From contig JAUIEJ010000016.1 of NCBI GenBank assembly GCA_030428885.1, positions 1 through 64,000 of the forward strand: 64,000 nucleotides of DNA. Reading direction: 5' to 3'. The position numbers and the translations under genes were made by a program. Below the pieces are notes generated by a model. That model was given only the letters and a program-made list of their open reading frames with translations. It was not told where the DNA came from and made no database searches. Shown here in pieces: positions 1-64,000 of this stretch. The number at the start of each line of letters is the position of its first letter. The stretch's first letter is position 1. The DNA comes from Gemmatimonadota bacterium. GTDB lineage: Bacteria; Gemmatimonadota; Gemmatimonadetes; Longimicrobiales; Gaopeijiaceae.

Positions 1-3
1 GCC

Positions 4-1551
4 ATGGACAGGTCTCGGGATTCCGCGGTGGCCCGCGTCCTGCAACCTGATCGAACGCCGTCCGCGAGCCCCCTCCCGCGCCCTCCGACTCTCGACCCGG
101 CGGGGGGCCGGGCCCCGAGATCTCCGAAGAGCGTCGCCATGGTTCCCTCCCGACTCCCGTTCTCACCGTGGTCCCCCACCGGGCCGCGCCCCCGCCCTCT
201 CGCCCTCGTCCGGGAGTCTGCGCCGGACTACTCGAGCTTCCGCGACCCGGCGGGGGAGCGGGCCGACGCCCTCCTGGACCTGGGCGATCGCATCGCCGAG
301 CTCGAGCGATCCATCGGCGTGGCCCAGGCCGAGATGATGCGGCTCGTCGTCGAGTTCGACGACGCCCGCGGATGGGAGGACGCCGGATTCCCCAACTGCG
401 CCGAGTGGCTGGCCTGGCGCACGGGCATGGGTAGGAACGCGGCCCGGGAGCGGGTGAGGACGGCCCGGGCGTTGGCCGGACTACCGCAGGCTACTGCGGC
501 GATGGCAGCGGGGGATCTGTCGTACGCCAAGGCCCGGGCCCTGACCCGGGTGGCCACGCCCGAAAGCGAGGAGCAGCTCCTCGAGCTGGCCCGGGCCGGG
601 TCGGCCGACAACCTGGAGCGGGTGGTCCGGGCGTGGAAGGCCATGGACGACGCCCGGGAACTCACCCTGGAGCAGGCCCGGCATCGCGCCCGGCGATTCT
701 CGGTGTTCGTTGACGAGAGCGGGAGCTACGTCGTGTCGGGGCGCCTCGATCCCGAGGCCGGCGCCCTGCTGATGCGGGCCGTGGAGGCCGCGTCGGACGT
801 GCTCTTTCGCGGAGAGGGTGAGCCGGAGGAGACGACGCCGGCCCAGCGTCGAGCCGACGCGGTGGGCCTCCTGGCTGAGCGGGCCCTGGCGGCAGGCTTC
901 GGCGACGACGCCCGGGGCACACGGGCCGACCGCTACCAGGTGCTGCTCCACGTGGAGCCCGACACGCTCGAGGCCCATCGGCCCTCGGGCCGCTCGGAGC
1001 TGGACGGGGTGCGGGTCTGCAAGGAGACGGCCCGCCGCCTGACCTGCGATGCGGGGATCGCGATGGTGGAGGGCGAAACCGGGGGACCGGACGTTACCGC
1101 GGTAACGTCCCAGGGGCCGACCGCCCCGTCCGCCGGCCGACGCACCCGCACCATCCCCCCCGCTCTTCGCCGCGCTTTGCTCGCGAGAGACCGCGGCTGC
1201 CGCTTCCCCGGCTGCGGCAGTCGCTTCGTGGACGCCCATCACATCGTCCACTGGGCGGACGGGGGCCCCACGGAGCTGTCCAATCTCGTGCTGCTGTGCG
1301 GTCATCATCACCGCCACGTCCACGAGAGGGGCATGCGCGTCTGCCTCGATCGCAAGGCCGCCGTGGTGTTCTTCACCGCCGACGGGCGCGCCATCGCCGG
1401 AGCCCCGGCCCCCGACCACGAGCCCGCCACCGACCTGCCGCCGGCCCCGGAGTCCCCTACCCCGTGTCCTGGCGCAGCACGCTACATCCGCGACCGCGAC
1501 ATTCCCTGGGACATCGAGGCTGGTGCGTGGGAGGCGTTGGACACGGGGTGA
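4..1551 (+). CDS. DUF222 / HNH endonuclease family protein (13E12-type)
   Basis: A 515-residue protein. The helical DUF222 region begins near residue 85 (an ERADALLDLGDRIAELE stretch) and runs to about residue 300. A C-terminal HNH nuclease domain lies near residues 395-440, with paired CxxxxC cysteines (CRFPGC), the DAHHIVHWADGG core and the LCGHHHRHVHE end. HNH domains of this family cut DNA, but the biological role of DUF222-HNH proteins is not settled; they are often multi-copy in high-GC genomes. The first 45-80 residues are proline/arginine rich and unlike the family, so ATG at 139 or a later start may be the true one; the ATG at 4 is three bases from the window edge. A perfect 22-bp palindrome sits in the linker before the HNH domain. 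It ends 19 bp before the convergent tRNA gene. Confidence 0.85.
   Translation: MDRSRDSAVARVLQPDRTPSASPLPRPPTLDPAGGRAPRSPKSVAMVPSRLPFSPWSPTGPRPRPLALVRESAPDYSSFRDPAGERADALLDLGDRIAELERSIGVAQAEMMRLVVEFDDARGWEDAGFPNCAEWLAWRTGMGRNAARERVRTARALAGLPQATAAMAAGDLSYAKARALTRVATPESEEQLLELARAGSADNLERVVRAWKAMDDARELTLEQARHRARRFSVFVDESGSYVVSGRLDPEAGALLMRAVEAASDVLFRGEGEPEETTPAQRRADAVGLLAERALAAGFGDDARGTRADRYQVLLHVEPDTLEAHRPSGRSELDGVRVCKETARRLTCDAGIAMVEGETGGPDVTAVTSQGPTAPSAGRRTRTIPPALRRALLARDRGCRFPGCGSRFVDAHHIVHWADGGPTELSNLVLLCGHHHRHVHERGMRVCLDRKAAVVFFTADGRAIAGAPAPDHEPATDLPPAPESPTPCPGAARYIRDRDIPWDIEAGAWEALDTG
1089..1110. repeat. Perfect 22-bp palindrome inside the HNH gene
   Basis: Two abutting 11-bp arms, GGACGTTACCG followed by its exact reverse complement. 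It falls in the low-conservation linker between the DUF222 and HNH parts (codons about 362-369). A perfect 22-bp palindrome without spacer is unlikely by simple chance, but its function is unknown. Confidence 0.6.
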
Positions 1552-1569
1552 GGCCGGAAGGCCTCGCGA

Positions 1570-1642
1570 AGCTGGCGAAGGGACTCGAACCCCCAACCTG
1601 CTGATTACAAATCAGCTGCTCTACCAGTTGAGCTACGCCAGC
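1570..1642 (-). tRNA. tRNA-Thr (anticodon UGU)
   Basis: Read on the minus strand this folds as a full cloverleaf: acceptor GCTGGCG pairing with CGCCAGC, D-arm GCTC/GAGC, anticodon stem GCTGA/TCAGC with loop TTTGTAA (anticodon TGT, threonine ACA codons), a 5-base variable loop and a T-loop TTCGAGT. Position 1570 supplies the discriminator U. The 3' CCA is not encoded, so it must be added by a CCA-adding enzyme. Confidence 0.95.
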
Positions 1643-1703
1643 GCGCCCCGAAGGTAGCGCCGGCGGAGGAGGGCTTCCAGCACCGCCACCCGCGCCCCGT
1701 CGG

Positions 1704-2312
1704 TCAGCGGGAGAAGCGCAGGCTCCACGCACCCCGGAGATCGCCCGGGGCGTATCCACGGGCCTGATCGTCGGGGTACAGCTCGGCGAGCTTGGCCAGG
1801 GTTTCGTCGCCCACGTCGGACCCCTCCACGCCGTGGCACGCCAGGCACGGCTCCTGGATCCGGATGGGGGCGTAGTAGGCCACAGTGGAGGCGTCGACTT
1901 CACGCACCACCGGGCCGATCTCCTCGCCGGCGTCCAGCGCGGAGGCCCACCCGGCGATGACGCCGGCCTCGTCCGTGTCGGCCCGGTTTTCGGGATTCCG
2001 AGGGCGATCGGTGGCTCGACGGATCGCCACGTCGTAGACGGCCGAGAGGCTGTCGGTGAGGGCGTAGGCGGCGGTGTTGCAGACGTCCAGGGCCTGGATC
2101 GGCCCTCCAGCCTGCATGGCCGCACTCAGCTTCCCCCGGAGCGTGGCGAAGGTCGTGTCCTGGATCGAGCGGCCCCGTTCGACCCAGGGGCCGGGGTCGA
2201 AGGCCACCACGTCGGCGGGGGCGGTCTCGGGAGCGGGTTCGTCGGCGGGGCTGCCGCACGCGGCGACGAGGACGAGGCACACGGCGGCGGGGGCCGCGGT
2301 GGTTCGGGACAT
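1704..2312 (-). CDS. DUF3365-type c-haem lipoprotein (Tll0287-like)
   Basis: A 202-residue exported protein. The N-terminus is a lipoprotein signal ending in a lipobox (LVAAC, Cys19), followed by an acidic proline/alanine spacer. A single c-type haem motif, CLACH, lies at residues 156-160, set in the sequence context (YYAPI then EPCLACH) of the DUF3365/Tll0287-like haem fold. Known relatives are periplasmic haem sensor or electron-transfer domains. It starts 7 bp after the stop of the OB-like gene upstream, so the two are probably co-transcribed. I cannot tell sensing from electron transfer; no fused kinase or cyclase is present here. Confidence 0.85.
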   Translation of the reverse strand: MSRTTAAPAAVCLVLVAACGSPADEPAPETAPADVVAFDPGPWVERGRSIQDTTFATLRGKLSAAMQAGGPIQALDVCNTAAYALTDSLSAVYDVAIRRATDRPRNPENRADTDEAGVIAGWASALDAGEEIGPVVREVDASTVAYYAPIRIQEPCLACHGVEGSDVGDETLAKLAELYPDDQARGYAPGDLRGAWSLRFSR

Positions 2313-2319
2313 CGTCGGC

Positions 2320-3009
2320 CTACCTCCCGGGGTCGACCCGAAGTCCCTCGGCGAAGAGGATTCGGTCGAAGGTCCGATTCAGGGTCGGGCTGGCGAATCC
2401 CTGCATGAGGGCGCCCCCGTTCCACGCCGCGGTCTGGCCCTCCTCCACGGGGAGCTGCGTGCCGGCGAGCCACATCTCCTCGCCGTCCACGTCCACCCGG
2501 AGGTAGCTGTATCCTGCAGCGTGAATGACCTCGAGCACCGTGCCCGAGGCCGCCGCTGCGGAGCCCGAGGACGGCGCCGCCGGCACCGACGCCGCGGCTC
2601 CTCCGGCCCGGGTCTGGAACGCGTTCAGAAAGAGGATGCGGTCGAAGGTCCGATCGAGGGACGCGGCATGGAAGCCCTCCATGCCCATCCCACCGGCCAG
2701 CGACACCTGGTCGCCGTCGGAGAGAGGGGTCTCGGGGCCCGCCACCCAGATCTCGGCCCCGTCGGTCTCCACCCGGGCGTAGGTGTAGCCCCCCGAGTCC
2801 ATGGTCTCGAGGACCGTGGCGAAGGGCCCGGCCGCCGCCGCGGCGGGCGCCACGGCCGCGCCGTTGAGGGGCGGATGGCCCTCCGGAAGCTGGGCTCCGG
2901 GAGCCAGGGGGCCGGCCGAAGTCGAGGGCGCGGGCGACGGCCGGTCGAGAAGGATCAGGGCCATGGCCACCAGGACCAGCGCGCCGAGGGCGAGGGTGGA
3001 ACGCTGCAT
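2320..3009 (-). CDS. Exported protein with two tandem NrfJ/OB-like repeats
   Basis: Starting at the ATG (MQRSTLAL), this is a 229-residue protein with one N-terminal hydrophobic segment (anchor or signal peptide). It contains two clearly homologous units of about 70 residues, one around residues 75-145 and one around 155-225. Each has the pattern TVLE-x-(M/I)-GGY/AGY-(T/S)Y, then W-(V/L)-AG, then G-x-x-(M)-x-GF and RTFDRILF. This pattern matches small OB-fold proteins found beside cytochrome c maturation or nitrite-reductase genes (NrfJ-like). Internal duplication is visible by eye. Its neighbour is a c-haem lipoprotein 7 bp away, which supports a joint periplasmic redox or haem role; the exact activity is unknown. 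An in-frame start further upstream exists but would add an arginine-rich tail before the hydrophobic segment. Confidence 0.75.
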   Translation of the reverse strand: MQRSTLALGALVLVAMALILLDRPSPAPSTSAGPLAPGAQLPEGHPPLNGAAVAPAAAAAGPFATVLETMDSGGYTYARVETDGAEIWVAGPETPLSDGDQVSLAGGMGMEGFHAASLDRTFDRILFLNAFQTRAGGAAASVPAAPSSGSAAAASGTVLEVIHAAGYSYLRVDVDGEEMWLAGTQLPVEEGQTAAWNGGALMQGFASPTLNRTFDRILFAEGLRVDPGR

Positions 3010-3128
3010 GGATCGACGTCTCTTCGGGGAACGGGACCGACGTGCAATCTTCCGAACGCTGTACCGGTGGCCCGCCCGTGGCAAGGGGTGGACCGCCGCC
3101 CCACTCCCCCGCGCCGATCCGGACCGCC

Positions 3129-4412
3129 GTGGCCCCTGCCGACACCCTGAATCGACGCATCGTCGCCCTGGCGCTTCCTGCGCTGGGCGCTCTGGCCGCC
3201 GACCCCCTCGTGTCCATGGTCGACACGGCGTTCGTAGGGCGCCTGGGCGTGGTGCCCCTGGCGGCCCTGGGGGTGAATGCCTCGGTGTTCTCCCTGGCCT
3301 TCGTGGTCTTCAACTTCCTCGCGTACGGGACCACACCCATGGTGGCCCGGTCCGTGGCCCGGGGAGATCACGCCCGGGCGGGGCGCCTCGCCGTGGAGGC
3401 CCTCACCCTGGCGCTCCTGACGGGCGGTGTGGCCCTGGCCGTCCTGCAGGCGGCGGCGGGGCCCATTCTGGAGGTCATGGGCGCCACCGGCGATCTGCAG
3501 GAACCGGCGCTGGTCTACCTGCGGATCCGGGCCCTGGCCGGCCCTGCCGTCCTCCTCATCACGGCGGGCCACGGCATCTTCCGCGGCTGGCACGACACCC
3601 GGACGCCGCTGGTGGTGACGCTGGGCCTCAACGCGGTGAACCTCGTCCTGGATCCCCTCCTCATCTTCGGTCTGGGGTGGGGACTCGCGGGCGCGGCCAT
3701 CGCCACGGTGGTGGCCCAGTGGGCCGGGGCGCTGGTCTTCGTGTTCCTGATCCTCGGACCCCGGGCCGAGGCGCTTGGCGTCCGCCTCGTGGCCCCCCGA
3801 CCGGCCGACCTGGTCCCCCTCCTCCAGGTGGGGGGCGCCCTCCTGATCCGAACCCTGTCGCTGGTGGGCACCATGACCCTCGCCACGGCCGTGGCTACCC
3901 GCCTGGGCACCCTGGCGGTGGCCGCCCACCAGGTGGCGACCCAGCTCTGGCTGCTGTTGGCCCTGGTCGTGGACGCCCTTGCCGTGGCAGCCCAGGCCCT
4001 GGTGGGAAGCGCCGAGGGGCGGGAGGCCCGGCGCGTCGCCAACCGACTCCTGGTCTGGGGGGCGATCCTGGGGGTGGGGCTCGCCGCCGCCTTCGGCGTG
4101 GCCCGCCCCTGGCTCCCACGGATCTTCACCGACGACCCCGACGCCATCGCCCGGGTGGACACCCTCCTGCCCTTCGTGATCTGGATGCAGCCTCTGAACG
4201 CCCTGGTGTTCGTCTGGGACGGCATCTTCATGGGAGCCGAGGATTTTCGCTACCTGGCCCTCCAGATGGTGCTGTCGGCGGCAGTGGCCGCCGCGATCCT
4301 GCTTCTGGTGGTTCCCCAGGGATGGGGCCTCGCCGGGGTCTGGTGGGGCATCGTGGCCCTCATGGGCGTCCGAGGCGTCACCCTCGCCCTGGGGCACCGG
4401 CGCATCGGTTAG
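3129..4412 (+). CDS. MATE-family (DinF-like) efflux transporter
   Basis: About 427 residues from a GTG start (VAPADTLNRRIVALALPALG). An ATG at 3042 would add 29 proline-rich residues that do not resemble the family and overlap the leader of the divergent gene. The protein has about twelve hydrophobic segments in two similar halves, with the family start pattern ALPALGALAADPLVSMVDTAFVGRLG and a second-half LRTLSLVGTMTLATAVATRLG-like region. MATE proteins export cationic drugs and metabolites using Na+ or H+ gradients; the DinF subgroup is the best match. Substrate cannot be read from sequence. It ends 6 bp before the convergent 4419-5027 gene. Confidence 0.88.
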   Translation: MAPADTLNRRIVALALPALGALAADPLVSMVDTAFVGRLGVVPLAALGVNASVFSLAFVVFNFLAYGTTPMVARSVARGDHARAGRLAVEALTLALLTGGVALAVLQAAAGPILEVMGATGDLQEPALVYLRIRALAGPAVLLITAGHGIFRGWHDTRTPLVVTLGLNAVNLVLDPLLIFGLGWGLAGAAIATVVAQWAGALVFVFLILGPRAEALGVRLVAPRPADLVPLLQVGGALLIRTLSLVGTMTLATAVATRLGTLAVAAHQVATQLWLLLALVVDALAVAAQALVGSAEGREARRVANRLLVWGAILGVGLAAAFGVARPWLPRIFTDDPDAIARVDTLLPFVIWMQPLNALVFVWDGIFMGAEDFRYLALQMVLSAAVAAAILLLVVPQGWGLAGVWWGIVALMGVRGVTLALGHRRIG

Positions 4413-4418
4413 AACCTT

Positions 4419-5027
4419 CTAGTTCATCTCCACGACGTACTGGAAAGTATTGCCCACCGACCGGCCGTCGACTTCGACCACGACCACGCGGTCGCCGGCA
4501 TCGAACGTCACTTCGAACACCTCGCGCCCGTCGTCCTTCTGGTCCCGGGTGTCGTTGAAGACGAAGGACCCCTCGACCCGCATGGGACCGGTCTCGCCCT
4601 GGGAACAGACGGTGACCTCGGTGCGGGCGCGACCGTCGAGCTCCCGGACCCGCACGGTCGTCGGCCCGATCTTGTGGGCCTTGTCGGAGAGGGGCGGCGA
4701 CACCCACCGACGCGTGGCGCGGCTCATCACGTTGCCGCCCTGCATCTCGGCTCCGGGCAACAGCCGCCGGGTCCCCATGTCGGCCCAGGTTTCCCCGGCC
4801 TCCCGCTGCCACCGCCGTATGAACTCGGTGCCGAGGTACGGAAAGACCCAGTTCTCCCCCGCCCGGTTGAACCAATCCCAGGCCTCCTGAACCGTGGGGC
4901 CGGCCCGGTCGCAGCTCGCGGCCTGAAGCGGCACGGGGCGGAGCGGGGGCGAGGGATCGACCGTCGTCGGGCTCAGGACGGCGGCGGCCACGAAGGCCGT
5001 GGACCAGAACGCGGGGTGGATCGGCAT
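4419..5027 (-). CDS. Secreted protein of unknown function
   Basis: A 202-residue protein from the ATG at 5027. It begins with a hydrophobic segment that looks like a signal peptide (AFVAAAVLSP). The rest is mostly beta-like with alternating charged and hydrophobic residues, one conserved-looking WDWFNRAGENWVF stretch near the front and two cysteines that could form a disulphide in the periplasm. I do not recognise the family. It is the last gene of the long minus-strand block, 85 bp beyond cysS, with a hairpin between them that may end most cysS transcripts. A much longer open frame upstream overlaps cysS and is a GC shadow. Confidence 0.6.
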   Translation of the reverse strand: MPIHPAFWSTAFVAAAVLSPTTVDPSPPLRPVPLQAASCDRAGPTVQEAWDWFNRAGENWVFPYLGTEFIRRWQREAGETWADMGTRRLLPGAEMQGGNVMSRATRRWVSPPLSDKAHKIGPTTVRVRELDGRARTEVTVCSQGETGPMRVEGSFVFNDTRDQKDDGREVFEVTFDAGDRVVVVEVDGRSVGNTFQYVVEMN

Positions 5028-5051
5028 GGGACGAGCTCCGGGTGCGGCGTC

Positions 5052-5073
5052 GGGGGAACGGGCTCCTTCCCCC
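5052..5073 (-). terminator. Possible terminator hairpin downstream of cysS
   Basis: A 7-bp perfect stem (GGGGGAA/TTCCCCC) with an 8-base loop lies in the 85-bp gap after cysS. Further GC-rich bases can extend the base of the stem. There is no U-tract, so termination is only suggested. Confidence 0.35.
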
Positions 5074-5112
5074 AGATCGCGCCGCCGACGCCCGGAACCC
5101 GCCACCCCTCGG

Positions 5113-6549
5113 TCAGCCCTGGGACCAGCGCGTGCCCTGGGGCGTGTCTTCGAGCACGATGCCTCGCTCGGTGAGTTCATCGCGGATGGCGTCGGCCCGA
5201 GCCCAGTCCTTGTCGGCCCTGGCCTGCTTCCGGTCGGCAATCTTCTGCTCGACCCACGTGGCCAGATCGTCGTCCACGGCGTCGTCGGCCATGGCGAGTT
5301 CCAACAGACCGAACACCCGATCCATGGAGGCCAGGGCGTCCCGGGCGGCCTCCAGTTCGTCACTCCGGGCGCGACCCCCGGTGCGATCCAGGGACGTGTT
5401 CACGTCGCGGAGGAAACCGAAGAGCGCCGCGAGAGCCTCCGACGAGTTCAGGTCGTCGTCGAGGGCTGCCTCGAACGCCTCCAGGGCGGCCTCGGCGGCT
5501 GGGGCGAGACCGGCCGGCTCTGCCGCGTCGTCGACGGTCGTCTCGTCGTGGAGGCGCCGGTGGAGGGCCACCAGCCGCTGGACCGCCCGGGCGGACCCCT
5601 CGAGCCCGTCGAAGGTGAAGTTGAGCTCCTTGCGGTACTGGGCGCTGATCATGAGGTGGCGGATCGCCGCGGGGGCGTGCCCCCGCTCCACGAGTTCCGG
5701 CACCGAGTACACGTTGCCCAGGGACTTGGACATCTTCTGTCCTTCGACCCGGAGGTGTTTCGTGTGCATCCACGCCCGGGCGAAGATGTGCCCCGTGGCG
5801 CCCTGGGACTGGGCGATCTCGTTTTCGTGGTGGGGGAAGAGCAGATCCTCTCCCCCCAGATGCAGATCCAGGGTCTCGCCCAGGGCCCCCACGCTCAGCA
5901 CCGAACATTCGAGGTGCCACCCCGGCCGCCCCTCGCCCCAGGGGGAGTCCCATACCGCCCCCACCGCGCGATCGGCGTCCCGGGCGGCCTTCCACAGCAC
6001 GAAGTCCCGCACATCGTCCTTGTCGTACTCGTCGGCATCGATGCGGGACCGGCCCGTCTCGCCGTCGGCCCGGTTGCCCGAGAGGCGCCCGTACTCGGGG
6101 AACGCCGAGATGCGGAAATAGACCGAGCCGTCTTCGGCCCGATAGGCGAGCCCCTTCTCCTCCAGGCGGCGGATCCACTCCACCATCTCGTCCACGTGCT
6201 CCGTGGCCCGGGGCGTGTCGAAGAAGGGTCGGATCCCCAGGGTGGCGGCGTCGGCGAGGAACGCCTCGCCGTGGGGTGCCGTGAAGCTCCCGAGGTCGGT
6301 GCCGGCCCGGGCCGCACCCTCGATGGTCTTGTCGTCGACGTCGGTGAGATTCACCACGAAGCGGGGTTCGTACCCCTTCCACTCCAGATACCGGTGGAGC
6401 ACGTCGTAGGCGATGAACGTCCGGAAGTTGCCGATGTGGGCCCGGCCGTAGATGGTGGGGCCGCAGCCGTAGACCCGGACCACGGGCGGGTCGGCGGGCT
6501 CGAGGGGACGGACGGTTCGGGAGAGGGAGTCGTAGAGGCGGAGGGCCAT
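5113..6549 (-). CDS. cysS: Cysteine--tRNA ligase
   Basis: A 478-residue class I aminoacyl-tRNA synthetase that charges tRNA-Cys with cysteine in the cytoplasm. Visible marks are the zinc-site cysteine and HIGH-type motif near the N-terminus (VYGCGPTIYGRAHIGNFRT), the second zinc ligand region (GWHLECSVLS), HHENEIAQS, and the KMSKSLGN loop. The C-terminal part carries the DALR-type helical anticodon-binding region. Length is normal for bacterial CysS (about 460-480). The start MALRLYDS is chosen because it matches where the family begins; an upstream start would add 17 unrelated residues overlapping the previous gene's end. It follows the NTF2-like gene by 20 bp in the same transcription direction. 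Confidence 0.97.
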   Translation of the reverse strand: MALRLYDSLSRTVRPLEPADPPVVRVYGCGPTIYGRAHIGNFRTFIAYDVLHRYLEWKGYEPRFVVNLTDVDDKTIEGAARAGTDLGSFTAPHGEAFLADAATLGIRPFFDTPRATEHVDEMVEWIRRLEEKGLAYRAEDGSVYFRISAFPEYGRLSGNRADGETGRSRIDADEYDKDDVRDFVLWKAARDADRAVGAVWDSPWGEGRPGWHLECSVLSVGALGETLDLHLGGEDLLFPHHENEIAQSQGATGHIFARAWMHTKHLRVEGQKMSKSLGNVYSVPELVERGHAPAAIRHLMISAQYRKELNFTFDGLEGSARAVQRLVALHRRLHDETTVDDAAEPAGLAPAAEAALEAFEAALDDDLNSSEALAALFGFLRDVNTSLDRTGGRARSDELEAARDALASMDRVFGLLELAMADDAVDDDLATWVEQKIADRKQARADKDWARADAIRDELTERGIVLEDTPQGTRWSQG

Positions 6550-6569
6550 GGGGAACGGCGTGGGGAGGC

Positions 6570-7013
6570 TCAGGAGAAGACGCGGATCTCCTCGATGCAC
6601 CAGTCGTCGAGGATTCGTTCCAACGACACGAAGATAACGAACGACCGGGCCTCCGACGTCCCCGCATCACGAACCGTCCACACCAACTCCACCAGCCCCC
6701 GGGGCGGGTCGCCTCCCAGGGCCTCTCCGCGCCGGACCGCCACCTCTCCGCCGGGGCGCTCGGCCAGGAATCGGGACAGGGCCGCCCGAGCCTGCCGCCG
6801 GTTCACGCCCCGGTGATCGGCGCCGTCGAGGCTCAGGTGGATGCCCTCTTCGGGAAGAAACGGCACCAGGCCGTCGGCGTCGCCGGCGACCCAGGCCTCG
6901 GCCAGGGTGGCGGCGAAGCGGCCCAGGGCCTCCTCGTCCTGGGCTGCAGCGGGCACCGCGGCCCCGGGCATCAGGGCCCACCCCACGGCCACCGCCAGGA
7001 GGGCGCGCCTCAC
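6570..7013 (-). CDS. Small exported protein, probably NTF2-like fold
   Basis: A 147-residue protein from a GTG start (VRRALLAVAVGWALMPGAAVPAAAQ) that forms a GTGA overlap with the pyrF stop. It begins with a clear signal peptide ending in AAAQ. The mature part has the layout of an NTF2/SnoaL-like domain: an early helix (ALGRFAATLAEAWVAGD), a loop with DGLVPFLPEEG, then a strand-rich half ending in WCIEEIRVF. It most resembles DUF4783-type periplasmic proteins, though I cannot prove this by eye. Such domains usually bind ligands rather than catalyse, and the function here is unknown. It is translationally coupled to pyrF but need not share its pathway. Confidence 0.65.
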   Translation of the reverse strand: MRRALLAVAVGWALMPGAAVPAAAQDEEALGRFAATLAEAWVAGDADGLVPFLPEEGIHLSLDGADHRGVNRRQARAALSRFLAERPGGEVAVRRGEALGGDPPRGLVELVWTVRDAGTSEARSFVIFVSLERILDDWCIEEIRVFS

Positions 7014-7708
7014 GCGCCGGCTCCGGCCCGCATGGACTCCACCACCTGCACCACGGCCGCGTGTCGATCGTCGGCGCCGGTGATGGCCCGCCCCACCACC
7101 AGGTAGTCGGCCCCGTCCCGAACCGCCTGCTCCGGCGTGGCCACCCGGCGCTGATCGTGGGCCGGCCCGCCCTGGAGGCGGATCCCGGGGGTGACCAACA
7201 CCGCGTCGGGCCCCAGGGAGTCCCGCAGCGCCGAAACCTCGTGGGCCGACGACACCACCCCGTCGATGCCCGACGACCGGGCCAGGGTGGCCAGACGCCG
7301 GACCTCGGCCTCCACGTCGGAGACGGGACGTCCCCACACGGTGGAGAGCTCGTCGGCGGAGAACGACGTCAGCACCGATACGGCGAGAAGGCGGAGCCGC
7401 CCTCCGGCGGCCTCGGCCGCGGCGGTGAGCATGGGCTCGCCCCCGGTGGCGTGGACGGTCAGGAGTTCCACGTCCAGTTCCGCCGCGGCCCGCACTGCCC
7501 CGGCCACGGTATTGGGAATGTCCAGGAGCTTGAGGTCGAGGAAGACCCGCTTGCCCCGCCCGTGGAGGGCCCGCACCACACCCGGGCCGGCCCGGGTGAA
7601 GAGCTCGAGACCGACCTTGTAGAAGTCGACGTCGTCGCCCAGCTCGTCCACCAGGGCCAGGGCGTGGCGCTGGCTGGGCTGGTCGAGGGGGAGAATCAGT
7701 TCCGCCAC
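7010..7708 (-). CDS. pyrF: Orotidine 5'-phosphate decarboxylase
   Basis: A 232-residue enzyme that makes UMP from OMP, the last step of de novo pyrimidine synthesis. It shows the KVGLELF substrate-binding strand, the catalytic D-x-K-x-x-D signature (VFLDLKLLDIPNT) and the late VTPGIRLQG phosphate-binding segment. Length matches the bacterial short form. The GTG start (VAELILPLD) is chosen because it is preceded at good spacing by a GGAG ribosome site and gives the expected N-terminus; upstream in-frame sequence overlaps pyrD. It lies 13 bp after pyrD, the preceding enzyme but one in the same pathway, and overlaps the next gene by 4 bp (GTGA). Confidence 0.95.
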   Translation of the reverse strand: MAELILPLDQPSQRHALALVDELGDDVDFYKVGLELFTRAGPGVVRALHGRGKRVFLDLKLLDIPNTVAGAVRAAAELDVELLTVHATGGEPMLTAAAEAAGGRLRLLAVSVLTSFSADELSTVWGRPVSDVEAEVRRLATLARSSGIDGVVSSAHEVSALRDSLGPDAVLVTPGIRLQGGPAHDQRRVATPEQAVRDGADYLVVGRAITGADDRHAAVVQVVESMRAGAGA

Positions 7709-7721
7709 GGGGACTCCGGCC

Positions 7722-8720
7722 TCATGCGGTCTCGAGGGGAGAAGAGGACACCGTGTGTGACCCCGCCGCGCCCGGGGAGGATCCCTCGGCGGTGCGGGGG
7801 CCCGGACCCCACGGCGGGGGCAGATCCCGGCGCCGGTCCAGGCCCCGGATGATGCCGGCGGCGGCCCGGGGCGCCGCGAACGAGGCCGTGCCCACCTGCA
7901 CCAGGACCGCCCCGGCCCGGAGGTATTCCAGCGCATGTTCGGCCCGAAGGATGCCGCCGACGCCCACCACGGGCACGTCCACGGCTCGACTCACGGCGTG
8001 CACGGCCTGGACCCCCACGGGTCGGAGGGCCGGACCGCTCACCCCCCCCTGCCCCGCTCCGATGCGCGGCCGGCCGGTGGCGGGGGCCAGGAGGCGCCCC
8101 GGCAGGGTGTTGATGAGGGTGAGTCCGTCGGCGCCGGCGCCGGCGGCGGCCCGGGCCGTGTCGGCGAGGTCGGGGTCGTTGGGGGCCAGCTTGGCCAGCA
8201 GCGGTCGATCGGTCACGGCGCGACAGCGCCGGATCACCGCCTCCAATGCCTCCCGGTCCAACGAGAAGGCCCGTCCGCCGAGGCGCTGATCGTTGGGACA
8301 GGAGAGGTTGAGTTCGAACCCGGTGAAGCCCGGCGCCTCGTGGAGCCCCTCCACCAGGGCCACGTACTCGTCCACGGTGTGCCCCGCAACGGAGACGAAG
8401 ACTCGAGGCCGCACCACGTGGTGGGCGAGCCAGGGCAATTTCTCGTCCCGGGCCACGGCCAGACCCGGGTTGGCGAGCCCGATGGAGTTGACCATGCCGG
8501 CGTCGAACTCGGCGACCCGGGGGGCGGGGTTTCCCGCCCGGGGCTCCAGCGTCACCGACTTGGTGACGAGTCCGCCCAGTGCCTCCAGGTCCAGGACCCC
8601 GGTGAGCTCCCGGCCGAACCCGCAGGTGCCCGCGGCCAGGAGGACCGGGTTCTGGAACCGCACGCCGAAGATCTCGGCGCCGCCGGCAGGGGCGGGGCGC
8701 GGGGGGTCCAGCCGGGTCAC
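7722..8720 (-). CDS. pyrD: Dihydroorotate dehydrogenase (class 1B type)
   Basis: A 332-residue FMN enzyme that oxidises dihydroorotate to orotate. Marks are the N-terminal FQNPVLLAAGTCGFG, GLVTKSVTLEPRAGN, the NSIGLANPG substrate segment, the catalytic-cysteine loop ELNLSCPND, and the FMN phosphate-binding VGVGGI and QVGTASF segments. The active-site cysteine places it in class 1 (cytosolic). Class 1B enzymes use a PyrK iron-sulphur partner, which is not in this window. The GTG start overlaps the previous stop (GTGA). The C-terminal 30 residues, rich in Pro/Gly/Ser, extend beyond the usual family end. Adjacent pyrF supports a pyrimidine sub-operon. Confidence 0.94.
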   Translation of the reverse strand: MTRLDPPRPAPAGGAEIFGVRFQNPVLLAAGTCGFGRELTGVLDLEALGGLVTKSVTLEPRAGNPAPRVAEFDAGMVNSIGLANPGLAVARDEKLPWLAHHVVRPRVFVSVAGHTVDEYVALVEGLHEAPGFTGFELNLSCPNDQRLGGRAFSLDREALEAVIRRCRAVTDRPLLAKLAPNDPDLADTARAAAGAGADGLTLINTLPGRLLAPATGRPRIGAGQGGVSGPALRPVGVQAVHAVSRAVDVPVVGVGGILRAEHALEYLRAGAVLVQVGTASFAAPRAAAGIIRGLDRRRDLPPPWGPGPRTAEGSSPGAAGSHTVSSSPLETA

Positions 8721-10129
8721 GACACCCCCGGGCCCAGGGTATCGGCGCCCCGGAGAAAGAGGTCGCGCCGAAGGGCCTCGGCATCGGCGCGGGCCAACAG
8801 AGCCTCCACGATCCCGTCCAGGCGGGCCTCCAGGTCTCCGAGGGACGGCCCCGCCGGCGACTCCGACCGGGCCTCGGCAACGTAGGGGTCCCCGCGCCGC
8901 GCCTCCAGCCCCGACCGGAGGGCCGGATCGCTTCGCGGGTCGGGGGTCGTGGCCAGGGCCGCGAGGATCGCCTTGCCGGCCCAGGGGCTGCCGGGCGCCT
9001 CGCTGGCGAAGCGGAGGAACAGCCCCCGGGCCAATCGGGGCGCATCGAGACGGTCCCGGGCCACCTCGGCGGCTACGAACCACGCCAGAGGGTCGTCGGT
9101 GGCGCCCCATCCGTCCAACACCTCCACCCGCCGGATGTCGGCGGCCAGGGCGGCCACGTCGGGATTGCCCCCGGCGGGAAGGAGCACCCGGCGGACCGCA
9201 TCCAGGTCGGCCACCTCCTCGGTTCGCCGCAACCGGATGCCCGCCACCACCAGGCGCGCCGCCTCGGCACCGGGAGTAGTGCCCTGGGCGGCCCACCCCG
9301 CCTCGGACTCCACGGCCAGGGTGTCGCCGGCCTGGGCCAGGAGGGCCACCCGCTGCATGAGGAGGCGGTCCCGGGGGCCGGGAGGCCAGTCGCCCGTGCG
9401 GGTGGGCGCCAGGAGGGCGGCGGCGGGCCCGGGGCCCCAGCGGCGAGCCGCCCGCCCCACCAACGCCCCGATGGAGTCGGCGAGCATCCCAGCCCGGGCA
9501 TCGGAGAGCAGCCCCGACGCCGCCTGCAGGGCCCGGACCGTGTCGTCGGCGGCGATGCCCCATGCCAGGCGCTGGAATTCCACCGGAATACGCAAACGGG
9601 GGTCCACCTGCTGGGCCCGGTTCAGATCCGAAAGCCCTTCGCCGACCCGCCCCTCGTCGAGATACAGGCGCCCTCGCCAGAAGTGGGCCTCCCCGGCGAG
9701 GTCGGTGTCGGCCAGGTCGCGCACCGCCTCGTCCAGGAGTGCCCGCGCACGGGCGTGATCGCCCACCTGGGCCCGGGCCGCCCCCAGGTAGAGGCGGGCC
9801 CCGGCCGCCACCGCGGGATCGTCGGCCCGCTCCGCCGCGGCTTCCAGGGCACCGAGGGCGCGGGCGTGGTCACCGAGGCGCAGGTAGGCGCGCCCCAGCA
9901 CGTAGAGGGCGTCGTCGGCCCAGGGACCGTCGGGTTCCCGCCGGAAGCTGGCCGACGCCTTGCGCACGGCGTCGTCGTAGGCCACCCGGGCCTCGTCGGA
10001 TCGACCCTCGATGCGGGCCCGCTCCCCGTCGTCGAAGCGCTGCCGGGCGTTGTAGAGGGAATTGAGGTAGACGCACCCCGAGGCGACCAGGCCCAGGAGC
10101 ACGCCCGCCCCGGTCCGCCGAACGGTCAC
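8717..10129 (-). CDS. TPR-repeat lipoprotein
   Basis: A 470-residue protein with a lipoprotein signal (LLGLVASGCVYLNSLYNAR, lipobox Cys19). Tetratricopeptide-like helix pairs follow: the first around residues 35-60 (ARIEGRSDEARVAYDDAVRK), then DDALYVLGRAYLRLGDHARALGALEAA, ARLYLGAARAQVGDHARARALLDEA and AHFWRGRLYLDEGRVGEGLSDLNRA. The second half continues as alanine-rich helices with weaker repeats. It is likely a periplasmic or outer-membrane scaffold. It uses a GTG start overlapping the amidase stop and overlaps pyrD by GTGA, so it is coupled on both sides. A role in envelope assembly fits its amidase and L,D-transpeptidase neighbours, but this is inference. Confidence 0.8.
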   Translation of the reverse strand: MTVRRTGAGVLLGLVASGCVYLNSLYNARQRFDDGERARIEGRSDEARVAYDDAVRKASASFRREPDGPWADDALYVLGRAYLRLGDHARALGALEAAAERADDPAVAAGARLYLGAARAQVGDHARARALLDEAVRDLADTDLAGEAHFWRGRLYLDEGRVGEGLSDLNRAQQVDPRLRIPVEFQRLAWGIAADDTVRALQAASGLLSDARAGMLADSIGALVGRAARRWGPGPAAALLAPTRTGDWPPGPRDRLLMQRVALLAQAGDTLAVESEAGWAAQGTTPGAEAARLVVAGIRLRRTEEVADLDAVRRVLLPAGGNPDVAALAADIRRVEVLDGWGATDDPLAWFVAAEVARDRLDAPRLARGLFLRFASEAPGSPWAGKAILAALATTPDPRSDPALRSGLEARRGDPYVAEARSESPAGPSLGDLEARLDGIVEALLARADAEALRRDLFLRGADTLGPGVS

Positions 10130-10983
10130 CGTCCGCCGTCCGCCGACTCCCCCGTCCGGGGCGGATACCGCCCGAAGAACTCCACCACGGCCCGAGCCAG
10201 GGCACCGGCGGCGTCGGCGTGGAAGTCGGGATCCGACAGCAGGCGCTCCTCGGCCCGATTCGAGACGAACCCGAGTTCCACCAGGACGCCGGGCATCAGG
10301 GCGTTGGTGATGACGGCCAGGGGCGCCTGCTTCACGCCCCGGTTCCGGCCCGGGTGGACCTGGGCCAGCTCTTCCTGCACCGAGCCGGCCAGGTCGGCCG
10401 ACCAGTGCATGTAGTCCAGGTTGCGGAGTTCGTTGAGGATGAACGCCAGACCCGGATCGGAGGCCACTGACGCCCCCCCGTCGCCGCCCCCGGCGGGAGG
10501 GGAGTTCTCCAGGGCCGCCACCCTCCGTTCATGCTCCGTGCGGGCCTGGGAGAGGAAGTAGGTCTCCACGCCCCGGGTGTTCACGTCGTCCAGGGAGTTC
10601 ACGTGGATGGACACCAGCACCCCCGGCCGGTCGCCCTTGAGCCGGGTGGCCATGTCGCCTCGCTCCCAGATGGGAATGGACACGTCCCGATCCCGGGTGA
10701 GGTGCACCTCGAGATCGGGCACCGTGTCCAGGGCCCGGGCCAGAGCGAGCCCCACGGCCAACGCCACGTCCTTCTCCTCCACCCCCTCGGGTCCCACGCT
10801 TCCCGGGTCGTACCCGCCATGGCCCGGGTCGATGACCACCACCCGCACTGGATCGGGAGTCGCCATGGGCGGCGCCACCAGGCGGGGATCGGGCACGGAC
10901 ACCTGGGCCGCCGCGGGCCGGACCGCCCCCGGGGCCAGGACGAGGGCAACGAGCGCCAGGAGGCCGACGAGACGCCCCTTCAC
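10126..10983 (-). CDS. N-acetylmuramoyl-L-alanine amidase (Amidase_3)
   Basis: A 285-residue zinc amidase that cleaves the bond between MurNAc and the stem peptide in peptidoglycan, in the periplasm. It has a signal peptide (LVGLLALVALVLAPGAVRPAAAQ) and the catalytic motifs VVIDPGHGGYDPGSVG (zinc His), EKDVALAVGLALA (zinc Glu), VSIHVNS (second zinc His) and the late LVELGFVSN (catalytic Glu). The long insertion between HVNS and the end, including a FLSQARTE region, is normal for AmiC-like enzymes. No SPOR or AMIN domain is present. It starts with GTG overlapping the smpB stop. The cluster with an L,D-transpeptidase suggests joint wall remodelling. Confidence 0.93.
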   Translation of the reverse strand: MKGRLVGLLALVALVLAPGAVRPAAAQVSVPDPRLVAPPMATPDPVRVVVIDPGHGGYDPGSVGPEGVEEKDVALAVGLALARALDTVPDLEVHLTRDRDVSIPIWERGDMATRLKGDRPGVLVSIHVNSLDDVNTRGVETYFLSQARTEHERRVAALENSPPAGGGDGGASVASDPGLAFILNELRNLDYMHWSADLAGSVQEELAQVHPGRNRGVKQAPLAVITNALMPGVLVELGFVSNRAEERLLSDPDFHADAAGALARAVVEFFGRYPPRTGESADGGR

Positions 10984-11444
10984 CGGGCCCGCTCCACCGC
11001 CCGCCGGGCTTCCCGATCCTGGGTCTGCTTCTTCAGCTTCTCCCGCTTGTCGTGGAGCTTGCGTCCCCGGGCCACCGCCAGGGTCATCTTGGCCACGCCC
11101 CGGGTGAAGTAGAGATCCAGGGGAATCAAGGTGAGGCCCTTCTCCTCGACCTTTCCCACCAACCGGCGAATCTCGTCGGTCCGGAGCAGGAGCTTCCGGG
11201 GACGGAGGGGATCGACGTTGAATCGGTTGGCCTGCTCGTAGGGCGAGATGTGGAAGGAGTGGAGCCACACCTCCCCGCCCTCGATGCGGGCGAAGGCATC
11301 CTGGAAGGCCACCTTGCCGTCCCGGATGGACTTCACCTCGGGCCCCTTGAGCACCAGTCCGGCCTCCAGGGTGTCCAGGACCTCGTATTCGTGACGCGCC
11401 TTGCGGTTGGAGGCCACCACCCGGCGGCCCGAGGATTCGGCCAT
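10980..11444 (-). CDS. smpB: SsrA-binding protein SmpB
   Basis: A 154-residue basic RNA-binding protein that works with tmRNA to rescue stalled ribosomes. The family pattern is complete: NRKARHEYEVLDTLEAGLVLKGPEVKSIRDGK, DAFARIEGGEVWLHSFHISPYE, RKLLLRTDEI, GLTLIPLDLYF and the basic tail KREKLKKQTQDREARRAVERAR. Length is normal. The tmRNA gene itself (ssrA) is not recognisable in this window. It begins 7 bp after the L,D-transpeptidase stop and overlaps the amidase start by 4 bp. Confidence 0.97.
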   Translation of the reverse strand: MAESSGRRVVASNRKARHEYEVLDTLEAGLVLKGPEVKSIRDGKVAFQDAFARIEGGEVWLHSFHISPYEQANRFNVDPLRPRKLLLRTDEIRRLVGKVEEKGLTLIPLDLYFTRGVAKMTLAVARGRKLHDKREKLKKQTQDREARRAVERAR

Positions 11445-11450
11445 GGCTGC

Positions 11451-12068
11451 TCAGTACACCAGCACGGTGGCTCCGACGTCCACCAGATGCATGAGTTCCC
11501 GAGCCGATTCGTTGGTCAGGCGGATGCATCCATGGGACACCCGGCGGGCCTCGGGGTCGGGGTTCAGGAGCATCTGGGGGTACTTCGTCCCGTGGATCGC
11601 GATCCCGTCGCCCAGGTAGACGGCGCTGTTGCCCATTTCGCCGGGGAAGAAACGGGAGGGGTGGTCGTAGGCGGGAATGGCCAATCCGTTCTCGGCGTAC
11701 CACCAGTCCGGCGCCTGCCAGACGGGGTCCTTCTCCATGCGCTTGATCTTGAAGAGTCCCCGCGGCGTGGAGAAGTCCCAGGAGTGGGTGCTGGTGTCGA
11801 GTTGGAAGCCGGTGCCCGTGCCGGCGGGCGCCGACCACAGAGCCCGCTCCCCCTCGAAGACGAAGACGCGGTTCTCGGCCAGGTGCACCACGACGTAGCG
11901 CTCTTCGCTCTCGACCAGGGAGCGATCGGCGACGTGCTCCCGCTCCAGGATGCGGTCCTCGTACACCAGGGGGCTCCCGTCGAGCTCCAGCGCGCCCTGG
12001 CCCGCCACGGGGGCGGCCGCCGGGAGCACCAGGGCGGAAAGGAGCATCGATCGCACCACGTGTCGCAT
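11451..12068 (-). CDS. L,D-transpeptidase (YkuD domain)
   Basis: A 205-residue exported enzyme that makes 3-3 peptidoglycan cross-links or anchors proteins to the wall through a catalytic cysteine. A signal peptide (MLLSALVLPAAAPVAGQ) is followed by a short region and the YkuD domain: VVVHLAENRVFVFEGERALWSAPAGTG, the conserved TPRGLFKI, IAIHGTKYP (catalytic His) and the active-site SHGCIRLTN (Cys). The ATG overlaps the yihY stop by one base (TGATG), suggesting translational coupling. Its neighbours include an amidase two genes downstream. Confidence 0.93.
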   Translation of the reverse strand: MRHVVRSMLLSALVLPAAAPVAGQGALELDGSPLVYEDRILEREHVADRSLVESEERYVVVHLAENRVFVFEGERALWSAPAGTGTGFQLDTSTHSWDFSTPRGLFKIKRMEKDPVWQAPDWWYAENGLAIPAYDHPSRFFPGEMGNSAVYLGDGIAIHGTKYPQMLLNPDPEARRVSHGCIRLTNESARELMHLVDVGATVLVY

Positions 12069-13006
12069 CAGTCGTCGTCTCCTTCGTTCCGTACCGAACG
12101 AACCTGAATCCTGCGAGCTCGGCGCATGGTCCATACCTGCGCCACCTCTCCTCCCAAGATAAACCCGATCGCCTCGTAATAGATCCAGAAAAATAGCACG
12201 GCCAGGGTGATGAGGTTGCCGTACGTCGTCCGGTAGTTGGCGACCTCGGTCACGTACCAGCCGAAGCCCGCCTTCAGCAGCTCGTGGAGGACGGCGGTGA
12301 ACGTCGCAGCCACCACCGCGGTGCTCCACGGGATCGGACGGACCGGAAGATAGCGATAGACCCCGAGGAACAGCACCCAGATGGAGCCGAAGGCGAGCCC
12401 CTGGGCCAGAAGGCTCTCGAAGGCCGAGAGGGCCTCGCCCTCGAGCCCCAGGAGCTGGACGCCGTACGACTCGGCGGCCTGGAGTCCCGTGGTGACCCCC
12501 ACGTTCACCAGGAGGAGGAGTCCCCCCACCAGCACCACCTGGATGTCGAACAGCTTGCCCCGGACGATGCTCCGCCCCAGGGGCATGTCGAAGATCTCCC
12601 GGAGGGCGGTCCGGAGGGTGCCCACCAGACGGGTGCTGAACCACACCAGCAGTCCCGCACCCACCACCGTGAACCCCCGCCGCTGATCCAGGAGGGCCGT
12701 GACCTGATCCCGGACGGCCTGGGCCAGATCCAGGTCGCCCTGGGTGGCCGGCAGGGAGCGCTGGAGGAAATCCACCACCAGGGCCGAGGGATCCACGAAG
12801 CGGGCCGACATGACCATGCCGCTCACGCCCACGGCGAAGAGCAACAGCGGGACGAAGGCCACCAGCATGTTGAAACTGATGGCGCCGGCCATGAAGAAGA
12901 TCAGATCTTCGTCGGCCTTCTGGAACACCCGGCGCAGGAACTCGCCCGCCCGGATCCACGGCGCGCCCGGCGCTTCGTCCCGCGGTGGCTCCTCGGGGGC
13001 GTCCAC
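12068..13006 (-). CDS. YihY/BrkB-family inner-membrane protein
   Basis: A 312-residue membrane protein with about six hydrophobic segments. Family marks are the first segment FFMAGAISFNMLVAFVPLLLFAVGV, the VTALLDQRRGFTVVGAGLLVWFSTRLVGTLRTALREIFD block, and the last segment LITLAVLFFWIYYEAIGFILGGEV. This family was once misnamed RNase BN; its transport role is unresolved. The GTG start precedes a short soluble N-terminus. It follows the YtxH gene by 25 bp and shares a base with the L,D-transpeptidase start, so all three are likely co-expressed envelope genes. Confidence 0.88.
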   Translation of the reverse strand: MDAPEEPPRDEAPGAPWIRAGEFLRRVFQKADEDLIFFMAGAISFNMLVAFVPLLLFAVGVSGMVMSARFVDPSALVVDFLQRSLPATQGDLDLAQAVRDQVTALLDQRRGFTVVGAGLLVWFSTRLVGTLRTALREIFDMPLGRSIVRGKLFDIQVVLVGGLLLLVNVGVTTGLQAAESYGVQLLGLEGEALSAFESLLAQGLAFGSIWVLFLGVYRYLPVRPIPWSTAVVAATFTAVLHELLKAGFGWYVTEVANYRTTYGNLITLAVLFFWIYYEAIGFILGGEVAQVWTMRRARRIQVRSVRNEGDDD

Positions 13007-13031
13007 GGGCGGGAGACGCGCCGGGGTGCCG

Positions 13032-13457
13032 TCAGTCCGTGGCGTCGGCGTCTCCGTCGGCGTCGGCGTCGGCCACCTCCCGGGCGGCCTGGATCCCCGC
13101 CCGATACGCGGCCTTGCTCTTCTCGAGCTTGTGCTCCAGGTCGGAGCGCGCGTCCCGGGCGGCGTCGCGGCCGGCGTCCACCGCCTCCTTCACCCGATCG
13201 ACCCGGGTCTGGACCCCGGCGCGGGCCTCGTCGAGGCGGGCTTCGAGCTGCCGCTGAGCGTCCCGGACCCGATCCTCGGCCGTCCCCTTCATCTCCCGGG
13301 CACGATCCCGGATGAGGGCCTGGGTCTCCTCCCCGGTGCGAGGGGCGAACAGGAGCGCCAGGCCGGCGCCCACGAGGGCCCCGAGCACGAACGAGCCCAT
13401 TCCGGACGAGGAGTCCTTTTCGATGATGATGGTGGGCACGTCGTCGTGATCGCGCAT
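13032..13457 (-). CDS. YtxH-domain protein
   Basis: A 141-residue protein. One glycine-rich membrane segment near residues 20-40 (GSFVLGALVGAGLALLFAPRTGEETQ) carries the typical YtxH sequence, ending in AP-x-TG. It is followed by a long highly charged amphipathic helix, with repeated RD/AR/EA pairs, that probably forms a coiled coil, and an acidic tail. YtxH proteins are linked to general stress in Bacillus, with no defined biochemical activity. A strong AAGGAG ribosome site lies at good spacing before the ATG. It heads the YtxH-YihY-transpeptidase run, 75 bp after pgi. Confidence 0.82.
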   Translation of the reverse strand: MRDHDDVPTIIIEKDSSSGMGSFVLGALVGAGLALLFAPRTGEETQALIRDRAREMKGTAEDRVRDAQRQLEARLDEARAGVQTRVDRVKEAVDAGRDAARDARSDLEHKLEKSKAAYRAGIQAAREVADADADGDADATD

Positions 13458-13532
13458 GGTGACTCCTTGCTGTCAGCGGGTGCGCCCCGCACTGCGAAAC
13501 GTGGTGGAAAGCCGTCGGGAGGGCTCTCTAGT

Positions 13533-14933
13533 TTACCCGGAAACGCGTCCGATGCGCCAGCGGTCGTCGACCTCCGGGAAGGTCGGCGCATCGTAGCCGG
13601 AGCGACCCATGAGCCCGTACGTCAGGCGCTTGCCCAGTTCCACCCCGGGCTGGTCCAGAGGGTCCACGCCGTAGAGGGCGCCGGCGTACACCGTGGCCAG
13701 CTCGAACAGCATGATGAGGGCGCCCAGGGTGTGGGCGTCGGCCGCCCCCAGTTCCAGGGTCACCGACGGGCGTGCCCCCAGGCGCAGGGCCTCGGTGGTG
13801 GCCCGACGTTCGACGTCCAGCAGCTCTCCCAGGGTGTGGCCCCCGAGGTACGCCAACTGCTCCACGGACGGGTGGAGGTCGGGAATGGTGACGTCGGCAG
13901 CCGGGGGATCCACGGCCAGGAAGACCACGATCTTGTCCCGGGGGCCCTCCATGAAGAGCTGCACCTGGGCGTGCTGGTCGGTGGCCCCCACGGCGGGAAG
14001 GGGCGTGGGACCCACGTGCCCCTCGCCCTTCACCTTCCCCAGGGACTCGGCCCAGAGCTGCTGGAACCAGAGGGTGAAGGCCCGGAGCCGGTCGGCGTAC
14101 GCCATGAGCACGTGGATCGGGTGCCCCAGCTCCGTGTCGGCGGCCCAGAGGACGGTGGCCAGGGCCCCTGCGGGGTTCGTGGCCAGGGCGGCGTCGCGAC
14201 AGGCGGCCTCCATCTCGGCGGCTCCGTCCAGGAGCGCCTCGATGTCGATGCCGCAGACGGCGGCAGGGAGGAGTCCCACGGGAGCCAGGACCGAGAACCG
14301 ACCTCCCACGTTGGCCGGCACCGGGAGGGTGGGAATATCCTCGGCCTCGGCCAGGCGGCGCAGGGCGCCCTTCTCGGGATCGGTGATGAAGAGGAAATGG
14401 CCCCGCAGCTTCTCGGGCTCCACCACCAGGCCGACCCGTTCCCGGGCCACCAGATACTGGGCCATGGTCTCGGCCGTGGACCCCGACTTGCTGATGACCA
14501 CGAAGAGGGCCTTCCGGAGGTCGAGGCGGTCCAGCAGTCCCTCCACCGTGCGGGGGTCCGGGTTGTCCAGGACGTGGAGCCGGGGGAAGTAGCCCCGATC
14601 GTCGTCGGAGCGCTCGTTCCAGGCCGGGCCCAGAAGCGCTTCCCGCAGGGCCACGGCCCCCAGGCCCGACCCCCCGATGCCCAGGACGACCACGTCTTCG
14701 AACCACTGGCCGAAGCTCTCGGCCAGTTCGGCCACGCGGCGGGCCGTATCCCGGGCATAGGGCAGGTCCAGGAAGCCCAGGTCGCCGGTGGTGCGCCGCG
14801 CTTCCACGGCGCCGTGGGCCTGGGCGAAGCGGTCGTGGAGGTCGCCCCCCGGGGTCAACCGCGCGGCGTCGATGCCCCCGCGATCCAGCGACGAGGCGAG
14901 GACGTTGTTCAGGTCCAGGATGGGTGACGGCAT
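13533..14933 (-). CDS. pgi: Glucose-6-phosphate isomerase
   Basis: A 466-residue enzyme that interconverts glucose-6-phosphate and fructose-6-phosphate in the cytoplasm. It carries the SIS-domain phosphate site (VVLGIGGSGLGAVALREALLG), the second sugar-phosphate loop FVVISKSGSTAETM, the GGRFSVLAPVGLLPAA segment, the catalytic-Glu region near VQLFMEGPRDK, and the late PLDQPGVELGK. Its length matches the shorter Bacillus-type Pgi rather than the 550-residue E. coli type. It begins 19 bp after the PhnP-like gene, and pyk lies just before that, so the three form a compact central-carbon operon. Confidence 0.95.
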   Translation of the reverse strand: MPSPILDLNNVLASSLDRGGIDAARLTPGGDLHDRFAQAHGAVEARRTTGDLGFLDLPYARDTARRVAELAESFGQWFEDVVVLGIGGSGLGAVALREALLGPAWNERSDDDRGYFPRLHVLDNPDPRTVEGLLDRLDLRKALFVVISKSGSTAETMAQYLVARERVGLVVEPEKLRGHFLFITDPEKGALRRLAEAEDIPTLPVPANVGGRFSVLAPVGLLPAAVCGIDIEALLDGAAEMEAACRDAALATNPAGALATVLWAADTELGHPIHVLMAYADRLRAFTLWFQQLWAESLGKVKGEGHVGPTPLPAVGATDQHAQVQLFMEGPRDKIVVFLAVDPPAADVTIPDLHPSVEQLAYLGGHTLGELLDVERRATTEALRLGARPSVTLELGAADAHTLGALIMLFELATVYAGALYGVDPLDQPGVELGKRLTYGLMGRSGYDAPTFPEVDDRWRIGRVSG

Positions 14934-14952
14934 GAGGTCGTCGGGGTGGGAG

Positions 14953-15726
14953 TCAGAGGTCGACCACGAGACCGTCGTAGGCGGGGCGCACCTCGGGGGG
15001 CAGGCGCCGCTCGAGGTCGTCGTGGCTCTGGCGATGGGTCAGATGGGTGAGGTACGTGCGGCGGGCGCCCACGGTCCGGGCCGCTTCCACCGCCTCTTCC
15101 ACGTTGAAGTGGGTCGGGTGGGGATCGCCCCACCACAGGGCGTTGAGCACCAGCACCTCCACACCCCGGAGGGACTCCAGGACCGGGGGAGGCAGGACCT
15201 TTCCGTCGGTGACGTAGCCGAGGGACCCTATGCGGAGCCCGTACACCGTCATGGGCCCGTGGGGCACGGGAAGGGGCCGGGCAGGCCCTCCGGGCACGGG
15301 AACGTCGTCGCCGGGACCGAACGCCCGGAGACGGAGGCGGGGCTTGGACGTGCCCGACGGAGCGGCCTCGCCGTCGAAGACGTAGGCGAAGCGGCGCCGG
15401 ACTTCGTCGGCGTGTTCGCCCCCCAGGAAGACGTCCAGGTCCCGACCCGACCGCACCGAGAAGATCCGGAGATCATCCAGTCCGTGGAGGTGATCGGCGT
15501 GTGGGTGGGTGATCCACACCGCGTCGAGTCGCTGCACGCCGGCGTCGACCAATTGGAGGCGAAGCTCGGGCGGGGCGTCGATGAGGAGGGTGTGCCCGTC
15601 GGTCTCCACCAGGGCGCCGGACCGGGTGCGGCGGTCCCGGGGATCGGAGGAGCGGCACACGGTGCAGCCGCATCCCACCACCGGCACCCCGAAGGAGGTG
15701 CCGCTCCCCAGGAACGTCAGCCTCAA
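14953..15726 (-). CDS. MBL-fold metal hydrolase, PhnP/YycJ-like phosphodiesterase
   Basis: A 257-residue metallo-beta-lactamase-fold protein. The N-terminus (LRLTFLGSGTSFGVPVVGC) is typical of PhnP-like enzymes, followed by the structural zinc cysteines (CGCTVCRSSDPRDRRTRSG), the metal motif THPHADHLHGLDDL, and late histidines LTHLTHRQSHDDL. PhnP enzymes hydrolyse cyclic phosphodiesters, but the physiological substrate here is unknown and no C-P lyase genes are near. The start is a TTG that overlaps the pyk stop (TTGA). The GAGGAG ribosome site is only about two bases from this TTG, so translation may rely on coupling to pyk. Confidence 0.85.
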   Translation of the reverse strand: MRLTFLGSGTSFGVPVVGCGCTVCRSSDPRDRRTRSGALVETDGHTLLIDAPPELRLQLVDAGVQRLDAVWITHPHADHLHGLDDLRIFSVRSGRDLDVFLGGEHADEVRRRFAYVFDGEAAPSGTSKPRLRLRAFGPGDDVPVPGGPARPLPVPHGPMTVYGLRIGSLGYVTDGKVLPPPVLESLRGVEVLVLNALWWGDPHPTHFNVEEAVEAARTVGARRTYLTHLTHRQSHDDLERRLPPEVRPAYDGLVVDL

Positions 15727-17144
15727 AGCTCCTCGACCCGCATGGTGTTGGTGGTCCCGGAGGTGTGGAACGGGTACCCGGCGGTGACCACGACGGCCTG
15801 TCCCGCCCGACCCGCCCCCGTTTCCACCACCGCCCGCTTCCCGAAGTCGGTGAGGGCCTGATACGACACCTCCTCTTCGGTGGCCAGGAGGGGCCGCACG
15901 CCCCACACCGCGGCGAGCTGGCTGAAGGTCACAGGGTCGGTGCAGACGGCGAAGATGGGCGCCGACGGCCGGTAGCTGGACACGAGACGGGCCGAGAACC
16001 CGCTCCGGGTGATGGTGATGAGGGCCGGGGCCTGGAGCGAGCGCCCGGCGTCGACGGTGGCAGCGGCCACGGCGTGCTCCCGACCGCTGGCCCCGGCCCG
16101 GGGATCGCTCTCGTCCATGGCGGTGACGTAGCGGGGGCCGTACTCCAGCACGCCGCTCCCCTCGATCTCCCGGGCGATGCGCCGCAGGGCGTCCAGCGCC
16201 TGGAGGGGATACGCCCCCACCGCCGTTTCCCCCGAGAGCATGACGGCGTCGGTGCCGTCCAGGATGGCGTTGGCCACGTCCGAGGCCTCGGCCCGGGTGG
16301 GGCGCGGGGACTCGATCATGGACTCCAGCATCTGGGTCGCCGTGATCACCGGACGCCCGTAGTAGTTGGCCATCTGGATGATGCGCTTCTGGGCCAGGGG
16401 CACCCGCTCGAAGGGCAATTCCACCCCCAGATCGCCCCGGGCCACCATGACGGCGTCGCTCTCGGCCAGGATCGCCCCGATGTCGTTCAGGGCGTGGGCC
16501 TTTTCGATCTTGGCCACAAGGAGCGCCCGCCCCCGCACCCGAGCCCGGAGCTCGGCCATGTCGGCGGCCCTCCGGACGAAGGAGAGGGAGATGTACTCGG
16601 CGCCGATGTCCAGGGCGAAGTCCAGGTCCACCACGTCCTTGTCCGTCAGCGACGGGACGTTCACCTCGACCTCGGGGAGGTTGATGCCCTTCCGGCTCTT
16701 GAGCAGGCCGCCCCGGACCACCTCGAAGCGCCCGCGGACCCCGTCGGTGTCGACGCAGCGCAACTCCAGGAGGCCGTCGTCCAGGAGCACGGGCTGGCCG
16801 GGGGAGACGTCGGCGGCGAGACCGGCGTACACGGTGGGGATTTCGCCGTCCCGAACCTGATCGGCGGGAGCGATCACCACTTCCGTGCCTTCTTCGAGCT
16901 CCACGGGCTCGGCGAGATCGCCCACGCGGATCTTGGGGCCCGAGAGGTCCACCAGGATCGGCACCGGGCGGCCGGCCCGGCGAGCGGCGTCGCGAATGAG
17001 ACCCACGGCGGCCCGGTGCTGGTCGTGGGACCCGTGGGACATGTTGATGCGGGCCATGTCCAGGCCACCCTGGACCAGCCCTTCGATGGCTTCGGGAGAC
17101 GACGTGGCGGGGCCGATCGTACAGACGATCTTGGTGCGAAGCAT
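15723..17144 (-). CDS. pyk: Pyruvate kinase
   Basis: A 473-residue glycolytic enzyme that makes pyruvate and ATP from PEP and ADP. Visible are the start MLRTKIVCTIGPATSSPE, the INMSHGSHDQH substrate strand, DLSGPKIRVG, the catalytic-lysine strand LVAKIEKAHALNDI, MVARGDLGVELP, KRIIQMANYYGRPVITATQMLESM, the DGTDAVMLSGETAVGAYP loop and the C-terminal allosteric domain. Length is standard. The chosen ATG matches the family N-terminus; longer in-frame sequence upstream is low-complexity. It is the first gene of a run with the PhnP-like hydrolase and pgi, divergent from the RNase D gene across a 218-bp gap in which I see no convincing promoter. Confidence 0.97.
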   Translation of the reverse strand: MLRTKIVCTIGPATSSPEAIEGLVQGGLDMARINMSHGSHDQHRAAVGLIRDAARRAGRPVPILVDLSGPKIRVGDLAEPVELEEGTEVVIAPADQVRDGEIPTVYAGLAADVSPGQPVLLDDGLLELRCVDTDGVRGRFEVVRGGLLKSRKGINLPEVEVNVPSLTDKDVVDLDFALDIGAEYISLSFVRRAADMAELRARVRGRALLVAKIEKAHALNDIGAILAESDAVMVARGDLGVELPFERVPLAQKRIIQMANYYGRPVITATQMLESMIESPRPTRAEASDVANAILDGTDAVMLSGETAVGAYPLQALDALRRIAREIEGSGVLEYGPRYVTAMDESDPRAGASGREHAVAAATVDAGRSLQAPALITITRSGFSARLVSSYRPSAPIFAVCTDPVTFSQLAAVWGVRPLLATEEEVSYQALTDFGKRAVVETGAGRAGQAVVVTAGYPFHTSGTTNTMRVEEL

Positions 17145-17362
17145 GCGGTTCTGCAGGCCTGTTCTGGTCGGAGGGGGGCCACCCGAGGTGGCGCCCGGAA
17201 AGCTGACGAAGCCCCGGGTCGGGAGCAACCCGCGGCAGCAGGCCGCCGGGCCATCGGAACAAAACCGTGATCCGGACGGTAGTAGCGCGGGTCATGTGCG
17301 CCATCCCGCCCCGGATTCCCTGGGGTCGCGCTGAGCATCCGTTCCCGGGCGGTCCCCACCCC

Positions 17363-18502
17363 ATGTCGTTCGTCTTCATCGATCGCGAGGAGGACGCGAA
17401 GGACCTGGCCTCCGACCTCGCCTCCGGCGCTCCGTTCGCGCTGGACTGCGAAGCGGCGGGCTTCCATCGCTACTCCGATCGCCTCTGCCTCGTCCAGGTC
17501 ACCAGCGCCTCGGGACGGGATTTCATCCTGGACGCCCTGGCCTTCGACGTGGGGACGGTGCTGCGGGAGCCGCTGGAGGATCCTGCCGTGCCGGTGCTCA
17601 TGCACGGAGCCGACTACGACCTGCGCCTCCTGGACCGGGACGTGGACACGCGAGTGCAGGGGCTGGTGGACACCCAGGTCGCCGCCTCCCTCCTGGGAGA
17701 GCGCGCGTTGGGTCTGGCGGCGCTCCTGGAGAAGTTCCTGGACGTCAAGCTGGCGAAGAAGTACCAGCGGGCCGACTGGGCCAAGCGCCCCCTCCCCGAC
17801 GAGATGTTGGACTACGCGGCCAACGACACCCGGCATCTCCATGCCCTGGTGGGTCGACTGCAGTCGGCCCTGGCCGATGCCGGGCGCGTGAACTGGGCCC
17901 GGGAGGAATACCGGGCCCTGGAGACGGTGCGCTGGGAGGAGGACACCGACGAAGACCCGGTGACCCGGGTGAAGGCCGCCCGGGACATGACGCCCCGGGC
18001 CGTGGCCCTGCTTCGGGCCGCCCTTGCGTGGCGCGACGATCTGGCCCGGGAGCTCGATCGTGCACCCTTCCGCGTGGCCTCGGATCAGGTTCTGGTGGAC
18101 GTGGTGGTGACCCGCCCGGCCTCGGCCGACGAATTCGCGGGAATGAAGGGCGTGAACGGCCGCCTGGCCCGGCAGGCCGGCGGAGACCTCATCGATCGTC
18201 TCGCCGAGGTGGACCGCCTCGCCGACGACCAGATCGAGGGGTATCCCCGGCGCCGCCGCAACGGGGGTCCTGGACGGCCGCCTCCCGAGGTGGAGGAACT
18301 GGCGGACCGGCTGAAGTCGGTGCGCAATCGCCGGGCCGAAAAGCTGGGCATCGACCGGGGGACGCTGCTGCCCAACGCCGCGCTCCTGGAGATCGCCCGG
18401 GTGGGCCCCCGATCGGCCGAGGAACTCTCGACGGTGGCCGGGCTTCGGCAATGGCAGTTGGATGTAGTGGGACCGGGACTCCTGGACGTCCTGGCTTCCT
18501 GA
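17363..18502 (+). CDS. rnd: Ribonuclease D
   Basis: A 379-residue 3'-5' exoribonuclease that trims tRNA and other small-RNA 3' ends. The DEDDy exonuclease domain spans about residues 1-180, with the three motifs: FALDCEAAGFHRY (D and E), LMHGADYDLRLL (D), and the YAANDTRHLHAL end (Y and D). A central helical region follows, then HRDC-like helical repeats near the C-terminus (NAALLEIARVGPRSAEELSTVAGLRQWQL). The ATG at 17363 fits the exonuclease start, whereas upstream in-frame residues look non-coding. The next gene follows 25 bp downstream on the same strand. Confidence 0.92.
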   Translation: MSFVFIDREEDAKDLASDLASGAPFALDCEAAGFHRYSDRLCLVQVTSASGRDFILDALAFDVGTVLREPLEDPAVPVLMHGADYDLRLLDRDVDTRVQGLVDTQVAASLLGERALGLAALLEKFLDVKLAKKYQRADWAKRPLPDEMLDYAANDTRHLHALVGRLQSALADAGRVNWAREEYRALETVRWEEDTDEDPVTRVKAARDMTPRAVALLRAALAWRDDLARELDRAPFRVASDQVLVDVVVTRPASADEFAGMKGVNGRLARQAGGDLIDRLAEVDRLADDQIEGYPRRRRNGGPGRPPPEVEELADRLKSVRNRRAEKLGIDRGTLLPNAALLEIARVGPRSAEELSTVAGLRQWQLDVVGPGLLDVLAS

Positions 18503-18527
18503 AGACTCACGAGCGAAAGGAGGGCGG

Positions 18528-18932
18528 ATGGCTTCGGAAATGCTCCAGAGAGACGACCTGTCGGTGTACGTCGTGGCGGGCGTACCCAAGAGCTTCAAGA
18601 AGAAGCTCCAGAAGTTCGTGGACTCCGAGAGCAAGTCGTCGGGCGACACCATGCTGCTCGACGACGAGATGACCGAATGGGTGGTGGCCCGACTGCGGGG
18701 TGAGAAGCGCCGCAGTCACGAGCAGACCCCGGCCTCGTCGGCGCTGTGGCGCGCCTTCCGGGCTCTGAGCGCGGCACGGTACCACCTGCAGGACCAGCCC
18801 ATCGAAGACGAGGTCCGGGAACTCCGGAACCGCATCGAGGAGCTGTGGCGGGACGTGAGCCCCCTCCACGATGAAGAGGAACCGGAGGAGGGCGAGCAGG
18901 AGGCGGAGGAGGAAGAAGAAGCCGCCGTCTGA
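18528..18932 (+). CDS. Small acidic-tailed protein of unknown function
   Basis: A 134-residue soluble protein, preceded at ideal spacing by an AAGGAGG ribosome site, which supports real and probably strong expression. It starts with a short strand/helix region (DDLSVYVVAGVPKSFKKKLQKFVDSE). A central helical part with RYHLQDQPIEDEVRELRNRIEELWRDV follows, and the final 30 residues are almost entirely Glu/Asp/Ala. I do not recognise the family. The acidic tail and lack of signal peptide suggest a cytoplasmic partner protein. It lies 25 bp after rnd, so an RNA-linked role is possible but only by position. A strong terminator follows. Confidence 0.72.
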   Translation: MASEMLQRDDLSVYVVAGVPKSFKKKLQKFVDSESKSSGDTMLLDDEMTEWVVARLRGEKRRSHEQTPASSALWRAFRALSAARYHLQDQPIEDEVRELRNRIEELWRDVSPLHDEEEPEEGEQEAEEEEEAAV

Positions 18933-18957
18933 CGCCTCGCGCCGTACGGACAAACGA

Positions 18958-18990
18958 AGAGGGCCCGACCGCGGTGCGGTCGGGCCCTCT
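18958..18990. terminator. Bidirectional terminator hairpin
   Basis: A perfect 15-bp stem (left arm AGAGGGCCCGACCGC) with a 3-base loop, between the convergent genes ending at 18932 and 19018. The arms begin with AGA and end with TCT, but there is no long U-tract. Its position between two convergent stops makes a shared terminator likely. Confidence 0.8.
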
Positions 18991-19017
18991 CGTCGAAGGG
19001 ATGGGGGAGACCGCCGC

Positions 19018-19398
19018 TCAGGCCGCCTCCTCCTCCTTCACCTTGCACTCGATGCAGTAGCGGGCGTGGGGCAGCGCGTCGAGGCGCTCGAAGCCCACGT
19101 CGGCCCCGCAGGTGTGGCACGAACCGAAGTTCTCGGGGGCGTTGTAGAGCCGCCGGAGGGCCTCCTCGATGCGGTAGAGGTAGCGCCCCTCCTTCGTGGC
19201 GAAGAGGGCGGCCTTCTCCCGTTCCATGGCCTCGGTACCCTGGTCGGCCATGTGGTCGGTGTAGACCGAGAGGTCCGAATCGCCGGATTCGCGATCGGCC
19301 TTGGCCATCTGATCGAAGAGTCCGAGGGAGCGAAGGGCGCGAGCCCGCTCCTCCAGGAGCCGCTTTTCGATGTGAGAGAGTTGCTTCTTGTTCAGCAT
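19018..19398 (-). CDS. DksA/TraR-family zinc-finger protein
   Basis: A 126-residue protein from the ATG at MLNKKQLSHIEKRLLEERARAL. The first two thirds are a coiled-coil hairpin, and the C-terminus is a four-cysteine zinc finger (CHTCG about 24 residues before CIECK). DksA proteins enter the RNA polymerase secondary channel and, with ppGpp, tune transcription of rRNA and other genes. The coiled-coil tip here reads YTDHMADQGTEA, keeping the D-x-x-D/A-like pattern of DksA relatives. It is shorter than E. coli DksA (151). It stands alone, facing the 18528 gene across a terminator. Confidence 0.88.
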   Translation of the reverse strand: MLNKKQLSHIEKRLLEERARALRSLGLFDQMAKADRESGDSDLSVYTDHMADQGTEAMEREKAALFATKEGRYLYRIEEALRRLYNAPENFGSCHTCGADVGFERLDALPHARYCIECKVKEEEAA

Positions 19399-19521
19399 GT
19401 CCGCCCCTGCGCATCGGGTGTCGACCGAACCGTTCGGCAATACAGTCTTGAAATGTACCTTCGGATCGCCGAGGGGTCTACCACTGGAGCCGGGGGTGGA
19501 GTCACGGATCGGTGACGGGCC

Positions 19522-20517
19522 TCACCACCGGATCAGGGCCGATCCCCAGGTGAATCCGGATCCGAACGCCACGACGCACAGCAGGTCGCCCCGGCGGAGT
19601 CTCCCCTGCTCCACGGCCTCGGCCAACGCGATGGGAATGGTGGCCGCGGTCGTGTTGCCGTAGCGCTGGATGTTGTTGTACACCCGATCGTCGGCGAGAC
19701 CGAGCCGTTTCTGAACCATCTGGCTGATGCGCAGATTGGCCTGGTGGGGAATGAGAAGATCGATGTCGTCGGCCGTGAGGCCCTGGGCGTCCAGTGCTTC
19801 GTGGACCGCCTCGGGCATGCGGGTGACGGCGTGCTTGAAGACCTCCCGTCCCTCCATGCGGGGGTACTGGCGCCCGGCCTCCAGATCGTCGACCGAGATG
19901 AGCGGATGGCCGACGCTGGACGGGGCGTCGGCCCACAACACCTCGGCATGGCGGCCGTCGGCGTGGATGTGGGTGGACAACACCCCCCGTCCGGCTTCGT
20001 CCGTGGCCTGCAGGACCACGGCCCCGCACCCGTCGCCGAAGAGCACGGCCATGTCCCGGCCCCGGGTGCTCAGGTCCAGCCCCGTGGACTGGATCTCCAC
20101 GCCCACCAGCAGGATCGTCCGGTACTGCCCCACCCGGATCCAGGCGTCGGCCACCGAGAGCCCGTACACGAAGCCGGTGCATTGGGCCCGGAGGTCGAGG
20201 CAGGGAATGCCGTCGAGACCGAGCTCCCGCTGGAGGAAGACCCCGGTGCCCGGAAAGAAGTGGTCCGGGCTCAGGGTGCCCAGGACGATGGCGTCGACCT
20301 CGTCGGCGTCGATCCCCGCCTGGGCCAGGGCCGACTCGCACGCGCGACGGGCCATTTCGGCTCCGGTGGTCCCGTCCTCCACCCACCGGCGCTCCTCGAT
20401 CCCCGTGCGTTCCCGGATCCACTCGTCGGAGGTGTCCATCCACTGAGCGAGATCGTGATTGGTGACGACCCGCTCGGGGACGTGGAATCCGGTTCCGATG
20501 ATGGCGGTGCGGGGCAC
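19522..20517 (-). CDS. fabH: Beta-ketoacyl-ACP synthase III
   Basis: A 331-residue condensing enzyme that starts fatty-acid synthesis by joining acetyl-CoA and malonyl-ACP. The active-site triad is visible: Cys113 in LDLRAQCTGFVYGL, His in LIPHQANLRI and Asn in YGNTTAATIPIAL. The N-terminal AIIGTGFHVPERVVTN and the late FGSGFTWGSALIRW are typical of FabH. The GTG start is supported by the family N-terminus. No other fab genes are nearby, so it is a stand-alone copy; a specialised KAS III role (branched or secondary-metabolite primers) cannot be ruled out. Confidence 0.93.
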   Translation of the reverse strand: MPRTAIIGTGFHVPERVVTNHDLAQWMDTSDEWIRERTGIEERRWVEDGTTGAEMARRACESALAQAGIDADEVDAIVLGTLSPDHFFPGTGVFLQRELGLDGIPCLDLRAQCTGFVYGLSVADAWIRVGQYRTILLVGVEIQSTGLDLSTRGRDMAVLFGDGCGAVVLQATDEAGRGVLSTHIHADGRHAEVLWADAPSSVGHPLISVDDLEAGRQYPRMEGREVFKHAVTRMPEAVHEALDAQGLTADDIDLLIPHQANLRISQMVQKRLGLADDRVYNNIQRYGNTTAATIPIALAEAVEQGRLRRGDLLCVVAFGSGFTWGSALIRW

Positions 20518-20634
20518 GAGGGCCTCCCGGTGGGTTCAGGGGGAAGGATCCGAGGGCCGCCGGCCGGGTAGCCCGAGGACGTCGGGCGCCGTCCGGGCGC
20601 CGTCCCCCCTCCCGAACCGCAGGCGGGATCCCTG

Positions 20635-20910
20635 GTGGACACGATCGAATGTCGGCGCTGCGGCGAAGGCCCACGCCTCGCCCGCGCGCCGTTCAAGAAC
20701 GAACTCGGGGAGCGCATCGTCTCCGAGATCTGTCAGAACTGCTGGAAGGAATGGCTCCAGCACCAGACGCTGCTCATCAACCACTACGGCCTCGATCCCC
20801 GGGAGAAGAAGTCCCGGGACTTCCTGTACTCCCAGGTGGAGCAGGTGCTCCTGGGAGACGGCCAGGCGGAGCAGGTCGACACCACGAAGCAGGGCTCGGT
20901 GGAGTGGTGA
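20635..20910 (+). CDS. YggX-like Fe(II)-trafficking family protein with four cysteines
   Basis: A 91-residue protein from a GTG start. It aligns by eye to YggX: N-terminal IECRRCGE, the ELGERI turn, KEWLQHQTLLINHYGL and an EQVLLGDG-like end. YggX proteins protect iron-sulphur enzymes from oxidative damage and handle labile Fe(II). Classical YggX has a single conserved cysteine near residue 7. This protein has four, in two CxxC pairs at residues 6/9 and 33/36, which could hold a metal as a zinc-ribbon. It is divergent from fabH (117-bp gap) and its stop directly abuts the stop of the convergent rocD-like gene. Confidence 0.75.
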   Translation: MDTIECRRCGEGPRLARAPFKNELGERIVSEICQNCWKEWLQHQTLLINHYGLDPREKKSRDFLYSQVEQVLLGDGQAEQVDTTKQGSVEW

Positions 20911-22128
20911 TCAGGCCAGGACCTGCCGGACGTGCTCCAGCGCCCAGGCCAGGTCTTCCCGCTCGATGACCAGGGGGGGCGCGAAGCGGATGACCTGATG
21001 GTGGGTCTCCTTGGCCAGGATGCCCCGGTCCTGCAGGGCCTCGCAGAACGGCCGGGCCGGACCCGAGGCCGCGTGGATCTCCACCCCGATCATGAGTCCC
21101 CTGCCCCGCACCTCCTTCACGTGGGGCGAATCGATGCCCCGAAGTTGGTCCATGAACCACGCGCCGAGCCGGGCGGAGCGCTCCACCAACCCCTCGTCGA
21201 CGATGACGTCCAGGGAGGCGTGGCCCACGGCGGCCCCCAGGGGATTACCGCCGAAGGTGGACCCGTGGTCGCCGGGATGGAAGACGTCCATGAACTCGGC
21301 GTCGGCCAGGGCCGCCGACACCGGGTAGACGCCTCCGCCCAGGGCCTTGCCCACGATGAGGACGTCGGGTCGCACGTCTTCCCAGTCGCAGCAGAACATG
21401 CGCCCGGTGCGACCCAGTCCGGTCTGGATCTCGTCGGCCATGAACGCCACGCCCCGCTCCCGGCACATCTCCCGAGTGCAGCCCAGGTAGCCTTCGGGGG
21501 GCACGACCACGCCCCCCTCGCCCTGGATGGGCTCCACCAGGAAGCCCACGGTGTGGTCGGTGAGGGCGGCCTCGAAGGCCGCGGCGTCCCCGTAGGCCAC
21601 CTCCACGAACCCCGGAGTGAACGGCCCGAAGCCCTCCCGGTACTGGGCCTCGGACGAGAAGCCCACGATGGTGGTGGTGCGCCCGTGGAAGTTGTTCGAG
21701 CAGACGATGATCTCGGCCCGGCCCTCGGGCACGCCCTTCACCTGGTAGCCCCACTTCCGCACCATCTTGATGGCGGTCTCCACCGCCTCGGCCCCGGTGT
21801 TCATGGGCAGGGCCTTCTCGAAGCCCGTGACGTCGCAGAGGCGCCGGAGGAAGGCGCCCATACGATCGTTGTGGAACGCCCGGGAGGTGAGGGTGAGCCG
21901 CTCCATCTGGGCCCGGGCCGCCTCCAGGATCCGGGGATGCCGGTGGCCCTGGTTGAGCGCCGAATAGGCGGCCAGCATGTCCAGGTACTTCCGGCCTTCC
22001 ACGTCCCATACCCACACGCCGTCGCCCCGCTCCAGGACCACGGGAAGGGGCTTGTAGTTGTGGGCGCTGAACCGCTGGGCCTCGTCGAGGAACCGCTCGG
22101 TGGTTGCAGCCGGGGCGTGGGACGACAT
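20911..22128 (-). CDS. rocD: Ornithine aminotransferase (class III, PLP)
   Basis: A 405-residue PLP enzyme that converts ornithine plus 2-oxoglutarate to glutamate semialdehyde and glutamate, linking arginine breakdown to proline and glutamate. Marks are the start YKPLPVVLERGDGVWVWD, AYSALNQGHRHPRI, the cofactor loop MNTGAEAVETAIKMVRKWGY, FHGRTTTIVGFSS, VEPIQGEGGVVVP, the DEIQTGLGRTG strand, the PLP lysine in LIVGKALGGGVYPVSA, and HGSTFGGNPLG. These fit ornithine rather than acetylornithine aminotransferase. Length is normal. It lies downstream of the nitrilase and M28 genes (43-bp gap), so all three may be one nitrogen-scavenging unit. Confidence 0.92.
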   Translation of the reverse strand: MSSHAPAATTERFLDEAQRFSAHNYKPLPVVLERGDGVWVWDVEGRKYLDMLAAYSALNQGHRHPRILEAARAQMERLTLTSRAFHNDRMGAFLRRLCDVTGFEKALPMNTGAEAVETAIKMVRKWGYQVKGVPEGRAEIIVCSNNFHGRTTTIVGFSSEAQYREGFGPFTPGFVEVAYGDAAAFEAALTDHTVGFLVEPIQGEGGVVVPPEGYLGCTREMCRERGVAFMADEIQTGLGRTGRMFCCDWEDVRPDVLIVGKALGGGVYPVSAALADAEFMDVFHPGDHGSTFGGNPLGAAVGHASLDVIVDEGLVERSARLGAWFMDQLRGIDSPHVKEVRGRGLMIGVEIHAASGPARPFCEALQDRGILAKETHHQVIRFAPPLVIEREDLAWALEHVRQVLA

Positions 22129-22171
22129 GCCGTTCTCCAGTTCGATGAACGGGGCGCGGGGCCCCGCGGAC

Positions 22172-23152
22172 TCAGGAAAGGTGCCGGGCCCCCGAACCGT
22201 CGTCCAGGGACGCCACGGGGGGCCGGGGGCGGCGGTCGACCTCGAAGCGGAAGACGTCGGGGCGGGCGTAGTGGCCCGTGACGTCGAAGTCGAACTTGGC
22301 CCGGACGATCTCGTCGGGGTCCACGTCGGCCAGCAGCATGCCCGTGTCCCCCTCGAGGGGCCCGGCGAGGCGGTCGCCCATGGGACCGTACACGGCGCTG
22401 CCCCCGACGCAGAGGGGGTCGGGCCAGGCCTCGAGTTCGTGGGCGAGCTCCAGGTCGTCGGGGTACATGGCCCGGGTCACGAACTGGTTGCAGCCCACCA
22501 CGTAGCACCGTCCCTCGATGGCGATGTGCTGGAGCGTGGACTGCCAGCGGGGCCGGGCGTCGGCGGTGGGGGCCAGGTAGATGTCCACCCCCTGGCCGTA
22601 CATGGCCATGCGGGCCAGGGGCATGTAGTTCTCCCAGCAGATCAGCCCCCCGACCCGGCCCAGGGGCGTCTCGAACACCGGGAGGGTGCTGCCGTCGCCC
22701 TCGCCCCAGATGAGACGCTCGGCCGCCGTGGGCTTCAGCTTGCGGTGTTTGCCCAGGAGCGTGCCGTCGGGGCCGAAGTAGAGGAGGGTGCAGAAGAGGG
22801 TACCCCCCGAATAGGTGGTGTCGCGCTCCACCACCCCCACCACGAGGGTCACGCCGGCCGCCGCCGCCGCCTCGCCCATGCGGGCGGTCTCGGGCCCGGG
22901 CACACCGACCGCGGCTTCGTGATAGCGCTGCCAGGTCCGGCGCCCCGCGGGGGAGCGCCCCCCCACGGCGGTGCCGAAGGCCAGGCCCCACGGGTAGCCG
23001 CCCACGTACGCCTCGGGAAACACCACCAGGTCGGCGCCCTTCCCTGCCGCGTCGGCGGTGAGGGCCACCACCCGGTCCACCGCCGTGGGGGTGTCGAAGA
23101 ACGCCGGCGCCGGCTGGACCACCGCGATGCGGCCCGCCCGGGCGCCCCTCAC
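22172..23152 (-). CDS. Nitrilase-family carbon-nitrogen hydrolase
   Basis: A 326-residue enzyme of the nitrilase branch, which hydrolyses nitriles to acids and ammonia. The catalytic triad is visible: Glu47 in VVFPEAYVGGYPWG, Lys in GKHRKLKPT (around residue 134) and Cys in GGLICWENYMPLAR (around residue 167). The CWENYMP and YPWG sequences point to true nitrilases or cyanide hydratases rather than amidases. The GTG start overlaps the stop of the M28 gene (GTGA). The C-terminal tail DVFRFEVDRR is typical. The natural substrate is unknown; the neighbouring ornithine aminotransferase suggests ammonia or amino-acid metabolism. Confidence 0.9.
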   Translation of the reverse strand: MRGARAGRIAVVQPAPAFFDTPTAVDRVVALTADAAGKGADLVVFPEAYVGGYPWGLAFGTAVGGRSPAGRRTWQRYHEAAVGVPGPETARMGEAAAAAGVTLVVGVVERDTTYSGGTLFCTLLYFGPDGTLLGKHRKLKPTAAERLIWGEGDGSTLPVFETPLGRVGGLICWENYMPLARMAMYGQGVDIYLAPTADARPRWQSTLQHIAIEGRCYVVGCNQFVTRAMYPDDLELAHELEAWPDPLCVGGSAVYGPMGDRLAGPLEGDTGMLLADVDPDEIVRAKFDFDVTGHYARPDVFRFEVDRRPRPPVASLDDGSGARHLS

Positions 23153-24147
23153 GGCTGGAGTCCCCGATAGATGAGCTCCAGGACCACCTCGCCCACCATG
23201 CCCAGGGTCGAGGCCCGGGTGTTGGCCGGGAGGTCGTCGGGGGTGTGCCAGATGTGGTTGTCCGGGCCGTACTCGAAGTCGATGACGTTCACGGTGGGAA
23301 TGCCGGCCTCGTTGAGGGGAATGTGGTCGTCCTGCACGAACGGTCCGCCCGAGGTGGGAAAGAACGCGCCGTAGCCCAGGGCGTCGGCCACGCCCCAGAC
23401 CCGGTCCACGACCTCGGGGGCGAACCCCCGGGAAAAACCCTCCACGGGGAAGCTCGGGTCGGCGTCTCCCACCAGATCCAGAAGGACCGCGTACTCGGGA
23501 GGCCGCTGGGGATCGGCGGTGGCGGCGTAGTGCCGGGCCCCCAGGAGCATGTCGGGCAGGTTCGGTCCGTAGTCCTCCCCGTCGGTGAAGAGGAGGTCGA
23601 TGCCCACGTCGTGGGACGGCGGATCGTCGGCGAGATGCCGGGCCACCTGGAGGAGCACCGCGGTGCCCGACGCCCCGTCGTTGGCCCCGGGCACGGGCAT
23701 CTGCCGCTCGGCGAAGGTGTCGGCCTGATCGGCGAAGGGGCGGGTGTCCCAGTGGGCCAGGAAGAGGATCCGACGGGTGGCCTCGGGGCGGAAGCGGGCC
23801 ACCACGTTGGTGAGTTCCAGGGTCGCGTCGAACTGGGTGTGCTCGTGGGTGAAGGCCTGGGTCTCCACGGCGTCGGCCAGGGAATCGAGGCGGGCCAGCA
23901 TCCAGGTCAACTGGGCTCCATGCCCGTCCCGCCCGGGAATCCGGGGTCCGAAGGCCACCTGCCGCTCCACCAGCGCCTGGGCCGCCTCGCCGTCGAACGT
24001 CGGCCGCAGGGTGTCCAGGGGCATGGGGTCGACCCCGCTCCCGTCGCCGCCGCACCCCGGCGCCAGGGCCACGGCGCCCGCCGCCAGGACGGCGGCCGCG
24101 AGGCGCACGGGCGCCGGCGAGGGGAGGGATGGACGGTGCGAACGCAT
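23149..24147 (-). CDS. M28-family zinc lipoprotein, glutaminyl-cyclase-like
   Basis: A 332-residue lipoprotein (signal with lipobox APGC before GGDGSG). The M28 zinc-site residues are visible in order: His and Asp in LAHWDTRPFADQ, Asp in GANDGASGTAVLLQ, Glu in LLFTDGEDYG, Asp in LLDLVGDAD and His in VQDDHIPLNEAG. The DGEDYG and WDTRPFA patterns are those of glutaminyl-peptide cyclotransferases and related M28 members, which make N-terminal pyroglutamate, as opposed to aminopeptidases; the two cannot be told apart with certainty by eye. ATG at 24147 is chosen because it directly precedes the signal peptide. It is co-transcribed with the nitrilase and divergent from the PhoX-like gene. Confidence 0.88.
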   Translation of the reverse strand: MRSHRPSLPSPAPVRLAAAVLAAGAVALAPGCGGDGSGVDPMPLDTLRPTFDGEAAQALVERQVAFGPRIPGRDGHGAQLTWMLARLDSLADAVETQAFTHEHTQFDATLELTNVVARFRPEATRRILFLAHWDTRPFADQADTFAERQMPVPGANDGASGTAVLLQVARHLADDPPSHDVGIDLLFTDGEDYGPNLPDMLLGARHYAATADPQRPPEYAVLLDLVGDADPSFPVEGFSRGFAPEVVDRVWGVADALGYGAFFPTSGGPFVQDDHIPLNEAGIPTVNVIDFEYGPDNHIWHTPDDLPANTRASTLGMVGEVVLELIYRGLQP

Positions 24148-24241
24148 GTCACAAGATGGAGAAGGAATGAACCCGCCCGCCACGGGGGGGTTGAAGGGCG
24201 ACGTACGCCTCGTCCAACCCGGTTTGCCTGGAGCCGTTCCC

Positions 24242-25621
24242 ATGGTCGTGTCCCGCCGCCGCTTTCTCGGCGCCGCCGCCGTCTCCCTCGGTCTCGCCGG
24301 CCTGAAGTCCCTCTTCGACGCCGATCAGTTGCTGGCCGTGACGCCCACGGATCGGTTCGGGCCCCTGGTGGACGATCCCCAGGGCATCCTGGCGCTGCCC
24401 CAGGGCTTCACCTACCGCATCGTGTCCCGGGCGGGGGACTCCATGAACGACGGGCTCCTGGTGCCCTCGGCCCACGACGGCATGGCCACCTTTCCCGGGC
24501 CCGACGGCCTCACCCTCATCGTGCGCAACCACGAGGTGAGCTGGGGCTCGCCCGCCCAGCGCGGCCCCTTCGGCGAGGGCCACCGGCTGCTGGACACCAT
24601 CGACGCCACCCGCATCTTCGATCCCGGAAGCGGCGACGGACCGGCGCTGGGAGGCACCACCACCCTGCTCTACGACACCCGGGAGCAGCGCCTGGTGGGC
24701 CATCGACTCTCGCTGGTGGGCACGATCCGCAACTGCGCCGGTGGCCCCACGCCGTGGGGCAGTTGGGTGACCTGCGAGGAGACGGTGGAGCGGGCGGGCG
24801 ACGGGCGGGTCCACGACCACGGCTGGAACTTCGAGGTGCCGGCGGTCTGGGACGCCCCCCTGGCCGAGCCCGTGCCCCTGAAGGCCATGGGGCGCTTCAA
24901 CCACGAAGCCATCGCCGTGGATCCGGCGTCGGGGGCGGTCTACGAGACGGAAGACGACAACGAGGGACTGTTCTACCGGTTCCTCCCCCACGAGGCCGGA
25001 CACCTCCGGGCCGGCGGTCGCCTCCAGGCCCTGGCCGTGCGGGAGCAGCCGTCCCTGGACACCCGGAACCGGCGGCGGGACCTGGTGCCCCGGGGCCGGC
25101 GGTTCGAGGTCCACTGGATCGACATGGACGACGTGGAGTCGCCCGACGACGACCTGCGGCACCGGGGCTTCGAGGCCGGCGCCGCCCGCTTCGCCCGGGG
25201 CGAGGGCATCTGGCGGGGCGACGACGGCATCTACTTCGCCTGCACCAACGGGGGCCGGGAGGGCAAGGGCCAGATCTGGCGCTACGTGCCCAGTCCCTTC
25301 GAAGGCACGGAGCGGGAATCGGAGAGCCCCGCCACCCTGGAGCTCTTCGTGGAACCCAACGACTCCACCCTGGTGGAAAACGCCGACAACCTCACCATGG
25401 CGCCGTGGGGCGACCTCATCGTGTGCGAGGACGGCACCGGCGACGACTTCCTGGTGGGGGTCACGCCCCAGGGTGAGCTGTACCGCTTCGCCCACAACCT
25501 GACCGGGGGCGGGGAGTTCGCCGGGGCGTGCTTCTCGCCCGACGGGAGCACCTTCTTCGTGAACATGCAGGCTCAGGGGTGGACGTTCGCCATCACCGGG
25601 CCGTGGCACGGTCGGGGGTAG
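24242..25621 (+). CDS. PhoX/DUF839-family protein, Tat-exported
   Basis: A 459-residue protein that starts with a twin-arginine signal (SRRRFLGAAAVSLGLAGL), so it is probably folded with a metal cofactor before export. The body has the DUF839 pattern: a propeller-like protein with PQGFTYRIVSRAGDSM, VRNHEVSW, GTIRNCAGGPTPWGSWVTCEET, GRFNHEAIAVDPASGAVYETEDD, TMAPWGDLIVCEDG and FAGACFSPDG. PhoX-type members are Ca/Fe alkaline phosphatases. The residues CEET, NHE and YETEDD look like the conserved metal ligands, so phosphatase activity is plausible but not shown. It is divergent from the M28 gene across 94 bp. Confidence 0.87.
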   Translation: MVVSRRRFLGAAAVSLGLAGLKSLFDADQLLAVTPTDRFGPLVDDPQGILALPQGFTYRIVSRAGDSMNDGLLVPSAHDGMATFPGPDGLTLIVRNHEVSWGSPAQRGPFGEGHRLLDTIDATRIFDPGSGDGPALGGTTTLLYDTREQRLVGHRLSLVGTIRNCAGGPTPWGSWVTCEETVERAGDGRVHDHGWNFEVPAVWDAPLAEPVPLKAMGRFNHEAIAVDPASGAVYETEDDNEGLFYRFLPHEAGHLRAGGRLQALAVREQPSLDTRNRRRDLVPRGRRFEVHWIDMDDVESPDDDLRHRGFEAGAARFARGEGIWRGDDGIYFACTNGGREGKGQIWRYVPSPFEGTERESESPATLELFVEPNDSTLVENADNLTMAPWGDLIVCEDGTGDDFLVGVTPQGELYRFAHNLTGGGEFAGACFSPDGSTFFVNMQAQGWTFAITGPWHGRG

Positions 25622-25682
25622 CCCACCGCCGCGGCGGCACCCATCTTTGCGGCCCGTCGCACCCCCTCGGAGCCGCCTGCCC

Positions 25683-27140
25683 ATGATCCGTCGCCTGCCC
25701 CCCACCGCCGTGCTCGCCGCGGCCGCCCTCGCTGTCGCCCCTTCGCCTGGTCGCGGCCAGGACGCCGACCACGCCTTCGTGCTGGACCACGTGGCCGCGG
25801 AGCAGGAGCTCCACGCCGCCACGGCCATGGACATCTGGAACCTGGCCGAGGTGGGGTATCAGGAGATGGAGAGCTCGGGGCTGCTCCAGGAGCGCCTGCG
25901 GGAAGCGGGCTTCCGGGTGGAGACCGGGGTCGCGGGGATCCCCACGGCCTTCGTGGCGGAATGGGGCGAGGGCGGACCGGTCATCGGGATCCTGGCCGAG
26001 TTCGACGCCCTCCCGGGGATCACGCAGGAGGCGGTACCCGAGCGGTCGCCGCGGGACGATGTGGCGGCGGGCCACGCCTGCGGCCACCACCTCTTCGGCG
26101 CCGGCTCGGTGGCGGCGGCCCGGGCCACCAAGGCGTGGCTGGAGAGCACCGGCACGCCGGGCCGGATCCGGCTGTACGGAACGCCCGCCGAGGAAGGCGG
26201 CGCCGGCAAGGTCTACATGGTGCGCGAGGGGCTGTTCGCCGACGTGGACGCCGTGCTGCACTGGCACGCCGACAGCCGCAACAACGCCTCGCCCCGGACT
26301 TCCCTCTCCAACAAGTCGGCCAAGTTCCGCTTCCGGGGCATTTCGGCCCACGCCGCCGCGTACCCGGAACGGGGGCGCTCGGCCCTGGACGGGGTCGAGG
26401 CCATGAACATGATGGTCAACATGATGCGGGAGCACATTCCCCAGGAGTCCCGCATCCACTACGTGATCACCAGCGGCGGATCGGCGCCCAACGTGATCCC
26501 CGACTTCGCCGAGGTCTACTACTACGTGCGCCACCCCGACGCCTCCATGGTGGCCGAGTTGTTCGAGCGGGTCGTGGCCGCCGCCGAGGGCGCCGCCCTG
26601 GGCACGGGCGTCGACGTGGACTACGAGGTGATCCACGGGCTCTACTCACTGTTGCCCAACGACGCCCTCCAGGAGGTCATGTACGCCAACCTGTTGGAGG
26701 TGGGCGGGGTCGAGTACACCCCGGAGGAGCGGGCCTTCGCCGAGATCATCCAGCGCTCGTTCGAGGGCACGCCGCCCGCCATCGAGTCCGCGGCGGACAT
26801 CGAGGAGTACGGGTTTCTCTCCGGCGGCGGCAGCACCGACGTGGGCGACGTGAGCTGGGTCGTGCCCACCGGGGGACTCCGGGCCGCCACCTGGGTGCCC
26901 GGAACGGCGTCCCACTCCTGGCAGGCCGTGGCGGCCGGGGGCACTACGATCGGGGCGAAGGGCATGGTGGTGGCGGCCAAGACGCTGGCCCTCACCGCCG
27001 TGGATCTCTTCCGGAATCCCGCCACCATCGACGCCGCCCGGGCCGAGCGGGCGGAGCGCGTGGGGCCCGACTACGTCTACACCCCGCTCCTGGGCGACCG
27101 TCCGCCGCCCCTGGACTACCGGGCCGGCGCAGGCAACTGA
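25683..27140 (+). CDS. Exported M20-family amidohydrolase (AbgB-like)
   Basis: A 485-residue zinc hydrolase with a signal peptide (LPPTAVLAAAALAVAPSPGRGQ). Catalytic marks are ILAEFDALPG, the GHACGHHLFGAG metal site, the TPAEEGGAGK glutamates, HWHADSRN, and the dimerisation-domain FRGISAHAAAYPERGRSALDGVE. These fit the AbgB/p-aminobenzoyl-glutamate hydrolase branch of M20, which splits amide bonds of folate fragments or N-acyl amino acids. Export to the periplasm is unusual for AbgB. The ATG at 25683 directly precedes the signal peptide. Its last 25 bases overlap the convergent TPR gene. Confidence 0.88.
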   Translation: MIRRLPPTAVLAAAALAVAPSPGRGQDADHAFVLDHVAAEQELHAATAMDIWNLAEVGYQEMESSGLLQERLREAGFRVETGVAGIPTAFVAEWGEGGPVIGILAEFDALPGITQEAVPERSPRDDVAAGHACGHHLFGAGSVAAARATKAWLESTGTPGRIRLYGTPAEEGGAGKVYMVREGLFADVDAVLHWHADSRNNASPRTSLSNKSAKFRFRGISAHAAAYPERGRSALDGVEAMNMMVNMMREHIPQESRIHYVITSGGSAPNVIPDFAEVYYYVRHPDASMVAELFERVVAAAEGAALGTGVDVDYEVIHGLYSLLPNDALQEVMYANLLEVGGVEYTPEERAFAEIIQRSFEGTPPAIESAADIEEYGFLSGGGSTDVGDVSWVVPTGGLRAATWVPGTASHSWQAVAAGGTTIGAKGMVVAAKTLALTAVDLFRNPATIDAARAERAERVGPDYVYTPLLGDRPPPLDYRAGAGN

Positions 27141-27973
27141 GGCGGGGGCAGCTCGTCGAGCATGCGCCGGACGTCGGCCTTGAACCGGTCGTCCACCGGG
27201 TAGATCGACGGGAGGGCCAGGGTCGCCTCCCAGACGTCCCGGGCCTCCTGGGGCCGGTCCAGCGCCGCCAGGGTCTCGCCCAGGTCCCGGGCGAAGAGGA
27301 CCGTCGCCGGGTCCACCTCCACGGCGCGGCGGTGGTGCCGCAGAGCATCGTCCCAGTTGGCTTCCTTCAAGGGGTCGATGCTGAAGAGGAGTCGGCCGAT
27401 GAACCGCTCGAAACCCGAGAGGCTCATGACCTCCTGGTTGAGCTTGCCCAGGATGTTGTGGGCCCCCGGATGGTCCGGCTCGAGCTCCAGGATGCGGTGC
27501 GTGAGGTCCCACACTCGCTGCACCAGCCGGGTCGACGTCCGGGGTCCGTGCTGGAGCGCCTCCCGACCCAGCGACGCCGCCGCCCAGTAGAGCACGTCGG
27601 GGTCGTCGGGCTCGAGGGCCACGGCGGCCTCACCGAAGTCGCCGGCCCGGACGAACCACGCCTCCTCCACCTCGGATCGGGTCTCCAGGATCCCCAGCAT
27701 GAGGGACACCTGGGCCGCCCGCCACAGGGCCCCGGCGTCGGCCGAGTCCCGCTCGATGCGGAGTTCCAGGCGCTGGAGGGCGTCGGCCAGACGGTCCTCG
27801 GTGAGGAGCGCGTCGATGGTGGCATCGGCCAGGGGATCGCCCGTGGCGGCCTCCAGGGGAGGCGGAGGGGCCAGAGGCTGGGACGAGACCGGCTCCGCCG
27901 AGAGACCCGGAAGGAGCGACACCGCGACCCATCCCGGGAGGCTGCGGACCGAACGGACGAGGCGAGAGGGCAT
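27116..27973 (-). CDS. Exported TPR-repeat protein
   Basis: A 285-residue protein from the ATG at 27973 with a signal-peptide-like start (SLPGWVAVSLLPGLSAEPVSSQ). It has tetratricopeptide-type helices: ALQRLELRIERDSADAGALWRAAQVSLMLG, FGEAAVALEPDDPDVLYWAAASLG, the HRILELEPDHPGAHNILGKLNQEVM block, and a closing DDALRHHRRAVEVDPATVLFARDLGETLAALDRPQEARDVWE. The GKLNQEV and SIDPLKEANWDDAL patterns resemble bacterial relatives of RMD1-type TPR proteins. The role is probably protein-protein scaffolding. The gene sits 104 bp downstream of the hydrogenase-like gene on the same strand and overlaps the M20 hydrolase 3' end by 25 bp. Confidence 0.8.
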   Translation of the reverse strand: MPSRLVRSVRSLPGWVAVSLLPGLSAEPVSSQPLAPPPPLEAATGDPLADATIDALLTEDRLADALQRLELRIERDSADAGALWRAAQVSLMLGILETRSEVEEAWFVRAGDFGEAAVALEPDDPDVLYWAAASLGREALQHGPRTSTRLVQRVWDLTHRILELEPDHPGAHNILGKLNQEVMSLSGFERFIGRLLFSIDPLKEANWDDALRHHRRAVEVDPATVLFARDLGETLAALDRPQEARDVWEATLALPSIYPVDDRFKADVRRMLDELPPPQLPAPAR

Positions 27974-28077
27974 GGGGAAACGATCGGGCCCGGGGGGGGC
28001 TCCCACAAGCCCGCCGAACACACCGTGGCCGCCCCGGCCCCGGACGGTTACCGGGCGGTCGTCTCCCCGACCTCGCC

Positions 28078-29520
28078 TCAGCAGGCCGCGCAGGGATCGA
28101 AGGACCGGACAGCTCGGAGGATCTCCAGAGGCCGGTCCGGATCGAGCACCTCCGCACCGTTCACCGCACCCGCCAGGAGTCCCAGGGTCCACGCCGACGG
28201 CGACACGATGTGGTAGTCCACCACCACGCCGTCGTCCAGATCGACGCGGTGGGCCACCACGCCCCGGGGTCCCTCGTGGAATCCCACCCCCCGGCGCCGG
28301 CCCGACGGAAGGGTCGGAGGCACGAACGCCGGGCCCTCGCCCGATGCCAGACCGCGGTCCGCCCGGTGCCAGTGCTCCAGGGCGAGATCGGCCAGGGCCG
28401 CGGCCCGGATGGCCCGAGCCACGTGCCGCCCCCGGGCCGACGCCAGCGCCTCGGGGGACACGGCCGTCTCCCGGCCCGCCACCTCGGCCCATCGGCACAC
28501 CGCCGGGTCGCCGGCGGCGAGTCCCGCCAGGACCTGGGCGACCGCCCCCACCTCCACGACCCGTCCGTGAAACCGGGGGGCGTGGGCGAGCCCGTCCCGG
28601 AGGCGCTCCCCCTCCCAGCGCACGAAGGTCTCGGCCCCCTCGCCGTCGACGGAGCTCGCGCCCCCGGACAGGTCGAAGCCCGGCGCCGGACCCCGGTGGG
28701 GAAACTCGGGCACGGCCAGGTACCCCTCCGCCCCCCCGCCCCGCCCAGGTTCCCCGGGCGCCAGAGTCGCCAGGGCCAGGGCGTCGGGGAGGTACACCTC
28801 GTGCACGAACGCCCGCAGTTGGTCCAGGAGCTCCCTCACTGCGTCCAGATCCCGCCGAGCGACGCCCTGGACCACCCCGCCCACCGCCAGGGTGTCCACC
28901 CGGGGGGCCTGCCCCCCCAGGAGGGCCACGACCCGGGTCGCGGCTCGCCGCGCCTGCCGAGCGGCGATCCCGTGGGAGACGAGCACCAGGGCCCGCTCGG
29001 GATCGGGCAGGAGCCCGGGATGGCCGGAATACGGCGACACCAGACCGTGGCGCCTCGCCCGGGCCCGCCGCCGGCGAAGCCGATCCTGGACGTCGAGCAG
29101 GCGGGCCGCCGGCTCGCCGTGGCGTCGGGCCGCCACCGAGGCGTCGGCGTGGAGCGCCAGGTCGAGGTCGAACCAGTCGGGCACGGCGCCCTGGTAGAAA
29201 TGCCGAAGGGCGGCGGCGACGCCGTGGGCCCCGCTCATGAGGTTGCGGAGGTGCCGGGCGCTGCAGGGCACAGCGAGGTCCAGGGCGTCCTCCACGGCCC
29301 GGACGGCGGCCAGGGCGTGGCCCGGCCCGCAGGTGCCGCGACAGATGCGCTGGGCCGCGAGCCAGGCGTCCCGGGGATCCTGCCCGACCAGGGCGGAGGG
29401 TGCACCGGCCCAGGGAGGGCGGGAGGGGCGCACCGCGGCGACCCGGCCACCCTCCACGGTGAGGTCGAGGCGGAGGCGGCCGTCGACGCGGGGCACCGGA
29501 TCCAGGACGATGGAGGGCAT
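28078..29520 (-). CDS. Orphan [NiFe]-hydrogenase-like large subunit, shortened and divergent
   Basis: A 480-residue protein that aligns by eye to the group-1 uptake-hydrogenase large subunit (HyaB/HupL) along its length: LDPVPRVDG at the start, GQDPRDAWLAAQRIC, GPGHALAAVRAVEDA, LRNLM, HFYQGAVPDW, VYLPDALAL, the RRGVGFHEGPRG block (Arg419) and a final RPLEILRAVRSFDPCAAC. Family members oxidise or sense H2 at a Ni-Fe centre held by four cysteines. Departures: the first cysteine pair is C60-RGT-C64 (three residues between, not two); the usual RIEGH glutamate is Asp13; the protein stops exactly at the fourth cysteine, C480, lacking the terminal His and cleaved tail; it is about 115 residues shorter than HyaB. 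No small subunit, cytochrome b or hyp gene is nearby. A repurposed or unusual hydrogenase-like protein is the best reading. Confidence 0.78.
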   Translation of the reverse strand: MPSIVLDPVPRVDGRLRLDLTVEGGRVAAVRPSRPPWAGAPSALVGQDPRDAWLAAQRICRGTCGPGHALAAVRAVEDALDLAVPCSARHLRNLMSGAHGVAAALRHFYQGAVPDWFDLDLALHADASVAARRHGEPAARLLDVQDRLRRRRARARRHGLVSPYSGHPGLLPDPERALVLVSHGIAARQARRAATRVVALLGGQAPRVDTLAVGGVVQGVARRDLDAVRELLDQLRAFVHEVYLPDALALATLAPGEPGRGGGAEGYLAVPEFPHRGPAPGFDLSGGASSVDGEGAETFVRWEGERLRDGLAHAPRFHGRVVEVGAVAQVLAGLAAGDPAVCRWAEVAGRETAVSPEALASARGRHVARAIRAAALADLALEHWHRADRGLASGEGPAFVPPTLPSGRRRGVGFHEGPRGVVAHRVDLDDGVVVDYHIVSPSAWTLGLLAGAVNGAEVLDPDRPLEILRAVRSFDPCAAC

Positions 29521-29711
29521 GGTGAACCGCCTTGGGGGGGAGAGGCGAATTCCGCCCATAATAGGGCCCCCGGGCCCGTTTCGCGGTAGGGAGATCCCTC
29601 GCGCCGAGCGCGGGGACTCTTCCCCGGCCCCGGTGGTGAGGGACCCGGATTGCCCCCCCGTGCCCACCGGCGCAGGTTGCCCCGTAGCCCGTTCCCCCTG
29701 CCCCACCCGCC
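29521..29711. promoter_or_regulatory. Divergent intergenic region, hydrogenase-like gene / S9 peptidase
   Basis: A 191-bp gap with no reading frame I can support. It holds a TATTAT sequence on the minus strand (29558-29563), placed about 38 bases before the hydrogenase-like start, as a possible -10 box, but no good -35. An AAGGCGG-like ribosome site precedes that start. On the plus strand I see no clear promoter. Confidence 0.35.
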
Positions 29712-32486
29712 ATGATCATTCCGTCGTCGTTCTCCATCCCGTCGTGCCGGTCCGTCTTCGCGGGCCTCTGCGGGGCCCTTCTCCTGGTGCCCGCCGCCGC
29801 CGGCGCTCAGGACAAGCCGCCCATCACCTGGACCGACCTCATGCAGATCCGGCAGGTCGACGATGCGTCGATCTCGCCCGACGGCCGCTGGGTCGTCTTC
29901 ACCGCGGCCCCCGATCGAGGGGACGGAGAGGTGGTGGTCCGCGCGGTGGACGGCGAGGCCCGATTCACCGTGGCTCGGGCCGACAACCCCACGGTGTCCG
30001 ACGACGGCGCGTGGATGGCGGCCCGGGTGCTTCCGTCGCTGGAGGCCCGGGAGACCCGGGACGGGGGCCCGCCGCTGCGCAACGGCATGGCCCTCATGGC
30101 CCTCCCCTCCGGCGCCGTGGAGACCGTGGACGAGGTGCGGTCGTTCGCCTTCTCCCCCGATGGGGCCTGGCTCGCCTACCACCGCCACGCGCCGCGCGAC
30201 GACGACGAGGGCGCCGACGACGATGAGGGCCCGGAGGAAGACGACCCGGGGACGGAGCTCGTGCTCCGGAGGTTGGCCGACGGCACCCTCCGCACCCTTC
30301 CCTTCGTGCGGGCGTTCGCCTTCTCCGACGACGGAGGCCTTCTGGCCACGGTGGTGGGCTCGCCCGACGATGCCGAGGACGGCGTCTGGGTCCACGACCT
30401 GAGCGAGGGCGAGGTGACGGCGGTGGACAATCGACCCGACGGGGTCTACGGCGACCTGACCTGGGGAGAACACGACGCCGAACTGGCCGTGGTGGCAGCC
30501 GATCCCGCCGAGACCGAGGGTCGGCCCGCGTCGGGCGAGGTGGTGGTCTGGCGGGCCGACGAGGGCCCGGCCACCTGGGTGGCGGCGGACGACGCGCCCG
30601 AAGGCTGGTTCGTGCCCGTGGGTGCGGACCTGACGTGGAGCGAGGACGGGGCACGCCTGTTCTTCGCCTGGCGGCCGCTCCGGGACGACGAGGGCGCGCC
30701 CGCCACCGACGACGAGCCGGCCTTCGATGCCTACGACACCGACCAGATCCTCGACGGCCGCGGCGTGGACGTCTGGCACTGGCAGGACCCCCGCATCATG
30801 ACCCAGCAGAAGGTCGTGTGGAACCGGGAGAAGGAGCGCACCTACCGGGCCGTGCGGCATCGGGACGGGGCCACCGTGGCGCTGGGCGGCCTCGACCTTC
30901 CCGACGTGCGGATTCCCGAGGCCGAGTCCCCCGTCGCCCTGGCCACCTCCGACCTGCCCTACCGATGGGAGTCGACGTGGACCGGGGGAGCCGACGACGC
31001 CTACGTCGTGGACCTCGCCACGGGCGAGCGCACCCGGGTGGCCGAGGCCCTGGGGAGTTCCCCGAATCTCTCCCCCGACGGCCGCTTCGTCGTCTGGTGG
31101 CAGGACGCCGCGTGGTGGATCCACGACGTGGCGTCGGGCGACGCCCGGGCCCTGGGGGCCGACATCCCCGCCCCCCTGGCCGACGAGGACTGGGACTACC
31201 CGGACGAGGTCCCGAGCTACGGAGTGGCCGGGTGGATGGACGACGACGCCGCGGTGATCCTCCGGGACAAGTACGACCTCTGGGTGGTGCCCACCGACGG
31301 CTCGGCCTCGTGGAGCCTCACCGACGGTCGGGGCCGGGCCGAGCACCGGGTCTTCCGGCTCGAGAACGTGGACGGCCCCATCGCTCCGGGGCAGGAGCTC
31401 CTCCTGGAGTCCTACCACGACCTCCGGAAGAACTACGGATTCTACCGGGCCCGGGCCGGCGAGGCCGGGGTCACCCGGCTCCTGGAGGACGACAAGCGTT
31501 TCGCCTTCCTGGCCCGGGCCGACGACGCCGAGCGCATGCTCTTCACCCGGGAGGCGTACGATGAATTCCCGGACCTGTGGGTCGCGGATCCGGACTTCAA
31601 AAATCCGTCGAAGGTAACGGACGTAAATCCCGGCCTGATTGACCGTTACGCATGGGGCTCCGCGGAACTGGTGGAATGGTGGAGCCTCGACGGCACTCCC
31701 CTTCAGGGCGTGGTGATCAAACCCGGCAATTACCAGGAAGGACGCCGGTATCCGGTCCTCGTCTACTACTACCGCTTCTTCAGTCAGCGGCTCCACGAGT
31801 TCAACGACCCGTCGGTGAACCATCGCCCCAGCTTCCCCGTCTACGCCTCCGACGACTACGTGGTCTTCCTCCCCGATGTGCGGTTCGAGGTGGGAAGCCC
31901 GGGACTGGCCGCCACCAAGAGCGTGGTGCCCGGGGTGCAGAAGCTCATCGACATGGGGCTGGCCGATCCCGATGGGGTGGCGCTCCACGGGCACAGTTGG
32001 AGCGGGTACCAGACGGCCTTCATCGTGACCCAGACCGACCTCTTCGCCACCGCCGTGGCCGGGGCTCCGGTGGCCAACATGACCAGCGCCTACTCGGGGA
32101 TCCGGCTCGGCTCGGGGCTGGCCCGGCAGTTCCAGTACGAGAAGACCCAGAGCCGCATCGGGGGCTCCCTCTGGGAGAACTTCGACGAATACGTGGAGAA
32201 CTCCCCGGTCTTCTACGCCGACCGCATCGACACGCCCATGCTGATCCTCCACGGCGACGTCGACGACGCCGTGCCGTGGGAGCAGTCCATCGAGCTGTAC
32301 CTGGCGCTCCGGCGTCTGGGCAAGGAGACGGTGTTCCTCCAGTACCGGGACGAACCCCATCACCCCCAGCGGTACGCCAACAAGCTGGACTGGTCCATTC
32401 GCATGAAGGAGTGGATCGACCACTACACGAAGGGGACTCCGGCGCCGGCGTGGATGACCGAGGGCGTGCCCTACACGGGCAACTGA
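29712..32486 (+). CDS. Exported S9-family prolyl-oligopeptidase-like serine peptidase
   Basis: A 924-residue protein with a signal peptide ending AAAGAQ. The first 600 residues form a WD40/PD40-like beta-propeller with repeated SPDGRW/SPDGAW units, plus an acidic insertion (about residues 165-180). The C-terminal alpha/beta-hydrolase domain carries the catalytic Ser in LHGHSWSGYQT, Asp in HGDVDDAVPW and His in RDEPHHP. Such enzymes cut short peptides, often next to proline or small residues. The GHSWSGY elbow is a variant of GxSxGG. It is divergent from the hydrogenase-like gene and followed after 17 bp by a small zinc-ribbon gene. A peptide-scavenging role fits other exported peptidases in the window. 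Confidence 0.92.
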   Translation: MIIPSSFSIPSCRSVFAGLCGALLLVPAAAGAQDKPPITWTDLMQIRQVDDASISPDGRWVVFTAAPDRGDGEVVVRAVDGEARFTVARADNPTVSDDGAWMAARVLPSLEARETRDGGPPLRNGMALMALPSGAVETVDEVRSFAFSPDGAWLAYHRHAPRDDDEGADDDEGPEEDDPGTELVLRRLADGTLRTLPFVRAFAFSDDGGLLATVVGSPDDAEDGVWVHDLSEGEVTAVDNRPDGVYGDLTWGEHDAELAVVAADPAETEGRPASGEVVVWRADEGPATWVAADDAPEGWFVPVGADLTWSEDGARLFFAWRPLRDDEGAPATDDEPAFDAYDTDQILDGRGVDVWHWQDPRIMTQQKVVWNREKERTYRAVRHRDGATVALGGLDLPDVRIPEAESPVALATSDLPYRWESTWTGGADDAYVVDLATGERTRVAEALGSSPNLSPDGRFVVWWQDAAWWIHDVASGDARALGADIPAPLADEDWDYPDEVPSYGVAGWMDDDAAVILRDKYDLWVVPTDGSASWSLTDGRGRAEHRVFRLENVDGPIAPGQELLLESYHDLRKNYGFYRARAGEAGVTRLLEDDKRFAFLARADDAERMLFTREAYDEFPDLWVADPDFKNPSKVTDVNPGLIDRYAWGSAELVEWWSLDGTPLQGVVIKPGNYQEGRRYPVLVYYYRFFSQRLHEFNDPSVNHRPSFPVYASDDYVVFLPDVRFEVGSPGLAATKSVVPGVQKLIDMGLADPDGVALHGHSWSGYQTAFIVTQTDLFATAVAGAPVANMTSAYSGIRLGSGLARQFQYEKTQSRIGGSLWENFDEYVENSPVFYADRIDTPMLILHGDVDDAVPWEQSIELYLALRRLGKETVFLQYRDEPHHPQRYANKLDWSIRMKEWIDHYTKGTPAPAWMTEGVPYTGN

Positions 32487-32503
32487 CCCGGACGAGGCTC
32501 CCC

Positions 32504-32998
32504 ATGACCGACGACGGCCGGGCCCGCGACCGAGGGGTGGGGGTCGACGCCTTCACGACCCCCGTGCTCGTGGTCTGCCCCCGGTGCGAGGCCACGGCCC
32601 GGGTGGTGGCGGGGCCGGAGGGCCAGCGGGACGGCGGCGCCGGAGTGGAGGTCCGGGCGACGTGCACCGGGTGCGGCTACGCCCGCGCGGAATCGGTGAC
32701 CGAGCGCCGCCTCGGAGGACCCGAAGATCCGTGGCTGGGCCTGCCCCTGCGCCTCACCACACCCTGCTGTGGTGAGGTGCTGTGGGCCCGGAACGCCGAC
32801 CACCTGGCGTTCCTGGAAGACTGGATCGGGGCGCGCCTCCGGGAACGCTCCGAACCCTCGGCCGCCTCCCCCCTGCGCAATCGCCGCATGGCCAGCCGGC
32901 TGCCGTCGTGGATGCTGGCGGCCTCCAACCGGGCGGCCGTGGTGGCGGGGTTGGCCCGCCTGCGCGCCCTGCTTCCTCAGTCCCCTCGGAGGGCCTGA
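32504..32998 (+). CDS. Zinc-ribbon conserved hypothetical protein
   Basis: A 164-residue soluble protein. The first half has two CxxC pairs, VVCPRCEATARV and CTGCGYAR, about 28 residues apart, forming a likely zinc ribbon. Then come GLPLRLTTPCCGEVLWARNADHLAFLEDWIGARLRER and a basic RNRRMASRLPSWMLAASNR helix. This arrangement is familiar from small uncharacterised proteins of high-GC bacteria. No catalytic motif is visible; nucleic-acid or protein binding is plausible. It follows the S9 peptidase by 17 bp, and its last 22 bases overlap the end of the convergent ADOP permease gene. Confidence 0.72.
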   Translation: MTDDGRARDRGVGVDAFTTPVLVVCPRCEATARVVAGPEGQRDGGAGVEVRATCTGCGYARAESVTERRLGGPEDPWLGLPLRLTTPCCGEVLWARNADHLAFLEDWIGARLRERSEPSAASPLRNRRMASRLPSWMLAASNRAAVVAGLARLRALLPQSPRRA

Positions 32999-35640
32999 AT
33001 CGGATCGATGCGGGCCGCCCGCAGCGCCGGGAGCAGCCCCACCGAGGTAGCCAGGGCGGACAGGAGTCCCACGGCGGCGATCCAGGTCACCGGATCGGCC
33101 GGCGTGACGCCGAACAGCAGCCGGTCCAGGAGTCCCACGGTGGCCACCGTGAGTCCCGCCCCGGCGGCGAGCCCGAGCCCCACCAGCCCCACGACCCGGA
33201 CGAGGAGCGATCGCACGACCCCTCCGGGTTCGGCCCCGATGGCGAGGCGGATCCCGATCTCCCGGCGGCGCAGCTCGACGCCGTACGACAGCACCCCGTA
33301 CAGCCCCACCAGGGCGAGGGCCAGGGCCACGGCGGCGAGGGTGCCGGTGACGGCCGACAGGACACGCACCGGACCGCTCCGGGCCCGGACTTCGTCGCTC
33401 AGGGCCGCCACGTCGTCCAGGGGGAGGTCGGGTCGGAGTTCGGCCACGGCCCCCTGGAGCGGTTCGACCAACGCCCGGGGATCGCCCCGGGTCCGGAGGA
33501 ACACGGTCATCTCCCGGACGGGCTGCTGGGCGTGGGGGAGATAGATGGCGGGAGGCACCGGAGCGGTGGGGCCCGCGAAGTGGACATCGGCCACGATCCC
33601 CACGATTTCGAGGGGGCCCGAGTCCCTTCCCCAGAAGTCGCCGTAGTCCACCCGGGTGCCCACCACGGCGGCCCCGGGCTCGAAGTACCGCTCGGCGAAG
33701 GCCTCGTTGACCACGGCCACCGGGGCCGTTTCGGATCCATCGGTGGGCTCGATTCCCCGACCTTCCACCACCGGGATCTCCAGCGTGGCGAAATACCCCG
33801 CGTCCACCGGCCGGTAGATGGCCGAAGGGCCCCGCCCGGCGACCTCCCGGGGCCGGTCGGCGAAGTGGAACCCGTTGTTCCATCCTTCGTCGATGGGAGC
33901 CTGATAGGCGAACCCCACCGACTCCACCCCGGGAACGCCGGCCAGGCGGTCGGCGAGGGTCCGGAAGAAGTCGACGTGCTGTGGCCACTCGGGCGAGACG
34001 AACGGCGTGGGCATGCGAAGGTCGGCCATGAGCACCCCGTCGCTCCGGAAGCCCGGGTCGACCCGCGCAGCCTCGCCGAGGGAGCGCAGGATCAAGCCCG
34101 TGGACGTCAGGAGGACGACGGTGCCGGCGATCTGAGCCACCACCAGGGCGGAGCGGAGCCGCTGCCCGCCCCCCGTGGTGCCCCGGGCGCTTCGGAGCCA
34201 CCGTCCGGGCGAGCCGAGGCGGGCCACGGGCAGCAGGCCCACCGACAGGGCCGCCAACGCTCCCACCACCGCCGCCACCCCCAGGGTGGGCAGGTCCAAC
34301 GTCGCCGCGCCGAGCCGCGGAAGCAGCCCGGGTTGGGTGGCCCGGGCCAGGGAGAGGAGGAGCACGGAGAGTCCCACGCCCCCCGCCACGCCCCCGCCGG
34401 CCAGCCAGGCCGATTCGGCGAGGAGCACGCCCGCCCGGGATCCCACACCGCCGCCCAGGGCCTCCCGCACCGCCATCTCGGTGGCCCGGGCCGACGTGCG
34501 GGTGAGGGTGAGGGCGGCGACGTTCATGACCGCCAGCAGGAGCACGATGGCGCAGCCCGCGAAGAGGAGCGCCATGGGTCCCCGGGCGGGGCCGGCGAGG
34601 AGCTCCTGGACCGGCACGGCGAACACCCGCTCGTCGACGTGCTCCTCGAATTCGCCGGAGAGCTCGTCGGACACGGCGCGGAGCTCGGCCTCGGCCCCCT
34701 CGAGGCTCGCCCTCGGCGCGAGGCGAGCCAGCACCGACACGTTGTGGAGCCCGCGCACCGACCGACCGGAGCTGAAATACGACGGCCCGTGGGCGATCCA
34801 GACGTCGGTGTCGCTCGTGGGGAGGGTGCCCACCGGGGGCAGACCCTGGAACGCCCGGTCCAGCACTCCCACCACCTCGTACGACACGCCGTTGACGGAG
34901 ATGGAGCGGCCCACCATGGCCGGATCCTCCCCGTACCGCGACCGCCAGAGCCGGTGGGAGAGCACCGCCACCAGCGGCGCGTCGGCGTTCTGGTCCGCGG
35001 GCTGGAGGAGCCGGCCCGCCTCGGCCTGGAGGCCCGTGACCTCGAAGAACCTCCCCGTGACCGCCGTGAGCTGGACCCGAAGGGGCGGCACGCCGTCGGG
35101 GAATTCCAGCACCGGCGCATCGCTCAACCAGGCCGCGGTGGCCTCGAAGGTCCGGCTCCGGTCGGTGACGTCCACGAACTGGGGGAACGACAGGAGGTAG
35201 CTCGCCTCCAGCCCTACCCCGGGATCGTCGGTATCCACCACCCGCAGCGCCACCAGCTCGTCCGGGTCCGTGAACGGCGGGGGCTGGAGCAGAACGGCCC
35301 GCGCCACGGCGAAGACCGTGGTGAACGCCGTGAGCCCCAGGGCCAACGTGACCACGGCGGTGGCCGAGTAGGCCGGTGCACGAAGGAGCGAGCGCGCGGC
35401 CTGTCGGCAGGTCCGGCCCATGGATTCCAGCAGTTGCATGACTCCCCCTCCCCTCTTCGATCGTCCCAGGCGCAGCCGGATCTCGACCGCGTTCCCCACC
35501 ATCCGAAGTGTCGCCAGCCCGCGTCCCCGGCGTGCGTCCGCGGCCCACTCCTCCCTCAGGTCCCCCAGCATGTGGTGGCCCCGCTCCCCCGGAGGCAGGA
35601 GACGGCGCACCACGGTGTCCGCCCACCGCGGCGGCCTCAT
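32977..35640 (-). CDS. ADOP-type FtsX/MacB-like ABC permease (module 1)
   Basis: An 887-residue membrane protein. The first 80 residues are the permease prefix domain 2 (RWADTVVRRLLPPGERGHHMLGDLREEW). A MacB-like half follows, with a first transmembrane segment near TAVVTLALGLTAFTTVFAVA, a large extracytoplasmic domain, three helices, then a second copy of the same arrangement ending in PALRAARIDPIQALRGD. This duplicated form is the acidobacterial duplicated orphan permease; no partner ATPase gene is near. MacB relatives work as mechanotransmitters with substrate-export pumps. It overlaps the PadR stop by ATGA, so its expression is tied to that regulator. Confidence 0.92.
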   Translation of the reverse strand: MRPPRWADTVVRRLLPPGERGHHMLGDLREEWAADARRGRGLATLRMVGNAVEIRLRLGRSKRGGGVMQLLESMGRTCRQAARSLLRAPAYSATAVVTLALGLTAFTTVFAVARAVLLQPPPFTDPDELVALRVVDTDDPGVGLEASYLLSFPQFVDVTDRSRTFEATAAWLSDAPVLEFPDGVPPLRVQLTAVTGRFFEVTGLQAEAGRLLQPADQNADAPLVAVLSHRLWRSRYGEDPAMVGRSISVNGVSYEVVGVLDRAFQGLPPVGTLPTSDTDVWIAHGPSYFSSGRSVRGLHNVSVLARLAPRASLEGAEAELRAVSDELSGEFEEHVDERVFAVPVQELLAGPARGPMALLFAGCAIVLLLAVMNVAALTLTRTSARATEMAVREALGGGVGSRAGVLLAESAWLAGGGVAGGVGLSVLLLSLARATQPGLLPRLGAATLDLPTLGVAAVVGALAALSVGLLPVARLGSPGRWLRSARGTTGGGQRLRSALVVAQIAGTVVLLTSTGLILRSLGEAARVDPGFRSDGVLMADLRMPTPFVSPEWPQHVDFFRTLADRLAGVPGVESVGFAYQAPIDEGWNNGFHFADRPREVAGRGPSAIYRPVDAGYFATLEIPVVEGRGIEPTDGSETAPVAVVNEAFAERYFEPGAAVVGTRVDYGDFWGRDSGPLEIVGIVADVHFAGPTAPVPPAIYLPHAQQPVREMTVFLRTRGDPRALVEPLQGAVAELRPDLPLDDVAALSDEVRARSGPVRVLSAVTGTLAAVALALALVGLYGVLSYGVELRRREIGIRLAIGAEPGGVVRSLLVRVVGLVGLGLAAGAGLTVATVGLLDRLLFGVTPADPVTWIAAVGLLSALATSVGLLPALRAARIDPIQALRGD

Positions 35641-35969
35641 CCCAGGGCTCCCTCCAGCCCGTCCCAGAGTCCCAGGAGGATCCTCCGGGTGTGGCGCAGG
35701 CCGGCGAGTCCCTCCTCGGTGACCACGTAGCGGCGCCGGGGAATCCCGCCCCGGCTCGGTGTGGATTCCGACAGCTCCCACCGTACCAGGCCCTTCTCCT
35801 CCATGCGCTCCAGCGTCTTGTAGAGGGCTCCCCGGGACACCTCCCGCTCCCCCTCCTCCCGCAGAGCGCGGCGGAGGTGGATGCCGTGGGCCCGTTCCCC
35901 CAACCGGAGCACGGTGAGGAGGACGAGCTGCTCGAGGTCGCCGAGGCGAGGGATGTCGTGGAGGCTCAT
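35637..35969 (-). CDS. PadR-family transcriptional regulator (module 1)
   Basis: A 110-residue winged-helix repressor from the ATG at MSLHDIPRLGDLEQLVLLTVLRLGERAHGIHLRRALREE. The recognition helix and wing are visible in VSRGALYKTLERMEEKGLVRWELSESTPSRGGIPRRRYVVTEEG, and the short C-terminal helix gives dimerisation. PadR proteins usually repress their own operon and nearby transporter genes and release DNA on binding a small ligand. The stop overlaps the ADOP start (ATGA). Just upstream is a sigma70-like promoter with a palindrome over its -10 box, so self-repression is likely. Confidence 0.9.
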   Translation of the reverse strand: MSLHDIPRLGDLEQLVLLTVLRLGERAHGIHLRRALREEGEREVSRGALYKTLERMEEKGLVRWELSESTPSRGGIPRRRYVVTEEGLAGLRHTRRILLGLWDGLEGALG

Positions 35970-35988
35970 GGGCGGCGCATCGGTGTCG

Positions 35989-36037
35989 CACTTGTAGTCA
36001 GTGTCGACACTGTAGTCACCGCGGGACGTCACCGCAA
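35989..36037 (-). promoter_or_regulatory. PadR module-1 promoter with overlapping palindromic operator
   Basis: On the minus strand, TTGCGG (36032-36037) and TACAGT (36009-36014) are separated by 17 bp, a good sigma70-type match. A perfect 12-bp palindrome, AGTGTCGACACT (36000-36011), overlaps the -10 and probable start site. It is flanked by two copies of TGACTACA (complements at 35993-36000 and 36011-36018). Placement fits a PadR operator, not experimentally known. Confidence 0.6.
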
Positions 36038-36041
36038 GGCG

Positions 36042-36950
36042 TCAGCCGCCCGGCCCCTCCCCGCTGGGGATCTGGGCCGCGGCGATGACGTCCAGGTTGG
36101 GCAGCATCACGATCTCGATGCGGCGATTGCGGCGGCGTCCCTCGGGGGTGTCGTTGTCGGCCACCGGCCGGTATTCGCCGTAGCCCGCACCCGAGAGGGT
36201 CGCCGGGGTGACGCCCCGATCCACCAACAGGCGCACCACCGAGAGAGCCCGGGCGGTGGAGAGCTCCCAGTTGGACGGAAAGCGGGCGGTGGCGATGGGC
36301 ACGTTGTCGGTGTGCCCCTCGACCTGGAAGCTCCGGTCTCCGATGTCGGCCAGAACCGCGGCCACCTCCCCCAGGGTGCTCCGGCCGTCGGCCCCCAGGG
36401 TCGCACTCCCGGACTCGAAGAGGATGTCCTGGGGCAACTGGATCACCATGCGGCCCCGATCGATGGCAACGCTGAGGCGACCGGCGTCGATGAGGGAGCG
36501 GAAGCGCCCGATGACTTCTTCGTAGATGGCGTTCCGCTGGCGCACTTCCCGCTCGATGGCCGAGAGGGATTGGAGGCGCTGGTTCAGGCGCTGGAACTCG
36601 GCGCCCCGCTCCCGCTGGAGCAGCTCCAGGCGGTACACCTCGGTGCGGGCTTCCTCGAAGCGGGCTTCGGCCTCGTCCCGGTGGGCCGCCATGGCCACCA
36701 GGGAGTCCCGCACCGCCGCGAGCTGGGACTCCAGGCGGGCCTCCTCCGCCGCGTTCGCCTCCCGCGTCTCGGCCAGCGACGCCTCGAGATCGGCGACGCG
36801 TTCGTTCATCGCCACCTGGAGGGCCTGCTCGTCCATGCGGGCCCGGGCCAGGGCATCCACGGTCGCCTGATGGGTGCTCTTCTTCACGCACCCGGAGGTG
36901 AGGAGGACTGCGACGAGACTCGAGGCGAGGACGGCGGTGGGGGCGCGCAT
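36042..36950 (-). CDS. OmpA/MotB-type peptidoglycan-binding lipoprotein
   Basis: A 302-residue lipoprotein (lipobox LLTSGC). The N-terminal half is a long coiled coil (ALARARMDEQALQVAMNERVADLEASLAETREANAAEEARLESQLAAVRDSL and beyond; only the pattern matters). The C-terminal domain, from about residue 175, is OmpA-like: DILFESGSATLGADG, VEGHTDNVPI, NWELSTARALSVVR, GYGEYRPVADNDTPEGRRRNRRIEI. It probably tethers the outer membrane to the wall. The ATG at 36950 begins MRAPTAV; a GTG two codons upstream would overlap the hydrolase stop as GTGA, and either may be used. It is co-transcribed with the alpha/beta hydrolase. Confidence 0.9.
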   Translation of the reverse strand: MRAPTAVLASSLVAVLLTSGCVKKSTHQATVDALARARMDEQALQVAMNERVADLEASLAETREANAAEEARLESQLAAVRDSLVAMAAHRDEAEARFEEARTEVYRLELLQRERGAEFQRLNQRLQSLSAIEREVRQRNAIYEEVIGRFRSLIDAGRLSVAIDRGRMVIQLPQDILFESGSATLGADGRSTLGEVAAVLADIGDRSFQVEGHTDNVPIATARFPSNWELSTARALSVVRLLVDRGVTPATLSGAGYGEYRPVADNDTPEGRRRNRRIEIVMLPNLDVIAAAQIPSGEGPGG

Positions 36951-36952
36951 GG

Positions 36953-37906
36953 TCACGATCCCCCTCCCACCTCGTGGACGAATCCGCTGAGCGCGCGGAC
37001 GAACCGCGGCATGCAGCGCTCCATGTGGGCGGCGTGATCGCAGCCGGGAAGGACGACCCATGCCTTGTGGCCGGTGTGGAGGCCCTCGAAGAGCCGGGCC
37101 TGGGTCCCGGTGGGCGCGATGGGGTCGAACTCCCCCTGAAGGATCAGGGTGGGCACCCGGAGCGAATCGGGCGAGAGCGCGTTGAACTGGTCGGCCCGTC
37201 GAATGTCCACGCGCACCGGATCGGCTTCGAGGGCGGCCGCGGCGAACGCGTCCACGGCCCGCTCCGAGATGGAGCCGGGGGTGATGAAGTCGCTCCGGGC
37301 CGCCTCGTCGGTGGTGGGGTTCCGGGGCGGGGCCTCGGGAGACCCGTCGGCGGGGAGCGTCACGGCCGGGTCCTTCCAGTAACCGTAGAGGGCCACGCCC
37401 GAGAGCAGCTCGGGATGGCGCTGGGCGGCGAGGTGGGCCGTGGTCGAGCCGAAGGACCATCCGAGGACGGCGGGGCGGGCGCCGTCGGGATGGCGCTCCC
37501 CCAGCCACTCCAACACCCGGGCCACGTCGGCGGCCATGCGGTCGGGCTCCAGCCAGCCGGTGGAATCCCGGGGGGTGGCCCCGTACCCCCGGGCGTCCAG
37601 GGCGTAGGTGGCGATCCCGTCGGCGGCGAGGGCTTCCATGAGGGAGAGGGACTCGCCTGTGACCTGGAGATCGAAGTCGGGAAGCGAACTCCAGGTGCGC
37701 CCGTGGAGCAGGAGCACCACGGCGCCGGCGTCGTCGGGCACCCGGGACCATACGGTGAGAGGGTGCCCGTCGCTCTCCACCACGTGGGACTCCAGGGCCG
37801 GCGGCTCCCCCGGCCCGTCGTCGGCGCTGGGGAGGGGGGCGGGGGCACAGGCGCCGACCATGGCGACGAGGGCGACGAAAGGCACGACCGCGAACGAGCG
37901 AACCAT
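36953..37906 (-). CDS. Alpha/beta-hydrolase lipoprotein
   Basis: A 317-residue lipoprotein (AMVGAC lipobox) of the alpha/beta-hydrolase fold. Visible are the oxyanion strand VVLLLHGRTWSS, the YALDARGYGAT turn, the nucleophile elbow AVLGWSFGSTTAHL (Ser), the acid loop LQGEFDPIAP (Asp) and the His in GCDHAAHMERC. It is likely an esterase or peptidase acting at the cell envelope; substrate unknown. A proline- and charge-rich linker follows the lipidated cysteine. It starts at ATG 37906 just before the signal peptide, and its stop overlaps or nearly overlaps the OmpA-like start. Confidence 0.85.
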   Translation of the reverse strand: MVRSFAVVPFVALVAMVGACAPAPLPSADDGPGEPPALESHVVESDGHPLTVWSRVPDDAGAVVLLLHGRTWSSLPDFDLQVTGESLSLMEALAADGIATYALDARGYGATPRDSTGWLEPDRMAADVARVLEWLGERHPDGARPAVLGWSFGSTTAHLAAQRHPELLSGVALYGYWKDPAVTLPADGSPEAPPRNPTTDEAARSDFITPGSISERAVDAFAAAALEADPVRVDIRRADQFNALSPDSLRVPTLILQGEFDPIAPTGTQARLFEGLHTGHKAWVVLPGCDHAAHMERCMPRFVRALSGFVHEVGGGS

Positions 37907-37999
37907 CGGGGTCTCCGGGGGAGGGCCGTGGACCCGGCCGATGCCGGGCCCTCGGCTACCATGCTCCACCGGGTCCCTCCCCGCCAGAGGGGCCCCGGG

Positions 38000-38761
38000 C
38001 TATCGAGCCCCGCCCGGGTGGCCTTCCGAGGACGGTACCACGAGGGTCTCCAGGCCCCGGTCGAGGTCCGACACGAGGGCCGTCGCGTCGCTCCGCGGCC
38101 GAACGCCTCCCCCCACCAGATACGCCCCGGGCGTGATCACCTCCAGCCGTTCCGTCGGGCCCGACCAGGCGAACCCGACGAAGGTGGCGAAGTCGTCCAG
38201 GTGGATCGGGCTCCCCTGCGACGGACGCCCGGGCCGGAGGCGCCCGTAGACGCCGTACCGGCGGGCCCCCTCGGCCCAGCCGACCTGGACCAGTCCCCGG
38301 CTCCCGTCCCGGGAGACCCGGGGCAGCCCGCTCCCGACCGAACCCGCCACGTCCCGGGACGGCGACGTGGCGAAGGCGCCCAGGGGCCGCCCCTCCACGG
38401 CCAGCCCCGCGTCCACCCCTCCGAGCTGGGCCGCCATGAGGCGGACCACGCCCTCGAACCGGGTTCTCTCAGCGGTGTCCCACGCCGACCATCGGTCCCC
38501 TTCCAGAACGAGGGCGTCGGGGCCCCCGGCACCCATCACCTGGACCAGGAGTCCATCCTCGTCGGACTCGGCCAGGAGGACGGCGAAGCCGCCCTGGCCG
38601 GAGTCGGCCCGGAGAAGGTCGAGGCCCGTCGTGGTGGACCAGAAGAGTCCCCCGTGGAATCCCGGTCCGGCCCACCGCATCTGGCGATCGGTGGAGGTCT
38701 GGGCCACCAGGGACGTCCCCGTGACCGACAGCAGCGCGCCCATGAGAGCGATCCTGTTCAT
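38000..38761 (-). CDS. Secreted protein of unknown function (PadR-operon partner)
   Basis: A 253-residue protein with a signal peptide (MNRIALMGALLSVTGTSLVAQ). The mature part is glycine-rich and mostly beta-like, with the segments FHGGLFWSTTTGLDLL, GGFAVLLAESDEDGLLVQVMGAGG and DLDRGLETLVVPSSEG. There are no cysteines in the mature part, no transmembrane helix and no motif I recognise. The start overlaps the PadR stop (ATGA), and the retropepsin-like gene lies upstream of PadR, so it belongs to a three-gene operon. It could be an extracellular ligand-binding or surface protein, but I cannot assign a function. Confidence 0.65.
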   Translation of the reverse strand: MNRIALMGALLSVTGTSLVAQTSTDRQMRWAGPGFHGGLFWSTTTGLDLLRADSGQGGFAVLLAESDEDGLLVQVMGAGGPDALVLEGDRWSAWDTAERTRFEGVVRLMAAQLGGVDAGLAVEGRPLGAFATSPSRDVAGSVGSGLPRVSRDGSRGLVQVGWAEGARRYGVYGRLRPGRPSQGSPIHLDDFATFVGFAWSGPTERLEVITPGAYLVGGGVRPRSDATALVSDLDRGLETLVVPSSEGHPGGAR

Positions 38762-39351
38762 TCGTCTTCCCCTTCCCCGGTTCCCTGTTCAGTGGGCGCC
38801 GCCACCGCCGCCTCGCGGTCGAGTTCGTCGGCAATCTCCGTCAGCCACCGGATCCGTGCATCCAGCACGAGGCGCGCCCCCCGGTTCGCCCGGGCCGCGC
38901 CTGCCGCACCCCGGGCCGACATCTCCGCCCCGAAGGCCTCTTCGCCTTCCCGGACGTCGGCGAGGGCGCGCAGCGCGCCGTCGACCAGGCGCCGGCGCGC
39001 CGGAAGCGACAACGAATCCATGAACAAGATGCGAAGACGGATCGGATCGAACGAGTACCGGGCTTCGTCGTCGGGAATCGACGACGTGAGCCACCCCTGC
39101 AGCGTCTCCCGCCCGGTGTGGGTGAGGGTGTAGGACTGCGTGCCCCGCCGGTCGTCGGGGACCGGGGTTCCCTCCACGAGGCCCGCGGCGTCGAGCCGAC
39201 GCATGGCGGGATAGATGGCCCCCGCGCTGCCGCTCCAGTGCGACGAAGGCGATCGCTCGAAGATCTTGCGGATCCCGTAGGCGGTGGCGGGCCCGTACCG
39301 GTGGAGGATCCCCAGAATCGCCCGCTCCAGGGGAGAGGAACCGCCGCCCAC
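38758..39351 (-). CDS. PadR-family transcriptional regulator (long form)
   Basis: A 197-residue regulator. The N-terminal winged helix spans about residues 1-90: SPLERAILGILHRYGPATAYGIRKIFERSPSSHWSGSAGAIYPAMRRLDAAGLVEGTPV then a wing DDRRGTQSYTLTHTGRE. The longer C-terminal helical domain (about 100 residues) is of the PadR subfamily-2 (Vir-like) type, used for dimerisation and possibly ligand sensing. The GTG start lies one base after the retropepsin-like stop, and its own stop overlaps the next gene (ATGA). A palindrome over the operon promoter is its likely operator. Confidence 0.87.
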   Translation of the reverse strand: MGGGSSPLERAILGILHRYGPATAYGIRKIFERSPSSHWSGSAGAIYPAMRRLDAAGLVEGTPVPDDRRGTQSYTLTHTGRETLQGWLTSSIPDDEARYSFDPIRLRILFMDSLSLPARRRLVDGALRALADVREGEEAFGAEMSARGAAGAARANRGARLVLDARIRWLTEIADELDREAAVAAPTEQGTGEGEDE

Positions 39352-39352
39352 C

Positions 39353-40210
39353 TCAGCCTCCCTCGATGCGGATCCGCCGTCGACCCACGTCCACCGTCGT
39401 CCGGGTGCCCAGGAGCGCCGGGGTGCCCACGTTGGCCGTGGGGAACCGTTCGTTCAGGAACACCTGTGGCCTCTCCAGCTCCCATACGCCGAGCCGGATC
39501 CGACCCATGAGCCGCCCGCTCCGGATGGGAAAGGTGCCACTGGCCGAACGACCGGTGCCGGGCTCGAGTGCTCCCTCGAACGCCAGCCGGTGCTCGAGAG
39601 ACGACGGGAGCCCCACGCCGCGCCCGTTGCCGGTGTCCACATGGGCCTCCACGGTGGTGTCGGCCACCTCGAGGTGAAGCGACGGAATCACACTCTGGGG
39701 ATTCGCGAAGGGCAGCGACCCGTCCCCCTCGGTGAGGCGCTCCGACGAAATCCGGAGTTCCCGGGCCGGAAAGTCGAACTCCACCGAGACTCCGGCCAGG
39801 GAAGGAACCCCGAGAACGCCCCGGGCGCCGCCGAGGCCCGAGGTCAGGGTCTCATCGCTCCACGAGACCGCGAACACGTCGCGGAAGATCCACCCCCCGA
39901 TGGCGAGTTGATCCAGACGGTGGGTGCGGCCCGGGGTGGCGCCGCCTCCCGACGGGTCGGCCAACAGCACCTCACCCTCCGACGGAATGCCCAGTTCGGC
40001 CACGAGGTCGGCGTTCAACACCGTGGCCGAGGCGCCGGTATCCAGGACGAAGGGAACCGTCTGCCGTGTTCCGGCGAGGGTGACCTCCACCACGGGCCGC
40101 CCCTCGACGAGGGTGAACGGCACGCGGACCTCCTGGCCCCGGACTCCCCCCGCACTCGACACCATGATCCCTCCTCCCGCGAACAGCACCCCCACGGTGC
40201 GCCCGATCAT
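39353..40210 (-). CDS. Retropepsin-like aspartyl protease, exported
   Basis: A 285-residue protein with a signal-like start ending AGGVRGQ. It has two pepsin-type halves: the first active-site motif FVLDTGASATVLNADLV near residue 60, and a second AHVDTGNGRGVGLP near residue 190. Two DTG motifs in one chain suggest a two-lobed, pepsin-like or internally dimeric retropepsin, as opposed to the one-domain bacterial forms. Substrate unknown. It is the first gene of a PadR-controlled operon; the ATG has a strong AAGGAG ribosome site six bases upstream, immediately after the palindromic operator. Confidence 0.82.
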   Translation of the reverse strand: MIGRTVGVLFAGGGIMVSSAGGVRGQEVRVPFTLVEGRPVVEVTLAGTRQTVPFVLDTGASATVLNADLVAELGIPSEGEVLLADPSGGGATPGRTHRLDQLAIGGWIFRDVFAVSWSDETLTSGLGGARGVLGVPSLAGVSVEFDFPARELRISSERLTEGDGSLPFANPQSVIPSLHLEVADTTVEAHVDTGNGRGVGLPSSLEHRLAFEGALEPGTGRSASGTFPIRSGRLMGRIRLGVWELERPQVFLNERFPTANVGTPALLGTRTTVDVGRRRIRIEGG

Positions 40211-40225
40211 ATGAGTCTCCTTCCA

Positions 40226-40270
40226 ATAGTACGATTCGTACTATCATACGTCGTCGGTGGATCCTGGCAA
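40226..40270 (-). promoter_or_regulatory. Promoter and palindromic operator of the retropepsin-PadR operon
   Basis: On the minus strand, TTGCCA (40265-40270) and TATGAT (40243-40248) are 16 bp apart. A perfect 9-bp inverted repeat with a one-base centre, ATAGTACGA-N-TCGTACTAT (40226-40244), overlaps the end of the -10 box and the expected transcription start, and ends four bases before the ribosome site. This is a textbook repressor position, and the PadR encoded in the operon is the obvious candidate. Confidence 0.72.
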
Positions 40271-40317
40271 GGGGCTTCGGGGCGACGGCGCCAGGGAGCG
40301 GACCCCGCACATACGAC

Positions 40318-40354
40318 CGCGCCCCCGGAGCCCATGGTGGGCCCCGGGGGCGCG
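40318..40354 (-). terminator. Terminator hairpin downstream of nrdJ
   Basis: A 17-bp stem with one mismatch (arms start CGCGCCCCCGG and end CCGGGGGCGCG) and a 3-base loop, 20 bp past the nrdJ stop. There is no U-tract, but the size and position support termination. Confidence 0.7.
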
Positions 40355-40373
40355 TGCACTCCCGTGGATTACC

Positions 40374-42941
40374 TCACCCGCACTCGCTGTACCCGCAGAC
40401 GTGGCACTTCACGCAGCCCTCTTCGTAGGCGAGCTGGCCCGCGCCACAATCGGGGCAGGCCCCGAAGAAGTTCACCGGTCCCGGGCTGGACGATGCCTGC
40501 ACCTGGACCTGGGTGGCGGCTCCCGTACCCACGGTGAGGGGCAGCGCCTCCTGGACGCCTTCCTTCTCCTCGAGGTAGCGCTCGATGGCCTGGCCGATGG
40601 CGTCGGGCGCCGAGAGCACCTTGTTGGGACCCACGCCGACGGCTCGGTCGCAGGAGATGCCCCGGAGCTGATCCTTCAGCGAGGTGATGGGGATCCCGGA
40701 CCGCAGGCTGAGGGAGAGGAGACGCCCGATGGCCTCGGCGTCGGCCATGGCCGCTCCGCCGGCCTTGCCCAGGGTGCAGAACACCTCGAAGGGACGGCCG
40801 TTCTCATCCTCGTTGATGGTGACGTAGAGGTCCCCCAGGGGTGAGTTCATCTTGACCGTGCGCCCCCGGAGCATGGCGGGACGCTGCCGCTTGTGCCGCC
40901 CGGCCCGGGCCGTCTGGTCCTGGTCCGCCTGGCGGTCGCTGAACTCGGAGATCTCCACCCGGAGGCGATGGGCCTCTTCCCGGGAATCGGCCAGGAGCTG
41001 CTCGAGCTCGGCCACCCGGGCCCGGGACTCGGCCGCCTCGGCCTCGGCTTCGGCGTTCTCCTCCCCCTGCCCCGTCTTGCCCGTGGACAGCACCTGCATG
41101 GGCCGCGATCCGTCGCGGTAGACGGTGACGCCCTTGCAGTTCAGGTCGAAGGCCAACTCGTAGATGGCCCGGACGTCTTCCTCCGTGGCCTCGAACGGGA
41201 AGTTCGTGGTCTTGGAGATGGCCGAATCCACGTGCTCCTGGAAGGCGGCCTGCATGCGCACGTGCCACTCGGGGGTGATGTCGTGGGCCGTGACGAAGAC
41301 GTCCTGGACCTCCTGGGGCACCTCGTCGAAGTGGATGTGGCCTTCGCTGGCGATGCGCTCCATGAGCTCGTCGGAGTACCACCCCTGCTCCCGGGCGATC
41401 CGCACGAAGTCGGGATTCACGTCGGGCATGAGGGAGCCCGCCTGGTTGCGCATGAACGCCACGGCGAAGAGGGGCTCGATGCCGCCGGAGCACCCGGCGA
41501 AGATGGAGATGGTGCCCGTGGGCGCCACGGTGGTGAGATTGCAGTTCCGCAGGGCCCGCATGGGCCGAACCCGGGTGCCGTCGGCCCGGCGGGCGCAGGT
41601 GGCGTCGGGACCCCAGATGGAGGGACCCCACGCCGGGAACACGCCCCGGGTCTCGGCGAGGCGCTCACTGGCGTTGCGGGCCTCCTCGTTGACGAACCGC
41701 ATGACCCGCCGGCCCATCTCCACGCCCTCGTCGCTGGAGTACGGAATCCCGAGGCGGACCAGGAGGTCGGCCCACCCCATGATGCCCAGCCCGATGCGGC
41801 GAATGGTGTGGGCGAGGTTGTGGATCTCCTCCAGGGGGTAGCGGTTGGCGTCGATGACGTTGTCCAGGAAATGGACCGCCAGATGGACCACGCGCCGCAG
41901 CTCGTCCCAGTCGATGCGCTGATCGGCCGGAAGGTCGGCGGGAGCGTCGAGATCCACGAAGGCCCCGACGTTGACGCTGCCCAGGTTGCACACGTCGTAG
42001 GCCAGGAGCGGCTGCTCCCCGCAGGGATTGGTGGCCTCGTAGCTGCCCAGGGCGGGGACCGGGTTGTACTCGTTGGCCCGATCGATGAAGAACGTGCCGG
42101 GCTCACCCGTCTTCCAGGCGCCGTGGACGATGAGGTCGAAGATCTCCCGGGCGTCCTCCTGCCCCACCACCTCACCGGAGCGGGGGCTCCGGAGATCGTA
42201 CGAGGCTCCCTCCTTCACGGCCTGCATGAAGGCGTCCGTCAGGGCCACCGAGATGTTGAAGTTGGTGACCTGGCTGGTGTCGTCCTTGCAGGTGATGAAC
42301 CGCCGGATGTCGGGGTGATCCACCCGGAGGATGCCCATGTTGGCGCCCCGGCGCGTCCCGCCCTGCTTCACCACCTCGGTGGACGCGTCGTAGAGCTTCA
42401 TGAACGACACGGGACCCGACGCCACGCCCATGGTGGAGCGCACGTTGTCGCCCTCGGGACGGAGACGGGAGAAGGAGAACCCGGTGCCGCCCCCCGACTG
42501 ATGGACGAGGGCCATGGCCTTCAGCGTGTCGTAGATCCCCGAGCGCCCGTTGGAGAGGGCATCGTCCACGGGAAGCACGAAGCACGCCGACAACTGCCCC
42601 AGAGGCCGGCCCGCGTTCATGAGCGTGGGGGAGTTGGGCTCGAAGGTGCCCGCCGTCATGAGGGCATAGAACTGCCGGGCCAACTCGTCGATGGCCGCCT
42701 CGGAAGTGCCGTACCGGGCGTCGGCTCCCGCGATGGTCCGGGCCACCCGCCAGAACATGGTCTCGGGCGCCTCCACCGGCTCCCCGTCCTCGTTCTTCTT
42801 GAGGTACCGCTTCCCCAGAACGATCCGGGCGTTCTCCGTCAGTTCGGCGGGGGGCAGGTCCTCGGGCACCCGATCGTCGAAGAGGTCCGAGACGGGCGGG
42901 AACGGAGGAAGAGCGGGAGAAGAGAACGACTCGGACGGCAT
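40374..42941 (-). CDS. nrdJ: Vitamin B12-dependent ribonucleotide reductase (class II)
   Basis: An 855-residue adenosylcobalamin-dependent enzyme that makes deoxyribonucleotides with or without oxygen. Visible are the substrate-cysteine region GQLSACFVLPVDDA, the STEVVKQGGTRRGANMGIL loop, the active-site radical region NPCGEQPLLAYDVCNLGSVNV (Cys and Glu), VAPTGTISIFAGCSGGIEPLF, and a C-terminal extension with a coiled coil (about residues 615-665). It ends in a zinc-finger-like tail with the redox cysteines (ACPDCGAG, CVKCHVCGYSECG). Length fits the larger NrdJ type. The ATG at 42941 is used; longer upstream sequence is the regulatory leader. The only ribonucleotide reductase in the window, it has a long leader with NrdR- and DnaA-box-like sites. 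Confidence 0.96.
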   Translation of the reverse strand: MPSESFSSPALPPFPPVSDLFDDRVPEDLPPAELTENARIVLGKRYLKKNEDGEPVEAPETMFWRVARTIAGADARYGTSEAAIDELARQFYALMTAGTFEPNSPTLMNAGRPLGQLSACFVLPVDDALSNGRSGIYDTLKAMALVHQSGGGTGFSFSRLRPEGDNVRSTMGVASGPVSFMKLYDASTEVVKQGGTRRGANMGILRVDHPDIRRFITCKDDTSQVTNFNISVALTDAFMQAVKEGASYDLRSPRSGEVVGQEDAREIFDLIVHGAWKTGEPGTFFIDRANEYNPVPALGSYEATNPCGEQPLLAYDVCNLGSVNVGAFVDLDAPADLPADQRIDWDELRRVVHLAVHFLDNVIDANRYPLEEIHNLAHTIRRIGLGIMGWADLLVRLGIPYSSDEGVEMGRRVMRFVNEEARNASERLAETRGVFPAWGPSIWGPDATCARRADGTRVRPMRALRNCNLTTVAPTGTISIFAGCSGGIEPLFAVAFMRNQAGSLMPDVNPDFVRIAREQGWYSDELMERIASEGHIHFDEVPQEVQDVFVTAHDITPEWHVRMQAAFQEHVDSAISKTTNFPFEATEEDVRAIYELAFDLNCKGVTVYRDGSRPMQVLSTGKTGQGEENAEAEAEAAESRARVAELEQLLADSREEAHRLRVEISEFSDRQADQDQTARAGRHKRQRPAMLRGRTVKMNSPLGDLYVTINEDENGRPFEVFCTLGKAGGAAMADAEAIGRLLSLSLRSGIPITSLKDQLRGISCDRAVGVGPNKVLSAPDAIGQAIERYLEEKEGVQEALPLTVGTGAATQVQVQASSSPGPVNFFGACPDCGAGQLAYEEGCVKCHVCGYSECG

Positions 42942-42957
42942 GACGGCAGCTCCAGGG

Positions 42958-43042
42958 TGTGGAAACGCGGTGGACAAACGGGTACGCAGACGTGGAAAAC
43001 CGGCGGATTGCCGCATCCGCCGGGGCATCAGGGTGTGGAAAA
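42958..43042 (-). promoter_or_regulatory. Four DnaA-box-like sites in the nrdJ leader
   Basis: Four same-orientation (minus-strand) copies of a TTNTCCAC-like 9-mer: GTTTCCACA (42958-42966), TTGTCCACC (42969-42977), TTTTCCACG (42991-42999) and TTTTCCACA (43034-43042). The last differs from the E. coli DnaA consensus TTATCCACA at one base. In E. coli, DnaA boxes upstream of nrdAB link deoxynucleotide supply to replication. The match to DnaA is an inference, and no experimental box is known for this organism. Confidence 0.5.
43000..43023 (-). promoter_or_regulatory. Stem-loop in nrdJ leader
   Basis: A perfect 9-bp inverted repeat (CCGGCGGAT/ATCCGCCGG) with a 6-base loop, between the third and fourth DnaA-box-like sites. 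It could be an RNA hairpin of the leader or part of a protein site. Confidence 0.5.
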
Positions 43043-43075
43043 CCCTCAGGAGACTACCATCCCTTGGGGACGCCC

Positions 43076-43104
43076 ATGATAGAGGCACTACATCTAGTAG
43101 TCAA
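43076..43104 (-). promoter_or_regulatory. nrdJ promoter with overlapping NrdR-box-like palindrome
   Basis: On the minus strand, TTGACT (43099-43104) and TATCAT (43076-43081) are 17 bp apart, a strong sigma70-type match. Between them, covering the edge of the -35, lies CACTACATCTAGTAG-like palindrome sequence (43085-43100) that keeps the CTA-N4-TAG core of the NrdR box. NrdR normally binds two boxes; only a half-site is seen for a second (43053-43060). Confidence 0.65.
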
Positions 43105-43483
43105 GCACGTTTTCGAGGCCACACCGACCCGCCCGCACAGGGAACTCCGCACCGCCCGGCCCCCGCTCCCGGCGCCATGCCTCGACGGGCAGGAAACCAC
43201 CCGATCCGACCCCGGATTCCGAAGGGATCCCGCCTCCGAGGACCACGACCTGACCCAGGTCGAGGGCGGTGCCGCCCCGGCGAACGCCGCGACGAGCTTC
43301 GGTCTTTCTTCGGTAAGTTACCGTCGCGGGATGCGTTCGCACAAGCCGGACGGGCGGGAGACCGGACCGGGCGGCCCGCACCCCAACCCACCCCAACCTC
43401 CCCCCACCGGCCGGCCCGGGAAGCTTGATGCGGCCTGGCCGCACCAACCCACCCCAAGCCTCGGGCCCGCCGAGGGGTGTGGA
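43105..43483. other. Non-coding stretch between nrdJ promoter and terminator
   Basis: About 380 bp in which I see no reading frame I can support, no RNA gene and no mobile element. The only notable item is a small inverted repeat CGGTAAGTTACCG (43311-43323). The latter part is rich in C-runs on the plus strand. Confidence 0.4.
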
Positions 43484-43513
43484 GGTTTGGGGGCGCTCCG
43501 GCGCCCCCAAACC
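43484..43513 (-). terminator. Terminator hairpin downstream of the protease/barrel gene
   Basis: A perfect 13-bp stem (GGTTTGGGGGCGC and its complement) with a TCCG tetraloop, about 65 bp past the stop of the 43579-46710 gene. There is no U-tract. Confidence 0.65.
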
Positions 43514-43578
43514 GACACGTCCCCGGGTGACCGACCAGCTTGGGAGAGTTGGGGGCGGCCCGACCCGTGCCCCCCCCT

Positions 43579-46500
43579 CTAGAACGACGGCCCGAGGCGC
43601 AGGTAGGCCCGCACGCCGCCGTCCCCCACCAGGGGGGCGGCCAGGCCGAGGCGGAGTCCCATGGGAACCGTGAAGAAGAGATCGGTATCGATGCGGAGCT
43701 CGGCCCCCACCGACGCCAGGGCGTCGCGCCGGGGGTTGTCGTATCCCGGCGCCGGCAACTCGGGGCCCCAGGCGTTGCCCGCGTCGGCGAAGACCGCTCC
43801 GTGGATCCGCTCCACGTAGAGGGGCACGAGCCCCGGGGCCGCTCGGACCCACCACAGGGGGAAGCGCCACTCCCCGGACACGGTCCACGCCCGGGTCCCG
43901 GATCGATCGCCGTCGTCGTAGCCCCGCACGGGAAAGAAGAGTCCCCGGCCCCCGAAGAGCTCGAGTCCGGTGATGCCCTCGGCGCTGCCGGCGGCGCCCC
44001 CCACGTCGTACCAGAAGGCGTCGGCGCCGGGCCCCACGGCTCGACCCGCGGCCACTCGCAACGCCAGCACGTGGTCCGTCCATCCCCACCCCCGGAACGA
44101 CGCGTAGGCCCTCCCCTGGCCCACCACCTCGTCGACGCTCCGATCCGACCCCACCACGCCCCTCGCCCCGTCGTCCAGGCGGAGTTGGGGCCTCAGGCGA
44201 CCCTGGACGAAGAGCTGCACGCCGCGCTCCGGCGAGAGGGAGAGGGCGTGACCCCGGGCGGTGGAGGTGGAGAGGGACAGACGAAGATCGCCGAGACGCG
44301 ACGACGGATTGGTGAGGCGCAGATCGCTGGACCGCTCCAGATCGTCGGCGTCCAGGAGCGCCCGGTCTTCCTGGATCCACCCCACCGACGCCGTGAGGGA
44401 CGCGTTCCGGCGCCACCGGGGTCGGAGCAGTGTCACGGCCACGCTGGCCCGCCGCTCCCGCTCCTCGATGAAGACGGCCCGATCCTCGCTCACCCGGAAG
44501 GGCCCCCCGGCGTCCCAGCTCTGGCTCGCCGTCACCGACGCCAGGGGGTTGCCCCACCCCGACCAGGTGTAGGCCGCCGCCGCGTCGAGGCGGCCCCCAT
44601 CCACGTCCACCGCCGCCGACACCCCCAGCCGATGACGTTCCACCACGTCGGACAGGACGGTCGAGGCCCCCACGAAGGCCCCGGTCACCGACCGCCCTCC
44701 GGAGCGCACGTCGTTGAGGACCAGGGGTTCCCAGTAGCGGGGACGGAGGGTCTTCCAGGCCCGATACGGCTCCACCGCCAGGGGGTCGACGGCGGGCCCG
44801 GCGCCCCGGAGTCCCCCGGACAGATCCCGGACCCGGTCCCCCCCGCGCCCCGGCTCCGCCGCCACGGGGTCCCGCCAGCGCTCCGGATCCCAGGGCAGCC
44901 GCGCCACGTCCCACCCCTCGGCGCCGTAGAGGGAGAGGTGGATCCAGCGCCCGTCGGGCGACACCGACGGAAAGGCCACCCCCGTGGCCACGTCGGTCAC
45001 CTGCCGCAACGGGCCCATCTCCCCGGCCGCCGGATCCACCGGGCGAGCGTACAGGTTGGTCACGCCGCTCCGGTCCGAGGCAAAGACCACCGCCGCCCCG
45101 TCGGGCGACCAGGCCACCCCCAGGTCCACGCTCCGCCCCGGTTCGAGGCGCAGCACCACGTCGCCCGTGGTCGCGTCCAGCACCACGGGCTCGAAGAGGG
45201 CCTCGGGCGTCCAGCGCCCGGCGGCGATCCAGCGCCCGTCGGGCGACACGGCGGGAAACGCCCAGTGCACCGAATCGGCCCCCGGGGCCACCGTCTCCAC
45301 CCTGCCGTCGGCCAGGTCCACGACCACCAGATCGGTGAATCCCCCCGTGGTCCGGACCGCCACGGCCCGGCGCCCGTCGGGGGTGGCCGACGGATGGTCC
45401 AGGCGGGCCCGCCGCGTCACCCGCCGCACGCCGCCCCCGGCGTCGGCCACGTACAGATCGCTCCAGATCCGCCACGGCCCGTCGTATCCGAACTGCTGGA
45501 ACACCACGCCGCCCCCCGGGAGCCAGTCGAACACCGCGGCCCCGTTGGTGCGGAACGAGCGCGCCTCACCGGCCCCGCCCCCGTCCTCCGTCGTCGTCAC
45601 CACGATCCGCGAATCGGAGCGGCCGTCGGAGCGGGCGTAGGCCAGCCGGGCGCCGTCGGGCGACACCCGGGCGTGGAGTGCCTGGCGGGCGCCGTGGGTG
45701 AGGCGCTCCGGGGCCGGCACTCCCGGCGATCGAGCGGCCACGGTCCGGGCCCACGCCTCCGCCCGGGCCTCCACGTCGGCGGCCCAGGCGTCCCACTCCT
45801 CATCGAACGAGACGCCGAAGGCCGTCCGGGCCGCCGCATTCAGTCGATAGGGCACCCACTGCCCCGCCACGGCCTCCACGAAGCGGGCCATGCCCTCGGA
45901 GCCGTGGCGTTCCAGGAGCCACTCGAAGAAGAGGGAGCCGTACAGGTAGGGGCGCTGCCCCGCGGGCCACGCCCCGGTCTCCCCCGACGCCGCCCCGATG
46001 GACTCGAGACGCCCCTCCAGGGCCGCGGCCCGGACGTACATGGGGAACTCGCTCCCGTGGACCCGGCCGGCGGTGGTGAGGGCCGATTCGTACCAGGTGG
46101 CCAGCCCCTCCACGACCCACCGGGGCGCGGCGAGGCCGGGAAAGAACGGCCAGGTGGAGGGCACCCGGCCGAACACGCCCCGGAGCAGCCGCCCGAGACC
46201 CCCCGTGCGGTCCAGGTGGATCACGTGGGCCAACTCGTGGACCACCACCAGGTCGAGCCAGTCGTCGTAGTGCGACAGAGCCCGGCCGTCCACCGGCGGG
46301 CGGGCGTAGATCACGATCCGGGGGCGAGGCGCCACCGACGCGAACCCGTTGGAGGCGTCGACGTGGTCGGTGAGGACCAGTTCGATGCGCTCGTCGGGCG
46401 GCGCGAGGAAGGCGGCCTCCAACCGCTCCCGGGCCTCTTCCGCCACCCCGGCGGTGCGCCGAGCCAGGGGTTCCAGCGACGCGGGAAAGGTGATGCGGAA

Positions 46501-46710
46501 GTGGGGGGACTCCAGGGTGCGCCACGGGGCATCGGGCGGCGGCGCCTGGGCCGCCAGGGGACCCGTCGCGGCCAGCCCCCACGCCACGGTCCCCACCACC
46601 GCCACGAGGCCCCGCGTCCGCCGGCCCCGGTGCTTGTCCCGGGCTCGGCGCCGCGCCAGACTCCGTAGGTGCCCCTCTCGCTGGACCCTGTCGCTCACCC
46701 CGTCCTCCAT
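43579..46710 (-). CDS. Metallopeptidase / TolB-propeller / beta-barrel outer-membrane fusion protein
   Basis: A 1043-residue exported protein with three parts. (1) Residues about 55-330: a zinc-metallopeptidase domain of the peptidase_MA type, with WLDLVVVHELAHVIHLDRTGG (HExxH) and the downstream WVVEGLATWYE glutamate. (2) About 340-640: a TolB/PD40-like propeller with ATPDGRRA, VSPDGRWIA, WSPDGAAVVFASDRSG and VSPDGRWIH repeats. (3) About 690-1043: a beta-barrel of the surface-antigen/Omp85 type with alternating amphipathic strands and a terminal phenylalanine. It has a signal-like segment before AQAPPP. It probably sits in the outer membrane with protease and propeller on one side. The start ATG overlaps the divergent gene's ATG, so a GTG four codons in (46698) is an alternative. 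Confidence 0.82.
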   Translation of the reverse strand: MEDGVSDRVQREGHLRSLARRRARDKHRGRRTRGLVAVVGTVAWGLAATGPLAAQAPPPDAPWRTLESPHFRITFPASLEPLARRTAGVAEEARERLEAAFLAPPDERIELVLTDHVDASNGFASVAPRPRIVIYARPPVDGRALSHYDDWLDLVVVHELAHVIHLDRTGGLGRLLRGVFGRVPSTWPFFPGLAAPRWVVEGLATWYESALTTAGRVHGSEFPMYVRAAALEGRLESIGAASGETGAWPAGQRPYLYGSLFFEWLLERHGSEGMARFVEAVAGQWVPYRLNAAARTAFGVSFDEEWDAWAADVEARAEAWARTVAARSPGVPAPERLTHGARQALHARVSPDGARLAYARSDGRSDSRIVVTTTEDGGGAGEARSFRTNGAAVFDWLPGGGVVFQQFGYDGPWRIWSDLYVADAGGGVRRVTRRARLDHPSATPDGRRAVAVRTTGGFTDLVVVDLADGRVETVAPGADSVHWAFPAVSPDGRWIAAGRWTPEALFEPVVLDATTGDVVLRLEPGRSVDLGVAWSPDGAAVVFASDRSGVTNLYARPVDPAAGEMGPLRQVTDVATGVAFPSVSPDGRWIHLSLYGAEGWDVARLPWDPERWRDPVAAEPGRGGDRVRDLSGGLRGAGPAVDPLAVEPYRAWKTLRPRYWEPLVLNDVRSGGRSVTGAFVGASTVLSDVVERHRLGVSAAVDVDGGRLDAAAAYTWSGWGNPLASVTASQSWDAGGPFRVSEDRAVFIEERERRASVAVTLLRPRWRRNASLTASVGWIQEDRALLDADDLERSSDLRLTNPSSRLGDLRLSLSTSTARGHALSLSPERGVQLFVQGRLRPQLRLDDGARGVVGSDRSVDEVVGQGRAYASFRGWGWTDHVLALRVAAGRAVGPGADAFWYDVGGAAGSAEGITGLELFGGRGLFFPVRGYDDGDRSGTRAWTVSGEWRFPLWWVRAAPGLVPLYVERIHGAVFADAGNAWGPELPAPGYDNPRRDALASVGAELRIDTDLFFTVPMGLRLGLAAPLVGDGGVRAYLRLGPSF

Positions 46711-47407
46711 GCCTGATCAGAACGACTTCTGGTACCGCCTGGGCTACGCCCTGGAATCCGCCCGCCACGGCCAGGCCCGGGCCTCCCTCGACGCCCTGGC
46801 GAGCACCGCGCCCGCCCGTCGGGAGAATGGACGGTCCCGGCTGCGCAAGCCAGGGGCGAACGGCGACGGAGACCCGGGCGAACTCTCCGGGGCGCTGGAC
46901 CTCCTCCTGGCCGCCGGCACGGGCACAGTGATCTCCCGCCTCTTGAAGGCGTGGCCCGGACGCCGCCGGGCCGGGGCGATCCGCCTCGTGCGGGCCGCCG
47001 CCGCCGGGGCCGGCGCCACGTTCCTCCGGGAACTCCTGGACCCCCTGCTCCGGGGCGAACCCACCCTGCCCCAGTGGGACGAGACCCTGGCCGATCGGCT
47101 GCTGGCCGGCGCGGCCCGGGGGCTCGTGTTCGGCGGCGTGCTGGATCCCCGCCTCCCGGGCCCGGCTGCGGCCCGGGGCGCGGTGTACGGCGCCGGCGAG
47201 TACCTGCTCTCGCCGTGGGGGGGACTCCGGGGGGTGCTGGGCCGCCACACGCCGTACCGGCGCCTGCCCGTGATCTCGTCGCTGCTCGACGAACCCGACG
47301 TGGGGGAAGAGGCGTTCCTGGACCACCTGGTGTTCGGGGTGGTCATGGGACTCCTCTACGGCGACGGCGACGACATCAGGATCGGGATCGTCGACGACGA
47401 CGAGTAG
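46709..47407 (+). CDS. Glycine-rich protein of unknown function
   Basis: A 232-residue protein with no signal peptide but several weakly hydrophobic, glycine/alanine-rich stretches (LLLAAGTGTVISRLLKAW, AIRLVRAAAAGAGATFLRELL, LLAGAARGLVFGGVL, HLVFGVVMGLLYGDGDD) that may dip into the membrane. A short N-terminal charged part and an acidic tail (IVDDDE) frame it. I do not recognise the family. Its ATG overlaps that of the divergent outer-membrane fusion gene by two bases, and its 3' end overlaps the convergent GT39 gene by 52 bp, so it is wedged between two larger genes. A real gene is likely but not certain. Confidence 0.55.
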   Translation: MPDQNDFWYRLGYALESARHGQARASLDALASTAPARRENGRSRLRKPGANGDGDPGELSGALDLLLAAGTGTVISRLLKAWPGRRRAGAIRLVRAAAAGAGATFLRELLDPLLRGEPTLPQWDETLADRLLAGAARGLVFGGVLDPRLPGPAAARGAVYGAGEYLLSPWGGLRGVLGRHTPYRRLPVISSLLDEPDVGEEAFLDHLVFGVVMGLLYGDGDDIRIGIVDDDE

Positions 47408-49089
47408 GGCGCCACGCCCACACCCCGGCCCCGCAAGGCGTCGGGGCAGGAGACGATGCGCACCTCCTCCCCGGGAGCGGGGGCCTCGGCGCCCTCCTCC
47501 GGCAGGATCCCCAGCAGTTCGGTGCGGGGCCCGCCGTCGGCACCGCCGAAACTCGCCACGCTGCAGAACGCCCCGGGGCGCGCCGCCACGGCGTTGGCCA
47601 GGAGCTGGGCCTGGGCACCCACCAGGTCCAGGAGCACGTACGACGCCCCGGCCCGCCGCGCCACCGCCAGCACCGAGTCGGGATAGGGCACGAAGGGGTA
47701 GGTCCGGGTCGCCCGCCCGCTCATGGCGTACCAGATGCGGGGCTTCCGGGTCAGGACCACGGCGTCGTCGGGAAGGTTGGCGCCGGCCCATCGAGCCGCT
47801 TCGGTGAACTGCACCATGCCCACCCCGGAGCAGGCCCACGGCCCCCCGGCCCGGGCCGCGCCCCGGCACGCCGCCGATTCGTCGGCGGCCCGGGCGACCC
47901 CCGCCATCTGGGTCAGGCCCAACACGGCCACGCCCACCACCAGCGCCGGCACCGCCACGTCACGGCGCAGGCGGGACACCCCCCACGCCAGGGCCTCGCC
48001 CCCGTAGACCACGGCCAGGGGCACGAGGGGGAGGGCGAAGCGATCCCCCGACCACACCACGGGCCAGACCAGGATCACCGCCACGTAGAGGGGCACGAAG
48101 AGCTCGGCGGCGCCGACGCGGCTCCGCGCCGCCACGGCCCACCCCACCACGGCCAGGACGCCCACCACGAGGCCCGGGAGGGCGATGGCGTCGCCGTTGC
48201 CCGTGAGGGCCAGGGGGAGGTGGGTGGTGAGGTAGCCCACGGCGTTCTCAAAGGCCCGGGGCACCAGCCCCCCCAGGCCGATCTCGCCCAGGTCGGGCCG
48301 GTAGGGGTCCACCATCCAGAACTCCCGGACGTAGGCGCCGTCGGCCACCGTATTCCGGGCCCGGAGCAACCACACCCCGGCGGGCACCGCCAGGGCCACG
48401 GCCCCCACGACCGCCGCCGCAAGGTGCTTCCGCACCACCAGGAGTCCCAGGAGCGCCACCACCAGGGGGAGCCCGGCGGAGCGGGTGAAGTACGCCAGCC
48501 CCGCGCACACGAGAGCCCCCGCCACGGCCGCCCGGGACAGCCCCGGCGCGTCCGGGTCCTCATCGGCCGGCGGCGTCGCGGGCCCGGGTCCCCAGTCGCA
48601 CCCCCAGGGATCGCCGCGGCGTTCCCCCACGAGCCAGAGCGTGGCCATGGTGAAGGCCAGGAAGGGCACGTCGGAGAGGAGGTAGTGGCTGTGGTAGAGG
48701 AAGGTCGCCGACAGCCCCGTGAGGAGGGCGGCCAGGGCGCCCCAGAGCAGCCCCCTGCGCCGGTGGGCCCAGAGGAAGGTGGCCGCGAGGGCCAGCACGC
48801 CGAACAGCACCGGCACGGTCTTGAGGCCGCCCCAGGTGGTGGCGCCGAGGCTCCGGGCCACGGCCAGCGAGGCGGCGAATACCGGGGGGTACTTCGTATG
48901 GGGCGGCCGGGCCGGATCCCACAGCTCGGTGTACCCCTGCCCCGACCCCAGGGCGTGGGCCAGGGCCACGTATCCGGCGTTGTCCCCCCCGGGGTGGGGC
49001 GCCGGGTGCCAGGTGGCCCGAAGCGCCCACGCCACGGCCAGGGCCACGGGAATCAACACCACGGGGAAGATCCAGCGGGAGCGGGTCAC
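47356..49089 (-). CDS. GT39/ArnT-like membrane glycosyltransferase
   Basis: A 577-residue inner-membrane protein with about ten hydrophobic segments. The first periplasmic loop has the family acidic residue and PP motif: HPGGDNAGYVALAHALGSGQGYTELWDPARPPHTKYPPVFAASLAVAR (only Asp, Tyr and YPP are diagnostic). Members use polyprenyl-phosphate sugars to modify lipids or proteins on the periplasmic face. A soluble C-terminal domain with cysteines follows the last segment. The GTG start overlaps the anmK stop (GTGA). The final 17 codons overlap the convergent unknown gene. Linkage to anmK and murQ suggests a wall- or lipid-glycan role. Confidence 0.82.
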   Translation of the reverse strand: MTRSRWIFPVVLIPVALAVAWALRATWHPAPHPGGDNAGYVALAHALGSGQGYTELWDPARPPHTKYPPVFAASLAVARSLGATTWGGLKTVPVLFGVLALAATFLWAHRRRGLLWGALAALLTGLSATFLYHSHYLLSDVPFLAFTMATLWLVGERRGDPWGCDWGPGPATPPADEDPDAPGLSRAAVAGALVCAGLAYFTRSAGLPLVVALLGLLVVRKHLAAAVVGAVALAVPAGVWLLRARNTVADGAYVREFWMVDPYRPDLGEIGLGGLVPRAFENAVGYLTTHLPLALTGNGDAIALPGLVVGVLAVVGWAVAARSRVGAAELFVPLYVAVILVWPVVWSGDRFALPLVPLAVVYGGEALAWGVSRLRRDVAVPALVVGVAVLGLTQMAGVARAADESAACRGAARAGGPWACSGVGMVQFTEAARWAGANLPDDAVVLTRKPRIWYAMSGRATRTYPFVPYPDSVLAVARRAGASYVLLDLVGAQAQLLANAVAARPGAFCSVASFGGADGGPRTELLGILPEEGAEAPAPGEEVRIVSCPDALRGRGVGVAPYSSSSTIPILMSSPSP

Positions 49090-50270
49090 GACGGGACTCC
49101 GGGTGGGGGCGCCGGGGTATGGGACCCCAGGACCCGGGGGCCCACCGCCCCGGTGACCTCGGGAAGGTTGCCCGGATGCCCCTCGAGGTGCGCCCAGGCC
49201 AGGAGGGCGAAGGCGCAGGCCTCCCGGGCGTCGGGATCCAGGCCCAGGGCCGACGCGCCGGTTCGGACGGGCACCCGCAGGTTCCGCACCTCCAGGGCCC
49301 GTTCCAGCGCCGCCACCAGGGTCGGGTTCCGGGCGCCGCCCCCGGCCACCACCATCTCGTCCACCGGCCGGGGGGCCACGTGGCGGGCCACGGCGTCGGC
49401 CACCGTCTCGGCGGTGAGGGCCGTGAGGGTGGCCAGGAGGTCGTCCCACCCGCTCCTGCCCGCCGCCAACCCCCGGCGGTGGGCCAGCTCGCGCACCAAC
49501 ACCGGACCGAACCGCTCCCGCCCCGTGGAGCGGGGCGGCGGCAGCCGATAGAAGGGATCGTCCAGGAGTTCGCCCAGGAGATCCGGGTCCACCCGCCCCG
49601 CCGCCGCCCGGCGCCCCGCGTCGTCGAAGCGCTCGGCCCCGTCCGTGGCCTGCTCCACCGCGGCGTCCAGGAGCACGTTGCCGGGCCCCGTGTCGAAGGC
49701 CACCACGGGGGCGTCGCCGCCCCGGGGCGGCAGCCAGGTGAGATTGGCGATCCCGCCCACGTTCAGGACGATGCGGGCCCGGTCGTCGGCGGCCAGCAGC
49801 ACCCGGTCGGGCCACGGCACCAGGGGCGCGCCGTGGCCTCCGGCGGCCACGTCGGCGGTGCGGAAGTCCGACACCACGGCGATGCCGGTCCGGGCCGCCA
49901 GCGTGGCGGGGCAGCCGAGCTGGAGGGTGGCGCCCCGGCCCTCGCCGTGGGGGGGGCGGTGCCAGATCGTCTGACCGTGGCTGCCCACGGCGGTCACCTG
50001 CCCCGGGGCCACCCCCGCCTCGGTCAGCAGAGCGTGCGCCGCCTCGGCGAACCACTCTCCCAGGTCGGCGTGGAGATCGGCGAGGGTGGCGGGGGTGCCG
50101 TGGGCCACCGCCTCCAGGATCCGCGCCCGCCGCCCCGGGTCGAAGGCCGCCGTGCGGAACGCCTCCAGACGCCACGCCACGCCGTCGGGAGGCGTGCCCT
50201 CCACCGCCAGGAGCGCCGCGTCGATGCCGTCCACCGAGGTGCCGCTCATGAGTCCCACGAACCGTCTCAC
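49086..50270 (-). CDS. anmK: Anhydro-N-acetylmuramic acid kinase
   Basis: A 394-residue sugar kinase that turns 1,6-anhydroMurNAc and ATP into MurNAc-6-phosphate, a step of peptidoglycan recycling. Marks are the start VRRFVGLMSGTSVDGIDAALL, the SHGQTIWHRP strand, LNVGGIANLTWLP, FDTGPGNVLLDA and the late VVAGGGARNPTL. Length is usual (about 370-400). The GTG start overlaps the murQ stop by 4 bp, so the two successive enzymes are translationally coupled. The GT39 gene follows with another GTGA overlap. Confidence 0.96.
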   Translation of the reverse strand: MRRFVGLMSGTSVDGIDAALLAVEGTPPDGVAWRLEAFRTAAFDPGRRARILEAVAHGTPATLADLHADLGEWFAEAAHALLTEAGVAPGQVTAVGSHGQTIWHRPPHGEGRGATLQLGCPATLAARTGIAVVSDFRTADVAAGGHGAPLVPWPDRVLLAADDRARIVLNVGGIANLTWLPPRGGDAPVVAFDTGPGNVLLDAAVEQATDGAERFDDAGRRAAAGRVDPDLLGELLDDPFYRLPPPRSTGRERFGPVLVRELAHRRGLAAGRSGWDDLLATLTALTAETVADAVARHVAPRPVDEMVVAGGGARNPTLVAALERALEVRNLRVPVRTGASALGLDPDAREACAFALLAWAHLEGHPGNLPEVTGAVGPRVLGSHTPAPPPGVPS

Positions 50271-51172
50271 GCCGACCCTCCTCCCGCCACGGCCCGGGCC
50301 ACCACGCCGCCCCCGGCGTCCAGGCGCCGCCGGGCCTCGTCGGCGTCCACCCCGGCCTCGTGCATGACCAGCGCCGTCTTCACGTGCCCGTGGGCGGCGT
50401 CCAGGAGTTCCACCGCCCGGCCCCGCTCCACCCCCAGGATCTCCACCAGGATGCGCTCGGCCCGGTCCTGCAGTTTGGCGCAGCTCACCTTGAGGTCGAC
50501 CATGAGGTTGCCGTGGACCTTGCCCAGGCGGACCATGGCGGTGGTGGAGATGGCGTTGAGCACCATCTTGGTGGCCGTGCCCGCCTTCATGCGGGTCGAG
50601 CCCGTCACCACCTCGGGACCCACCAGGGGGGCCACGACCACGTCGTAGGCCGCGAGCTGCTCCGGCGACGGGGGCGTGCACAGCACGAACCCCGTGCGGG
50701 CGCCCCGGTCCCGGGCCCGCTCCAGGGCGCCGAGCACGTAGGGCGTCGTGCCCGAGGTGGCGATGCCCACCACGAAGTCCCGGGGACCCACCTGCCGCTC
50801 GTCCATGGCGGCGGCCCCGTGGTCCGGATGGTCTTCGGCGCCCTCGCAGGCCCGCACCAGCGCCGAGTACCCTCCGGCGATGACGCCCTGGACCCACGCC
50901 GGATCCGTGCCGAAGGTGGGAGGCATCTCCGAGGCGTCCAGCACTCCCAGCCGCCCCGAGGTCCCGGCGCCCACGTAGATCAGGCGGCCCCCGTTCCGGA
51001 AGGCGGCCTCGGCGAGTTCGGCCGCCCGGGCCACCGCCCCCGCCACCTGGGCCACGGCCTCGGCCACCCCCCGGTCCTCGTCGACGATGAGGTCGACGAT
51101 CTCCCGGGGCGAGCGACGGTCCAGGTCCCGGGAACGGGGATTGGGCTGTTCGGTGAGGCGGGGATCGGCCAT
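50267..51172 (-). CDS. murQ: N-acetylmuramic acid 6-phosphate etherase
   Basis: A 301-residue SIS-domain lyase that cleaves the lactyl ether of MurNAc-6-phosphate to give GlcNAc-6-phosphate and lactate. Visible are LTEQPNPRSRDLDRRSPREIVDLI, the SIS loop YVGAGTSGRLGVLDASEMPPTFG, the second GIATSGTTPYVLGAL loop, and TGSTRMKAGTATKMVLNAIST. Starting at MADPRLTEQ fits the family; an earlier start adds 12 unlike residues. Together with anmK it gives the MurNAc branch of wall recycling. No MurNAc PTS transporter or NagZ is in the window. It is divergent from the M20D hydrolase gene (90-bp gap). Confidence 0.96.
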   Translation of the reverse strand: MADPRLTEQPNPRSRDLDRRSPREIVDLIVDEDRGVAEAVAQVAGAVARAAELAEAAFRNGGRLIYVGAGTSGRLGVLDASEMPPTFGTDPAWVQGVIAGGYSALVRACEGAEDHPDHGAAAMDERQVGPRDFVVGIATSGTTPYVLGALERARDRGARTGFVLCTPPSPEQLAAYDVVVAPLVGPEVVTGSTRMKAGTATKMVLNAISTTAMVRLGKVHGNLMVDLKVSCAKLQDRAERILVEILGVERGRAVELLDAAHGHVKTALVMHEAGVDADEARRRLDAGGGVVARAVAGGGSA

Positions 51173-51262
51173 GGAGCGGAACGTATCCACCCCCACCCCT
51201 CTCGCCAACGTCCGGGCCAGGCGCTACCGTCGGCCTCCGATCCTCGCTCCACCCACCGCGCC

Positions 51263-52459
51263 ATGACTCCCACCGACCTCCTCCAGCGCGCCCGGGCCCT
51301 GGCCCCGGCCCTCGTGGCCCTCCGCCGCGACCTCCATCGTCACCCGGAGCTGGGCTTCCAGGAGACCCGCACCGCCGGCGTGGTGGCCGAACGCCTCCGG
51401 GCCCTGGGCCTGGAGCCTCGCACCGGGGTGGGGCGCACGGGTGTGGTGGCCGACATCGTGGGGGGGCCGGGACCCGTGGTGGCCGTCCGCGCCGACATGG
51501 ACGCCCTCCCCATCCAGGAGTCCCCCGACACCGACGAGGCCTATCGCTCCACCGTGCCGGGGGTCATGCACGCCTGTGGGCACGACGCCCACACGTCGGG
51601 GCTGGTGGGGGCGGCGGAGCTTTTCGTGGGACTCCGGGACGCCGGGGCCCTCCCCGGTACGGTCCGGCTCCTCTTCCAGCCGTGCGAGGAGACGGTGGAC
51701 GACGAGGGGAAGAGCGGAGCGACCCGCATGTTGGACGACGGCGCCCTGGAGGGGGTGGACGCCGTCACCGGGCTGCACGTGGGGGGCAACCTCCCCTCGG
51801 GCTTCGCCTTCGTGGCGCCGGGCGCGGTCATGGGAGGGGGGGAGGAGATCGTGGTGGAGGTCCGGGGACGGGCGTCCCACGCGGCCCTGCCCCACGAAGG
51901 AATCGACGCCGTGGTCCTGGCGGCTCAGGGCGTCCTGGCCGCCCAGACCGCCGTCTCCCGGCGCATTCCCCCCACCTCGGCGGGGGTGGTGACCTTCGGC
52001 CGGATCGAAGGCGGGACGGCGGCCAACGTCCTGGCCGACCGGGTCCGCCTCCACGGCACCCTGCGCTACTTCGACGAGGGGGTGCGCGACGCCCTCCGGG
52101 CCGCCGTACGGGGCGCCTTCGAGGGAGCGGCGGCCCACGGCGGCTCCGCCGAGGTGACCTTCCTCCCGGGTTACCCGCCGGTGGTCAACGACGAGGCGGC
52201 GGCCGCCGCCGTGGGCCGGGCCCTGGCGCAGGAGCTGGGTCCCGACCGGGTGCTCCCCATGCCCCCCGTGCTCCTCGCCGAGGACTTCGCCTTCCTGGCC
52301 CGCCGCGTGCCCGGCGTCTTCTTCTGGCTGGGCGCCGCGTTGCCCGAACCCCGTCAGCACCACCATCCTCGCTTCGACGTCGACGAGTCGGTCCTCCCCC
52401 TGGGAGCCGCCGCCCTCACCCGGGCGGCCCTGTCCCTCCTGGACCACTTCGCCGCATGA
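51263..52459 (+). CDS. M20D amidohydrolase (hippurate/IAA-amino-acid hydrolase type)
   Basis: A 398-residue cytoplasmic zinc hydrolase. Marks are LRRDLHRHPELGFQETRTAG, AVRADMDALPIQE, the PGVMHACGHDAHTSGLVGAAEL metal site, FQPCEE (catalytic Glu), HASHAALPHEGIDAV-like ASHAALPHEG and the late GAALPEPRQHHHPRFDVDE. These enzymes release amino acids from N-acyl or N-aryl conjugates. It shares an ATGA overlap with the gamma-glutamyltransferase downstream, so both enzymes of amide-bond breakdown are coupled. It stands divergent from murQ. Confidence 0.93.
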   Translation: MTPTDLLQRARALAPALVALRRDLHRHPELGFQETRTAGVVAERLRALGLEPRTGVGRTGVVADIVGGPGPVVAVRADMDALPIQESPDTDEAYRSTVPGVMHACGHDAHTSGLVGAAELFVGLRDAGALPGTVRLLFQPCEETVDDEGKSGATRMLDDGALEGVDAVTGLHVGGNLPSGFAFVAPGAVMGGGEEIVVEVRGRASHAALPHEGIDAVVLAAQGVLAAQTAVSRRIPPTSAGVVTFGRIEGGTAANVLADRVRLHGTLRYFDEGVRDALRAAVRGAFEGAAAHGGSAEVTFLPGYPPVVNDEAAAAAVGRALAQELGPDRVLPMPPVLLAEDFAFLARRVPGVFFWLGAALPEPRQHHHPRFDVDESVLPLGAAALTRAALSLLDHFAA

Positions 52460-54303
52460 CCCTCCCGCCCCCGCCCTCCATGCGTTCTCGCTTCCAGCTC
52501 GCTCCCGGCGCCCGACGCCCCGCCCCTCTTCATCGTCCGTTCGTGGGCGCCGCCCTCCTGGCCCTGGCGGCCTGTGATCCGTCGGGAGCGGGCACCGCCA
52601 CGTCGTCGGCGCCGTGGTACGGCGGCTGGCGCTACCAGGAGCAGGAGCCGGTGACGGCCACCCAGGGCATGGTGGTCACCACCGACGGCTACGCCTCCCA
52701 GGTGGGCGTCGACATCCTGGAAGCCGGAGGCAACGCCGTGGACGCCGCCATCGCCGTCTCCTTCGCCCTGGCTGTGGTGAATCCCGAGGCGGGCAACATC
52801 GGGGGCGGCGGCTTCATGGTGGTGCGGATGGCCGACGGGCAGGTGGCGGCCCTGGACTACCGGGAGAAGGCCCCGGGCCGGGCGACCCGGGACATGTTCC
52901 TGGACGCCGAGGGCAACGTCACCGATGCCTCGGTGGTGGGACACCGGGCCGCCGGCGTCCCGGGCACGGTCATGGGCATGTGGGAAGCCCACCAGCGCTT
53001 CGGCACCCTGCCGTGGGAGCAGCTCGTGGCCCCCTCCGTGGCCCTGGCCGAGGGCTTCGAGGTGGGCGAGCGCTTCCTCCGATCCCTGGACGGAGCGATG
53101 GTGGAATCGCTGTCGGCCTTCGAGACCTCGGCGGCCCAGTTCCTGCCCCGGGACGGCCGGCCCCCGGCCGAGGGCGACACCCTGCGCCAGACCGATCTCG
53201 CGGCGACCCTGGGCCGGATTCGCGACCAGGGGGCCGACGGGTTCTACCGGGGCGAAACCGCCGACCTCATCGCGGCCGAGATGGAGCGGGGCGGCGGGCT
53301 CATCTCCCTCGACGACCTGGCCGCCTACACCGCCGCCTGGCGCGAGCCCGTGGAGTTCGGCTACCGGGACTACACCATCTACTCCATGCCCCCCTCGTCC
53401 TCCGGGGGCGTGACCATGGCCGAGGCGGCCAACATCCTGGAGCGCTACGACCTCCCGGGCATGGAGTGGGACAGCGCCACCCGGATCCACCTCCTGGCCG
53501 AAGCGTGGCGTCGGGCCTACGCCGACCGGAACCACTACCTGGCCGACCCGGACTTCGTGGACATGCCCCTGGACGTCCTGGCCAGCGACGACTACGCCGC
53601 CTTCCGCGCCGAGAACCTGTCCCTGGACCGGGCCTCGCCCTCCAGCGCCATCGTCCCGGCCGTGGAAGCGTTCCAGGGCGAGGCCGCCGGCGCCGCCACC
53701 GGCGTGCCCGACGAGGGCGAGAACACCACCCACTACTCGGTGGTGGACGCCGCCGGCAACGCCGTGGCCGTCACCACCACCATCAACTCGTGGTACGGCA
53801 GCAAGGTCACGGTGGCCGGGGCGGGCTTCGTGCTGAACAACGAGATGGACGACTTCGCCGCCAAACCCGGGACGCCGAACCAGTTCGGCCTGGTCCAGGG
53901 CGAAAACAACGCCGTGGGCCCGGGCAAGCGCATGCTCTCGGCCATGAGCCCCGCCATCGTCCTGGATCCGGCGGGCAACCTCCGCATGCTCACCGGCACG
54001 CCCGGGGGATCCACCATCATCACCACCGTGCTCCAGACCATTCTCAACGTGGTGGACCACGGGATGGGGGTGAGCGCCGCGGTGCTGGCGCCCCGGGTGC
54101 ACCACCAGCACCTCCCGGACCAGATCTTCTACGAAGCCGGGGGACTCCCGCCTGCCGTCGTGGCCGAGTTGGAGGCCATGGGCCACACGGTGGTGGAGCG
54201 CGGCGGCGTGTCGGGCGACGTCCAGGCCATCGTGGTGCGCGCCGACGGCACCCTGGAGGCCCAGTCCGACCCGCGACGGGGCGGCGTGGCCATCGGGTAC
54301 TAG
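52456..54303 (+). CDS. ggt: Gamma-glutamyltransferase, lipoprotein form
   Basis: A 615-residue Ntn hydrolase that removes or transfers the gamma-glutamyl group of glutathione and related peptides. A lipobox (LALAAC) lies near residue 40, so it is probably membrane-anchored in the periplasm. The family start MVVTTDGYASQVGVDILEAGGNAVDAAIA and GNIGGGGFMVV are clear. Autocleavage occurs before the catalytic Thr, about residue 424 (ENTTHYSVVDAAGNAV), with GPGKRMLSAMSP and TGTPGGSTIITTV downstream. It begins ATGA-overlapped with the M20D gene. Its TAG stop lies in a CTAG that also holds the stop of the convergent gene. Confidence 0.96.
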   Translation: MTLPPPPSMRSRFQLAPGARRPAPLHRPFVGAALLALAACDPSGAGTATSSAPWYGGWRYQEQEPVTATQGMVVTTDGYASQVGVDILEAGGNAVDAAIAVSFALAVVNPEAGNIGGGGFMVVRMADGQVAALDYREKAPGRATRDMFLDAEGNVTDASVVGHRAAGVPGTVMGMWEAHQRFGTLPWEQLVAPSVALAEGFEVGERFLRSLDGAMVESLSAFETSAAQFLPRDGRPPAEGDTLRQTDLAATLGRIRDQGADGFYRGETADLIAAEMERGGGLISLDDLAAYTAAWREPVEFGYRDYTIYSMPPSSSGGVTMAEAANILERYDLPGMEWDSATRIHLLAEAWRRAYADRNHYLADPDFVDMPLDVLASDDYAAFRAENLSLDRASPSSAIVPAVEAFQGEAAGAATGVPDEGENTTHYSVVDAAGNAVAVTTTINSWYGSKVTVAGAGFVLNNEMDDFAAKPGTPNQFGLVQGENNAVGPGKRMLSAMSPAIVLDPAGNLRMLTGTPGGSTIITTVLQTILNVVDHGMGVSAAVLAPRVHHQHLPDQIFYEAGGLPPAVVAELEAMGHTVVERGGVSGDVQAIVVRADGTLEAQSDPRRGGVAIGY

Positions 54304-54992
54304 AACACCTCCGGCGCGCCGCCCCGCTCCAGGCGACGGGGGCCGGCCTCGGCGTCCCGGCCGAAGTAGCGCACCTCCTGGGCCTCCTCGCTGGAATCCA
54401 CGTAGCGGATCAGGCGGCCGGGCATGGGCTCCTCGGGCTGGCCCAGGACCCGGGCCAACCGCTTGACGCCCTCCTCCAGGACGTCGGCCACGGTGCGGGA
54501 GGCCAGCACCCGCCCCCCTTCGCGGATCGCGTTCAGGCGGGCCAGTTCCTCGAACGCCGTCATGAGTCCCTTGTGGGCCTCCAGCGCCGCCTGGTCGTTG
54601 TGGAGCGTCTGCTTGCTCCGGGTCCCCAGGCTCAGGAGCACGTTCTGGGTGAAGTCCGGGAGGGGGTCGGTGTCGGCCACCGACCGCAGGATGCCCAGGA
54701 TCTGGTCGGTCTCCACCTGGCGGGGGCCGCCCTGCCACACCCACACCACGTGCTCCACGGCGTGGAGGGCGCTCCACGCCACCTGCTTGCCCCGCTCGAG
54801 ATTGCGGCGCCGCTCGAAGAACCACTCCACCACGGCCACCGTGATCACGATCCCCATGATCTCGGTGCCCAGGTTGATCAGGAGGTTGACCGAGAGGGCG
54901 TCGTGACCGGCTCGCCCCCCCATGACGTAGGCGGACCAGACCACCAGGGCGGCGACGATGAGGCCCCCGGCGGGGAGGACGAGACGGGACAT
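54300..54992 (-). CDS. Membrane-anchored protein of unknown function
   Basis: A 230-residue protein from the ATG at 54992. Two hydrophobic segments near the N-terminus (LVLPAGGLIVAALVVWSAYVMGG and LLINLGTEIMGIVITVAVVEWFFERRR) probably form a hairpin in the inner membrane. A cytoplasmic helical domain of about 160 residues follows, with ALHAVEHVVWVWQGG, TRSKQTLHNDQAALEAHKGLMTAFEELARLNAIREGG and VADVLEEGVKRLARVLG. The IMGIVITVAVVEWFFERRR pattern is seen in small uncharacterised membrane proteins. It is convergent with ggt, sharing the CTAG of both stops, and divergent from the ABC exporter. Confidence 0.65.
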   Translation of the reverse strand: MSRLVLPAGGLIVAALVVWSAYVMGGRAGHDALSVNLLINLGTEIMGIVITVAVVEWFFERRRNLERGKQVAWSALHAVEHVVWVWQGGPRQVETDQILGILRSVADTDPLPDFTQNVLLSLGTRSKQTLHNDQAALEAHKGLMTAFEELARLNAIREGGRVLASRTVADVLEEGVKRLARVLGQPEEPMPGRLIRYVDSSEEAQEVRYFGRDAEAGPRRLERGGAPEVF

Positions 54993-55156
54993 GGAAGGGT
55001 GTGTGGGAGGAGTGGAGGCGGACCTCCGAATACGGCTTCTACACCGCAAGACGCGTTCAGGATCGCGCAGGTTGCGCGCGCGGCCCCGGGGCGCCGGCCG
55101 CCGGCGTCCCATTCCGACCTTGTGGCGCCCCGCCCGCCAGAGGATGTTTCGTGGCC

Positions 55157-57016
55157 ATGCACGCCCTCCGGACCCTCCTTCCGTACTACCGCCCCTATCG
55201 CCGCGGACTCGTGGCGGGGCTGATCCTGGTGGCCGTGGCCCAGGGATTCACCATCGTGGGACCGTGGATCCTGAAGCTCGCCATCGACGCCCTGGGGTCC
55301 CCCGACCTCTCGGGCGACCGGATCGCCGTCCTCTCCATGACCATCGTGGGGGTGGCCCTCCTGGGGGGAGCGGCGCGGTACGGCATGCGGGAGCTCATCA
55401 ACGGCATCTCCCGGCGCATGGAGGTGGATCTCCGCCGCGACTTCTTCAGCCACCTCCTCCGCCTCGACGCCGCGTTCTTCGCCGAGAACCGCACCGGCGA
55501 CCTCATGAGTCGGGCCACCAACGACATCCTGGCCGTGCGCATGGCGGCGGGGCCGGCGGTGATGTACGCGGTGAACACGGCCGTGGGCTTCGTCCTGGCC
55601 CTCTCCCTCATGATCTGGATCAGTCCGCGGCTGACCCTGTACGCCGTGATCCCCATGATCGTGCTGCCCGGGGTCGTCCTGGCGTTCGGCAAGATGATCC
55701 ACCGCCACTTCGAGGCGATCCAGGAGCACTACGCCACGCTGTCGACCATGGTGCAGGAGAACCTTACGGGGATGCGCATCATCCGCGCCTACACCCAGGA
55801 GGACGCCCAGCAGGCCGAGTTCGACGCCCTGAACGAGGAGTACCGGCGCCGGAACATGCGCCTGGTGACCCGGGCTGGTGCCTTCCACCCGATCCTGGGG
55901 CTCTTCAGCGGCGCCGCCATGGTCATCGTGCTCTACCTGGGCGGTCGGGAGGCCATGTCCGGCGCCATCAGCCTGGGCGACTACGTGGCCTTCTTCTTCT
56001 ATCTGGCGCTGTTGATCTGGCCCATGATCGCCCTGGGGTGGGTGACCAACCTCTTTCAACGGGGCGCAGCGTCCATGGGGCGCATCAACGCCCTCATGGA
56101 GCGGGAACCCACCATCGCCGCACCCGCCGAGCCCCACCCCGTGGACGGCGTGCGGGGAGAGATCGAGTTCCGGAACGTGACCTTCCGGTACCCCGGGACC
56201 CAGCGCGACGTCCTGCGGGGCGTCTCGTTCACCGCCCGACCCGGCGAGACGGTGGCCGTGGTGGGAGCCACGGGCTCGGGCAAGAGCACCTTGGTGTCGC
56301 TCATTCCCCGGCTCTTCGATCCCACCGAGGGCGAGGTCCTCCTCGACGGCGTGCCCCTTCCCGAGTACGACCCTCGGGAGCTCCGGAGCCGCATGGGGGT
56401 GGTGCCCCAGGACACCTTCCTCTTCAGCGAGTCCATCGCCACCAACATCGCCCTGGGACTGCCGGAGGGAGAGGCGCCCGCGGCGGGGGAGCCGGGCCGG
56501 GCCGAAGGGCCGGTCCTGGAGCGGATCGGGGGACCCCCGGCCGACCCCGACGCCCTCCCCGACGAGGGCGTGGAGGTGCCGGCGGCCGTGGAGCGGGCGG
56601 CGCAGGTGGCCCAACTGGACGCCGCCATCCGGGACTTCCCGAAAGGGTACGGGACCCTCCTGGGGGAACGGGGCATCAACCTCTCGGGGGGTCAGAAGCA
56701 GCGGGCCACCCTGGCCCGGGCGGTGGCTCGGAACCCCACGGTTCTCATCCTGGACGACGCCCTCTCGGCGGTGGACACCCGCACCGAGGCCCGGATCCTG
56801 GACGACCTCCGTTCGGTCATGCGGGAGCGGACCTCGTTCATCATCTCCCACCGGGCGTCGGCCGTCATGGACGCCGACCTGATTCTGGTCCTGGACGACG
56901 GCCGCATCGTGGAGCGCGGCACCCACGACGAGTTGGTGGCCGCGGGAGGCACCTACGCCACCCTGCTCCGGCGCCAGATGCTGGAAGCCGAGATCGGTTC
57001 GGACGCGGCGCCGTGA
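55157..57016 (+). CDS. ABC exporter, fused permease-ATPase half transporter
   Basis: A 619-residue protein with an N-terminal six-helix membrane domain (about residues 10-310) and a C-terminal ATPase. ATPase motifs are Walker A VGATGSGKST (about residue 370), Q-loop VPQDTFLF, signature INLSGGQKQR, Walker B VLILDDALSAVD and switch His in IISHRAS. Lipid- or drug-exporting type (MsbA/LmrA-like), forming a homo- or heterodimer; substrate unknown. An insertion of roughly 35 residues, rich in Pro/Gly/Glu, lies between Q-loop and signature. A GTG two codons before this ATG (55151), with a better-spaced GAGG site, may be the real start. The TonB-like gene follows with a GTGA overlap. Confidence 0.92.
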   Translation: MHALRTLLPYYRPYRRGLVAGLILVAVAQGFTIVGPWILKLAIDALGSPDLSGDRIAVLSMTIVGVALLGGAARYGMRELINGISRRMEVDLRRDFFSHLLRLDAAFFAENRTGDLMSRATNDILAVRMAAGPAVMYAVNTAVGFVLALSLMIWISPRLTLYAVIPMIVLPGVVLAFGKMIHRHFEAIQEHYATLSTMVQENLTGMRIIRAYTQEDAQQAEFDALNEEYRRRNMRLVTRAGAFHPILGLFSGAAMVIVLYLGGREAMSGAISLGDYVAFFFYLALLIWPMIALGWVTNLFQRGAASMGRINALMEREPTIAAPAEPHPVDGVRGEIEFRNVTFRYPGTQRDVLRGVSFTARPGETVAVVGATGSGKSTLVSLIPRLFDPTEGEVLLDGVPLPEYDPRELRSRMGVVPQDTFLFSESIATNIALGLPEGEAPAAGEPGRAEGPVLERIGGPPADPDALPDEGVEVPAAVERAAQVAQLDAAIRDFPKGYGTLLGERGINLSGGQKQRATLARAVARNPTVLILDDALSAVDTRTEARILDDLRSVMRERTSFIISHRASAVMDADLILVLDDGRIVERGTHDELVAAGGTYATLLRRQMLEAEIGSDAAP

Positions 57017-57579
57017 GGCACGGGGCGCTGCTCACCGCCCTCGGGTTGGTGGCGACGGGCTGCGGTGGGGCGTCGGCGGGCGCGGGTAGCGGCGCCTTCG
57101 CCTCGACGCCCGCCGCGCCGTCGTCGGAGCCCTCGAGCTTCGAAGAGGCGGTCCTGGCGCTCCCTCCCTGCGACCCGTCGCCGTGGATCGACGGCGAGGT
57201 CCCGCGGCTCACGGCCCCCTTCGAAGGCGGCGGCAGCGACGAGGCGGCGGCGGCGGGTATCACCGTGCTGCCCCGGATCCGGAACCAGGAGGAACTCACC
57301 CACGCCCTGGGCCGGGAGTTCGTGCGCATCATGGTGGCTCTGGACGGGGTCCCGGCCGGCACCGCCCGGTTCTGGCTGCTGGTGGACGCCCGGGGGGAGG
57401 TGGCCGCCCTGGAGGTGGCCGAGCGCACCGACTACGCCCTCCTGGACGCCGCCGGATCCAGGGTGGCCCTCATGGCGAAGATGACACCGGCGGTGCGGAG
57501 CGGGTGCACCGTTCCGGTGTGGGTGACCTACCCCGTGACCTTCCAGCGGGGGCGACTCCGGGGCGGCGGGGGCGGCTGA
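57013..57579 (+). CDS. TonB C-terminal-domain lipoprotein
   Basis: A 188-residue exported protein from a GTG start, with a lipobox (LVATGC) after a short signal. A low-complexity Ala/Ser/Pro-rich stretch of about 30 residues follows. The C-terminal half looks like a TonB C-terminal domain: GEFVRIMVAL-like strands, ARFWLLVDARGEVAALEVAERTDYALLDAAG and TPAVRSGCTVPVWVTYPVTFQ. It lacks the N-terminal transmembrane anchor of true TonB, so it is probably not an energy transducer but a periplasmic TonB-like protein. It overlaps the ABC exporter stop by GTGA. Confidence 0.7.
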   Translation: MRHGALLTALGLVATGCGGASAGAGSGAFASTPAAPSSEPSSFEEAVLALPPCDPSPWIDGEVPRLTAPFEGGGSDEAAAAGITVLPRIRNQEELTHALGREFVRIMVALDGVPAGTARFWLLVDARGEVAALEVAERTDYALLDAAGSRVALMAKMTPAVRSGCTVPVWVTYPVTFQRGRLRGGGGG

Positions 57580-57594
57580 GCCCCCGTTCCGAGC

Positions 57595-60198
57595 CTACGG
57601 CCGCAGGGCGTCGGCCGGGGGCACCCGGGACGCCCGACGGGCCGGGGCCTCGGCGGCGAGCCAACCCGCGGCCAGAAGCACCACCACGCCGGCGGCGTAG
57701 CTCCAGGGGTCCAGGGGCGTGACGCCGTAGAGCTGGCTGTCCAGGAGGCGGAGCACGGGAAGGGCCGCGGCCAGCCCCAGCGCGGCGCCCGCCACGGTGA
57801 GGACCAGCCCCCGGCGCACCACCATGCGCCGCACCGACGACTCGCTGGCCCCCAGGGCCAGGCGCAGTCCCAGTTCGCGGCGACGGGCCGCCACCCGGTG
57901 AGCCAACCCGGCGTGGGACCCCGCCAGGGCCAGGAGGACGGCCAACACGCCGAAGGCCCCCAGCCCGGCGGCATAGAACCGGGGCCCGGCCACCGAGACC
58001 CGGATGCGGGCGGCCATGGTGCCCACCCGGTCGGCGGGAAGCTGGGGGTCCAGCTCCCTCAGGAGGTCCCGGGCCGAGGCGGCCACCACGGCCGGCGGGG
58101 CACTGGAGCGGACCAGGAGGGAGAAGCCCGCCAGGACACCCCGCTGGAAGAACGGCTCGTAGGCCACGGGGGCCGGGTCGGCCCGGAGTCCCCCGTGACG
58201 CACCGCCCCCACCACCCCCGTCACGTCGCGCAATTCGGGCCCGCCGAAGAACGACCGGGCCCGATCGCCCACCCCCACCGTGCCGCCGCCGGAGGCCTCC
58301 ACCCCCTGACCCACCACCAGGACGGCGGCCCCCCCCGCCCGGTCCGCGTCGCCGAAGCCGGTGCCCTCCACCAGGGGAATGCCCATGACCTCGAAATACC
58401 GCGCGCTCACCGGGGCCACCTGCACCGCCGCCGTGGTCCCTTCCAGGCCCTCCACCTGGAGGGGCGAGGTCATGTTGGAGCCCGAGATGGGGAGGTTCCG
58501 CCCCACGGCCACCGCCTGGGCGCCGGGCAGCCCCGCCGCCCGCTCCAGCAGCGTGCGGGCGAACTGGTGGCGGCTCGGCTCGTCGGGATACCGGTGCTCG
58601 GGGAGGGCCACCTCCACCACCGTGACGCGGTCCGGGTCGAAGCCCGGATCCTCGCCCACCGTGGCCACGAACGAGCGGATCAAGAGCCCCGCGCCGGCGG
58701 TGAGGAGGAGGGCCAGGGCCACCTGACCCACCACGAAGCCCTCCATGAGACGGCGCAGCCACGGGGTCTCCCCCGCCCCGCCGCCGGCCTCCCGGAGCAG
58801 GGCGGCCGGCGGCGTCCGGGCCCCAGCCAGGGCCGGCACCAGGGCGGTGGCGAGGCCCGTGAGGAGGGCCAGGCCCAGGGCGACGGACGCCACCACCGGA
58901 TCCAGGTGCAGGTCGCCGGCCCGGGGCAGCCCCGGCGGCACCAGGGCCAGCACAGGCCCGAGGAGCGCCACGGCCACCACCAGCCCCACCACCCCGGCCA
59001 GGGCCCCCACTCCCGAGCCTTCCAGGAGGAGGGTGCGGGCGATGCGTCCTCGTCCGGCCCCCAGCGATCCCCGCACCGCCAGGTCGGCCCGGCGGCGCAC
59101 CGACCGGGCCAGCAGCATGCCGCCGGCATTGGCGCAGGCGGCCAACAGCACCAGGAGCACGGCGCCCTGGAGGAGCAGGAGGGGCGCGCGCACCTCGCCC
59201 CGGGTGCGCTCGTCCAGGAGGGTCACCGCCGCCGACGGCGCACCCCCGGGGACCGCGGCGGAGAGGGCACCGAGCTCGTCGGCCAGCGCCGCCGGGTCGA
59301 CGCCCGGCCGCACTCGGCCCAGGGCCACGAAGATCTTGGCGCCCGCCACCTCCAGCACCCCCGGGGCGGTGCGCTCCACGGGCAGCCACCACTGGGCGGC
59401 GTCGGGAAGCCGGGCGTCGCGTGCGGCGACCCCCACCACCCGGTACGCCACCCCCTCCACGTCCAGGGCCGCGCCCAGGACTCCGGGGTCGCCGCCCCAC
59501 CCGTCCTTCCACAGCCCCTCCGAGATCACCGCCACCGGGGGCGCCCCGGGAGCGTGGTCGGGCGGGGCGAGAGCGCGCCCGAGGCGCATGGGCGCGTCGA
59601 AGAGGGCGAAGAAGCCTTCCGTGACCGCAGCGCCGGCCACGTGGCGGGGCTCGCCTCCCCTCACGGCCAGGGGGAGGTCGTTCTCCAGGTAGGCCGCCAC
59701 CACCTCCAACGACGGCGCCCCCTCCCGCCACGCCTCCAACACGGGATACGACGCCCGGGACAAGCCGCCCTGCTCCGCCTGCTCCTCCAGGACGAACACC
59801 CGCTCCGGGCTCGCCACCGGGAGGGGCGCCAGCAGCACGCCCCGGACCACGGTGAACACCAGGGCGTTGAGGGCGACCCCCACGGCGAGAATGGCCGCCG
59901 GAGCCGCCACCTCCCCCGGCCGGCGCAGGAGGCGACGAGCCGCCTGGGCCCCGTCGTCCAACAGGCTCCGTCCCCACCCCTGGACCGCCCGTTTGCGAAG
60001 CCGCCGGTGGTCCTCCTTCGCGCAGTAGCGGCGCGTGGCTTCCACGTCGCCGAACTCGGCCCGCACCGCCTCCAGGGCCCGCTCCCGGGTCCACCCCCGG
60101 GCCTCGAGTTCGGCCAGCCGGCCCTCCATGTGGAAGGCGAGCTCGTCGTCGATCTCCCGCTCCGGATCCTCGCCGTGGAGGCGGGTGGGGCCCGTCAT
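57595..60198 (-). CDS. ADOP-type FtsX/MacB-like ABC permease (module 2)
   Basis: An 867-residue membrane protein. The first 75 residues are the permease prefix domain 1 (DPEREIDDELAFHMEGRLAELEARGWTRERALEAVRAEFGD and so on; the EIDDELxFH start is diagnostic). Then come two FtsX/MacB-like halves, each with an extracytoplasmic domain and a set of helices, ending RRASRVPPADALRP. No ATPase partner is near. It overlaps its PadR regulator by ATGA. Compared with modules 1 and 3 it keeps the same plan but differs in the prefix domain. Confidence 0.92.
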   Translation of the reverse strand: MTGPTRLHGEDPEREIDDELAFHMEGRLAELEARGWTRERALEAVRAEFGDVEATRRYCAKEDHRRLRKRAVQGWGRSLLDDGAQAARRLLRRPGEVAAPAAILAVGVALNALVFTVVRGVLLAPLPVASPERVFVLEEQAEQGGLSRASYPVLEAWREGAPSLEVVAAYLENDLPLAVRGGEPRHVAGAAVTEGFFALFDAPMRLGRALAPPDHAPGAPPVAVISEGLWKDGWGGDPGVLGAALDVEGVAYRVVGVAARDARLPDAAQWWLPVERTAPGVLEVAGAKIFVALGRVRPGVDPAALADELGALSAAVPGGAPSAAVTLLDERTRGEVRAPLLLLQGAVLLVLLAACANAGGMLLARSVRRRADLAVRGSLGAGRGRIARTLLLEGSGVGALAGVVGLVVAVALLGPVLALVPPGLPRAGDLHLDPVVASVALGLALLTGLATALVPALAGARTPPAALLREAGGGAGETPWLRRLMEGFVVGQVALALLLTAGAGLLIRSFVATVGEDPGFDPDRVTVVEVALPEHRYPDEPSRHQFARTLLERAAGLPGAQAVAVGRNLPISGSNMTSPLQVEGLEGTTAAVQVAPVSARYFEVMGIPLVEGTGFGDADRAGGAAVLVVGQGVEASGGGTVGVGDRARSFFGGPELRDVTGVVGAVRHGGLRADPAPVAYEPFFQRGVLAGFSLLVRSSAPPAVVAASARDLLRELDPQLPADRVGTMAARIRVSVAGPRFYAAGLGAFGVLAVLLALAGSHAGLAHRVAARRRELGLRLALGASESSVRRMVVRRGLVLTVAGAALGLAAALPVLRLLDSQLYGVTPLDPWSYAAGVVVLLAAGWLAAEAPARRASRVPPADALRP

Positions 60199-60539
60199 GC
60201 GTCGGACTCCAGGAGCCGGGTGACGGCGTCGGCGTAGGCCCGGAACGCCGCCTTCTCCTGATCCAGCCGCTCCCGCCCCTTCCGGGTGAGGCGGTAGAAG
60301 CGGGCCCGGCGGTTCAGGTCGGAGCGGCCCCAGTCCGATTCCAGGTGCCCCTGGCGTTGGAGCCGGTGGAGGGACTGATAGAGGGCCGCGTCCTCGAACC
60401 GCACCGCCGCATCCCCCTCCTCCCGGATCCAGCGGGCGATGGCCAGGCCGTGCATGGGCTCCTGGGCCCGCTGCAGCGCCCGGAGCACGATGAGATCCAG
60501 CGTGCCCCGCAGAAGCTTGTTGGTGGATGGATCGCCCAT
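60195..60539 (-). CDS. PadR-family transcriptional regulator (module 2)
   Basis: A 114-residue winged-helix regulator: NKLLRGTLDLIVLRALQRAQEPMHGLAIARWIREE, the recognition region ALYQSLHRLQRQGHLESDWG, and wing RRARFYRLTRKGRERL. This is the ADOP-linked PadR type, which commonly starts with LLRGTLDLIVL. It is coupled to ADOP 2 by ATGA. A 12-bp inverted repeat straddles an AT-rich stretch just upstream and may be its operator. Confidence 0.9.
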   Translation of the reverse strand: MGDPSTNKLLRGTLDLIVLRALQRAQEPMHGLAIARWIREEGDAAVRFEDAALYQSLHRLQRQGHLESDWGRSDLNRRARFYRLTRKGRERLDQEKAAFRAYADAVTRLLESDA

Positions 60540-60568
60540 GTGATGCCGCGCCTCCCGCGCCGCCCCTC

Positions 60569-60620
60569 CCGGAGTCCCATAACGATCTTGTTCAACATTC
60601 TTATATGAATGGGACTCCGG
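60569..60620. promoter_or_regulatory. 12-bp inverted repeat flanking AT-rich promoter region
   Basis: CCGGAGTCCCAT (60569-60580) and its exact complement (60609-60620) surround a 28-bp AT-rich core, in otherwise GC-rich DNA, upstream of the module-2 PadR. A possible -10 (TATAAG on the minus strand, 60600-60605) lies in the core; no clear -35 at standard spacing. Probable operator/promoter unit. Confidence 0.5.
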
Positions 60621-60634
60621 AGCAAGACTCTCCC

Positions 60635-63076
60635 TCACCCGGGCCGCAAGAGCCTCAACGGCGCCACCCGCCGGATGCGCACCAGGGGCCCGATCAGGGC
60701 CAGGAGCGACACGCACCCCACGGCCACCGCTCCGCCCACCGCGAGGGTCGGAGTCACGGCGGCCACCTCGAGCACGGAGGCGAGGAGGCGCCCGGCCAGG
60801 ACTCCCATCCCGGCTCCGGCCACCGCGCCCGTGGCCACGCTGCGCAGGGCCGCACCCACCACCGTCCGACCGAGGCGGGGGAACGGCGCGCCCAGAGCCC
60901 GGCGAATCGCCAGGTCCCGTTCGGCCGACCGAACCCACCGCACGAAGTGGGCGTGGACCCCACCCAGGGCCACGAGGAGCGCCACCCCCCCGAACGCTCC
61001 GGCGAGGCGGGTCAGGAAGACCGACACCACCCGGGAACGCACCAGCAAGCCGTCGAGGGTTTCGAAGGGCTGGAGGGCCAGTCCCTGGCGGGCGAGAGCG
61101 GGCAGGAGCGCACCCATGCCGGCCGTGGGGCCTCCAGGGTCGACGAGCAACACGGCCGAACCCACCGGAAGGGTGCCCCATCCGCGATACACGGTGGGGC
61201 GGACGTCGCCCGTGCCCCAGGTGGCCGACTCCACCACGCCCACCACCTGCAGCGCGACGGAATCCCCGACCGTCACCGTGGAACCCACCCCCACACCGAG
61301 GTCCCGCGACACCACCACCTCGTCGGGGGCCGTGGCCGCCTGCCCCGCCGTGAGCCGTGTACCCACCAGGCCGAAGAAGCCGGAGGTCACCCGCTCGACG
61401 GCCGCGAACACCCGGCGTCCGTCCCCCAGGTCGATGGAGTCCCGTGCCGCCCCGTAGACCGGCACGCGAGCCGTGAGCGCCACGGACCCCGGGGCCCCGG
61501 CCTCCAGGGCGTCCACCAGGGATTCGCCCGCCGGGTCCCGGTCCGCAGCGGCGGGCCGAACGAAGTGCACGGCCACACCGCCGCGGCGGAAGCCCACGAA
61601 ATCGCCGTCCAGGGCCCGGATCGCGGCCAGGAACTGTCCCGTGACCACCACCAGCGCCACGGCGAGCGTGACCTGGAGTCCCAAACCCACGGCGGCGAAC
61701 CGCCCGGCGGGCGCGGCGCGTTCCAGGAGGGGCTCGGCACTGCGGATCCGGAGCGTGGTGGCCAGGGCGGGCAGGGCGCACGCCACCGCCGACAGCGCCG
61801 CCGCCCCCGCCGCCACGCCCAGGGCGTCGCGGCCCACTTCCACCTGGATGTACGAGGTGCGGCCCACGATGGGGAGCAGCCACGGCACGATGCGGGCGAG
61901 GGCCGCGGTGGCGGCCACGGCCGCCGCCGCCGACAGGAGAGCCAGCCACCCCGTCTCCACCAGGACGTGGACCAGGGTGTGGATCCGACGCGCCCCCAGG
62001 GCCCGCCGCGTGCGGGTCTCGGATCGACGGGCGAGGGCGTCGGAAACGATGAGGTTGGCTCCACTGAGGAGGGTGGAGCACCACACCACGACCGACAGCA
62101 CCATCAGGACGCCCAGAACCCGCCCGACGTACCCGCCGGTGCCGCCGAAATGGTGGGCACTGGGATGGTCGAGGGCCGCCCTCACCGTCGGGTCGGCCGC
62201 GCCATGGGCCCGGTCGAGCCAGGCCTCCACCGCCGAGGCATCGGTGGGGTCCACCACCACGATCCTCGCCGGCGCGGGGGCCCCCGCCTCGTCTCCCGCC
62301 GTCACCCAGTAGTCGGGGGCCACACAGCACAACGGGCCGTGGAACCCCGGCCGGCTCACGCCCGCCACCCGCACGCCCCGGCCCGACAGGGTCACGGTAC
62401 GTCCCACCACGTCCCGGTCCTGGGCGAAGCGCGAAGTCCACAGATGGTGGGAGAGCACCACCTCGTCGGCGCCGTCCAGGTCCCGACCCATGAGAAGCGT
62501 TCCCCCCAGAGCGGCGAAGTGGCCGGGCAGCACCCGTTCGCCGCCCATCTGGAGCAGGCCCTCGGGGGTTTCGACGATGTGACGGGCGGGCCAGATGGGC
62601 ACTACGGCGGCCATGGCCGCCGGCGGCTCCCGGAGCCACGGCTCGCCGCCCGAGAGGGGAATCAACGGCGTCGGCCGTCCATCCCGGGTGAGCCAGACCA
62701 CGAGGCGCGCGTCGACGTCCAGGCCGCGGTCGGGCTCCATCATGTCCGACCGGGTCTGGGCCATGAAGGCCACCGTGGTGATCCCGACGCCCACGACCGC
62801 CGCGAAGCTCAGGGCGTGGTGGGGCGTCCGGACGAAGCGCCGACCTGCGCGGCGCATCTCCGAGACGGCCAGGGCCGCACCACCCCGCCCCGGGACCGAG
62901 GCCACCGCCGCTCTCACCACGGCCGCGACGAGTTGCCGGCGGTACCAGCGAAGCGCCGCCCGCCGCCCATGGGTTTCCATCTTCCTGGCGTAGAGCTCGC
63001 GCAGCGAGTCCTCGAGTTCCGGGACCCCGAGCCGCGACCCGCTCCACCGGAGCAGTCGGTCGCCCAGGCGGCTCAT
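60635..63076 (-). CDS. ADOP-like FtsX/MacB permease (module 3)
   Basis: An 813-residue membrane protein with an arginine-rich N-terminal prefix (SRLGDRLLRWSGSRLGVPELEDSLRELYARKME) that is unlike those of modules 1 and 2. Two FtsX-like halves follow; the first helix is LSFAAVVGVGITTVAFMAQ, a central TLLSGANLIVSDALARRSETRTRRALGARR-like loop is typical, and the end is RRVAPLRLLRPG. No ATPase partner is near. It starts ATGA-overlapped with its PadR gene. It lies just upstream of module 2, which suggests local duplication and divergence. Confidence 0.88.
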   Translation of the reverse strand: MSRLGDRLLRWSGSRLGVPELEDSLRELYARKMETHGRRAALRWYRRQLVAAVVRAAVASVPGRGGAALAVSEMRRAGRRFVRTPHHALSFAAVVGVGITTVAFMAQTRSDMMEPDRGLDVDARLVVWLTRDGRPTPLIPLSGGEPWLREPPAAMAAVVPIWPARHIVETPEGLLQMGGERVLPGHFAALGGTLLMGRDLDGADEVVLSHHLWTSRFAQDRDVVGRTVTLSGRGVRVAGVSRPGFHGPLCCVAPDYWVTAGDEAGAPAPARIVVVDPTDASAVEAWLDRAHGAADPTVRAALDHPSAHHFGGTGGYVGRVLGVLMVLSVVVWCSTLLSGANLIVSDALARRSETRTRRALGARRIHTLVHVLVETGWLALLSAAAAVAATAALARIVPWLLPIVGRTSYIQVEVGRDALGVAAGAAALSAVACALPALATTLRIRSAEPLLERAAPAGRFAAVGLGLQVTLAVALVVVTGQFLAAIRALDGDFVGFRRGGVAVHFVRPAAADRDPAGESLVDALEAGAPGSVALTARVPVYGAARDSIDLGDGRRVFAAVERVTSGFFGLVGTRLTAGQAATAPDEVVVSRDLGVGVGSTVTVGDSVALQVVGVVESATWGTGDVRPTVYRGWGTLPVGSAVLLVDPGGPTAGMGALLPALARQGLALQPFETLDGLLVRSRVVSVFLTRLAGAFGGVALLVALGGVHAHFVRWVRSAERDLAIRRALGAPFPRLGRTVVGAALRSVATGAVAGAGMGVLAGRLLASVLEVAAVTPTLAVGGAVAVGCVSLLALIGPLVRIRRVAPLRLLRPG

Positions 63077-63408
63077 CGACCCGTCTCGGGGCCGGGAATC
63101 TCCAGGTCGCCCAGTACGCGGTCCCACATGGCGCGAAACGCCCGAAGCGCTTCCAGGCCCTGGGGCGTGGCGCGGTAGAACCGCCGGGGGCGCCCGCCTC
63201 GGGCCGACGGCGTGCCGACGCGAGAGGTGAGCAGGCCCTTGTCCTGAAGGCGCCGGAGCGTCACGTGGACCGCGGCGACCCCCGGATCGCGCCCGGTGCG
63301 AGACTCCATGTCGGCGTAGACGGCGACGCCGTTGGCCTGCTCTCCGACGCGAACCACGCCCGCCAGCGTGAGAGCCTCGAACTCCCCCAGATGGTCACCG
63401 CGTCCCAT
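63073..63408 (-). CDS. PadR-family transcriptional regulator (module 3)
   Basis: A 111-residue winged-helix regulator: LGEFEALTLAGVVRVGEQANGVAVYADME, recognition helix VHVTLRRLQDKGLLTSRVG, wing RGGRPRRFYRATPQGLEAL. The LGEFE start marks the second common class of ADOP-linked PadR. It overlaps ADOP 3 by ATGA. A sigma70-like promoter lies upstream. Confidence 0.88.
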   Translation of the reverse strand: MGRGDHLGEFEALTLAGVVRVGEQANGVAVYADMESRTGRDPGVAAVHVTLRRLQDKGLLTSRVGTPSARGGRPRRFYRATPQGLEALRAFRAMWDRVLGDLEIPGPETGR

Positions 63409-63448
63409 TCCCCTCCCCCGTCGTGACGTCGTTCCGTGGTCGGCCACG

Positions 63449-63478
63449 AGTATATGACAATGTTTTGTACCGCAGCAA
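63449..63478 (-). promoter_or_regulatory. Promoter of PadR module 3
   Basis: On the minus strand TTGCTG (63473-63478) and TATACT (63449-63454) are 18 bp apart, in an AT-rich patch. A short inverted repeat ACAATGTTTTGT (63457-63468) lies in the spacer and could be a PadR half-site pair. Confidence 0.55.
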
Positions 63479-63650
63479 GCCGCCCCCCGGAAGAGGCTCG
63501 GTACGCCACATCTCACGTAGATCCCGTCCCCGGTCGATGCTCTCCCCCCGGGGCCGGAGTGCGCCTGCGCGCCGCCTCCACCATTGCCCCATCTACCGCG
63601 GGAGCCGAACGTGAGGCCCCCGCGCAACACATCCCCCCACCCCCCAGGCC

Positions 63651-64000
63651 GTGCGCGACATCTTCCTTCGGCTCGCGAGCCTGCTCGACCGTCGGGAAAA
63701 GACGCTCTTCGTGGCGCTGCTGTTCGGCACCTTCGTGGGCGCACTCCTCGAGATGGTGAGCGTCGGCGCCGTGCCGGCCTTCGTGTCGTCCCTCACCGAC
63801 CCCGAAGGTCTGCGCGGCAACGAGTACGCCGCCCGGGCCTTCGACATGTTCGGCATCACGTCGGACGTCGACGCCATGCGTCTCATGGGTGTGGGACTGG
63901 TCATCATCGTGGTGGTGAAGGCCGTCTACCTCACGGCCCTCACCTGGGCGGCGGCCCGCTTCACCTTCCGGCGCCAGATCGTCATCGCCAAGCGCCTGTT
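63651..64000 (+). CDS. N-terminal part of an ABC exporter (PglK-like), cut by window edge
   Basis: From a GTG start (VRDIFLRLASLLDRREKTLFVALLFGTFVGALLEMVSVGAVPAFVSSL), about 116 codons run to the window end without a stop. Two transmembrane segments (LFVALLFGTFVGALLEMVSVGAVPAFV and LMGVGLVIIVVVKAVYLTALTWAAA) and a following basic loop match the start of exporters of the PglK/MsbA type. Starts like LLDRREK-LEMVSVGAVPAF occur in lipid-linked oligosaccharide flippases. The ATPase lies beyond the window, so the family is provisional. It is divergent from PadR module 3. Confidence 0.6.
   Translation, partial: MRDIFLRLASLLDRREKTLFVALLFGTFVGALLEMVSVGAVPAFVSSLTDPEGLRGNEYAARAFDMFGITSDVDAMRLMGVGLVIIVVVKAVYLTALTWAAARFTFRRQIVIAKRL

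Follow-up and report, generated by a model that had tools for sequence, protein, structure and literature searches.

A lone HybC-like hydrogenase large-subunit homologue with a rearranged active site in a Gemmatimonadota genome

A [NiFe]-hydrogenase large subunit normally works with a small subunit and an elaborate cofactor, and an isolated gene of this family in a Gemmatimonadota genome (assembly GCA_030428885.1, contig JAUIEJ010000016.1) raises the question of what such a protein could still be doing. The gene lies in a window of 64,000 nucleotides, the whole stretch of DNA that was analyzed. The open reading frame of this gene, here called the orphan, runs on the minus strand from an ATG at 29520 to a TGA at 28078 and encodes 480 amino acids plus the stop. 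The original prediction had not stated the strand. Upstream of the ATG, at 8 nt, stands an AAGG that is a good match to a ribosome-binding site. The features of the locus are collected in Table 1.

Table 1. Features of the orphan gene and its flanks (positions in the window)
Feature	Position	Strand	Basis
Orphan HybC-like hydrogenase large-subunit homologue, 480 aa	28078..29520	-	ORF, Pfam, PDB match, model
Ribosome-binding-site-like AAGGCGG, directly 5' of the orphan ATG	29523..29540	-	sequence
R11-V-D-G-R15 in place of RIEGH (proton-gate Glu to Asp, His to Arg)	29476..29490	-	alignment
Altered L1 motif C60-R-G-T-C64 (canonical CGVC)	29329..29343	-	alignment
A103-A104 region, Ala-Ala for the conserved Asp-His (HDH motif) ahead of HFY	29206..29214	-	alignment
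Shortened middle segment, residues ~287-313, ~39 aa fewer than relatives, low model confidence	28582..28662	-	alignment, model
C477-A-A-C480 at the very end, with TGA as the next codon; no canonical CxxH or tail	28078..28092	-	alignment
TPR protein with signal-like N-terminus, flanking gene, common in the family, no evident link to the orphan	27119..27973	-	family genome search
S9 prolyl-oligopeptidase-family peptidase, divergent flanking gene	29712..32486	+	search of relatives

The orphan matches a single Pfam family, NiFeSe_Hases (PF00374), with an E value of 2e-82 and a score of 278 bits against a curated cut-off of 25.8. The hydrogenase-2 large subunit ranks first among the NCBIfam models, with a score far under the equivalog cut-off of 969 bits. 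The nearest solved structures found in a PDB search are the hydrogenase-2 (Hyd-2) large subunits of E. coli and Citrobacter, and the best match is that of E. coli at 33% in the fold alignment. An AlphaFold model obtained with 33 aligned homologues has a pTM of 0.82 and a mean pLDDT of 73.7, and its TM score of 0.89 against PDB 6EHQ (E. coli Hyd-2) indicates that the large-subunit fold is kept in the model. The corresponding values for the canonical relative G067, modeled with the same alignment set, are higher at 0.90 and 83.6. Judged by its sequence, the orphan is certainly a [NiFe]-hydrogenase large-subunit homologue and is closest to Hyd-2/HybC. The original prediction had traced the protein to a hydrogenase large subunit and had proposed a profile search and structural modeling as checks; both return this family and fold. 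It had compared the protein with HyaB, which is right as to the family, but HybC is resembled more.

The motifs were compared in an alignment of the orphan with canonical large subunits of its own phylum and of gammaproteobacteria. The canonical N-terminal CxxC is absent and the first cysteine motif is C60-x3-C64; since H68 and the second Cys remain in register, one residue has been inserted. The proton-gate Glu of RxEGH is replaced by D13, and the His of the same motif is also gone (R15). The C-terminal DPCxxCxxH and its cleavable tail are absent, the chain ending with DPCAAC. Selenocysteine insertion or readthrough at the TGA was considered and rejected, as the downstream frame gives GEVGETTAR and then a stop with no CxxH. 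The four cysteines C60, C64, C477, and C480 are retained together with H68, HFY, xPRG, and SFDPC. The C-x3-C spacing, the Glu to Asp13 change, the end at C480 without a terminal His or tail, and the retention of all four active-site cysteines had each been correctly read in the original prediction. The protein had also been estimated to be about 115 residues short; it is shortened, but by 71 residues relative to the mature HybC-type relatives of the phylum, which reach 551 aa at the terminal His. The loop after W444 is among the deleted parts. The orphan differs from its nearest relatives by 10 indel events, every one in frame. A sequencing error, raised as a way in which the prediction could fail, is not the explanation, because all changes are in frame and the canonical homologues in relatives are distinct genes, which lie at other loci and share ~40% identity with the orphan. 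The positions identical across 32/32 canonical sequences number 128, with 76 kept in the orphan and 52 (41%) lost, whereas held-out canonical sequences show 0-3 differences at comparable invariant positions.

The genome is a 5.39 Mb draft in 23 contigs and is 95.4% complete. No second PF00374 gene, hydrogenase small subunit, HypD, or HypF zinc-finger domain was found in it. No HypE scored above the cut-off of 251.6; the only matches, at 26-30 bits, are expected of related enzymes and also occur in all control genomes. The maturation search covered HypD, the HypF zinc finger, and HypE. In 12 relatives searched in parallel, HypD was detected in 11 and a small-subunit match in 11 (10 above the cut-off). 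All 10 tested relatives whose large subunit clearly belongs to group 1 possess both HypD and a small subunit, and the eleventh (G005) has a more distant hydrogenase. The small subunit lies within ~2.5 kb of the large subunit in all five of the relatives nearest in sequence. Synthesis of Fe(CN)2CO depends centrally on HypD with its [4Fe-4S] cluster (PMC12134894), and a normal NiFe site is thus not expected in the absence of HypD, barring hyp genes in the missing 5%. The earlier statement that no small subunit, hyp, or protease gene adjoins the orphan holds at the locus, and the orphan status extends to the whole draft for the small subunit, HypD, the HypF zinc finger, and over-cut-off HypE.

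The small-subunit contact loops of Cupriavidus necator HoxG comprise residues 24-28, 171-191, 244-250, and 373-386 (PMC9886862). HoxG was taken from megaplasmid pHG1 and aligned with the orphan to map these loops. Highly conserved residues are lost at 12/16 positions in the contact loops and at 53/136 elsewhere (Fisher p = 0.007), a comparison in which the 16 residues come mostly from one loop and the deletion sites were known beforehand. The conserved residues kept are 4/16 and 83/136, respectively, and the loss rate in the loops is about double. Around the first Cys pair 13/15 are kept, and in residues 326-419 the count is 11/15. A stand-alone protein should preferentially lose the residues that face the partner and retain its core, which is the pattern read from the alignment and not one expected of uniform decay.

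No orthologue of the orphan was found among 97 relatives, in 121 genomes of the family, in 154 of the order, or in ~395 of the phylum and ~394 of the class (overlapping sets). None appeared in a scan of GTDB r220 species, which is sensitive to close relatives only. Plasmids yielded only homologues below 60% identity, and viral contigs yielded no homologues. Canonical large subunits are in every case the best matches, with ~40% identity over the N-terminal half of the orphan, and identity to the nearest relatives in the phylum is 39-41%. No precedent for a solo hydrogenase large subunit was found in the open-licence literature.

The orphan branch is 2.3 substitutions per site long (LG+G), about ten-fold the ~0.2 of the nearest canonical relatives. 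With the topology fixed, its length is 0.69, 1.01, and 1.66 at sites that are invariant, intermediate, and variable in the family, respectively. Neutral decay predicts equal rates across these classes; the unequal rates mean that constraint has been relaxed or changed, not removed. When neutral evolution was simulated so as to reproduce the loss seen at invariant sites, identity fell to an equal degree in all three classes (0.59-0.61), and just 1-6% of the runs remained free of stops, before indels are counted. Identity to G067 is 0.62, 0.42, and 0.23 for the three classes, a gap that partly reflects the divergence of G067 itself. The GC3 of the orphan is 0.90, with 0.84-0.93 in 6/6 segments, and intergenic GC is 0.74-0.78. 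Codon usage is typical and in line with that of the neighboring genes, and GC1 and GC2 are unusually high at 0.86 and 0.56.

The TPR gene is located 104 bp downstream on the same strand, and the original prediction had suggested that the two proteins work together. The TPR family is present in 58/117 genomes of the family, mostly without a match to the orphan. In G004, of the same genus, the TPR gene (6123-5308, minus strand) and the S9 gene (6306-9122, plus strand) are separated by 182 bp that contain no hydrogenase gene, exactly where the orphan sits here. This empty site makes the orphan a solo insertion that arrived alone, with the TPR protein independent of it. A role for the orphan as partner or scaffold of the TPR protein is therefore very unlikely, the more so as a signal-like N-terminus is carried by the TPR protein and not by the orphan. 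Even less credible is an artefact of assembly or contamination: the draft is in 23 contigs, but the frame is intact, the codon usage is that of the neighbors, and both flanks on the same contig are genus-typical (S9 66%, TPR 63-70%, and PhoX-like segments 80-94%), which argues against contamination. Between the intergenic DNA here and that of G004, similarity did not exceed the level of shuffled sequence, which leaves the ends of the insertion without exact positions. A mobile-element footprint was sought and rejected, as only weak GC-rich repeat matches and no flanking duplication were seen. A promoter/terminator scan, a weak test, gave no promoter-like site at the orphan.

Several other observations were made in the flanking families and related genomes. 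The S9-peptidase family is strongly expanded, this genome having six strong homologues and most family members several. Members of the family also conserve the signal-bearing TPR protein, of which this genome has a second, distant copy (G000 contig C14:3603-4256). The 'single-contig' genome G002 of the same genus is a scaffold with 100-N gaps (L102:7966-8065 and L103:6275-6374); a gap interrupts each of its two hydrogenase subunit genes, small and large, which lie ~0.8 Mb apart and probably represent a mis-scaffolded operon. Its small-subunit gene stands beside an S9 peptidase, an arrangement judged coincidental, given that this peptidase shares just 38% identity and that the gaps interrupt the operon. 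A multicopper-oxidase-like ORF, judged by eye from the sequence, also lies beside the small-subunit gene (L103:3676-5865).

It is well supported that the orphan is no longer a working hydrogenase. Having lost its partner subunit, the genes for cofactor assembly, and some active-site features, it almost certainly has no hydrogen chemistry left. An odd but functional [NiFe]-hydrogenase, served by a small subunit and hyp genes that fall in the missing ~5% of the assembly, is very improbable. The four cysteines, H68, the Arg of xPRG, and the Asp of SFDPC would suit it, isolated large subunits with intact cofactor can activate H2 slightly (PMC9886862), and maturation of tail-less large subunits is possible (PMC7294309). 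However, the small subunit, HypD, HypF, and HypE were not found in the draft, every contact loop is altered, the spacing is C-x3-C, and the terminal His and HD motif are lost; the functional truncation in PMC7294309 retained the terminal His at its end.

Two readings carry most of the weight. The orphan may be a decaying relic, a large-subunit gene that arrived or was left behind alone and lost its function, its frame being open mainly because stops are rare at ~77% G+C; this is a real possibility that falls short of an even chance. The missing partners and cofactor machinery, the long branch, the changed invariant residues, and the singleton status agree with it, and the high GC1 and GC2 with Arg/Ala-rich substitutions fit GC-biased drift. 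The differential site rates, in-frame indels, improbable stop-free frame, coding-type GC3 in every segment, four kept cysteines, and preferential loss of the small-subunit face speak against it, although the relic reading would still accommodate a gene long held under constraint and only recently released from it. That the orphan has left hydrogen chemistry and its fold is re-used in some form is about an even call. The same absence of Hyp and small-subunit partners, the eroded partner face, the graded rates, the intact frame and its rarity under neutrality, the GC3, the modeled fold, and the empty site in G004 favor re-use; the singleton status, the 52/128 lost residues, the lower pLDDT, the branch length, which relaxed constraint would equally give, and the promoter scan count against it. 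Re-use is more likely than a dead relic, by a modest margin because the orphan is a singleton.

For a re-used fold, the ancestor would be a Hyd-2/HybC-type large subunit and the descendant a solo, fast-evolving gene between two genus-typical genes. Lacking HypD, the protein could not receive Fe(CN)2CO, and lacking a small subunit it would have no electron path. If expressed, it would most likely still fold, as a soluble single subunit, and may be of use to the cell. Within the former active-site cavity, the four kept cysteines might bind a simple metal ion (Zn, Fe, or Ni) or alternatively form a thiol/disulfide pair; both suggestions derive from the retained cysteines. The new metalloprotein or scaffold of the original prediction is likewise a possibility. 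This specific version, in which the protein stands on its own with neither small subunit nor CN/CO cofactor and its rearranged Cys pocket accommodates a different metal or a redox-active pair of thiols, is put forward tentatively.

The orphan shares with Hyd-2-type HybC (PDB 6EHQ and canonical G067, G069, G229, G262, and G361) the fold, the four cysteines, HFY, xPRG, and SFDPC, and differs in its C-x3-C, RVDGR, lost HD, deletion of ~70 aa, and lack of CxxH, tail, small subunit, and Hyp proteins. In NuoD/Nqo4 of complex I, a large subunit is re-used without a NiFe site; its cysteines are lost and the small-subunit partner NuoB is kept. The orphan is the opposite, with cysteines kept and the partner gone. 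If it is made and folded, it would show that a large-subunit fold can outlive its partner and elaborate cofactor. Large-subunit matches alone should not count as hydrogen metabolism in metagenomes, since the orphan clears the Pfam cut-off with ease although its genome shows no other trace of hydrogenase. Regulatory HoxC and other large subunits without a cleavable tail are listed in PMC7294309. They share with the orphan the missing C-terminal extension but have a small subunit and Hyp maturation, and the HoxC/CooH type ends in CxxCxxH whereas the orphan stops at the Cys itself. Among the canonical large subunits, that of G069 (L004) carries an unusually long, Cys-containing C-terminal tail (VFSPVAYAACKTDVCA).
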